Positions 1 to 35,827 of a stretch of DNA of 35,827 bases are shown here, piece by piece; the stretch's first letter is position 1, and every line of letters begins with the position of its first letter. A program made the translations under genes and the position numbers. The DNA is taken from NCBI GenBank assembly GCA_944323405.1, contig CALUSJ010000013.1, forward strand, positions 1-35,827, read 5' to 3'. Origin of the DNA: Candidatus Gastranaerophilales bacterium. GTDB taxonomy: Bacteria > Cyanobacteriota > Vampirovibrionia > Gastranaerophilales > Gastranaerophilaceae. The notes beneath the pieces were generated by a model. That model made no database searches and was not told where the DNA came from. It was given only the letters and a program-made list of their open reading frames with translations.

Positions 1-14
1 TCTCTGTTTGTCAT
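1..14 (-). CDS. start of a gene running off the left edge, probably 2-oxoacid:ferredoxin oxidoreductase alpha subunit
   Basis: Only the first codons are inside the window: ATG at 14-12 followed by codons for T-N-R. A Shine-Dalgarno GGAG (minus strand, 23-20) sits 5 nt upstream, which supports a real start. The preceding gene on the same strand (120-329) is a delta-type ferredoxin subunit. In anaerobes that subunit is commonly followed by the alpha subunit, whose N-terminus often begins with a short basic stretch like this. The product assignment is inference from context; only the start signal is seen. Confidence 0.45.
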
Positions 15-36
15 TTTATCTCCAGTGGTTTGGTTA

Positions 37-102
37 GTTAATAAGTAAATTGGTTAATAAGTTAATAAGTATTTAAACAGACTTATTTACTTATTAACTT
101 AT
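37..102. repeat. direct repeats and 15-bp inverted repeat inside the oxidoreductase operon
   Basis: The unit GTTAATAAGTA occurs at 37-47 and 61-71, with a partial copy at 53-60. The stretch 57-71 (ATAAGTTAATAAGTA) is perfectly inverted at 88-102, giving a 15-bp stem and a 16-nt loop. It fills the 105-nt gap between the ferredoxin stop and the next start codon. No T-run follows on either strand, so it is not a typical terminator. An mRNA processing or stability hairpin, or remnants of an AT-rich repeat family, are both possible. Confidence 0.7.
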
Positions 103-119
103 CTCTTATTCACTTTACC

Positions 120-329
120 TTATCTCCATACTTCCGTAATTGCCATATCCGGGCATCTTTTGGCGCACATGGCGCATCCGATGCACTCATTTTTCTCATC
201 AACAAACTCAACCATATAATCTCCGAGTCTGTTAGTCTTGTCACTTTTCTTTATTAGTCCCTTAGGACAGGTTGTCGTACATATATAACACGACTTGCAA
301 CGATTTTGGTCTATAACTATCTTTCCCAT
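120..329 (-). CDS. 2x[4Fe-4S] ferredoxin, delta-type subunit of a 2-oxoacid oxidoreductase
   Basis: This 69-aa protein has two classical cluster motifs: CKSCYICTTTCPKG near residues 11-24 and CIGCAMCAKRCP near residues 49-60. Each supplies three cysteines plus a fourth Cys-Pro to the partner cluster. Size and sequence fit KorD/VorD/PorD delta subunits, which pass electrons from oxidative decarboxylation of 2-oxoacids to soluble ferredoxin in the cytoplasm. The ATG at 329 has an AGGAG (minus, 339-335) upstream, and an extended -10 (TGCTATAAT) lies at 362-354. The same-strand gene starting at 14 is probably the next subunit. It could instead be a free bacterial ferredoxin, but the operon position favours the subunit role. 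Confidence 0.85.
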   Translation of the reverse strand: MGKIVIDQNRCKSCYICTTTCPKGLIKKSDKTNRLGDYMVEFVDEKNECIGCAMCAKRCPDMAITEVWR

Positions 330-353
330 ACTAACTCCTGTGTCTAATAAAAG

Positions 354-362
354 ATTATAGCA
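354..362 (-). promoter_or_regulatory. extended -10 promoter of the ferredoxin operon
   Basis: The minus strand reads TGCTATAAT, a perfect extended -10 (TG-N-TATAAT), about 25 nt before the ATG. No convincing -35 is seen, which is usual for extended -10 promoters. The HLR1-like site at 385-402 lies just upstream of where the -35 region would be. Confidence 0.55.
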
Positions 363-384
363 CTAACAATATTTTCAGGCCCAT

Positions 385-402
385 ATTGTAAAGATTTGTA
401 AC
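385..402 (-). promoter_or_regulatory. HLR1-like (RpaB-type) direct-repeat operator, site A
   Basis: The minus strand reads GTTACAAA-TC-TTTACAAT. This matches every position of the cyanobacterial HLR1 consensus (G/T)TTACA(T/A)(T/A)-N2-(G/T)TTACA(T/A)(T/A), the site bound by the OmpR-family response regulator RpaB. The repeats have a 10-bp pitch. It lies between the divergent ferredoxin and flagellin genes, with its centre about 70 bp upstream of the predicted flagellin transcription start. RpaB binding is inferred; the sequence match is direct. Confidence 0.6.
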
Positions 403-428
403 AATTTTCAAAAAAAGTGTTATTAATT

Positions 429-457
429 TTGAAAGTGTGGAATTAAAAAAGTATAGG
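429..457 (+). promoter_or_regulatory. sigma70-type promoter of the flagellin gene
   Basis: TTGAAA (429-434) and TATAGG (452-457) are separated by exactly 17 nt. This predicts a start near 464 and a leader of about 45 nt, with AAAGGAG (496-502) 7 nt before the ATG. No sigma28 flagellar promoter (TAAA-N15-GCCGATAA type) is visible. Confidence 0.5.
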
Positions 458-509
458 ACAAATGCAAGGACGCATTCGTAGGATGTGATCGCCAGAAAGG
501 AGTAAAAAA

Positions 510-1400
510 ATGGCACTAACAATCAACACAAACATTTCATCCCTCATCGTTCAGTCAAACTTGACAAAGGCAACAAGCTCTTTGAACGACGCAATCGAAA
601 GAATGACCACTGGTTACAAGATTAACCACGCAGCAGACAACGCAGCAGGTTATTCAATTGCAACAAACTGGGAAACTCAATTGGGTTCTCTTGATGTAGC
701 AGCAGACAACGCAGCAACAGGTGCTGATATGTTGACTACATTAGAAGACACTTATGCTCTTGTATCTTCTCACTTGCAACGTGTAAGAGACTTGACTGAG
801 CAGGCCGCAAACGGAACTTACGGTTCGGACTCATTAAAAGCTATTCAATCAGAAATCACAGCAAGACTTGAAGAAATTGACCGTATTGCTGCAAACTGTG
901 AATTTAACGGTTTGAATATGATGGACGGCTCAATGGGTACAATTGCACTTCAAGTAGGTTTATATAGTGATGCTTCCAGCCAAATTGAATTAGATGAATC
1001 TTTATTTAAAGAAGGTGATGTAGAGTCATTATTCCAGAATTATGCAACAGTTCCCGGCGGTGATAACTCGCTTGAAGGTATCGCAAAAGCATGTTCAGGT
1101 TATGACGGAACTAATATTACAGGCGGGCAATCAGCAATGCTTGATGAAATCGACAAAGTAATTAACGAAATTTCAGCACGTACTACTACATTAGGTTCTG
1201 CTCAAAACCGTATTGAATCTGCAATTGAATCAATTGGTGTTCAGTCTGAAAACATTACATCATCTCTGTCAACCTTGAGAGATGCAGATGTTGCGGAAGA
1301 ATCTTCGAACTACATAAAAGCACAGATTTTACAACAGGCTTCTGCTACATTACTTGCAACTGCAAACCAAACCCCAAGTATTGCATTGAATCTGTTATAA
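510..1400 (+). CDS. fliC: flagellin, short form without variable outer domains
   Basis: This 296-aa protein carries the two conserved flagellin ends. The N-terminal D0/D1 region (about 1-140) starts ALTINTNISSL and contains ERMTTGYKINHAADNAAG. The C-terminal D1/D0 region (about 205-296) contains STLRDADVAEESSNYIKAQ and ends in ALNLL. The middle is only about 65 residues, so D2/D3 are essentially absent, as in other short flagellins. The product polymerises into the flagellar filament after export. The gene stands alone, with no fliD, fliS or other flagellar gene in the window. Asn codons are strikingly often AAC early in the gene, unlike the AT-ending codons around it, suggesting high expression. 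The SD is strong and a terminator follows at once. Confidence 0.95.
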   Translation: MALTINTNISSLIVQSNLTKATSSLNDAIERMTTGYKINHAADNAAGYSIATNWETQLGSLDVAADNAATGADMLTTLEDTYALVSSHLQRVRDLTEQAANGTYGSDSLKAIQSEITARLEEIDRIAANCEFNGLNMMDGSMGTIALQVGLYSDASSQIELDESLFKEGDVESLFQNYATVPGGDNSLEGIAKACSGYDGTNITGGQSAMLDEIDKVINEISARTTTLGSAQNRIESAIESIGVQSENITSSLSTLRDADVAEESSNYIKAQILQQASATLLATANQTPSIALNLL

Positions 1401-1426
1401 TTTTGAGGGGATATATTTACCCTGTG

Positions 1427-1456
1427 AAAAGCAAGGACTCCCTAGTCCTTGCTTTT
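1427..1456. terminator. bidirectional terminator shared by flagellin and larE
   Basis: A 13-bp perfect stem (AAAAGCAAGGACT, 1427-1439, with its complement at 1444-1456) encloses a 4-nt loop. Arm ends of A4 and T4 make it work on both strands. The larE stop codon (minus, 1444-1442) lies at the loop edge, so the last codons of larE form one arm. Confidence 0.85.
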
Positions 1457-2236
1457 GTGTGGGTTTAAATCCATACTTCCTTGTCTTAAACCTTCTAAGT
1501 CTAGTGTTAAGTACTTTATTCCCAAATTCTTAAGTCCAGATATTAAATTTCTGTTTTCTATAAAATTTTTAAATTCTGTTTGGGGAATCTCTATTCTGGC
1601 AATATCATTATGCAAACGCAAACGAATATCATTAAACCCTGCTTTTTTTAAGATTAATTCTCCGGCTTCTACTATTTTTAAATTCTCATTACTAAGCATT
1701 GTATTATAGGGAAATCTTGTTGCAAGGCAAGGTGTAGAGGGTCTATCAGCATTTGGTAAATTATATTGCTTAGCATATTCTTTTATTTCTTTCTTTGTTA
1801 TTTTATATTTTGCAAACGGAGAAATAATTTCCAATTCTCTTAGTGCTCTCAAACCTGGACGAAATGTCTGTAAATCATCGAAATTTGTACCATCTATTAT
1901 AATTTTTCTCGGAAATTTATTGCGAATAATTGAAAACATTATTTTTTTACATTGATAGCATCTTTCAGGGGTATTATTAACTATCGAATCATTTTCTAGC
2001 GGATTAAATTCAATAATTTCTTGGTTTACATTATATTTTTTGCAAAACTCTTTAGTTAAATTAATTTCATCCTGAGTTTGAAAGATTGATTTAAAAGTAT
2101 AGGCTGCAATATTATAGTTTTTGCATAAATAAAGCAGTAAAGAACTATCCACGCCTCCAGAAAAAGCAATTCCTAAATCGTTCTCACTCAATTCCTTTAA
2201 ATAATTTTTTAAGAGAATAAATTTTTCTTTAGACAA
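1442..2236 (-). CDS. larE: LarE-type ATP-dependent sacrificial sulfur transferase
   Basis: This 264-aa protein is close to the usual LarE length. A PP-loop ATP pyrophosphatase motif SGGVDSS is at residues 26-32. The LarE signature cysteines are C93 and C96 (ERCYQCK) and C170 (TPCLATR). LarE adenylates the nickel-pincer precursor and inserts sulfur, either from its own cysteine or through a [4Fe-4S] cluster when three cysteines are present, as here. No larA, larB or larC is in the window, so the substrate is uncertain. The start is TTG at 2236 with AAAGGA about 13 nt upstream; no closer ATG exists in frame. It follows recJ by 32 nt on the same strand and probably shares its transcript. Confidence 0.8.
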   Translation of the reverse strand: MSKEKFILLKNYLKELSENDLGIAFSGGVDSSLLLYLCKNYNIAAYTFKSIFQTQDEINLTKEFCKKYNVNQEIIEFNPLENDSIVNNTPERCYQCKKIMFSIIRNKFPRKIIIDGTNFDDLQTFRPGLRALRELEIISPFAKYKITKKEIKEYAKQYNLPNADRPSTPCLATRFPYNTMLSNENLKIVEAGELILKKAGFNDIRLRLHNDIARIEIPQTEFKNFIENRNLISGLKNLGIKYLTLDLEGLRQGSMDLNPHKSKD

Positions 2237-2268
2237 AACAAATATTAAATCCTTTCGATAACAAAAAA

Positions 2269-4608
2269 CTATAAATCAATTGTCATGAATTTATTCTTAT
2301 AATCATTTACAGTATTCAATAATTCTACAAATTCAGCATATTTTGTTGTATGAAGAATTTTAGAGAGTTCGACAGCTGCAAGAAACTCTATTTTAAAACT
2401 ATCTTCTAAGCGTTCTTTAATTTTAATCATGCCGGCATCTTCAAACATTTCAAGCATTGTCTCAACTATAGGTTCTGTTATGCCAAGGCCTGCTGCGCTT
2501 TTTGAGAGATTAAAGTTTCCACCATAAGTGTTACAAGCATATTTAATCATCCCAAAAAATGTCTTTAAGATTGCCTCTTCATTATATTTTCCCCTCTGAT
2601 AGTTCATATAATGAATAGCATCAGGAGCAACTGTCGTCATAATATTTTGCATAATTTCGTCGTCAGCAGGATAATCAAAGAACATCAGCGCATTTGCTTT
2701 TTGAGCATGATTTCTGTCTATAATATGCTTTGTTATATCTTCAAATGGCTTAAGAGCCTCTTTTATCCCTCTATCCTCTGCAAAAACTGAAATTGCGAGC
2801 TTAGAATTCTTGATATAATCGTTTACCTGTCTTAAGATATTAGTTTTCTTTCTGTGATCGTAAATCTTAATTTTGGAGGCTTCTTCCTCTTTTAGAGCGT
2901 CTGAGTGTACATCTTTAAGAATTAATTGGACAGAAGTTACTCCGTTAAAAGTATTTAATTGCGGGGCAAATGCAATATCAATCTTATCCCCGCTGATTAG
3001 AGGAATATCTCCTCTTGACCACCAGACACAGTCTATTGTACCATTTGGAGTTTCTACGATTAACTTCAAATGCTCTTTTGTCGAGCCCATTAATTTCTTT
3101 TCTTTTAAAGTCAGATTGTTGACAACAAAAGCTGGTGATGGATTAGAAGCTCCGAACGGCTCAAGTTTTGAGATTTCTTCCACAAGAGATATGTCCACAT
3201 CATCAATTGAGAGCTCCATATCAATATCAAGAGAAGGCGTGAGTTTTTGCCCGTTCAACATCTCATCAACTGTTTTATTTAAAGCTTTCTTCACTGTCTC
3301 AAACGAAGCTTTCTCTTCAGAGAATGCAAATCCAGCCGCAAGCTGGTGTCCGCCAAATCCGTCTAAATATTCGGAAATATTAGAAATTATATCGTATAGA
3401 TTAAGTTCTTTTACTCCTCTTGCTGAGCAGCGAAAAGTTTTTGTTTCTTCTGAATAATTCATAATAAAAGTCGGTTTATAATATTTTTCGACAAATTTGG
3501 AAGCTACAATCCCTATAATTCCAACATGCCAGTCTTTTGAGAATAAAACAATCGCATTATCACGGCTGTTTGAAGCCTTCCACATGTCATCAGCCTGCGC
3601 AAAAGTTTCGGAACACATTTCCTGTCGGAGTTTGTTGAAATTTTCAAGTGAAATAATTGCCATTTCGATTTCTTGCCTGTTTTCGGAAATCATAACTTTT
3701 ATTGCGTTATCAACTGTATCAATACGGCCGGAAGCATTAATTCTCGGTGCAATCGTGAACGCTACCTGTTCAGCGGTTAAACCGTTATCAACCCCGACAC
3801 CCGCAACATCTAACATCCGCTTTAGTCCGTAATGTTTGCCGGCTGCAATATACTCCAGCCCTTTTGTTACATAATACCTGTTTTCACCGATTAAAGGCAC
3901 AATATCAGCAATTGTACCCACTGTTACATATGGAAGCAGTTCTTTTGTAAAACTAAGTTTATCATATTTTTCAAGAACTGCTTGTGCAACTTTAAATGCA
4001 ACCCCTACTCCTGCAAGAGAAGTTAGATACTCAATCTGCAGCGGAGTAAGTTTTTCATCCAATGCATTCATTGCCTTGGGGTTAATTATGGCATAAGCAT
4101 CAGGAAGCTCCTCTGGTGCTTCGTGGTGGTCTGTTATAATAACATCACGACCAAAACTCTTAATGAACTTAACTTCTTCAACACTGCTTATACCGTTATC
4201 GACTGTTATTATTAATTTAGGTTTCTTTTTGGTTAAAATTTGTACAAGTGCTTTTGTATTAAGCCCGTGTCCTTCTGATTCTCTATCTGGAATATAATAA
4301 TCAACATTTGCACCTAAGTAAGCAAAAGTTTTCATGAGAACAGAAGTTGAAGTTACTCCGTCGGCATCAAAATCGCCATATATTAAGATATTTTCTTTTT
4401 CATCGATAGCTTTTTTTATACGCTCAGCGGCTTTTGGCATATCACAAAATGCGTTAGGGTGCATCAAGGTAATCTCAAGCGGATTTAAGAAATCCCGCCT
4501 AGCTTCTTCTCCTGTTATGCCCCTAACTTCCAGTAATCTATCTATTATAGAACCTTTAGAAATTCCGTCCTTAGCTTCAATATGCCATTCTTTCTTAGTT
4601 ATTCCCAT
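2269..4608 (-). CDS. recJ: single-stranded-DNA-specific 5'-3' exonuclease RecJ
   Basis: This 779-aa member of the DHH phosphoesterase family has DFDADG at 79-84, VDNG at 136-139 and TDHH at 159-162, all metal-binding. The NASGRID motif and a DHHA1 domain with GFGGHQLAAGF follow. An OB-like segment (about 450-560) and a C-terminal extension of about 200 residues make it longer than the E. coli enzyme and like the Bacillus form. It degrades 5' ends in recombination and base-excision repair. The ATG at 4608 is preceded by AAGGG about 6 nt upstream. It lies between ctpA (53 nt upstream) and larE. Confidence 0.93.
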   Translation of the reverse strand: MGITKKEWHIEAKDGISKGSIIDRLLEVRGITGEEARRDFLNPLEITLMHPNAFCDMPKAAERIKKAIDEKENILIYGDFDADGVTSTSVLMKTFAYLGANVDYYIPDRESEGHGLNTKALVQILTKKKPKLIITVDNGISSVEEVKFIKSFGRDVIITDHHEAPEELPDAYAIINPKAMNALDEKLTPLQIEYLTSLAGVGVAFKVAQAVLEKYDKLSFTKELLPYVTVGTIADIVPLIGENRYYVTKGLEYIAAGKHYGLKRMLDVAGVGVDNGLTAEQVAFTIAPRINASGRIDTVDNAIKVMISENRQEIEMAIISLENFNKLRQEMCSETFAQADDMWKASNSRDNAIVLFSKDWHVGIIGIVASKFVEKYYKPTFIMNYSEETKTFRCSARGVKELNLYDIISNISEYLDGFGGHQLAAGFAFSEEKASFETVKKALNKTVDEMLNGQKLTPSLDIDMELSIDDVDISLVEEISKLEPFGASNPSPAFVVNNLTLKEKKLMGSTKEHLKLIVETPNGTIDCVWWSRGDIPLISGDKIDIAFAPQLNTFNGVTSVQLILKDVHSDALKEEEASKIKIYDHRKKTNILRQVNDYIKNSKLAISVFAEDRGIKEALKPFEDITKHIIDRNHAQKANALMFFDYPADDEIMQNIMTTVAPDAIHYMNYQRGKYNEEAILKTFFGMIKYACNTYGGNFNLSKSAAGLGITEPIVETMLEMFEDAGMIKIKERLEDSFKIEFLAAVELSKILHTTKYAEFVELLNTVNDYKNKFMTIDL

Positions 4609-4661
4609 TTATGCCCTTTTCGTTCACCTCAAGAAATTCAAGCCCGAGATGGTTCTCACTC

Positions 4662-5855
4662 CTACCCTTTGACAAGGCAGGTCATTTTTTCTAATATTTC
4701 AATCGCTTTTTCTAATTGAACGTCTTTTTTAGCTTCGACATTCTCCTTAGTTAATTCTACCATAACATCAGGAGTTATGCCTTTTTTATTTATATCAGTT
4801 CCAGACGGGGTTAAATATCTCTGTATCGTAATATTCATGCCCGCTTCGTCAGGGAGTTTATTTATTTCTTGAACGAGTCCTTTCCCGAAAGACTGCTCAC
4901 CTACAATTGTAGCACGGTGATTGTCTTTTAATGCACCACTTAGTATTTCGCTAGCAGAAGCAGAGCCTTTATTAATTAATACAACAATCGGTTTGTCTGT
5001 AACCTGCTGATAACGTGCACGGGTTGTTGTTTTGTAGCTGTCACGGTCGACAGTACTTACTATAACTCCGCCTCTAAGAAGCATATCAGAAATGTAAATA
5101 GCATTGGTCAAAAGCCCTCCGGGGTTTGAGCGAAGGTCTATTATGAATCCTTTCATTCCGCTTGAATTATTAAGTATTGATTCAATCTCTCCCGCAGCGT
5201 TCTTGCTGATAAATGAACTTAACCTTATATATTGAATATCGTTAGGAATTTTTGTTGTTTCAAACGGCGGTTTGCAGGAAACTGATTTAACTTCAATTTC
5301 GTCTCTTACAACACTGTAGAGCTTATTAGGAACTCCTTTTCGCTGGATTAAAAGAGTTACAGTGGTCCCTTTTTCGCCTCTGATTTTATCAGCTGCCGCA
5401 TCTATATTAATCCCTTTTGTGCTCTCTCCGTTGATTTCAAGTATTCTATCGTCTGCAAGAAGTCCTGCTTTTTCAGCCGGAGAGTCTTCTAATGGCGCAA
5501 TAATAACAAGCTCTCCGTCTCTTAGACCGATTTGCGTTCCAATACCCTTTAAAGAGCCCTTAATTGATTCTGTTTCTTCATTGAATTCTTTCGGATCCAA
5601 AAATCTTGTGTATGGGTCATTAAGACTGGATAACATAGTCTCTATTGCGACATAAGCATCCTCTTTGGTTTTAAGCTTGTTTTCGTATCTATAACGCCAT
5701 TTACTCCAATCTTGTGAATTGTTGGTCGGGTCATAATATTTTTTATTGACGATTTTCCACACATCATCATATAATTCGGCAGGGGTAGCGGCAAAAGCTG
5801 TTCCTGTTCCGATTATTACAGCGGTCATTATTAATAAACTTGCTAATTTTTTCAT
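4662..5855 (-). CDS. ctpA: carboxyl-terminal processing protease (S41, CtpA family)
   Basis: This 397-aa protein has an N-terminal signal peptide (KKLASLLIM...TAFA, cleavage near residue 22), so it acts outside the cytoplasmic membrane. A PDZ domain spans about 95-180 and the S41 catalytic domain follows. The dyad is S300 (in KGSASASEI) and K325 (SFGKG), the same 25-residue spacing as in known Ctp/Prc enzymes, with Q329 as the helper residue. These proteases trim C-termini of envelope proteins; in phototrophic Cyanobacteria CtpA matures the photosystem II D1 protein, a role unlikely here. The start is well supported by AGGAGG 12 nt upstream. Confidence 0.93.
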   Translation of the reverse strand: MKKLASLLIMTAVIIGTGTAFAATPAELYDDVWKIVNKKYYDPTNNSQDWSKWRYRYENKLKTKEDAYVAIETMLSSLNDPYTRFLDPKEFNEETESIKGSLKGIGTQIGLRDGELVIIAPLEDSPAEKAGLLADDRILEINGESTKGINIDAAADKIRGEKGTTVTLLIQRKGVPNKLYSVVRDEIEVKSVSCKPPFETTKIPNDIQYIRLSSFISKNAAGEIESILNNSSGMKGFIIDLRSNPGGLLTNAIYISDMLLRGGVIVSTVDRDSYKTTTRARYQQVTDKPIVVLINKGSASASEILSGALKDNHRATIVGEQSFGKGLVQEINKLPDEAGMNITIQRYLTPSGTDINKKGITPDVMVELTKENVEAKKDVQLEKAIEILEKMTCLVKG

Positions 5856-5894
5856 ATAATACTCTTCCTCCTAAGTCCAAAAAGCACTCTCTAT

Positions 5895-5900
5895 ATTATA
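5895..5900 (-). promoter_or_regulatory. -10 element upstream of ctpA
   Basis: The minus strand reads TGTAGTATAATA around this hexamer, with TATAAT about 40 nt before the ctpA ATG. The same 12 nt recur in front of dapA (25165-25170). No good -35 at 16-18 nt was found; TTGAAA occurs at a 20-nt spacing. Confidence 0.45.
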
Positions 5901-5948
5901 CTACACAATTTCTTTTTTAATTTCAAATTTTTTTATTTAAATCATAAA

Positions 5949-5972
5949 ACCGGCTTGCGGTTGCAAGCCGGT
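5949..5972 (-). terminator. terminator of the EF-hand protein gene
   Basis: A 10-bp GC-rich stem (ACCGGCTTGC, 5949-5958, with its complement at 5963-5972) has a 4-nt loop. On the minus strand it is followed by TTTTATG, 20 nt after the stop codon of the gene at 5994-8594. Confidence 0.85.
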
Positions 5973-5993
5973 CTATTTAAAATTAATATATTA

Positions 5994-8594
5994 TTAGCCC
6001 AAAACTTCTTTAGAAAGCAATCTTTCCATTTCATACATAATATTGATGAGAATGCTGTTGACACCATAGTAATCGCCGTCAACTCTATAAGTATCGCTGT
6101 TGTCTGTTGCGCCTTCAATATAATCACCATAACCATATATTGAGGCACCATTAGCGGAACTTTGATCTTTTACTGCTTCAAGTTTAGCAAATGCTGTTTG
6201 CTGTGCTTCCTTGAATAATGCAATGATTCTTGAAGCATCAATTGTATCACTATAAGAAGATACATAATCTGTCAGCATAGCTTGCATTGCCTTATTAACC
6301 GGGTCATTATCTCCAGAATCTGCGCTTGTTAAGATGATAATATTGCCAGCCCCGCCGTTGCAAGAGTATGATGTTTCACCTCGAGATGCTATAGATACCC
6401 AGTCATCACCGCCTGCAGTTGAGTCATTTGAGTAGTATTTATCAAGGGTCTTGAAATAAGTCCTGTAATCAGCAGTTGTTTCATCTCCTTTGCCGTTTAC
6501 ATCAGCTCCGGCCCAAGTACCAACACCATTTAAGAGACTCTTGTTTTCAACATTTTTGATATAGTTTCTTGCGTTTTCATTTGTTGAAACCTGAATTAGT
6601 ATCTTAGAGTAGTTTTTAACTGTTGCTTCTAATACTGTACCTATATTTATTTCATCATACATACTTCTTAGAACTGTAGTATCTGAAAGTGTTGTGAATA
6701 AGGCTATATTAAATAAGTTGTCTAACTCATTGCTTGTCAGTCCTAAACCGCTGATTTCATCTTTATATTGCTCTTCAATTTTGCTTCTCAGTTGAATATT
6801 AAATAAATCATTGAGTTCTTGATCAACAGGATCATCCCAAATACCTTTGTTTTCACTATAATTGTCGCCAACAAATAGTACATAACCGTCTTTATTTAAT
6901 CTATATGCTAATGAACTGCGAGCTTGTGATGCATTCACTCCTTTATAAGTAACGGAGTTATTAATTTCACTAATAATCGCATCTGATTCATCGGTTACGG
7001 TTACTTTTTCTTCAACTGTTTCTTCCTTTTCGGGTTCTTTTTCTTTTACATCACCAATGCCTGCATTAACTTTTTCTACATATTTAGCTACGGCATCAGG
7101 GGTTTTGCAATCGTTAATTACTGAACTGAAGTTAGATGATTCAAAGATGTCTGCTAAATATTCTTCATATGCTTCACCCTTTGCACTTACACTTTCGCAA
7201 TAGGTTATTGCTGCATCTTTTACCATATCTAAAGCTTTTTCAGGATTAGATTTCTTAATTGCATTTGCGTTGCTTAATGATTTTGTAAAGAATTGATATA
7301 ATTCATCTGTACTTAAATCATCTATAGCTCCGCTTTCTGTTAGTATATCGGTATAATTTGCCCTTATTTCATCGACTACCCATTCAATCAATGCATTCTT
7401 ATCCAAAGAGTCATTCTTGATAAACATTCCTTCATTAATTTTTTCGACAGCATCATCAATTATAGATGAATACGAATCATAATAAATACCGTTAGTAAGC
7501 GCTTCTGCGACATCGGTTCCTAATTCTGATTCGATAGCTTTGTATAGTTCTGAAGTGTTATCTGCAAATATCATAACATCTCTTACTTCTATTGATCTTG
7601 CAATATTTTTATAATACGAAGTTTGTTTAAAATCTTCAATTCCGTACCCTAGAATTGTATTATACTGTTCTTGTGTAGCATTCTTAAGAATTTCATCAAT
7701 ATATGAAGATACTGCTTTGTCATAAACTTCTGCATATTCTTCATAATTTGCTTCATTCTTTATTGCCGCTAAATTTTCTTTAAGTGTTGTTTCTGCAACA
7801 CTCAATTGCAGTTGATTTAAGCCTGCACCCGGTGTTTGAACAGTTGTATTATTTGTTGTAGAATCAGTACTACTACTTGGCGGAGTTGTTCCGTTTGACG
7901 CTTGCAAACCGCTTGTTGCGATATATGAATCTATAATATCAGCTAAGTTTTTCTGGATATCATCTAATGAAGCATTTTCATCAAGGCTGTCTACATAGCT
8001 GTCTATTAATTCGTTCAAATCCTTATCACTTCCAAATGCATAGTCATATTTTTGGCTTAATTCAGGCATGACTTTATCTAAATACTCAGCTGCAATATAT
8101 TGGGCCGAGATTCTGTTTACAATGCCAGTTGCATTTTCCTGTAAATACTCTAATAAGCTTTCATTAGTACCGCCATTTTCAATATATGATTCTAATAATG
8201 TCAAAAGTTCTGAATTGATTTCTTCTTTCCAGCCTTTTGAAGATGAAACGGGGCATTCAAGTTCATTAATAAATGAGTTTAATGTTTTATACATCTCTAA
8301 TTTATCTTCTAATACATCTATTTCATTTGAATCAAGAGTGTGTTTATTGTGCAAATCGGCACCACTTATCATAGACTTTGATTTATTTGTATCAAATTCA
8401 TTCCAAAATTTATTTATCAAATCATCCTGGGCTGTAGAAGACATTTGTTCGCCATTCCAGCTAAAGAAGTTTTCTTCCATAAAAAGACGAAACTCATCTT
8501 TTACAATAAAATTATCGCCATTAACGTCGGCCTTTTTTACCCAATCCCCTTGAGTAGATAAAAATTGGTAAACTCTTGATAAATCATTAGACAT
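5994..8594 (-). CDS. large EF-hand-containing protein of unknown function
   Basis: I do not recognise this 866-aa protein. Residues 23-34 form a full EF-hand loop (D23, N25, D27, F29, V31, E34). A second, degenerate loop starts at D68 (DTNKSKSMISG). A Ser/Thr/Pro-rich linker (TTPPSSSTDSTTNNTT) lies near 240-255 and an acidic Glu/Lys linker (EKEPEKEETVEEK) near 530-545, dividing it into three mostly helical blocks. There is no signal peptide or membrane segment. Composition is acidic and rich in Asn, Ser and Tyr, as in secreted or surface proteins, but the export route is not visible. The ATG has AAGGAG 9 nt upstream, and the gene has its own terminator. The divergent upstream region carries HLR1-like site B, in the same relative orientation as at the flagellin gene. 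Confidence 0.8.
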   Translation of the reverse strand: MSNDLSRVYQFLSTQGDWVKKADVNGDNFIVKDEFRLFMEENFFSWNGEQMSSTAQDDLINKFWNEFDTNKSKSMISGADLHNKHTLDSNEIDVLEDKLEMYKTLNSFINELECPVSSSKGWKEEINSELLTLLESYIENGGTNESLLEYLQENATGIVNRISAQYIAAEYLDKVMPELSQKYDYAFGSDKDLNELIDSYVDSLDENASLDDIQKNLADIIDSYIATSGLQASNGTTPPSSSTDSTTNNTTVQTPGAGLNQLQLSVAETTLKENLAAIKNEANYEEYAEVYDKAVSSYIDEILKNATQEQYNTILGYGIEDFKQTSYYKNIARSIEVRDVMIFADNTSELYKAIESELGTDVAEALTNGIYYDSYSSIIDDAVEKINEGMFIKNDSLDKNALIEWVVDEIRANYTDILTESGAIDDLSTDELYQFFTKSLSNANAIKKSNPEKALDMVKDAAITYCESVSAKGEAYEEYLADIFESSNFSSVINDCKTPDAVAKYVEKVNAGIGDVKEKEPEKEETVEEKVTVTDESDAIISEINNSVTYKGVNASQARSSLAYRLNKDGYVLFVGDNYSENKGIWDDPVDQELNDLFNIQLRSKIEEQYKDEISGLGLTSNELDNLFNIALFTTLSDTTVLRSMYDEINIGTVLEATVKNYSKILIQVSTNENARNYIKNVENKSLLNGVGTWAGADVNGKGDETTADYRTYFKTLDKYYSNDSTAGGDDWVSIASRGETSYSCNGGAGNIIILTSADSGDNDPVNKAMQAMLTDYVSSYSDTIDASRIIALFKEAQQTAFAKLEAVKDQSSANGASIYGYGDYIEGATDNSDTYRVDGDYYGVNSILINIMYEMERLLSKEVLG

Positions 8595-8677
8595 TTTATT
8601 GCTCCTTTTTTCCCTTTATTGTTTGTACTTACATTAACGGCATTTTTTTCAAAAACTTTAGGGTTATAGAAGTTTTT

Positions 8678-8695
8678 GTTACAAAAGTTTACAAA
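8678..8695 (+). promoter_or_regulatory. HLR1-like (RpaB-type) direct-repeat operator, site B
   Basis: The plus strand reads GTTACAAA-AG-TTTACAAA, a full match to the HLR1 consensus with 10-bp pitch. Read towards the minus-strand gene, it shares TTGTAAA-NN-TTTGTAACAA (19 nt with only the two N positions different) with site A read towards flagellin. It lies 84-101 nt upstream of the EF-hand gene start and about 100 nt upstream of the DMT transporter -10. A possible -10 for the minus gene (TATAAC) lies 10 nt beyond it. Confidence 0.6.
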
Positions 8696-8793
8696 TTATT
8701 CCAAAGAATTGCATTTATATATCTGCTTTTTTTATCTATTAAAAGCTTGAAGTAAAATTTTATATTACCTGCAATACATTGTAAAATTTAAGT

Positions 8794-8799
8794 TATAAT
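8794..8799 (+). promoter_or_regulatory. -10 element placing transcription start at the DMT transporter ATG
   Basis: A perfect TATAAT ends only 6 nt before the ATG at 8806. The usual start, about 7 nt after the -10, would be the A of the ATG itself, giving a leaderless mRNA. No Shine-Dalgarno is present upstream, in agreement. No -35 is clear. Confidence 0.45.
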
Positions 8800-8805
8800 A
8801 CTCAT

Positions 8806-9621
8806 ATGTTAATGGTTTATTTAAGTATACTTGTAAGAATATTTGCAAATTCGGGATTAAATGTTTTTCAAAAATTATTAACTAATTTGGGGCAAAAATC
8901 TTCTGTTGTAAACTTCTATACGTATTTGGGCTTAAGTTTATTAGGTACTGTTTTTTTACAAAGTTTCGATTTTAAACTTATTCTGCCTGTTCTTATTATG
9001 GGTTTTTTAGGAACATTAGGAAATTACTTTATAATAAAAGCTTTAGCATTAGGTGAACTTTCTACGCTTGCTCCTATAAATTCTTATAAGCCGGTTGTTG
9101 CACTTTTTATAGGTGTATTTTTACTAAATGAAATTCCGACTCTAAAAGCGATAATAGGAATAATATTGATTATTATAGGAACATATTTTGTAATTTTTAC
9201 CTCAGGAAAGATTAACAAAAAAGCTTTGGTATATCGTATTTTAGCGTTAATATTCTCAGCATCTGAAGCTATAGTGATAAAAAAAATATTACTTTTAACT
9301 AGTGTGACAGAAGCTTTTATATTGTGGGCGCTGTCAGGACTTATTTTTTCTCTAATATTTTTATTGCTGTCTAAAAATAAACCTCAAATTAAATCATATA
9401 AATATCAACTGTTTCTAATATTGTCTGTCGGCATTATGCAATATTCTACCAATTTCGTTTTTTCAAAAATAAATGTAGCTTATGCTCTTGCATTGTTTCA
9501 GCTTTCTACGATTTTGAGTGTTTTTTTAGGGGCTAATATATTCCATGAAAAAAATATTAAGCGTAAAATAATCGGCTCTTTTATTATGGTTATAGGTGCG
9601 GTTTTGATTCTATTAGCTTAA
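8806..9621 (+). CDS. EamA/DMT-family transporter
   Basis: This 271-aa protein is almost entirely hydrophobic and has the two-repeat pattern of about ten membrane helices of the drug/metabolite transporter superfamily. The EamA signature appears as ALGELSTLAPINSYKPVVAL (about 83-102), followed by FLLNEIPTLKAIIGIILIIIG. The substrate cannot be read from sequence; relatives export amino acids or other metabolites. A second in-frame ATG lies 6 nt downstream. No Shine-Dalgarno is present and a -10 abuts the start, so a leaderless transcript is likely. It is convergent with the formyltransferase, the two stops one base apart. Confidence 0.85.
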   Translation: MLMVYLSILVRIFANSGLNVFQKLLTNLGQKSSVVNFYTYLGLSLLGTVFLQSFDFKLILPVLIMGFLGTLGNYFIIKALALGELSTLAPINSYKPVVALFIGVFLLNEIPTLKAIIGIILIIIGTYFVIFTSGKINKKALVYRILALIFSASEAIVIKKILLLTSVTEAFILWALSGLIFSLIFLLLSKNKPQIKSYKYQLFLILSVGIMQYSTNFVFSKINVAYALALFQLSTILSVFLGANIFHEKNIKRKIIGSFIMVIGAVLILLA

Positions 9622-9627
9622 GCTAAT
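9612..9627. repeat. 16-bp perfect palindrome spanning two convergent stop codons
   Basis: ATTAGCTTAAGCTAAT contains the transporter stop (TAA, 9619-9621) and the formyltransferase stop (minus TAG, 9625-9623). It may act as a minimal bidirectional transcription end, but the stem is weak and the following T-tract is broken. Confidence 0.6.
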
Positions 9628-10588
9628 CTTGTTTTGATATAACTGTGCCGGGGACTAGTTCTTGTTTTATATAATTTCTGGTAAATGGTCTATCCCACTT
9701 AGAATATAATTTAATCTGCATAGTTAAAATTTTATTATCAGCACAAAGAACACTAATTTTGCAATTTTTATAGTCAATTTTGGTAATAGTTCCATGCTCA
9801 ATATATTCTGTAACATTCTCCGATATTGATAATCCTTCAGGAGATACTGCTATATAACAGTTTTTATGACGAAAATAAGCCTCTGACCAAGGATAAATAG
9901 CTCTTATTAGAGCATGGTTATTTTCAGCCGTTTCTGAAAAATCTAGTTCTAAATTTTTAGGATGTGAATAATAGCTTGCTTTGTCTTCTCTTTGCTGCAG
10001 AGGTATAATGATATCTTCTCTTAAAGCCTTTAATAAATCACAAACCACGCCTCTTGCAGTTAAGACAGTTCTGTCTTTTAATGATTTGCCTGTATCTGAT
10101 GGGTAAATTTTAACTTCTTCCTGCGCTAATATTGCGCCGGTATCATATCCGCTGTCTATTAAATGAAATGTAACTCCGCTTATATCTTCTCTATTTTTAA
10201 TAACCCAAAAATACGGGTTTGGGCCCCTGTATTTAGGAAGCAATGAAGGGTGTGCATTTATTGATGCTATTTTAGGTATATCATAAATTTCTTTTTTTAT
10301 TTTTTCACCCCATGAACCTACTAATATTATATCAGGGTTTAGTGTTAATAACTTTTTCTTAAAGAGTTCTGTATTAACGCTTCTTACCTCTATTTCCGGG
10401 AGACGGTAGCTTTTTATATAATTATATTCTATAGAAGGACAAAAAATATCTTTGATTTTTCTTAATAATGGCGGATACTTTATATGTTCATACCTTAAAA
10501 CGCCAACGATTTCACAATTTGCATCTAAAGCACCGGCTATTAAATTGGTAAACATAGTCCCATAACCTAGAATTACAACTCTGAGCAT
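9623..10588 (-). CDS. formyltransferase, methionyl-tRNA formyltransferase-like
   Basis: This 321-aa protein has the formyltransferase fold motifs: catalytic N111 and H113 in NAHPSLLPKYRGPNP, and D149 in DSGYDTGAIL, with the 36-residue H-to-D spacing of the family. A C-terminal Formyl_trans_C-like domain follows (about 210-315). The length equals that of Fmt, but the N-terminus (LRVVILGYGTMFTN) differs from the standard VFMGTP start, so a sugar-nucleotide or other 10-formyl-THF-dependent enzyme is possible. The start overlaps the end of ribF by 16 nt, and AAAGGA lies 8 nt upstream, so translation is probably coupled. Confidence 0.8.
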   Translation of the reverse strand: MLRVVILGYGTMFTNLIAGALDANCEIVGVLRYEHIKYPPLLRKIKDIFCPSIEYNYIKSYRLPEIEVRSVNTELFKKKLLTLNPDIILVGSWGEKIKKEIYDIPKIASINAHPSLLPKYRGPNPYFWVIKNREDISGVTFHLIDSGYDTGAILAQEEVKIYPSDTGKSLKDRTVLTARGVVCDLLKALREDIIIPLQQREDKASYYSHPKNLELDFSETAENNHALIRAIYPWSEAYFRHKNCYIAVSPEGLSISENVTEYIEHGTITKIDYKNCKISVLCADNKILTMQIKLYSKWDRPFTRNYIKQELVPGTVISKQD

Positions 10589-11415
10589 ACAGTTATATCC
10601 TTTCGAATCTGCTCTTTTAACTCCTCTATCGAAGAGAATTTCCGTTCATCCCTTATTTTTTTTATTAGTTCAATTTTAATTTTTTTCCCATAAAGATTAT
10701 CTGTAAAATTAATAAAATGTGCTTCTAAAACTGGTTGTTTAGTATTATTGACGGTTGGTTTTAAGCCCCAATTCAAAACTATTTTGTGATTAGCGGATTT
10801 TCCTATGTAAACTCCGTATGGGATTTGTACAATATCTTCTGGATAATGTATATTTGCAGTTGGGAATCCTATTGTTTGACCAATTTGTGCTCCTTTAATA
10901 ACAATTCCTTCGACAAAAAAATTGCTGCCTAAAAGCATATTAGCCTCTTCTATATGCCCGGTTTTTAATAATTGTTTAATATAAGTTGAACTTATTATAT
11001 TACCATTATATTTTACAGGCTCTGAACACAAATATTTATACCCATACAAATCTTGATAGTCTGATAAAAACTCAGCATTACCACTTTTATTTTGGCCAAA
11101 AGTGTGATTAAAACCCGTAGAGATTGATACTGGAGAAAATTCTCTTACTAAGAAGTCTAAATAATCTTTAGCCGACATGTTAGCAACTAGGTCAAAATCT
11201 AATTGTAAAATTTCTTTTACTCCCAGATTTTTTATTTTTTTTAATGATTCTTGGCGTGGCAAAATATATTTAAAATCTTTGCCAAAATATTTTGCGGGGG
11301 ATTCTTTAAATGTTATGAGCAGTGTATTATCAGAGTAGCGCAGCGCTGAATTAATAACTGCCTGATGGGCAATGTGAACTCCGTCAAAAAAACCTAAAAT
11401 CAAACTCTTGCACAT
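10573..11415 (-). CDS. ribF: bifunctional riboflavin kinase/FAD synthetase
   Basis: This 280-aa protein is slightly short for the family (about 305-315). The N-terminal FAD synthetase nucleotidyltransferase domain shows GFFDGVHIAHQ at 8-18, FNHTFGQNKSG and SSTYIKQLL. The C-terminal riboflavin kinase domain shows IGFPTANIHYP, PYGVYIG and LEAHFINF. It makes FMN and FAD from riboflavin in the cytoplasm. It starts 4 nt after the small protein at 11420 and overlaps the formyltransferase, so the three genes form one operon from the promoter at 11713-11741. Confidence 0.92.
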   Translation of the reverse strand: MCKSLILGFFDGVHIAHQAVINSALRYSDNTLLITFKESPAKYFGKDFKYILPRQESLKKIKNLGVKEILQLDFDLVANMSAKDYLDFLVREFSPVSISTGFNHTFGQNKSGNAEFLSDYQDLYGYKYLCSEPVKYNGNIISSTYIKQLLKTGHIEEANMLLGSNFFVEGIVIKGAQIGQTIGFPTANIHYPEDIVQIPYGVYIGKSANHKIVLNWGLKPTVNNTKQPVLEAHFINFTDNLYGKKIKIELIKKIRDERKFSSIEELKEQIRKDITVCSEL

Positions 11416-11419
11416 TTAA

Positions 11420-11662
11420 CTAAGCTATAACGTTTAATTTGTTACCTAAAATTTGATTATGACAAAAATTCTGCCATTCACTTATATTATCATATACTTG
11501 GGGTAACTTTTCTGTAGAAACAGTTTTTTTATTAACATAAGGGGTTAAAGAGTTAAAAGATGTATCGCCGATGGTTTCATTACTACGGTTATTATAAAAA
11601 GGCATGTTTGCACTCATTGTATAGCCATTGTGATGATTAACAGAAACTGCGGAAACTAGCAT
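11420..11662 (-). CDS. small hypothetical protein ahead of ribF
   Basis: An 80-aa product is predicted from the ATG at 11662, which has AAGGGG 6 nt upstream. A longer frame starting at 11692 has no such site and is less likely. The sequence is Asn/Ser/Thr rich and polar, without a membrane segment or recognised motif. It is the first gene after the promoter at 11713-11741 and is followed 4 nt later by ribF. I cannot assign a function. Confidence 0.6.
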   Translation of the reverse strand: MLVSAVSVNHHNGYTMSANMPFYNNRSNETIGDTSFNSLTPYVNKKTVSTEKLPQVYDNISEWQNFCHNQILGNKLNVIA

Positions 11663-11712
11663 GTTCACCCCTTTATTATGTACAGCAGGCAATTAAAATG
11701 CCCTACGAATAA

Positions 11713-11741
11713 ATTCTATCATATTATTTTTTTTTATGCAA
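11713..11741 (-). promoter_or_regulatory. promoter of the small protein-ribF-formyltransferase operon
   Basis: On the minus strand, TTGCAT (11741-11736) and TAGAAT (11718-11713) are separated by exactly 17 nt. The predicted start is near 11706, about 45 nt before the ATG at 11662. Confidence 0.6.
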
Positions 11742-11797
11742 TAACTTTGTTGGAGAATCTATGTATGTACTATTTATAACTAGTATACTGGGTTATA

Positions 11798-13267
11798 TTA
11801 AGAGTATACGAATGGAGGCCCATTTTTTATTTCAAAGAGAATATTATCTGCTATTATTTTTAATTCTTTTTGAGACTTACCTTCTGATTTTTGTTTTAGA
11901 AATTCATCGCATAATGGTTCTATAGCGGATTCTTTTTTAGCTTTGAAGTTTCTTAGTTCTGTTGCAACTAGGCGTTTTTGAAGATTTAATTCGATATCAG
12001 CATTATATTTTTTTACTTGTACATCTTTAATTGCCTCTGCAGCAGTTTTTCCACCATATGCGAGTGCAGAGATACCGGCGATTCCAAAAAACAAATTTTT
12101 AAATTGAGGATTTTTCGGATTCATGAGCCAGTCATAGAAAAAAGACAGGTAATCATTAACGTGAGAAAAATATGTAATTTTATTTCTTCCAGACCCTCCC
12201 ATCATAGGATTAACTTTTTCTGTGGCTTGGTTCATAACCTCTTTGAGGTGTTCTATATATTTTTTCTTTTCATCCGCTGAAAGCTTCATTTTATTAACAG
12301 TTTTTTCGATTTCATCCGGGGTCGCATAGATTGATTCGAGCATGTTTTCAATTAAAAGCTTATATGCATTATTCCCTTTGACAATTTCTCCATTATGTCC
12401 TTCAAGTTCATTAATCGGCTTGCCGTTATTGAAGTCTTCGATTACTTTATTAAGTCCTTTTTTTGTATTCCTAATGCCGTTACGTATGAATTCATCACTT
12501 TTTCTTATATTTTTAACAGCAAAATATCCAAGTCCTAAAATACTACACAATGTTATTCCGCCTAATAGATATAGTAGTTTGCTGTCATCTGTTGAATCAT
12601 TATTTTTGCCCTTAAAAGCTAGTTCTTGAGAAAACATTTTTGCTTTAGAGGAAAGCATGCTCCTCATGATTTGGATTTTTCCAGAAAATGCTTGTGTTTC
12701 AACTTCTATTAGGTTCTCTTGCAAGTTTTTTTGTATATCAGCTTCTTGTTTTTTTATCCAGACATCCCTGAATCCGTCTATAAAAATTTTCCCCATAAAG
12801 GCCATTGCACCAAGAGTTATTACTCCGAAAGAGGCTAATATTGTTTTACGATTAGGAGATTGTATCATGCTAAATATGCTCTGGTGAATTTCATTGTTTA
12901 TGCAGTGATTACGGGTTATTCCAGGGAGCAGATATTCTTTGGTACTTTCTAGTTTGCTTTTAGAGAATTTTTTCATCATAGCGGTAAATCCTCCAATGAG
13001 GGCCATTACACCTACAGTTGCTGCACATATAGGAACAAGCGGACTGTGCTTATTTTCTTCTTTTTCAAAGACTTTTTGCGGTAATTCAATATTTGTATTT
13101 GAAATTACTAGAGTGTCACAAGTTTCGTCAAGCGAAAGCAAGGGGTCTTTAATGTATGAATTTACAATGACGCCTTCTTTAACATAAGTGTCATTTCGTT
13201 TTTGTGTATTGGTCATATTCTTCTGATGTCTTGAAGATTCAAGATCCTGATTAATTTTTGGTACCAT
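11798..13267 (-). CDS. unknown four-helix membrane protein with an internal duplication
   Basis: This 489-aa protein is not recognised. Four likely membrane helices lie near 77-98, 142-164, 231-251 and 391-407. Residues 146-198 align without gaps to 393-445 (offset 247): the shared residues are FG, A.A..GK, DV..KK..ADI..NLQ..L...E...F..K. Each copy is thus one membrane helix plus an amphipathic helical tail. TM1 and TM3 are followed by basic stretches (MMKKFSKSK, KNIRKSDE). The ATG at 13267 overlaps the upstream CPHG-motif gene by 17 nt, so the pair is co-translated and under the cobalamin riboswitch. It may be a membrane scaffold or channel-like component; this is a guess. Confidence 0.75.
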   Translation of the reverse strand: MVPKINQDLESSRHQKNMTNTQKRNDTYVKEGVIVNSYIKDPLLSLDETCDTLVISNTNIELPQKVFEKEENKHSPLVPICAATVGVMALIGGFTAMMKKFSKSKLESTKEYLLPGITRNHCINNEIHQSIFSMIQSPNRKTILASFGVITLGAMAFMGKIFIDGFRDVWIKKQEADIQKNLQENLIEVETQAFSGKIQIMRSMLSSKAKMFSQELAFKGKNNDSTDDSKLLYLLGGITLCSILGLGYFAVKNIRKSDEFIRNGIRNTKKGLNKVIEDFNNGKPINELEGHNGEIVKGNNAYKLLIENMLESIYATPDEIEKTVNKMKLSADEKKKYIEHLKEVMNQATEKVNPMMGGSGRNKITYFSHVNDYLSFFYDWLMNPKNPQFKNLFFGIAGISALAYGGKTAAEAIKDVQVKKYNADIELNLQKRLVATELRNFKAKKESAIEPLCDEFLKQKSEGKSQKELKIIADNILFEIKNGPPFVYS

Positions 13268-13934
13268 CTTTTTTCTTTTCCCTAATCTTTTGTATAAACT
13301 TTTTCAAGTTAAAAATTTTTTTGTCGTCATCTATTTTTGTATCATCATCTTCTGCGTTGCTTCTTTTGAAGATTTTAAATAAACTTTCAAATTTTGACTT
13401 TACTATACTTATAAATTCAGCAACTTTTTTTTCTACAAAAGCTTTAATTTCCCCAAATATAGCATTTAGTTTATCTTGAATATCTATCACTTTTTGTTTT
13501 AGTTGGGACAATTTGTCTAATGTGTTTAGAATAATATTCGGAAGGCTGCTTATTCTACTAATAATAGGCAAGATAATGCTAGTAATTGCATAGGCAGCAG
13601 GTTTGAAAAAAGTGGTGTTTGATATTCGGTTTGCAAAATCAACCATTTTTTGAGCCATTTTTTCTATATTTTGCTGGAATTTTAAAAGCGCTTCAGTATG
13701 AGCTTGAAGATTTTTTTCGTGTGCTTCAAGCCTCATTTCTCTTGCTTTCATCATTGCGCCTATCATAGCACAATGGTGATAACTCCATTCACCAGCTTTT
13801 TGAGCTCTTTCTCCTGCTCGCATGCCACCACCTCCTCCTCCCATGCCGGAGCAGATAGGGCATGCTCCCGGTGACATCCCATGCGGACAAAGCCCGCTTT
13901 TTACATTATTAACATTTGAAGTTACTCCAGCCAA
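13251..13934 (-). CDS. unknown CPHG/CPIC cysteine-motif membrane protein under a cobalamin riboswitch
   Basis: This 227-aa protein is not recognised. Near the N-terminus C16, H18, C25 and C28 (CPHG-x5-CPIC) form a compact likely metal site, followed by a hexaglycine run (32-37). A YHHC cluster lies at 52-55. A coiled coil follows (about 60-105), then a hydrophobic segment (about 107-131, likely one membrane helix), a second coiled coil (135-190) and a charged tail. The start is TTG at 13934, chosen because AAAGGA lies 8 nt upstream inside the riboswitch P13 stem and because the next ATG (M20) would cut the Cys/His motif. The 3' end overlaps the next gene by 17 nt. Confidence 0.75.
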   Translation of the reverse strand: MAGVTSNVNNVKSGLCPHGMSPGACPICSGMGGGGGGMRAGERAQKAGEWSYHHCAMIGAMMKAREMRLEAHEKNLQAHTEALLKFQQNIEKMAQKMVDFANRISNTTFFKPAAYAITSIILPIISRISSLPNIILNTLDKLSQLKQKVIDIQDKLNAIFGEIKAFVEKKVAEFISIVKSKFESLFKIFKRSNAEDDDTKIDDDKKIFNLKKFIQKIREKKKDGTKN

Positions 13935-13939
13935 TAACA

Positions 13940-14142
13940 GCTTCCTTTCAATTTAATGTGCCGCAATGAAAGAAAGCAAGAACTCTTATTAAGCGTAAAA
14001 ATAAACGCTATATGCAATATTGTGGCTCGCAATTTGCATATTAAAAAGCTAATTAGCTTATATGAGTGTTCCGGCTTTTACGGTTGCGGCACAGTCACGG
14101 ATTTCCACCGTAGTTTCCTCTTTTTGGTTTTTAATACTTATA
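13940..14142 (-). ncRNA. cobalamin riboswitch with P13 hairpin that hides the ribosome site
   Basis: Minus-strand core (14121-14076): GAGGAAAC, then ACGGTGGAAATCCGT (P4 hairpin), then CTGTGCCGCAAC and CGTAAAAGCC-GGAAC. These are in the order and spacing of the cobalamin riboswitch consensus. P1 is TATAAGT (14142-14136) with ACTCATA (14067-14061), 6 of 7 pairs. The compact P1-enclosed aptamer of 82 nt lacks the long peripheral arms, like Cbl-II types. Downstream, 13977-13967 pairs with 13950-13940 as an 11-bp P13 stem with one GU pair. Its loop carries TTGCGGCACA (13966-13957), the perfect complement of core L5 TGTGCCGCAA (14093-14084). The 3' arm contains the SD (13948-13943). Ligand binding should stabilise the kissing loop and block translation. 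Two small hairpins lie between P1 and P13. Confidence 0.88.
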
Positions 14143-14159
14143 CCATAAAAAAAATATAA

Positions 14160-14187
14160 ATTAAATAATATTTTGATACGCTGTAAA
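14160..14187 (-). promoter_or_regulatory. promoter of the cobalamin riboswitch transcript
   Basis: On the minus strand, TTTACA (14187-14182) and TTTAAT (14165-14160) are separated by 16 nt, each one base off consensus. The predicted start near 14153 is about 10 nt before the riboswitch P1 strand. Confidence 0.55.
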
Positions 14188-14218
14188 ATGTTCATTTGCA
14201 GGAATAGTAAATAAAAAA

Positions 14219-14236
14219 ATGAGCCCAAAGGCTCAT
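14219..14236 (-). terminator. minus-strand terminator upstream of the riboswitch promoter
   Basis: A 7-bp stem ATGAGCC/GGCTCAT with a 4-nt loop is followed on the minus strand by T7. No minus-strand gene ends here. It may insulate the riboswitch unit from antisense transcription out of the MFS gene, or end an unannotated small RNA. Confidence 0.65.
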
Positions 14237-14268
14237 GGAATTAAGAATAGCTGGAAGTATGAAAAAGA

Positions 14269-14286
14269 TTTAATAATTTTATTAAA
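14269..14286. repeat. AT-rich inverted repeat upstream of the MFS exporter
   Basis: TTTAATAA and TTATTAAA are 8-bp arms around a 2-nt centre, located 17 nt before the predicted -35 of the MFS gene. It resembles a dimeric-repressor operator, but simple AT composition could also produce it. Confidence 0.3.
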
Positions 14287-14302
14287 CCCCAATGATATAT
14301 TT

Positions 14303-14331
14303 TTGTGAATTCCCTAGGTGGGTAATTATAT
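14303..14331 (+). promoter_or_regulatory. possible promoter of the MFS exporter
   Basis: TTGTGA (14303-14308) and TTATAT (14326-14331) are 17 nt apart, giving a leader of about 77 nt. The leader contains a 6-bp hairpin (GTAGAA-TT-TTCTAC) just before AGGAGG (14400-14405). Confidence 0.4.
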
Positions 14332-14414
14332 GCATTAAATACAATACTTGTTTTTTGTGTTTGTATGTGTTTAAATAGGGAGTAGAATTTTCTACACGCA
14401 GGAGGAGAACAACT

Positions 14415-15995
14415 ATGGAAAATGCCATACCGCAAGAAGAGTGGAAGTTTAAGCTTAATCCGTGGATTACAATGATACCTTTGATGCTTTCAATCTTTAT
14501 GTTTGCGCTTGATGAAACCATATCAAACGTAGCTCTTCCTTATATGGCAGGAACATTTTCTATCAGCCATAATGAATCAACTTGGATTATTACAAGTTAT
14601 CTTGTAGCAAGCGGTATTGTTATACCGACTGTTGATTTTTTCAGCAAGCTTTTCGGACGTAAGCAATACTTTATTATGAGTCTTATAATTTTCACAATTG
14701 CGTCTTTGTTATGCGGTATTTCAAATTCTATGGCAATGATGCTCTTTTCAAGAATTTTGCAGGGTGCAGGCGGCGGCGGAATTCTGCCGGTTGTTCAAGC
14801 AATGATTTTTGAGATATTTCCTAAAGAAAAACTCCCTGCTGCAATGGCAGTTTTTGGATTAGGTGTTATTATGGCGCCGATTATGGGGCCTGCTTTAGGC
14901 GGGTGGATTACTGAAAACTGGTCTTGGCCGTTTATTTATTATATTAATATTCCTTTCGGTATAATTGCAGTTTGGTTATCAAAGAAATATATAGAAGAGC
15001 CTCCTTATTCAAGAAAGCAGAAACACGTCACAATGGATTATTCAGGCTTTTTCTTCCTTTTATTGTGGCTTTTAACATTGCAGGTTGTTTTAGATAAAGG
15101 TAATGATGCCGATTGGTTTGGTGCAGCTTGGATTTGTAAGTTGTTTACCGTTTCTATGATTTCGTTTTTTGTATTTGTTTTTATTCAAATCAAAAAAAGT
15201 AAAACTAATTCAGGGCTTATTAATTTGGCAATCTTAAAAAACCATAACTTTTTAATAGGTACAATGGGGCAGATAATTTTAATGGGCGTTATGATGGCGT
15301 CTGCTTCCATTCTGCCATCTATGCTGCAGTCTTTGATGGGCTATACTGCTTTTTTAAGTGGGGTTTCAATGGTGCCCCGTGGAGCCGGATGTTTTCTGGC
15401 ATCTATTTTATGCGGTATCTTTGTTGCTAGAGTAGGTATAAAAGCAATGACAATATGCGGGCTTTTAATCCTTACAGCTGCCGGACTTATGTTTGGTGAA
15501 ATAAATACATCTATTGCTCTTGCAAATATCGGTATTCCGAATTTTACTTTTGGTCTCGGAATGGTAATGGCAATGGTACCTTTATCAAATATTTCCTGTG
15601 CAACCCTCCCTAATGAAGCGCAGACAAATGCTGCAGGGGTTCAAAACTTATTAAAAAATACAGGTGCTGCAATCGGGACTTCTATTGCAACAACGATGAT
15701 TACAAGATTTTCTCAGGCACATCAACATATGTTAATAAAATCTCTTACTGACACAAATTCGGTTTATTCAGAAAGAGTGCAGGCTATGGCTTCTTCATTT
15801 ATGACAACCGTTGATTGGTCAACAGCTGTTCATATGGGGCAGGCTCAAATTCATAATATTCTAAGGCAGCAAGCTACCCTATGGGGATATGTTGAAACAT
15901 TCAGATATTTTGCTGTTGCTGCGGTAATAATTATCCCGTTTGTTTTCTTCTTAAATGAAAGCAGACCAGCAAAGGGAAATAAAAAATCTGCATAA
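14415..15995 (+). CDS. MFS drug exporter, DHA2/EmrB-QacA family
   Basis: This 526-aa protein has the 14-helix hydropathy of the DHA2 family. Motif D1 appears as LDETISNVALP (about 28-38) in TM1. RILQGAGGGGILP follows in TM4. The antiporter motif C is GLGVIMAPIMGPALGGW (about 148-164) in TM5. Such proteins expel hydrophobic compounds in exchange for protons. No EmrA-type adaptor or TolC-type gene is adjacent, although one may lie elsewhere. The start has a strong AGGAGG 9 nt upstream. The substrate cannot be inferred. Confidence 0.92.
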   Translation: MENAIPQEEWKFKLNPWITMIPLMLSIFMFALDETISNVALPYMAGTFSISHNESTWIITSYLVASGIVIPTVDFFSKLFGRKQYFIMSLIIFTIASLLCGISNSMAMMLFSRILQGAGGGGILPVVQAMIFEIFPKEKLPAAMAVFGLGVIMAPIMGPALGGWITENWSWPFIYYINIPFGIIAVWLSKKYIEEPPYSRKQKHVTMDYSGFFFLLLWLLTLQVVLDKGNDADWFGAAWICKLFTVSMISFFVFVFIQIKKSKTNSGLINLAILKNHNFLIGTMGQIILMGVMMASASILPSMLQSLMGYTAFLSGVSMVPRGAGCFLASILCGIFVARVGIKAMTICGLLILTAAGLMFGEINTSIALANIGIPNFTFGLGMVMAMVPLSNISCATLPNEAQTNAAGVQNLLKNTGAAIGTSIATTMITRFSQAHQHMLIKSLTDTNSVYSERVQAMASSFMTTVDWSTAVHMGQAQIHNILRQQATLWGYVETFRYFAVAAVIIIPFVFFLNESRPAKGNKKSA

Positions 15996-16103
15996 TATTT
16001 TTATAATTTATCTCTTATACACGATATAAAAAATAATTATATTGTGTTTAGGCTTTTATATTTTATCGGCCATGTGGCTAGGTAAAATATGAAAGGAGAT
16101 AAT

Positions 16104-16646
16104 ATGAATATTGTTGAACCTATAAGAAGTAAAGAAGATATTAAGAAAGTGGAACAGTATCTTGCTCAAAGGAGTTTAAGGAACCGCCTTATTTTTGTTT
16201 TTGGAATTAATACAGGGCTTAGAGTCTCTGATATACTTGGGCTTAATGTTTCAGACGTTTTGAATAAAACGCATATAGAAATAAGAGAGCAAAAAACAAA
16301 TAAATATAAAATGTTTCCATTAAATAATAAATTGCGTGAACTCATTAGTGAATATTTAAAGAATAGGAGTTTTGAAGAACCTCTTTTTGTAGGGAAAAAG
16401 CATAAGCGGCTTCACCGTTCACAAGTTTACAGATTTCTCAATGAAGCTTGTAGAGCAGTTGGTGTAAAGAGCAGGGTCGGGACACATACTATGAGGAAAA
16501 CTTTTGGTTATTTTTATTACAAACAATTTAATAATGTAGTTTTACTTCAGAAAATTTTAAATCACTCTAACCCTGCTGTAACATTACGATATATTGGTAT
16601 TACTCAAGATGAAATAGATTTTTCGTATTACAATTTTGAACTATAA
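16104..16646 (+). CDS. compact tyrosine recombinase/integrase
   Basis: A 180-aa product is predicted from the ATG at 16104, chosen because AAAGGAG lies 5 nt upstream. An earlier in-frame ATG at 16089 overlaps that site. All catalytic residues are present: R40 (TGLRVSD), K64, H128 and R131 (HTMRKTF), H154 (LNHSNP) and Y163 (RYIG). The N-terminal SAM-like core-binding domain is missing, so it is the catalytic domain with only about 25 residues before it. Similar stand-alone enzymes occur in Firmicutes. No att repeats or phage genes are seen nearby. It is 22 nt upstream of the YkgJ-type gene, probably one transcript. Confidence 0.85.
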   Translation: MNIVEPIRSKEDIKKVEQYLAQRSLRNRLIFVFGINTGLRVSDILGLNVSDVLNKTHIEIREQKTNKYKMFPLNNKLRELISEYLKNRSFEEPLFVGKKHKRLHRSQVYRFLNEACRAVGVKSRVGTHTMRKTFGYFYYKQFNNVVLLQKILNHSNPAVTLRYIGITQDEIDFSYYNFEL

Positions 16647-16668
16647 TAAACTATGAAGGGGGCATTTT

Positions 16669-17292
16669 ATGCTTGAAAATTATGTAACATATTTGAAATT
16701 TTTAGATGAAAAGTTTAAAAAATTTTTTGATAAACAAAGACCTTTTATTTTTTGTAAACGAGGGTGCAGCCGATGTTGTAAACACGCACAGTTTCCATAT
16801 TCTCAAATAGAGGCTGAATATTTAATCCTTGGAGTATGGCAGTTGGACACAGAAACAAAAAAGATAATTGCAAATAATATAGAGAAAATTATAGAAGAAA
16901 AAAAACTTTTCAAAAAGGAAAATGAAAAAGATGTGTTCAGATATGATTGTCCGTTTCTTATAAATGACCAGTGTGTTGTTTATGACTTTCGGGGGATAAT
17001 TTGTCGTTCATTTGGTTTAATGACAGTAGGCGCAAATGATAAAATTAAGGTTCCATTTTGTTGTTTTGAAGGTTATAATTATTCAAATGTAATGGAAGAT
17101 GACGGTAAAAAGGTTTCTCCGCAAAAAGTGAAAGCTCTAGGAGTAAAAGAAGAACCAACGGCTTTTAATATAAGCTATGATTTTTTAACAGATCCAGATT
17201 TTGAGCGAGGTTTTAATTTTTCTTTTGGAGAAAAGAAACCTTTAATAGAATGGCTGGTGAAGCAAGATGAAGTGCCTGAAAATCCGGCTTAG
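16669..17292 (+). CDS. YkgJ-family cysteine-cluster protein
   Basis: This 207-aa protein has the family pattern: C29, C33, C36 and C37 (CKRGCSRCC), then C94 (DCPFL), C102 (QCVVYDFRG) and C112 (CRSFG), thought to bind zinc or iron. The molecular role of the family is not settled. AAGGGGG lies 8 nt before the ATG. The last 4 nt overlap the end of convergent csaB. Confidence 0.8.
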   Translation: MLENYVTYLKFLDEKFKKFFDKQRPFIFCKRGCSRCCKHAQFPYSQIEAEYLILGVWQLDTETKKIIANNIEKIIEEKKLFKKENEKDVFRYDCPFLINDQCVVYDFRGIICRSFGLMTVGANDKIKVPFCCFEGYNYSNVMEDDGKKVSPQKVKALGVKEEPTAFNISYDFLTDPDFERGFNFSFGEKKPLIEWLVKQDEVPENPA

Positions 17293-18215
17293 CTAAGGAG
17301 TTTATGAAATGCAGCTGCAAAATCTTTTTGGTTTAGTTCTATTATAGGAATATTGTATGTTTCAGCAAGTTTTTTTACTTTTATATCATAATTGATAGCT
17401 AGAGTTTTAACATTACATTTTATGGCTGCAACATTAGCATGAAAACGCATTGCTATCATATACTCTAAATCTGCAATCTTATCAAAAACTTCATCAATTG
17501 ACATGCCACTCATAACTTCAATGTCTTGCATTCCATTTTTTTTAAGGATTTGTTTAAAGTGTTCGCAAACAGATAGGTCAATACTGTCTTGCAAAGAAAA
17601 GATTTCTATTTTTTTATCATTAAAATTTATAGCTATATGTTTTCCTAAACTCAGTAAAAAATCTTCATTTAAAGTAGGATAGTTTCTTAGCTGAATACCA
17701 ACAATCCCTTTCTTATTTCTTATCGGTAAGTCTAAGCTAAAAATAGGGTCTTGAACGAGTTCCGCCTGTATGTTCCATTTGTTTAGAAGTTCTTGTGATT
17801 TCTTATCTCGTACTGATATCTCAGAACAGTTTTTTAAAGCTGTTTTTGTTAGGAATTGCCCTAATTTAGAGTTTATGGGCCCAATTCCTTGTGAATAAAT
17901 TACAACTTTTTTTCCAAGAAGGAGCGCAAGGTAAATTATACCAAGATAATAAATAAGGCTTTTTAAACTCGTGACATCTTGTAGAAGACTTCCACCGCCG
18001 GATATTAGCGTGTCAGCATCTTTTAGACAATTAAAGAATTTAAGCTGAGGACAGGCGTAGACGCCATGAATTTGCTCAGTTTTTTGAGGGTTAGAAGAAA
18101 TTAAAGTGATTTTTTCAGCACCATTTTTTTTTAGATTTTCAACGAGAACATGTGCAATCGCTTCATCTCCAAAATTATCAAAACCAATATAGCCGGAAAC
18201 TATATATTTTGTCAT
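17289..18215 (-). CDS. csaB: polysaccharide pyruvyl transferase CsaB
   Basis: This 308-aa protein begins with YIGFDNFGDEA and has SGGGSLLQDVTS and VIYSQGIGPI, all characteristic of CsaB. It transfers pyruvate from PEP to secondary cell-wall polysaccharide, creating the ligand for SLH-domain surface proteins. A C-terminal MRFHANVAAIK motif fits the family. The start ATG overlaps the stop of the KDG kinase gene as TAATG, so translation is coupled to an apparently unrelated sugar-acid pathway. No SLH protein is in the window. Confidence 0.88.
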   Translation of the reverse strand: MTKYIVSGYIGFDNFGDEAIAHVLVENLKKNGAEKITLISSNPQKTEQIHGVYACPQLKFFNCLKDADTLISGGGSLLQDVTSLKSLIYYLGIIYLALLLGKKVVIYSQGIGPINSKLGQFLTKTALKNCSEISVRDKKSQELLNKWNIQAELVQDPIFSLDLPIRNKKGIVGIQLRNYPTLNEDFLLSLGKHIAINFNDKKIEIFSLQDSIDLSVCEHFKQILKKNGMQDIEVMSGMSIDEVFDKIADLEYMIAMRFHANVAAIKCNVKTLAINYDIKVKKLAETYNIPIIELNQKDFAAAFHKLLS

Positions 18216-19147
18216 TATGAAACATTCTCCAAAACAGCTTCTTTATATGGTATTGCTTGTATAGCTCCATAATTTTGGGTTTGTAAACCCGACACAACTG
18301 CTGCAAATTTTGCTGCATCAGCAGGCGGTCTGCCGTTTGTGAGCGCATACAAAAATCCCCCATTAAATACATCTCCAGAAGCGGTTGTATCAACGGCTTT
18401 CGAGGTGTTATAGAATTCTGTAAAACTGATTTCTCCTTTATAACCTATATAATAACCATTATCAATATGAGATTTTACCACGACAATTTTAATTCCTTTG
18501 TCCCAGAAATATTTCATAATTTTGTCCATAGAGTCCATGTTATAAAGCTCATATGTCTCTTTCTTAAGGCTCATAAATACTATATCAGTATATTCGGCAA
18601 TATCTTGAAAATATTCTTTTGTATCAATAGAATTCATAAAGCAAGATGTGTAGTTTGAATCATAAGCGGTTAAGACATCATTGGCTCTTGCGATTTTGAA
18701 AGTCTCACGAACAAGCTCTCTTGCACTTGCGCTAAGAGATTGTACGACTCCCGTGGAATAAACTAATTTAAGTTTTTTTATACAATCTTCTGAAAGATCT
18801 TCTATAGATAATTTTGTAGCAGCTGTTTTGCGCTTATAATACAAAAATTCTTTTTTATCAGGAGTTTTAGATACTATATACATGCCGTTTTGTTCATCAT
18901 TAAGTTTGATAAGCGATGTATCTATATTCTCTTTTCTTAGGCTTGATAAAATAAAATCACTAAATCCATCATTTCCGACTTTGGTAATATAACTAACAGC
19001 CCCGCCCATGCGTGCAATTGTTACAGCCGTTGTTACTGTGTCGCCGCCAAAATACTTATTAAATGTTGATGTGTCCGAAAAAGTTCCATTTGCGGATAAT
19101 TCAACTAAACACTCTCCTATTATTGCAATATCTATTTTTTGCTCCAT
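18215..19147 (-). CDS. PfkB-family sugar kinase, probably 2-keto-3-deoxygluconate kinase
   Basis: This 310-aa ribokinase-fold protein has an N-terminal GGDTVT (34-39), the YYKRKTAATKL segment near 103-113 that resembles the KDG kinase substrate loop, and the anion-hole/catalytic motif DTTASGDVFNGG (253-264; base D259). It would phosphorylate 2-keto-3-deoxygluconate to KDPG. The specificity is supported by overlap (16 nt) with the KDPG aldolase gene just upstream. Another sugar substrate such as fructose is possible if judged by sequence alone. Confidence 0.8.
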   Translation of the reverse strand: MEQKIDIAIIGECLVELSANGTFSDTSTFNKYFGGDTVTTAVTIARMGGAVSYITKVGNDGFSDFILSSLRKENIDTSLIKLNDEQNGMYIVSKTPDKKEFLYYKRKTAATKLSIEDLSEDCIKKLKLVYSTGVVQSLSASARELVRETFKIARANDVLTAYDSNYTSCFMNSIDTKEYFQDIAEYTDIVFMSLKKETYELYNMDSMDKIMKYFWDKGIKIVVVKSHIDNGYYIGYKGEISFTEFYNTSKAVDTTASGDVFNGGFLYALTNGRPPADAAKFAAVVSGLQTQNYGAIQAIPYKEAVLENVS

Positions 19148-19761
19148 GCAGTAAAATCCTTAACTTCTGATAAAATTTCTTTAGTACGTGAAGTGACTTC
19201 TTTGGGGGTGAAGCCCAAATAGAAATCTCTGCCAACACCTACTGCTGCTGCTCCCGCTCTTATATATGTTACAACTTCATTTAATTTAATATTACCCATT
19301 GGCATTAAATTTAAAAACGGCATTTGTCTTAAAATATCTTCTATATATTTGACACCTCCCATTGCATCTGTTGGGTAGAGTTTAATCAAAGGTATTCTTG
19401 ATTTCCATGCGTTGTATGCTTCGTTCGCAGTAGAAGCTCCCGCAATAAACGGAATTCTTTTATTTTTAGATATCTTAACCATATTCATCTGGAAAATCGG
19501 CGAAGATATAAGCTGAGCACCTGATTCAAACGCTGCATCAGCTTGCAATGAAGTAATTATACCGCCTGCACACACATTCGCAAACTTAGAGACTTCTTCA
19601 ATTGCTTTGTAGAGTGATGGATTATCTACGTTAATCTCAAGGACTCTTATGCCTCCGGCTACAAGTGCCTTCGCTGTCTCTATGGCTAAATCCGCATCTT
19701 TTGAACGTATTATGGGGTATACCTTGTCCTCTTTTATAATTTCTATACAATTGTTACTCAT
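19132..19761 (-). CDS. eda: 2-keto-3-deoxy-6-phosphogluconate (KDPG) aldolase
   Basis: This 209-aa class I aldolase has GGIRVLEINVDN with general base E42, CAGGIIT at 64-70, FIAGAST, and Schiff-base K127 in IKLYPTDAMGG. C-terminal GNIKLNEV and AAAVGVG bind phosphate. It splits KDPG into pyruvate and glyceraldehyde 3-phosphate. No 6-phosphogluconate dehydratase is nearby, so with the neighbouring kinase this looks like hexuronate/KDG use rather than a full Entner-Doudoroff route. A -10 TATAAT (minus, 19797-19792) lies in the 46-nt divergent gap. The Shine-Dalgarno is distant (AAAGGA about 13 nt before ATG). Confidence 0.88.
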   Translation of the reverse strand: MSNNCIEIIKEDKVYPIIRSKDADLAIETAKALVAGGIRVLEINVDNPSLYKAIEEVSKFANVCAGGIITSLQADAAFESGAQLISSPIFQMNMVKISKNKRIPFIAGASTANEAYNAWKSRIPLIKLYPTDAMGGVKYIEDILRQMPFLNLMPMGNIKLNEVVTYIRAGAAAVGVGRDFYLGFTPKEVTSRTKEILSEVKDFTAWSKK

Positions 19762-19807
19762 TTTTTTCTATCTATCCTTTTACACTAATTTATTATATCA
19801 TAATAAT
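19762..19807. promoter_or_regulatory. 46-nt divergent promoter region, eda and adenylate cyclase
   Basis: The minus strand has TATAAT (19797-19792) for eda. The plus strand has TTTACA at 19779-19784 and overlapping AT-rich -10-like hexamers right before the cyclase ATG, with no Shine-Dalgarno. TTTACACT-AA-TTTATTAT (19779-19796) is a degraded HLR1-like repeat with two mismatches and is not claimed as a site. Confidence 0.4.
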
Positions 19808-21787
19808 ATGAATAAATTTAAATTTGCAATTATTAGTATTATTATCATACTTGCTTTATATTTTGTCCACTTTTTATCATATACGTTTGTAGAGCCTAAA
19901 GCATACGATTTTATGGTAAAACACTCTCTTACGGAAAAACTTCCGTTTGATAAAAAGAAGCAGGTTTATGGAAGCGGAGACATTATTCTTGTCATGATTG
20001 ACGATAAGACTGCTGAAAAATATCGCTGGCCGTGGAAAAGAGAAACTAATTGCAAATTGTTTGAATATTTTATAAAATACGCTCATCCTAAGGTTGTTGT
20101 TCACGATTCTATTCTCGCAGCTCTTGATAAAGATAATCCTGAATCAGATAAGAAATTTTTTAATACACTTAATAAATTTGATAATCTTATATCCGGCTTT
20201 ATGCCGTCATCTCAACTTTGGAACGATAGGAATTTTGGAGATGAGTATGAAAAAACTTTTGCAGAAAAATATGCATTGAATGTGGAAAATAAAGCATCTT
20301 TTCTACCTAATATCTATTTAAGTTTGATACCTTTTCCAAAGCCTTATTTTAATGTAATAAAACAAACAGGCTCGGTTGCTATATTGCCGGGATTTATTAG
20401 CGGGAATTTATCATCTTATGCAATGGATGAAACTTACAGAACTCATGAATATTTAATAGCGTATAAAGGTGTTCTATATCCGTCTCTTGCTTTAAGGGTT
20501 TTCTTGTTTGTGCATGATAATCCAAAAATAAGAATGACAAATTCTTACCTTGAATTTCCGAATTTAAAATATCGGATAGCGTATAGAAAAACTAAATACC
20601 AAATTGCTACTCCAATAAAATTTTATAAAATTTATAATGATTATTCACATCCAAAATTTTCAGCTGTAGATATTATGGACTCATATGATAATCTGGAAAA
20701 AGGATTAGAGCCTGTTATTAATCCGAAAATATTTAAAGATAAAATTGTAATTATTGGTGCTAATGTTTCTGCGGGTACAGGATTAAATGATGTTAAAACT
20801 ACTCCGATTCTTCGAAATCATCCAGGAGCTGATATTCAGGCTACGGCTATAGATAATATTATGCATAATAATTTTTTAAAGGTTATTCCTGATTGGATAA
20901 ATATTTTTATTACACTTTTAGGAATGTTATGTGTTTATGGAATAATAAGATTTTATGACCTGTTTAAGTCGAGCCTGTTTACACTCATAATAATATTCGG
21001 TTATTTAGGTTTAAGTGCGCTTTGTTTTTATTTCGGGATTGTAATTAATGTAATAACTCCGCCTGTAATGTTTGTTGTAACAATGATTTTAGCTTATATT
21101 CATAAATTTATACTTGAAAACAGAAGCAAAGAAAAAGTTAAGTCTGCAATGGGCAAGTATATGTCAGAAGACGTTATGAAACGGGTTATTATGAATATTG
21201 ATAACCTCGGACTCGGGGGGAAAAAGGCTGTTGTGACCGTTTTATTTGCAGATATAAGAGGGTTTACTTCAATGTCTGAAACGATGTCTGCCCAACAGGT
21301 TTCTGAAATTCTGAATGAATATTTTACGGAAATGGAGCCTATAATCTCTAAATATAACGGAATTATAAATAAATTTATCGGCGACGCTGTAATGGCAATA
21401 TTCGGCGAACCAATTCAGGATAAAAATCATGCTTTAAATGCTGTAAAGTGCGGTTATGAAATGCTTTTGAAAGTCAAAGAATTACAGAAAAAATGGGCAG
21501 AAGAAGGAAAACCGAAAATTGAAATTGGTATTGGTATTAACACTGGAGAGGTTTTTGTTGGAAATATCGGCTCTATTAATCGTATGGAATATACTGTAAT
21601 TGGTGATACGGTTAATTTGGCAAGTCGTTTAGAAGGTTACAATAAAGTTTATAAAACTAAAATGCTTATAAGTTCGTCTACTTATGAAGAAACGAAAGGC
21701 TTTATTGACGTTATAAAGATTTCCGATGTAGAAATTAGAGGGAAATCTCATAAAATGGATATTTACGAAGTTTTAAAAGTAATTTAA
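19808..21787 (+). CDS. membrane-bound class III adenylate cyclase with CHASE2 sensor
   Basis: A 659-aa product is predicted from the ATG at 19808. A longer frame from 19649 runs antisense through eda and is not credible. Order: TM1 (5-24), extracytoplasmic CHASE2 domain (about 30-355, with VMIDDKT and VIIGANVSAGT), three TM helices (about 362-432), cyclase domain (470-659). Metal residues are D482 (FADIRGFTS) and D526 (FIGDAVMAIFG). K522 and T596 are the usual ATP-selecting pair. N603 and R607 stabilise the transition state. So cAMP production in response to an external signal is expected. CHASE2-cyclases are frequent in Cyanobacteria. A terminator follows 8 nt after the stop. Confidence 0.92.
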   Translation: MNKFKFAIISIIIILALYFVHFLSYTFVEPKAYDFMVKHSLTEKLPFDKKKQVYGSGDIILVMIDDKTAEKYRWPWKRETNCKLFEYFIKYAHPKVVVHDSILAALDKDNPESDKKFFNTLNKFDNLISGFMPSSQLWNDRNFGDEYEKTFAEKYALNVENKASFLPNIYLSLIPFPKPYFNVIKQTGSVAILPGFISGNLSSYAMDETYRTHEYLIAYKGVLYPSLALRVFLFVHDNPKIRMTNSYLEFPNLKYRIAYRKTKYQIATPIKFYKIYNDYSHPKFSAVDIMDSYDNLEKGLEPVINPKIFKDKIVIIGANVSAGTGLNDVKTTPILRNHPGADIQATAIDNIMHNNFLKVIPDWINIFITLLGMLCVYGIIRFYDLFKSSLFTLIIIFGYLGLSALCFYFGIVINVITPPVMFVVTMILAYIHKFILENRSKEKVKSAMGKYMSEDVMKRVIMNIDNLGLGGKKAVVTVLFADIRGFTSMSETMSAQQVSEILNEYFTEMEPIISKYNGIINKFIGDAVMAIFGEPIQDKNHALNAVKCGYEMLLKVKELQKKWAEEGKPKIEIGIGINTGEVFVGNIGSINRMEYTVIGDTVNLASRLEGYNKVYKTKMLISSSTYEETKGFIDVIKISDVEIRGKSHKMDIYEVLKVI

Positions 21788-21795
21788 TCAATGAT

Positions 21796-21827
21796 AAAAA
21801 TACCGCCTTTCTATAGACGGTATTTTT
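21796..21827. terminator. bidirectional terminator between the cyclase and secF
   Basis: A 10-bp stem (AAAAATACCG, 21796-21805, with CGGTATTTTT, 21818-21827) has a 12-nt loop. A-run and T-run arms let it serve both convergent genes. Confidence 0.85.
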
Positions 21828-21848
21828 ATTATTGTTATATGTATTTTA

Positions 21849-22814
21849 TTAAACAGAAGCAACTGTTTTTGTAGATAGCTTTCTGTCTTCCCAGATATCA
21901 ACAAGGGTTGAGCAGAAGAATATGCTTGAATAAGTTCCGACTGCTATCCCTAAAATCATAGCAAGAACGAAGTCTTTTGTTGTAACTCCGCCGAAAAAGT
22001 ACAATGCAGTAAGTGTTAACAATGTTGTAAGAGATGTATTAATACTTCTTGCAAGAGTTTGGTTAATACTTGCATTCATAATTTCACTGAATGTCATTTT
22101 CTTAGAATAATATTTCAGGTTTTCCCTAACTCTGTCAAATACAACGATTGTATCATGTACAGAGAAACCAATTACAGTAAGCAGAGCAGTTATAAATAGA
22201 GCATCGATTTGAACATCGTATAACAATCCCAAAATCGAGAATACACCGCATACAAAGATTGCGTCGTGTACAAGCCCTAAAATTGCTGCAAATGCATAAT
22301 CAAACTGAAATCTAAAGGTTAAGTATGCAATAATTCCTAATAATGCGAGAGAAAATGCTATCAGAGAATTCTTGAATAATTCCATCCCCAATGTCGGGCC
22401 TACAGAAGAAACCTGAACCAGCTCCGGAGAAGAAAATTCTTGAGAAACTATATTAGTAATTTTATCCTGATCAGTAGAGCCTTCTTCAATAAACTTGGTT
22501 CTTATAGAAAGAATTGCTTTAATATTGGCATCTTTTTCCTGTGCATTCACATTAATAATCTGTAAATAAGGATTTTGAACTCCGCCTTGTTCGAGTTTTG
22601 TTCTCACGTCTGCGAGTTTATTATTTGAAATAGTTTCATTAACTCCGTATTGCAGTGTTGTTCCGCCCGTATAATCAATTCCGACTTTCATAGGTGTATG
22701 AGTCGGATAAGTAATTGTTGAATAAATCATTGCTGCAATACCCGGCAGAAGAAGAACTGCCGAAAGTGCAAGAAACAAAAATCTGTATTTTACTATGTCT
22801 AATTTTATTTTCAT
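21849..22814 (-). CDS. secF: protein translocase subunit SecF
   Basis: This 321-aa protein has TM1 near 10-30, a short periplasmic domain opened by GIDYTGGTTLQYG, then a five-helix block with GPTLGMELFKNSL and the family signature GFSVHDTIVVFDRVREN. With SecD it uses the proton motive force to complete Sec-dependent export. It follows secD by 48 nt. AGAGGA precedes the ATG. Confidence 0.96.
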   Translation of the reverse strand: MKIKLDIVKYRFLFLALSAVLLLPGIAAMIYSTITYPTHTPMKVGIDYTGGTTLQYGVNETISNNKLADVRTKLEQGGVQNPYLQIINVNAQEKDANIKAILSIRTKFIEEGSTDQDKITNIVSQEFSSPELVQVSSVGPTLGMELFKNSLIAFSLALLGIIAYLTFRFQFDYAFAAILGLVHDAIFVCGVFSILGLLYDVQIDALFITALLTVIGFSVHDTIVVFDRVRENLKYYSKKMTFSEIMNASINQTLARSINTSLTTLLTLTALYFFGGVTTKDFVLAMILGIAVGTYSSIFFCSTLVDIWEDRKLSTKTVASV

Positions 22815-22862
22815 TTTATTGTCCTCTTAATCACTTGTAATTTTATAATTTTGGAGCCTTTC

Positions 22863-24170
22863 TCATTCTAGGATACCGAATTTGGCTTTTTCGCGTTTTG
22901 TTTCGACTGCTTGATAGCCTTCGTCTATCTCGCTTGCTTTTAGCCCGAACAGAGCAGGGTGCTGAAGCTTTCCTGTACCGAAGATTAGGTGCATAAAGTT
23001 CTTGGTTATTGTGATTGCGCTGAACATAGAAACCATAACACCTATCGCAAGAGTCAATGCAAAACCTTTAACAATGCTTGTTCCGCAGAAATACAGGATT
23101 ACGCAGGTAATAATTGTCGTCATGTTTGAGTCAAAAATACTTGTGAAAGCTCTGTCGAACCCTGAATTAATTGCTGTAAAGAGTGTTCTTCCGGCTCTTA
23201 ATTCTTCTTTTGTTCTTTCAAAGATTAAGATATTAGCATCGACTGCCATCCCAATACTAAGGATAAAGCCTGCTATACCTGCAAGAGTAAGTGTTACCGG
23301 GATTGCTTTAAAGAGTGCAAATAACATTAAACCGTAAATTATAAGCGCTACGTCTGCGATTAATCCAGGTGCTCTATAATATAGAGCCATAAATATCATA
23401 ACAAATCCTAACCCGATTGCTCCGGCAAGTTTTGATTTTGCAATACTGTCAGCTCCAAGAGTAGGCCCTACAGTATTTTCTTCAATAATCTTAGCTGGAA
23501 CAGGGAGTGCTCCTGCATTTAGGAGGTCAACCATTTTTTTCGCTTCCTCATATTCAAATCCGCTGTCTCCGCCGGAGATTTGAGCACGGCCGCTTGGAAT
23601 AGGTTCTCTGATTACTGGAGCTGATTGAAGTTCTCCATTAAAGAAAATAGCCATTGGCTGACCAACAAGCTGTTTGGTTAAATCGGCAAACTTCTTTGTC
23701 CCTTCATTATTAAATTCCAAATCCACAACCCATTGACCGTTCTGTGAATTTGAGCTTAAATTTGCTTTTGATAAGTCTTTGCCGGTAAGCCCGGTAGCTT
23801 GCCATTCTGCTTCACCATCTTTCATTACAGGTTTTCTGAAATCGAGTTCTGCTGTTTCTCCCAAATAAGCTTTTGCCTGATTTAAGTCTGAAACATCAGG
23901 AATTTCGATTACAAGACGTCTGTCACCTGAGCGCTGAACGACGGTTTCAGATACACCTAATTTATTAACCCTGTTTTCGATTGCAAACTGTAAGCTTGAC
24001 ATCATATCAGGTGTAATCTGAGCAATTGTTTTTGTTGTCTGTGCTTCTAAAACAAGGCGTGAGCCGCCTACCAAATCCAAACCTAGTTTTGTTGGCTTGA
24101 CGCATATTGTTACGATAGACGCAATAACAATAAGGACAATAGCCCAAAACAGTATCAGTTTATTTTTCAT
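22863..24170 (-). CDS. secD: protein translocase subunit SecD
   Basis: This 435-aa protein is shorter than the E. coli form because the P1 periplasmic domain is reduced, as in many Gram-positive and cyanobacterial SecD proteins. It has TM1 (about 5-24), GLDLVGGSRLVLEAQ, the P1 region to about 245, then five helices with VGPTLGADSI and GMAVDANILIFERTKEELR. The start has AAGGAG 7 nt upstream. GATATAAT about 40 nt upstream may give secDF its own promoter apart from dapA. Confidence 0.96.
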   Translation of the reverse strand: MKNKLILFWAIVLIVIASIVTICVKPTKLGLDLVGGSRLVLEAQTTKTIAQITPDMMSSLQFAIENRVNKLGVSETVVQRSGDRRLVIEIPDVSDLNQAKAYLGETAELDFRKPVMKDGEAEWQATGLTGKDLSKANLSSNSQNGQWVVDLEFNNEGTKKFADLTKQLVGQPMAIFFNGELQSAPVIREPIPSGRAQISGGDSGFEYEEAKKMVDLLNAGALPVPAKIIEENTVGPTLGADSIAKSKLAGAIGLGFVMIFMALYYRAPGLIADVALIIYGLMLFALFKAIPVTLTLAGIAGFILSIGMAVDANILIFERTKEELRAGRTLFTAINSGFDRAFTSIFDSNMTTIITCVILYFCGTSIVKGFALTLAIGVMVSMFSAITITKNFMHLIFGTGKLQHPALFGLKASEIDEGYQAVETKREKAKFGILE

Positions 24171-24240
24171 CTATGTACTCCTTATACTATAATTAAAATT
24201 ATATCCCAAATCTGAAATAAAATAATCTTACCTACCTGGA

Positions 24241-25119
24241 TTATATAGAATCAAGTGTAAAGATTAATTCCGTTTTTTCGGCTTTTGTAAGTTCAACTAG
24301 CGGACGTCTTACATATTCTTCAATAATTTCTTTATATGCAAGAGCAGCTTTTATGGGAACCGGATTAGGCGCCATAAACAGCTTTTTGAATATCGGATAA
24401 AGCTTTTGGTGCATGTTTTTTGCTGTCATAACGTCACCCGTTTTAAAGTTTCTAATCATTGATTTAATTTCTTTTCCGTAAAGGTGAGAGGCAACGGAAA
24501 TTACCCCGTGTGCTCCCAAAGAAAGCATCGGAAGTGTCAGGCTGTCATCTCCTGAATATACTGTAAAATCTTTTGGACAGTTCATTTTTATATCTGTTAT
24601 AGCATCCATATCCCCAAAACTCTGCTTAACAGCTACAATATTCTGGTATTTTCTTGCAAGAGTTTTTATCGTATCAACAGACATGTTAACTCCTGTACGT
24701 GAAGGAATATTGTATAAAATAACAGGGATTTCAACAGCTTCTGCTATTGCTGAAAAATGTTCAATCATGCCTGCTTGAGAAGGTTTGTTATAATAAGGAA
24801 CAACTGATAAAATAGCATCAGCACCTTCTTTTTCTGCTCTTTTTGACATTGAAACAGCAGTCTCTGTTGAATTAGAGCCTGCACCCATGATAATCTTGCC
24901 TTTTCCTGCGATTGCTCTTTTGGCACTGCATAAGATTTCGATTTCTTCTTCGTGGGTTAGAGTCGGAGATTCGCCGGTAGTACCTGTTACGAGAATAGCA
25001 TCGGAGCACGTATTAATAAGCTGGTAAGCGAGTGCTTCAACTTTTTCGTAATCAACTTCTCTTTTTTCGTTGAATGGTGTTACCATTGCTGTAATTACTT
25101 CGCCCGCATCATATCTCAT
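24241..25119 (-). CDS. dapA: 4-hydroxy-tetrahydrodipicolinate synthase
   Basis: A 292-aa product, the same length as E. coli DapA, is predicted from the ATG at 25119. A GTG 9 nt upstream would sit in the Shine-Dalgarno AAGGAG and is rejected. Active-site residues (numbered from 25119) are T47/T48 (TGTTGESPT), Y109, Y136 (ILYNIPSRTG), R141 and Schiff-base K165 (VAVKQS). It condenses pyruvate with aspartate semialdehyde for lysine and diaminopimelate. No lysine riboswitch is seen in the 51-nt leader. Confidence 0.96.
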   Translation of the reverse strand: MRYDAGEVITAMVTPFNEKREVDYEKVEALAYQLINTCSDAILVTGTTGESPTLTHEEEIEILCSAKRAIAGKGKIIMGAGSNSTETAVSMSKRAEKEGADAILSVVPYYNKPSQAGMIEHFSAIAEAVEIPVILYNIPSRTGVNMSVDTIKTLARKYQNIVAVKQSFGDMDAITDIKMNCPKDFTVYSGDDSLTLPMLSLGAHGVISVASHLYGKEIKSMIRNFKTGDVMTAKNMHQKLYPIFKKLFMAPNPVPIKAALAYKEIIEEYVRRPLVELTKAEKTELIFTLDSI

Positions 25120-25164
25120 ATAATTCACTCCTTTTTATTTCCTCGTCTTATACAGGTTGTCTTT

Positions 25165-25170
25165 ATTATA
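25165..25170 (-). promoter_or_regulatory. -10 element of dapA
   Basis: TATAAT ends next to the stop codon of the upstream membrane-protein gene, within TGTAGTATAATA, the same 12 nt found before ctpA. The predicted start near 25158 gives a leader of about 39 nt. No -35 consensus is evident. Confidence 0.45.
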
Positions 25171-26022
25171 CTACAGAAATTCCTGAAACTCATGAACTTC
25201 TAATGTTCCATTATCTTTATCTTGGAATATTCCAATTTGCGCTGTTTTATACCTATTGTATGTATTAAATTCATATCGGTATGCAGTATCGGCAGCGATT
25301 ATGATTTTATTAAATATTTTTAAATTGGCCAGTTTGGTTAATTTTTCTAAATTATCGCCGGTTTGAATTGTAATGGCATAATCCAGCGGTGAATTTGAAT
25401 TGATTATGTTAAATAGTATATCTAGAACTGTGTCAATATCATTAAAATTTTTAAATTTGTATAAGTAACCTTCCATATAGTATGCTGGTTGTACACCAGT
25501 TTTTTCTATCAGGTATTTATTCATTAGCTTATTTTGCTCAGCTATATTAACCTTACCTTTATAAGAATATTGTTTTTTTAATGATGTATGGATAAGTATA
25601 TTATATTTACTAATCTTTTTTTCTTCTCGTTCAACCTGTGCATATAAGTTTTTATTCAAAATATCTTCTTCAGCTTTCTTGTAAGATCTCCAGCTGAAAT
25701 CGTATATATCTTCTATAATATTTATTATTATAATAAACAAATTCATAAGATAATAAAATGTAATAAGAATTATAAGAGCAATGCCATATTTAAACTCAAA
25801 AACAGCTCCTAATAAGTTCCAAGAGCCGGAAGAAATTGTGTTTCCGATTTTAACTAAACTTCCAAGAAAAGGTTTTATAAAATTTAACCAATCCCAATTC
25901 CCGTTAGTTAGATTTTCTATCCAGTATAATAGAAGCATTAGAATACAGAACATGACGACAATTTTCATAAAATGCCAAAAGCTTCTTACAAATTTAAAAA
26001 GACTTAGCATAAAATTGTGCAT
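25171..26022 (-). CDS. unknown membrane protein in the panBC operon
   Basis: I do not recognise this 283-aa protein. Two membrane helices lie near 18-36 and 79-104, separated by a Trp/Gly-rich loop (NGNWDWLNF...SSGSWNL). The rest (about 115-283) is a soluble domain with a basic helical start and alternating strands and helices (AYYMEGYLYKF, DYAITIQTGDNL, KIIIAADTAYRYEF). It starts 3 nt after the panC stop with AGGAG inside the end of panC, so it is translationally linked to panC. A cytoplasmic sensor or binding domain is possible but not shown. Confidence 0.75.
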   Translation of the reverse strand: MHNFMLSLFKFVRSFWHFMKIVVMFCILMLLLYWIENLTNGNWDWLNFIKPFLGSLVKIGNTISSGSWNLLGAVFEFKYGIALIILITFYYLMNLFIIIINIIEDIYDFSWRSYKKAEEDILNKNLYAQVEREEKKISKYNILIHTSLKKQYSYKGKVNIAEQNKLMNKYLIEKTGVQPAYYMEGYLYKFKNFNDIDTVLDILFNIINSNSPLDYAITIQTGDNLEKLTKLANLKIFNKIIIAADTAYRYEFNTYNRYKTAQIGIFQDKDNGTLEVHEFQEFL

Positions 26023-26025
26023 TGT

Positions 26026-26877
26026 TTATTCTCCTAAATAAATATTGTCAATTAATCTTACATTTTCAACTCTACATGCAATGAGAGCTATAGAATTTTC
26101 ATCAGCTTTTTTCTGCTCTTCTAAAGTATTCTTATCTAAGATTTCTAAATATTCTAAATCATGTTTTTCTGTTAAATACCCGTAAGCCGTCTCTTTTAAA
26201 GCTGCAATATCCGTAATTCCCTTTTTATAGCATGCTCTTATATTATTCAAAATTTGGCTTAGTGCAAGTGCATTTTTCTTTCCATCATTAGATAAATACT
26301 TATTTCTTGAACTTAAAGCTAGTCCAGAGGCCTCCCTTATAATCGGACATTGAACTATTTTGACTGGCACATTAAGATCATGAACCATCTTTTTAATAAT
26401 CACAACCTGCTGGGCATCTTTTTGACCAAAAAACGCATAATCAGGTTGTACAATATTAAATAGTTTCAATACGACTGTACAAACACCGTCAAAATGACCT
26501 ACTCTTGTCTTTCCGCAAAGTTTGTTTACGTAGAAAAAAGGCGGACAAACAAAAGTCAATGTATTGTTACTAAGCATTTGCTCTTCTCCGTACATTTCAG
26601 CAGGTGATGGAGCAAAAACTAAATCGACGCCTTCTTTTGAGCACAGTTCATAATCCTTGTCTAAAGTTCTTGGATATTTATCATAGTCCTCAGAAGGCCC
26701 AAATTGGATTGGGTTTACAAACACTGAAACTACAACCTTATCACAAACTTCTTTTGCTTTTTTTATTAGACTTAAATGCCCTTCATGCAAAGCTCCCATT
26801 GTTGGAACTAATGCTATCGTACAGTCTTTCCAGTTTTTTGTTATATTTTTTACTTCTTCTATTTTATGGACTAACAT
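26026..26877 (-). CDS. panC: pantothenate synthetase
   Basis: This 283-aa protein has the adenylate-forming motifs PTMGALHEGHLSL (25-37, HIGH-like), FVNPIQFGPSEDYDKYPR, FFGQKDAQQ and the KMSKS-like SSRNKYLS. It joins pantoate and beta-alanine using ATP. It lies 20 nt after panB and 3 nt before the unknown membrane gene. No panD is in the window. Confidence 0.96.
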   Translation of the reverse strand: MLVHKIEEVKNITKNWKDCTIALVPTMGALHEGHLSLIKKAKEVCDKVVVSVFVNPIQFGPSEDYDKYPRTLDKDYELCSKEGVDLVFAPSPAEMYGEEQMLSNNTLTFVCPPFFYVNKLCGKTRVGHFDGVCTVVLKLFNIVQPDYAFFGQKDAQQVVIIKKMVHDLNVPVKIVQCPIIREASGLALSSRNKYLSNDGKKNALALSQILNNIRACYKKGITDIAALKETAYGYLTEKHDLEYLEILDKNTLEEQKKADENSIALIACRVENVRLIDNIYLGE

Positions 26878-26897
26878 TATATTCCTCTTTTAATAAT

Positions 26898-27725
26898 TTA
26901 TGAATTTAATTTATTCTGTTCTTCTGGGGTTAAGCTAAAAGATTCATTTTCTGAAGGAAAAACCTGGTTCTTAACATCATTTTTATATTGTGTAATTCCA
27001 TTTAAAACTACAGAATGTAAGTCTGCATATTTTTTTATAAAACTTGGAGTGAAATCTTGGTATTTTCCTAAGATATCATCTGTAACAACTATTTGCCCAG
27101 AGCATCCATTTCCAGCCCCAATACCGATTGTTGGAATTTGTAAATTGTCTGTAATATACTTTGCGCTTTCTGATGGCATAAGTTCTAAGACAATTCCAAA
27201 ACACCCAGCTTTCTCAAGTTTTTGAGCGCTGATAAGTATTTCTTCTGTCATTTCTGCTGTTTTTCCTTGAATCTTATGTCCGCCAATGGTATTCATTAAT
27301 TGCGGAGTAAATCCTAAATGTCCTAAAACAGGGATTCCAGATTCGATACATCTTTGAACTAATGTTAGAATATACTTATTACATCCTTCAAGTTTAATAG
27401 CTGAAGCCCCCGCTTTTATCATCTTCGAAGCATTTTCTAGGCCCTGCTCTACATTAATGTTATAACTCATAAACGGCATATCAGCAATTATAAAAGAATT
27501 TTTTGCACCTTTAGAGACAGCTTTTACAAAAACTTGCATTTCATTTGCAGTAATAATATAAGTATCTCTATATCCAAGAGCTACCATTGCTAAAGAATCT
27601 CCAACGAGAATGGCATCAATACCGGCTTCCTCAATAGTTTTTGCGGTGGAATAGTCATATGCCGTAAGCATCGCAATCTTCTCATTATTATCCTTTAGTT
27701 TTTGGAATAAGTTTACTGTTTTCAT
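26898..27725 (-). CDS. panB: 3-methyl-2-oxobutanoate hydroxymethyltransferase
   Basis: This 275-aa protein has the family motifs TAYDYSTAKTIEEAGID, VGDSLAMVALGY, ADMPFMSY, GHLGFTPQ and the late PTIGIGAGNGCSGQIVV. It transfers a hydroxymethyl group from methylene-THF to 2-oxoisovalerate, the first step to pantothenate. It starts 4 nt after the yvcK-like stop, so it is in the same operon. Confidence 0.96.
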   Translation of the reverse strand: MKTVNLFQKLKDNNEKIAMLTAYDYSTAKTIEEAGIDAILVGDSLAMVALGYRDTYIITANEMQVFVKAVSKGAKNSFIIADMPFMSYNINVEQGLENASKMIKAGASAIKLEGCNKYILTLVQRCIESGIPVLGHLGFTPQLMNTIGGHKIQGKTAEMTEEILISAQKLEKAGCFGIVLELMPSESAKYITDNLQIPTIGIGAGNGCSGQIVVTDDILGKYQDFTPSFIKKYADLHSVVLNGITQYKNDVKNQVFPSENESFSLTPEEQNKLNS

Positions 27726-27729
27726 AGCA

Positions 27730-29040
27730 TTACCTCTTTATAGATTTTCTGTACCAATAATAAACAGCTCTTGCAACTCTTCTTGAGCTATGTCTAACAA
27801 GACCTTGTCTATTTTCTTGTATCAATTTTTGCGAAACAACCGAAATCCCAATAGGGGAAATGTTTTCAAGGTCAAGCCTTACTGGGATAGAACCGCTTTT
27901 AGCGTAACCATCTGATATGTTATCCGGCAGACTATCATTCACTAGTACTGCATCGATAATTTTTTTGCCTTTAGCATGTGTAATAAGGGCGTTTACATGG
28001 CTTGCTACTGAATAATTATCGGTTTCACCAGGTTGAGTCATTATATTACATACATAAATTTTCTTGGCATGTGATTTTTCAATAGCTTCAACAATGCCAT
28101 CAACAAGAAGATTAGGTATAACACTTGTATATAGACTTCCTGGGCCTAAGATTATTAAATCAGCTTCTCTTATTGCAGCAATGGCTTCTGGGAGAGCATG
28201 ACAATGCTCTGGTTCAGTAAACAACCTTTTTATTTTGCCGTGAACTTCTGGAATATTTGATTCTCCATGAATAATTTTACCGTCTTCAAAAACAGCTGCA
28301 AGCTTCATATCATCTAATGTTGCCGGTAAAACCACACCTCTTATATTTAATACATTTGATGATTCTTTAACCGCACGCACCATATCACCCGTAATTGAAC
28401 ATAATGCTGTCAAGAATAAATTCCCAAAACTATGTCCTTCAAGTCCTTCTCCTGTTTTGAATCTGTATTGAAAAAGTTCTGTAATCAAATCTTCATCGTC
28501 TGCTAATGCAGCAATGCAATTTCTAATATCGCCAGGTGGTAATATACCTAATTCTTCTCTTAATCTGCCAGAACTGCCTCCGTCATCACCTACTGTAACA
28601 ATTGCGGTTATGTTATTGGTATATTTTTTTATCCCGCGAAGCAGCATTGATAAGCCTGTGCCACCTCCAATTGCTACAATTTTTGCGCCTTTATTCAGTT
28701 TACGTCTTCTGTATAATTTTTCAAGAATAGAATTATTGCCTTTTTTAGAGTCCATATCCATTATAGACAGAGTAGTTTTTTGCCATCCTTTGAAGAAAAT
28801 TATAGAGCCGACCAATATAAAAACTGCGGCTAGAAAATTTGAAGGTAAGATTAATGCGGCTTTTCTTATAAGTTCTAGTGTTAGGTAAATAGGTCTGACA
28901 TTTGCAAGTACCATAAAACCAAGGACAATCATAATTGAGCCTAAAAAAATCAAAAAGAACCATCTTTTAACTTCCAGACCAGGTATTAACCATCCTACAT
29001 CTTTTGTTACTTTTACATTATTTTTAAACTTGAATGTCAT
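27730..29040 (-). CDS. YvcK-like gluconeogenesis factor (CofD/UPF0052 family) with membrane anchor
   Basis: A 436-aa product is predicted from the ATG at 29040, 4 nt after the pxpA stop with GGTGG upstream. A start at 29073 would overlap pxpA by 29 nt. Two membrane helices come first (about 26-46 and 68-84). The CofD-like domain follows with AIGGGTGLSMLLRG near 123-136, TVGDDGGSSGRLREELG, PPGDIRNC and ILGPGSLYTSVIPN. YvcK proteins bind UDP-sugars and affect cell shape and carbon flow in Firmicutes. N-terminal helices are typical of the cyanobacterial form, from memory. Confidence 0.85.
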   Translation of the reverse strand: MTFKFKNNVKVTKDVGWLIPGLEVKRWFFLIFLGSIMIVLGFMVLANVRPIYLTLELIRKAALILPSNFLAAVFILVGSIIFFKGWQKTTLSIMDMDSKKGNNSILEKLYRRRKLNKGAKIVAIGGGTGLSMLLRGIKKYTNNITAIVTVGDDGGSSGRLREELGILPPGDIRNCIAALADDEDLITELFQYRFKTGEGLEGHSFGNLFLTALCSITGDMVRAVKESSNVLNIRGVVLPATLDDMKLAAVFEDGKIIHGESNIPEVHGKIKRLFTEPEHCHALPEAIAAIREADLIILGPGSLYTSVIPNLLVDGIVEAIEKSHAKKIYVCNIMTQPGETDNYSVASHVNALITHAKGKKIIDAVLVNDSLPDNISDGYAKSGSIPVRLDLENISPIGISVVSQKLIQENRQGLVRHSSRRVARAVYYWYRKSIKR

Positions 29041-29044
29041 AAAT

Positions 29045-29839
29045 TTAATCCACCCATCCTGATGCTTTTGCATTAATATAGTTTACTGGCGCTGGCGATA
29101 TGAGTTTTTTTGCTTGTTGAATTAAGTCTAAGGAATTTTTGTATTTGTTTGAAAAATGAATTGTGTTAACTTCTACATAGCTCATTCCGCCTTGATTGTT
29201 TCGAATCTGAGATGTATGTAATAAATGCTGCATGCGCTTTATTAATTCATAATTATTTGTGTTATCAGGGATTGAATAATCAATAGTTAAATCAGGGTTA
29301 TATGTTTTTTCTAGTAATATTTCTTGTGCTGTTTGAATATTTATATAATCGCCCACTTTAGCCGTAATATCTCCTGCCGGTGCAACATATACAAGCCATT
29401 CAGAACATTTTTTTATCGCTTTTGCAATATTGGCTGCAAAAGTAAAATCTTCTCCTGCCATTTTGTACATTGCACCGTGTGGTCTTACATGCTCTATACT
29501 TAAACCATATGCATTAGCAAAAGATAAAATTGCCCCAACTTGATATACAATGAGAGCTTCCAGCTCATCTTCTTTTAGCTCTACAGGTCTGTAACCAAAC
29601 CCTTGAATATCATTAAAGCCAATATGAGCTCCTATAGCAACATTTTTTTCTTTAGCTTTTAACATAGCTTCTTTAATAGAAACAGGATCTCCAGCATGGA
29701 AACCACAAGAAATATTAACAGAACTTACGTAGTCTAAAAGTTCATATTCTTGTATGTTTTTATATATTCCGTACGCTTGTGCTAAATCACAGTTGAAATC
29801 TATATTTTTAATAGGTTTTCTTTCTAAAACTTCCTGCAT
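29045..29839 (-). CDS. pxpA: LamB/YcsF family protein, 5-oxoprolinase subunit A
   Basis: This 264-aa protein has the family pattern DFNCDLAQAYG (19-29), VNISCGFHAGDP, AIGAHIGFNDIQGFGYR and VRPHGAMYK, with metal-type His and Asp residues conserved. PxpA works with PxpB and PxpC to open 5-oxoproline to glutamate. Neither partner is adjacent, so the activity here is uncertain. GGGAGA lies 7 nt before the ATG. It is the first gene of the long run to secF. Confidence 0.85.
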   Translation of the reverse strand: MQEVLERKPIKNIDFNCDLAQAYGIYKNIQEYELLDYVSSVNISCGFHAGDPVSIKEAMLKAKEKNVAIGAHIGFNDIQGFGYRPVELKEDELEALIVYQVGAILSFANAYGLSIEHVRPHGAMYKMAGEDFTFAANIAKAIKKCSEWLVYVAPAGDITAKVGDYINIQTAQEILLEKTYNPDLTIDYSIPDNTNNYELIKRMQHLLHTSQIRNNQGGMSYVEVNTIHFSNKYKNSLDLIQQAKKLISPAPVNYINAKASGWVD

Positions 29840-29864
29840 TATATTCTCCCTGTTCCATATGCTT

Positions 29865-29870
29865 ATTATA
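29865..29870 (-). promoter_or_regulatory. -10 element upstream of pxpA
   Basis: TATAAT in the minus-strand context TTGTATAATAAG lies about 26 nt before the ATG. A weak -35 (TTAGTA) is 17 nt upstream. It could drive the pxpA-yvcK-panBC run. Confidence 0.5.
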
Positions 29871-29899
29871 CAACTAAAAAGCTATTTTACTAATACTTT

Positions 29900-30862
29900 T
29901 TATATTATTTCTTTCTCTATTATATATCTAGGTCTGGCTTTAACTTCATTAAAAATCTGACCCAAATATTCTCCTATAATACCTAAACAAAAAAGCTGTA
30001 ACCCTCCGAAAAATGCTAACAAAAATACTAGAGTTGCCCAGCCGCTGGGTGTATTATGAAATATATATTTTTCTATTATAACATCAACAGCAAGCAAACA
30101 GCTGCCGCAAACTGTCAAAACGCCGGTAACAGCAATTATTCTCAAAGGTACTATGCTAAACGCTGTAATTCCATTTAATGCTAGACTTGTAAGACTTAAA
30201 AAATTAAATTTAGACTTTCCTAATGCTCTAGGTTTTACATCAAAATGAATATAAGAAGTTTTTAAGCCTATTTCATGGAAAAAACCTCTTAAAAATAGCC
30301 CTGCTTCTGAATATTTTTCCAAGATCTCCAAACCTTTATAGCTTACGAGTCTGAAATCAGAATGGTTTGGTGGGATTTTTACTCCTAAAATATTCATTAG
30401 TTTATAAAAGCATAGTGCAGAATACTTTTTAAAGAATGAATCAGTTTTCCTGTCTTTTCTAATCCCTGATACGATATCTGCACCTTTATGGTATTCATCA
30501 ATAAAAACTTCTATAGCATTTTCATCTTGTTGTAAATCCGCATCTATGGAAATTACACAGTCACATCCAATATGTTTAACTCCTAGAAGTCCTGCTATCA
30601 AAGCTTTTTGATTACCATAATTTCTTATGAATTTTGTTCCTTTGACTCTTTTGCCAAATACCTTGTGTAATTCTGTTATTATCTCCCAGGTTCTGTCTTT
30701 GGAACCGTCGTCAATTAAATATATATAACTCTCTTTTGAAATTTTACCTTTTGAAATAATACTGTCCATGACTTTCAAAAGAGTCTCAACAGTTGATTTT
30801 ACTACTAATTCTTCATTATAGCAGGGAATTATAATTGCAAGTCTTGTTTTATTTTCACTCAT
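29900..30862 (-). CDS. GtrB/DPM1-like polyprenyl-phosphate glycosyltransferase
   Basis: This 320-aa GT2 enzyme has IIIPCYNEE (9-17), LIDDGSKDRTW, the metal-binding SIDADLQQDE, and two C-terminal membrane helices (about 230-255 and 270-300) followed by EYLGQIFNEVKARPRYI, a hallmark of the GtrB/ArnC/YfdH group. It would load a sugar on undecaprenyl phosphate at the inner membrane face for envelope glycan modification. It is divergent from a YdjC-type deacetylase, which suggests a linked glycan role. AGAGGA is 5 nt before the ATG. Confidence 0.88.
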   Translation of the reverse strand: MSENKTRLAIIIPCYNEELVVKSTVETLLKVMDSIISKGKISKESYIYLIDDGSKDRTWEIITELHKVFGKRVKGTKFIRNYGNQKALIAGLLGVKHIGCDCVISIDADLQQDENAIEVFIDEYHKGADIVSGIRKDRKTDSFFKKYSALCFYKLMNILGVKIPPNHSDFRLVSYKGLEILEKYSEAGLFLRGFFHEIGLKTSYIHFDVKPRALGKSKFNFLSLTSLALNGITAFSIVPLRIIAVTGVLTVCGSCLLAVDVIIEKYIFHNTPSGWATLVFLLAFFGGLQLFCLGIIGEYLGQIFNEVKARPRYIIEKEII

Positions 30863-30874
30863 TGTAATCCTCTA

Positions 30875-30888
30875 TGTATTATAATACA
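30875..30888. promoter_or_regulatory. symmetric divergent promoter, glycosyltransferase and YdjC genes
   Basis: TGTATTATAATACA is a perfect 14-bp palindrome that contains TATAAT on both strands (30880-30885 plus, 30883-30878 minus). The same bases can thus serve as the -10 for both divergent genes. The plus leader would be about 27 nt and the minus leader about 10 nt. Confidence 0.5.
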
Positions 30889-30918
30889 ATAAATCATGTA
30901 AAAATAAAGGAGTTTAGT

Positions 30919-31770
30919 TTGGCTGAGAAAAAATTTATATTGAATGCCGATGATTTTGGAATGAGTGAGGCTTTTAATAGGGCTGTTCTTGAAGGATATC
31001 CGTCCGGGATTCTAAAAAGTGCGAGTTTAGTAGCCAATGGTGAAGCATTTAAGGAAGCATGTGAAAATGTTCTTCCTGCTTGTCCGGGACTTGGGGTAGG
31101 GGTGCATCTTAATATAATTGAAGGGAAATCTTTATGTACAAATTTAGACAGGCTTACAGATAACGATGGTAACTTTAATAATTCTTTTGGAAGTTTATTA
31201 TTAAAATCTCTTAATACTAAAAATAACATCTTTTTAGAACAAGTAGAAAAAGAGTTTAGAGCACAAATTGAAGAAGTTTTGAAGTATACAAAGGTTGATC
31301 ATATTGATTCGCATGTGCATGTTCATTCGATACCAAGAATATTTGATATAGTTTGCAAATTGGCCGTGGAATATAAAATACCGCAAGTAAGAACTCAGTT
31401 TGAGAAACCTTATATTATACCTGATGTACATAGACACTTGAATTTTAAATATCCAGTGAATTTAATAAAAGTATTGTTGTTGAATATTTTTACATTGACT
31501 AATATCCATATAGTGCAGAAATATAATTTAAAAACTAATGATTATCTAATTGGCGTAGCATATACTTCTATGATGAATAGTTTGGCAGTTTCGTATGGAT
31601 TAATGGCAGTAAATCAGCAAGAAGCGGTTGTAGAAGCTCTGATTCATCCTTGTAGATATGATGACGGAACAATTGATAATCATTTTGCGGAGTTTCAGAT
31701 TACAAAAAATTTAAAATTAAAGGATAAAATCGAAAAATTAGGTTTTCAAATAACTAATTATGTTGAATAA
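30919..31770 (+). CDS. YdjC/ChbG-family carbohydrate deacetylase
   Basis: A 283-aa product is predicted from the TTG at 30919, chosen because AAAGGAG lies 6 nt upstream and the family motif LNADDFGMSEAFN then starts right after. A frame from 30874 would begin inside the promoter palindrome. Metal ligands are the Asp pair in NADDFG and His in VHLN and DSHVHVHSIPR. Family members remove acetyl groups from N-acetylated sugars such as chito-oligosaccharides. The end overlaps the PLD gene by 11 nt. Confidence 0.85.
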   Translation: MAEKKFILNADDFGMSEAFNRAVLEGYPSGILKSASLVANGEAFKEACENVLPACPGLGVGVHLNIIEGKSLCTNLDRLTDNDGNFNNSFGSLLLKSLNTKNNIFLEQVEKEFRAQIEEVLKYTKVDHIDSHVHVHSIPRIFDIVCKLAVEYKIPQVRTQFEKPYIIPDVHRHLNFKYPVNLIKVLLLNIFTLTNIHIVQKYNLKTNDYLIGVAYTSMMNSLAVSYGLMAVNQQEAVVEALIHPCRYDDGTIDNHFAEFQITKNLKLKDKIEKLGFQITNYVE

Positions 31771-33430
31771 AATTAGTGTAATATTGTTGATTATATTATT
31801 TGCTATATACAGCGTAATTGTTCTATTTACAAACAAGTCATTATTTGTAAAAGAAGTTATATTGGCAAATAAAGTAAGATTAAGTAATGGGCAAATCTAT
31901 ACAATTCCTGATACAGAGAGTTTTGAACCGCATTTTAATAAGAATAATAAAGATTTAGCTTTAAAGCTGGGTATAAGCGAAAGCGAGGCTTTTGTTATAG
32001 GTAATTTAGGGCTTTACTGGGCATCTGATATACTTAACAATCGCAGGATTAAATTTGTTAATAATGATTTAATATATGATCGTTTTAGTTATAATATAAA
32101 ATTTTTAAATTCGCCATTTTGCATTAAAAATGGTAAGGCTGCTAATGAACAAGCTTTTAATAAATTACTAAAATCTATTCGTAGTGGAAAATACGGAATT
32201 ATTAAGGAAGATAAGTATTATCCCATATCACCTATATTCGATAATGGCGAATTTATTCTTATGCGAAGAAACCACTATAACTTGATATTTAAAGATTTTG
32301 GTTCAAAAAATAAAAACTATCCTAAAAAATTCTCAGATAGTATTTATTTGAAGAATATGAAGTTAATCATTTCAGACTTTACTTTTAAATATAAACCTGA
32401 TAGAAGTTGCAGTGAAACAATTTGCCGTGAGATTTTAAGGCATATCAATAGTGCAAATAGTACTATTGATATTGCTATATATGGTTATTCTTCTACTCCT
32501 GCTATTGAAAACGCATTAATCAATGCTAAAAATAGAGGTGTTCAAATACGTCTTGTTTATGATGTAGATTCGGCTAATAAAAATATTTATCCTGATACTT
32601 TCAAGTTTGTAGAATTATTTCCGGCTAACAAATCTGATAAAGAATCAAAAATGGTTAATAATATAATGCACAATAAATTCTATATATTTGATAAACAGAT
32701 AGTAATTACTGGTTCTGCAAACCTTTCGCACACTGATATGTCGGGTTATAATGCTAACAATATTATAGTATTTAATTCATCAGAAATAGCAAAGATATAT
32801 GAAGCTGAATTCAATCAGATGTTTGAGGGAAAATTCCATAATGAAAAGAGACCGATATTAAATAAAAACTTTAGGAATGTAAAAATATATTTTTCTCCTC
32901 AAGACAAGGCGCTTAACAATGCAGTAATCCCCTTGATACGGCAAGCAGATAATTATATTTATATTCCTGCATTTTTTATTACTGATAAAGCAATGGTAGA
33001 AGAATTGATAAATGCAAAAAGACGTGGTGTAGAGATAAAAATTATTTTGGATGCCTTAAGTGCAGCCAGTAAATATTCACAACATGAAAGATTACGGCAG
33101 GAAGGGATTTTAGTAAAAACAGAAAATTATGCAGGTAAGCTGCATACAAAAACGATGGTAATAGATGATGAGTATTTAGTTTTAGGTTCAATGAATTTTT
33201 CTAATAGTGGTAATAATAAAAATGATGAAAATCTTATTATATTAAAAGATAGCAAAGCTTCAGTATTTTATAAACAGTTTTTTATACATTTATGGAATAA
33301 GATTCCTGAGAAGTGGTTAAAATACAATGCGAGAGCTGAAAGTAAGGATTCTGCTGGTTCTTGCTTCGATGGTCTGGACAATGATTATGATGGTTTGATT
33401 GATATGGAAGATGAAGGGTGTAAGTTTTAA
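31760..33430 (+). CDS. phospholipase D-like protein with two HKD motifs and a Cys-closed Asp-rich tail
   Basis: This 556-aa protein has an N-terminal membrane anchor or signal (4-23), an unassigned domain to about 215, then two PLD half-domains. HKD1 is H304, K306, D311 followed by TGSANLS; HKD2 is H462, K464, D469 followed by GSMNFS. The C-terminus has C535, a DGLDNDYDGLID segment and C554, a calcium-binding-like motif (D540, D542, D544, D548) bounded by cysteines, as seen at the ends of secreted proteins. It could be a surface-exposed lipase, nuclease or cardiolipin synthase relative; the substrate is unknown. Confidence 0.85.
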   Translation: MLNKISVILLIILFAIYSVIVLFTNKSLFVKEVILANKVRLSNGQIYTIPDTESFEPHFNKNNKDLALKLGISESEAFVIGNLGLYWASDILNNRRIKFVNNDLIYDRFSYNIKFLNSPFCIKNGKAANEQAFNKLLKSIRSGKYGIIKEDKYYPISPIFDNGEFILMRRNHYNLIFKDFGSKNKNYPKKFSDSIYLKNMKLIISDFTFKYKPDRSCSETICREILRHINSANSTIDIAIYGYSSTPAIENALINAKNRGVQIRLVYDVDSANKNIYPDTFKFVELFPANKSDKESKMVNNIMHNKFYIFDKQIVITGSANLSHTDMSGYNANNIIVFNSSEIAKIYEAEFNQMFEGKFHNEKRPILNKNFRNVKIYFSPQDKALNNAVIPLIRQADNYIYIPAFFITDKAMVEELINAKRRGVEIKIILDALSAASKYSQHERLRQEGILVKTENYAGKLHTKTMVIDDEYLVLGSMNFSNSGNNKNDENLIILKDSKASVFYKQFFIHLWNKIPEKWLKYNARAESKDSAGSCFDGLDNDYDGLIDMEDEGCKF

Positions 33431-33434
33431 TGTA

Positions 33435-34859
33435 TTAATCATTAGACTTTAGTTTTTTTATGAAACATATAGCATCATCTTTTGTATTAATATCACCATT
33501 TAGCTGCGCTTCGTGTAGTTTATCTATAATTATGCCAAGCATTGGGGATGGAGGGATTTTAAACATTTCCATTATTTCATTTCCATCAAGCAGTTTAGGA
33601 AGCGGAGTTAAAGTATCTCTTTTCTCAAGGTAAAAGTTCAGTAATTTATTGAGTCCGCTAAGATTGTTTTCTATCATTGTATCAGTTATTGCCGAGCCTC
33701 TAGCGGAAAGTCGGTCAGCTTTGGCTAGAATTATATTATCAATTACATTGTCTTCCATTTTTCTTATGTACCGCATCATTGTTTTGTCATTTAAGTCGGG
33801 TACGGCAACTACGCTTGACGGGTAAATGTGATTTTTAATCATTAAAGATATGTAATCTATTTGTTTTTTAGAAAATTTTAGATTTTTAAGAAATGGAACA
33901 ACCATTTTAGCTCCATTATCATCATGCTTAATGAAACGGTGGCGAGCATTGCAGCTAGAACATTCTGTTTTATTATATAAACAATCCTCTTTTTTGCATT
34001 TTCCACCTTCTAAAGTCCAGGTTGAATATTTACCAATATCGTGTAAAAAGCCTGCAAGTTTAAGGTGATTAATGCGTGGAAAACCTCCAAAATCTATTGT
34101 GTCGAGATGAGATTTAATAACTTCATTTGAAGTTTCGTAAATTAGTTCTATTTGTCTGACCGTTTCAATTACGTGATGAAATAAATCTAAATGATGATGC
34201 GTATTTGAAGGAACTTTTTTTACATCGATTATACAAGGAAATATTTTATCTAAAAACCCGAATTTATCCATCATTAAAAGAGCTTGCTCTGTGTATTTAC
34301 CCCCAAAAAGCTTCATAATCTCGTAGTTTATTCGCTCTGGCGAAGGTGAAAGTGCAAGCGGGAGATATTTCATTATTGCACTGTCAAGCTCTTTTGTCAT
34401 TTCAAAACCTGTAAGAGCATAGAACCTAAAAGCTCTTAATATTCTTAGAGGGTCTTCTTTAAAATTTTCTTCTCTTATATGGCGTAAAATCCCATTTTTT
34501 AAATCATTCATTCCGCCAGTAACATCTATAAACTTATTCTTTTCTAAATCGTATGCTATAGCATTAATAGTAAAATCGCGTCTTTTTAAATCCTCTTCAA
34601 TACACCCGCCTAAAAGCTCAGATATATCAAGATAATTGGTCTTATCTTTTAAAACTACACGATAAATTTTGTTTTCATAATCTAGCGTAATGAATGTTGC
34701 ATCCAGTTCTTGAGCGATTTTTTTTGCAAATATATCAGCATTTTTAATTGTAATATCTCGGTCATAGCTTGTTTTGCCCATAAGAAAATCTCTAACAGAA
34801 CCGCCTACGAGATATCCTTCATTGATGTTTTTGAGAATAAAATCATCCTTGATATTCAT
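33435..34859 (-). CDS. cca: CCA-adding tRNA nucleotidyltransferase with HD domain
   Basis: This 474-aa protein has VGGSVRDFLMG (18-28), catalytic D33 and D35 (YDRDITI), RRDFTINA (93-100) and EDPLRILRAFRF (135-146), the class II nucleotidyltransferase motifs. A C-terminal HD domain follows with LHDIGKY (H273, D274). Between HD and the next HD-type motif (H312, D313) is an insert with C288, C293, C300, C303 and H307, a likely zinc site that usual Cca proteins lack. It adds or repairs the tRNA 3' CCA. The start overlaps rsmE by 17 nt. It converges on the PLD gene with a 4-nt gap. Confidence 0.9.
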   Translation of the reverse strand: MNIKDDFILKNINEGYLVGGSVRDFLMGKTSYDRDITIKNADIFAKKIAQELDATFITLDYENKIYRVVLKDKTNYLDISELLGGCIEEDLKRRDFTINAIAYDLEKNKFIDVTGGMNDLKNGILRHIREENFKEDPLRILRAFRFYALTGFEMTKELDSAIMKYLPLALSPSPERINYEIMKLFGGKYTEQALLMMDKFGFLDKIFPCIIDVKKVPSNTHHHLDLFHHVIETVRQIELIYETSNEVIKSHLDTIDFGGFPRINHLKLAGFLHDIGKYSTWTLEGGKCKKEDCLYNKTECSSCNARHRFIKHDDNGAKMVVPFLKNLKFSKKQIDYISLMIKNHIYPSSVVAVPDLNDKTMMRYIRKMEDNVIDNIILAKADRLSARGSAITDTMIENNLSGLNKLLNFYLEKRDTLTPLPKLLDGNEIMEMFKIPPSPMLGIIIDKLHEAQLNGDINTKDDAICFIKKLKSND

Positions 34860-35595
34860 AAATAAGATCTCCTAGTGCAGTTATGACCGCAGTATCGGCT
34901 TTCAAAATTAAATTACCAAGTGTAATTAGCGGGAAATTTTTTTCTTTGAAATAGTTGAATTCTCTCTCGGAAAACCCTCCTTCAGGACCTATAATTACAA
35001 GAACTTTTTCGTTTTTTTTGATAGGGTTTTCTTTTAAATATGTCTTTAGATTCTTTTCCGTAGAATGTTCGGCAAAAACAATAATTTTATCAAAGTTATT
35101 TTTTAAAATTTCTTCAAAAGTAGAGGGCTCATAGCAAGTTGGGATTTTTGCTCTTTCGCACTGTTTTGACGCTTCATACATAACCCTTTGCCACTTATCT
35201 CTTTTGTTAACTTTTAGTGCGCAATTATCCGTAAATACAGGATAAACGGCTCTTACACCAAGCTCAGTTGCTTTTTCCATTATTGTAAGCTGTGCATCAC
35301 TTCTTAATGGGCTTTGGGCAAGATATAAATCAAAATCTAAATCTCTATTTGAAGGGTAGGATTTTTCGATTTTGCAAACGATTTCTTTTGAATCTATTTT
35401 AGCAATAGTAGTTTCATATTGAATCTGATTATTATCTATAAGTAAAAGTTTTTCTCCAGTTTTTGCCCTTAAAGAGCGAGCAATGTGGCGATAGTTATCT
35501 AAATCTCTTATTGTAATCAAAGGGGGAGCTATGATATTTGGATTTTCTCCAATATTATCTATTTTATTCCCTCCTTCTATAAAGAAGTGTGGCAT
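34843..35595 (-). CDS. rsmE: 16S rRNA m3U1498 methyltransferase
   Basis: This 250-aa SPOUT methyltransferase has an N-terminal PUA-like domain (to about 80), LAQSPLRSDAQLTIMEKATELGV-type core near 90-115, KQCERAKIP (the usual QxxR motif), and SAM-knot motifs IGPEGGFSEREF and LGNLILKADTAVITAL. The last differs from the common LGxRILRTETA: the second arginine is lysine and the first is leucine. AAAGGA lies about 9 nt before the ATG. Confidence 0.93.
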   Translation of the reverse strand: MPHFFIEGGNKIDNIGENPNIIAPPLITIRDLDNYRHIARSLRAKTGEKLLLIDNNQIQYETTIAKIDSKEIVCKIEKSYPSNRDLDFDLYLAQSPLRSDAQLTIMEKATELGVRAVYPVFTDNCALKVNKRDKWQRVMYEASKQCERAKIPTCYEPSTFEEILKNNFDKIIVFAEHSTEKNLKTYLKENPIKKNEKVLVIIGPEGGFSEREFNYFKEKNFPLITLGNLILKADTAVITALGDLIYEYQG

Positions 35596-35827
35596 TATGT
35601 TTTCCTTTTTTACAATGTCTAAGCAATGCTTGAATATTACATGCTATTTGCTTTATTCAATAATAACATATAAAGAAATTAACAAAGAATAATTTTTTTA
35701 GAATATAAAATGTAAATTTTTGTAAAGTGTAGTGTATATTATCTAAAGTTTTCAAAAAAAATGAAGGAAATAGAAAAGTAAGTAAAAGTAAGAAGTTATA
35801 GAAAATAGATAAAAAAGAAGAGACTTA
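35596..35827. other. right-edge intergenic region with divergent promoter signals
   Basis: No open gene is seen in these 232 nt. HLR1-like site C (35709-35726) and a plus-strand -10 (TATATT, 35735-35740) point to a plus-strand gene beginning beyond the window, with a long purine-rich leader from 35760 on that contains repeats of AAGTAAG. TAATAT on the minus strand near 35640 may be the rsmE -10. Confidence 0.5.
35709..35726 (-). promoter_or_regulatory. HLR1-like (RpaB-type) direct-repeat operator, site C
   Basis: The minus strand reads TTTACAAA-AA-TTTACATT, again a full match to the HLR1 consensus with 10-bp pitch. It lies 9 nt or more upstream of a plus-strand TATATT and would cover its -35 position, and is about 115 nt upstream of the rsmE start. 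Confidence 0.55.

Follow-up and report, generated by a model that had tools for sequence, protein, structure and literature searches.

The 35,827-nt stretch of Candidatus Gastranaerophilales (Vampirovibrionia) DNA analysed here (referred to as the window) carries on its reverse strand, at positions 14136-13940, what is well supported by sequence evidence (probability about 0.93) as a cobalamin riboswitch of the AdoCbl-II type, predicted to act as a translational OFF switch controlling an operon of two genes, p1 and p2. While this kind of riboswitch is already known, its target genes are new. The operon is almost confined to species lacking both B12 synthesis and the known importers, and it is this complementary phylogenetic profile that has not been described before. 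The p1-p2 operon may represent an order-wide, riboswitch-marked candidate for the missing B12 uptake machinery in one group of gut bacteria, and its description extends the cobalamin regulon by three protein families (p1, p2 and a third, p3) that are without any annotation.

Identity and class of the aptamer

The initial annotation of this region had proposed a cobalamin riboswitch on the basis of its sequence and had suggested comparison with three Rfam covariance models, RF00174, RF01482 and RF01689. When this comparison was carried out with cmscan, the aptamer was confirmed as AdoCbl-II: RF01689 matched positions 14136-14056 of the reverse strand with 43.1 bits (gathering score 36.5, E 2.9e-7) over the full length of the model, 1-81, and this is the sole RF01689 match in the assembly from which the window comes. 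At the same aptamer the class I type model RF00174 (Cobalamin) scored 24.1 bits, under its gathering score of 31.5, and RF01482 also stayed below its gathering score on the window. P1, the outer closing helix, had been annotated as present; in the covariance model alignment several of the P1 pairs of the window sequence are non-standard, which makes this detail weaker than annotated.

The expression platform

The segment UGUGCCGCAA in L5/P5 (14093-14084, reverse strand) is perfectly complementary over 10 nt to UUGCGGCACA in L13, the loop of the P13 hairpin (13966-13957, reverse strand), as had been noted at the outset. A complementary run of at least 10 nt arose in 10 of 20,000 dinucleotide shuffles of the 119 nt downstream, and in the minimum free energy structure of the leader the L5 and L13 segments are paired with one another. 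Among congeners, double-sided changes between L5 and L13 were found at two positions, one of which is A-U in 10 sequences and G-C in 9, and a good L13 match is absent from at least 3 of the 33 congeners. The initial annotation would have given up its reading had there been neither a covariance model match nor conservation of this pairing in relatives, and the double-sided changes speak for such conservation.

The P13 stem of 11 bp that had been described is likewise borne out, one of the pairs being G-U: its 5' arm, the anti-Shine-Dalgarno strand (13977-13967, reverse strand), pairs with the 3' arm at 13950-13940 of the same strand, which carries the Shine-Dalgarno sequence AAAGGAAG 6-7 nt ahead of the TTG start of p1 at 13934. 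The probability that this Shine-Dalgarno sequence is unpaired was 0.004 in the window as opposed to 0.31 in shuffles, and the mean values were 0.20 against 0.46 in the window's genus and 0.10 against 0.36 in loci on contigs. Both its placement within the P13 arm and the translational type of the switch, as initially annotated, are upheld by this sequestration in a conserved hairpin, at an accessibility below that of shuffled sequence.

An additional hairpin lies between the aptamer and P13 at 14040-14011 (reverse strand), where the stem UAUGCAAAUUG/CAAUAUUGCAUA closes a CGAG-containing loop; it was recognized in the fold of the window and in an alignment of 32 congeners, which have a similar hairpin at the same place. 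The idea that in sister genera this hairpin provides the true L13 (GUGC/GCAC, CUGC/GCAG) was rejected, as in the contig loci a hairpin's own L5 paired with it no better than a foreign L5.

Conservation of the switch and variation of its platform

Of 57 relatives, 48 have a homologue of p1; across the class, p2 is present in 266 of 382 genomes. By covariance model, p1 is immediately preceded by the switch in 46 of the 48 relatives that bear this gene, namely in each of the 33 congeners with p1 and in 13 of the 15 p1-bearing genomes from other families; in G038 a degenerate copy can be seen upstream of p1 by eye, and in G051 no switch was found there. Of 80 loci on independent contigs, 78 have the switch upstream of p1, the exceptions being L137, which is without p1, and L164. 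G024, the only congener lacking p1, is likewise without p2, p3 and the switch. Beyond p1, p2 and p3, no neighbouring gene is shared by more than 21 of the 80 loci. The association of the switch with p1 is conserved across the whole order, and the switch is therefore not a chance neighbour.

The platform itself is more variable. Hairpins that take up the Shine-Dalgarno sequence are the platform type in family f1, while a terminator-like hairpin stands between the aptamer and p1 in four or more relatives from other families (G037, G038, G043 and G045). Among 79 contig loci, 29 have a TCCTCT segment able to pair either with an AGAGGA at the 5' side of the aptamer or with the Shine-Dalgarno sequence AGAGGA, and this dual pairing is a possible alternative layout of the switch. 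That the platform differs among lineages and the target gene stays constant suggests selection for cobalamin control of the p1-p2 operon. Each of these layouts predicts repression by cobalamin, a direction deduced from the sequences; activating corrinoid riboswitches have also been reported (PMC10653944).

The promoter that had been placed about 10 nt upstream of the switch did not hold up in the window, where promoter-like matches are at chance level (2 found, 2.7 expected). Of 102 relatives, however, 53 have a TTGAMW-N15-19-TANNNT motif in the 75 nt preceding the aptamer, where 5 would be expected. The window also has a terminator-like hairpin, ATGAGCCTTTGGGCTCAT, at 14236-14219 (reverse strand), with a T run behind it. 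This hairpin lies about 80 nt ahead of the aptamer, in the gap before a divergent DHA2-type MFS gene. Since nothing obvious upstream of it would need termination, there may be a short transcript from the minus strand at this place.

The downstream genes p1, p2 and p3

The first gene, p1 (13934-13251, reverse strand), encodes a protein of 227 aa from a TTG start, with long helices, a Gly-rich linker and an invariant CPHG-x5-CPxC motif (C-x-H-x6-C-x2-C). It is followed by p2 (13267-11798, reverse strand), whose first 17 nt are shared with the end of p1, making translational coupling of the two likely. In the p2 protein, of 489 aa, three transmembrane segments are clear and a fourth is weaker; two helices each run for about 75 residues, and the sequence is internally duplicated (hhalign probability 97, E 1e-10, 74 columns). 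The protein ends in KNGPPFVYS, of which NGPPFVYS or near variants are almost invariant. In 65 of the 80 contig loci p2 is followed by p3, a gene for a protein of about 150-190 aa. This protein (L131:5968-6492, forward strand, and homologues) is short and conserved, has an FDPxEEIGGAIL motif and matches no known family; in the window's genus its gene is displaced from p2 and adjoins a prepilin-peptidase-like gene in G000:C68, G014:C1 and G025:C9.

Known targets of cobalamin switches had been judged not to resemble the two downstream proteins, and both p1 and p2 indeed fall outside all known families. Searches of Pfam and NCBIfam gave no credible match to either, a PADLOC search for anti-phage defence matched neither, and PHROG gave only weak coiled-coil-type matches to p2 (E about 1e-3). 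Profile searches against the PDB returned nothing for p2 and coiled-coil-type noise for p1. A fold search against the PDB with AF2 models of the two proteins, which are of low confidence (pLDDT 64-65), gave no match at E <=0.001, its top entries being long-helix proteins of low probability that carry no meaning at this model confidence. No ATPase, beta-barrel or evident signal peptide is encoded by p1-p2. Several identities were rejected on these grounds: defence, phage and known-transporter proteins by the PADLOC, PHROG and Pfam/NCBIfam results, and the known cobalamin importers (BtuB, BtuC, EcfT) and B12-independent isozymes (MetE, NrdD) by the lack of a Pfam/NCBIfam match.

Other cobalamin switches in the order

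Other cobalamin switches of the order precede BtuB-BtuCDF, NrdD, MetE and OprB-CbiM. In the BtuB-BtuC-BtuF loci the switch is followed by a TonB receptor and then by FecCD and a periplasmic binding protein, and switch-controlled BtuB-BtuCDF loci were found in L113, L121, L123 and L128. In three loci, L138, L151 and L201, an nrdDG pair with its own switch is divergent from the switch-p1-p2-p3 unit. Given these canonical targets and the divergent nrdDG, p1-p2 belongs to a normal cobalamin regulon.

Some further arrangements can be listed here. The back-to-back switches lie at L138:4947-5062, L151:2778-2900 and L201:2630-2750, all on the reverse strand. A switch also stands before an OprB-family porin in L115:2567-3985 and L125:6581-8590 (both forward strand), from CbiC-bearing genomes, with CbiM next in L125; this porin is possibly one for cobalt or corrinoids. 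In G048, CbiM/CbiN come after the riboswitch-OprB gene. Behind a switch in L119 (L119b, about 6894-6973, reverse strand), the next frame opens MetE-like and continues radical-SAM-like; it could be what is left of a MetE gene, joined to the gene that follows.

Distribution of p1-p2 in relation to B12 genes

The distribution of p1-p2 was compared with that of CbiC, BtuB, BtuC, NrdJ, MetH and EcfT in the 57 relatives, the known importers in this profile being BtuB, BtuC and EcfT. CbiC, which marks de novo synthesis, occurs only in G034, G036 and G048, and p1-p2 is absent from all three. BtuB and BtuC are both present in five relatives, of which three (G040, G042 and G049) are without p1-p2 and two (G039 and G044) carry both systems. 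All 13 relatives that have NrdJ, the ribonucleotide reductase that depends on AdoCbl, and are without CbiC, BtuB and BtuC possess p1-p2, and in 5 of these (G038, G043, G045, G047 and G052) EcfT/CbiQ is absent as well. At the level of genera, p1-p2 and a known B12 source are mutually exclusive (Fisher p 0.0006-0.0025, with kinship ignored and many of the genomes being draft MAGs).

In the window's genus no BtuB, BtuC or CbiC was found, EcfT is absent throughout (genus g1), and NrdJ was not found in most congeners. A B12-binding radical SAM protein is present in most of the genus, and the B12 need of the congeners without NrdJ thus rests on such radical-SAM B12-binding proteins. Four p1-p2-bearing genomes (G005, G017, G019 and G023) show strong B12-binding matches in MetH-like frames, with MetH confirmed for G019.

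Proposed function and alternative explanations

In the proposed mechanism, binding of cobalamin would let L5 dock on L13 and stabilize P13, burying the Shine-Dalgarno sequence of p1, and p2, which overlaps p1, would be expected to be shut off together with it. When cobalamin is scarce, p1-p2 would be made, together with p3 in most genera. If the switch is read correctly, p1-p2 can tentatively be regarded as an inner-membrane/cytoplasmic module for acquiring or handling cobalamin in Gastranaerophilales, p2 being its membrane part and p1 a putative cytoplasmic partner that would bind a metal or corrinoid via the C-x-H-x6-C-x2-C motif. Such a module would serve species that have neither B12 synthesis nor BtuB/BtuCDF. 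A more specific version, held more tentatively still, is that p1-p2, mostly along with p3, form an undescribed class of acquisition system replacing BtuBCDF in B12-auxotrophic Gastranaerophilales, with the p1 CHCC motif as the site at which the corrinoid or its metal is bound. Several findings run against an uptake role: neither in sequence nor in fold do p1 and p2 resemble a transporter or a protein that binds corrinoids, Btu is carried alongside p1-p2 in G039 and G044, and NrdJ was not found in most members of the window's genus. As mentioned above, p1-p2 come without ATPase, beta-barrel or evident signal peptide, which leaves passage of the outer membrane unexplained on an uptake reading.

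The main alternative, which we consider less likely but a serious competitor, is that p1-p2 are a B12-independent back-up or low-B12 response, regulated like MetE and NrdD and replacing or protecting a cobalamin-dependent envelope or metabolic function with no direct contact with cobalamin. NrdD and MetE are indeed controlled by such switches elsewhere in the order, a switch-bearing nrdDG pair faces away from p1-p2 in L138, L151 and L201, and the de novo B12 makers do without p1-p2, as would be expected if they are never short of the vitamin. However, the BtuBC-bearing auxotrophs G040, G042 and G049 should need such a response and yet are without p1-p2, because of which the profile favours acquisition or handling over a low-B12 response; in addition, p1 and p2 show no enzyme-like family match. 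The initial annotation had suggested a corrinoid- or metal-linked membrane system. Its corrinoid side now leads, with support from the CbiC, BtuB, BtuC, NrdJ and MetH profile, while the role of p1 and p2 within it is deduced and the low-B12 response stands as a competitor.

Its metal side is improbable. Here p1-p2 would handle cobalt, zinc, another metal or a corrinoid precursor, with the CHCC motif of p1 as the metal site and cobalamin as a signal of cobalt sufficiency, as the invariance of C-x-H-x6-C-x2-C in p1 and the CbiM/CbiN genes behind the riboswitch-OprB gene of G048 might suggest; but the CbiC-bearing G034, G036 and G048, which need cobalt for B12 synthesis, are without p1-p2, and the motif could be merely a structural zinc site. 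That the switch is incidental, a decayed or unrelated riboswitch standing near p1 by chance, as the imperfect P1 of the window aptamer and the 80% completeness of its MAG could be taken to indicate, is highly improbable, being contradicted by the switch upstream of p1 in 78/80 contigs and 46/48 relatives, by the occlusion of the Shine-Dalgarno sequence and by the compensatory L5-L13 changes.

Relation to known systems

A search of the literature gave no mention of Gastranaerophilales together with riboswitch, and for Melainabacteria and riboswitch it gave one paper in which each term occurs once. Several B and K vitamins are listed as products in the 2013 genome paper on Melainabacteria, whose main text does not mention B12 (PMC3787301). 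Among known import systems, BtuB-BtuCDF is found in the same order behind the same type of switch and with a distribution complementary to that of p1-p2, which differ from it in having no TonB barrel, FecCD permease, ATPase or periplasmic binding domain. Routes of B12 entry other than Btu include BtuM and ECF-CbrT (cited in PMC6977713), of which BtuM acts on cyanocobalamin through a cysteine. As opposed to these, p1-p2 match no Pfam or NCBIfam family and EcfT is absent from the window's genus.

The window riboswitch resembles env8 and other class II cobalamin riboswitches (RF01689) in its aptamer core, its L5-L13 complementarity and a P13 hairpin that occludes the ribosome binding site (PMC10907184). 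It differs from env8 in that its Shine-Dalgarno sequence lies in the 3' arm of P13 and not in the P13 loop, in the extra conserved hairpin between the aptamer and P13, and in targets that belong to unknown families. Another example is the ppe2 riboswitch of Mycobacterium tuberculosis, which is likewise a compact, class II-like translational OFF switch with an L5-L13 kissing loop and a target of uncertain function (PMC11260477). While ppe2 shares its operon with cobQU (PMC11260477), p1-p2 have no cob genes nearby and are conserved order-wide.
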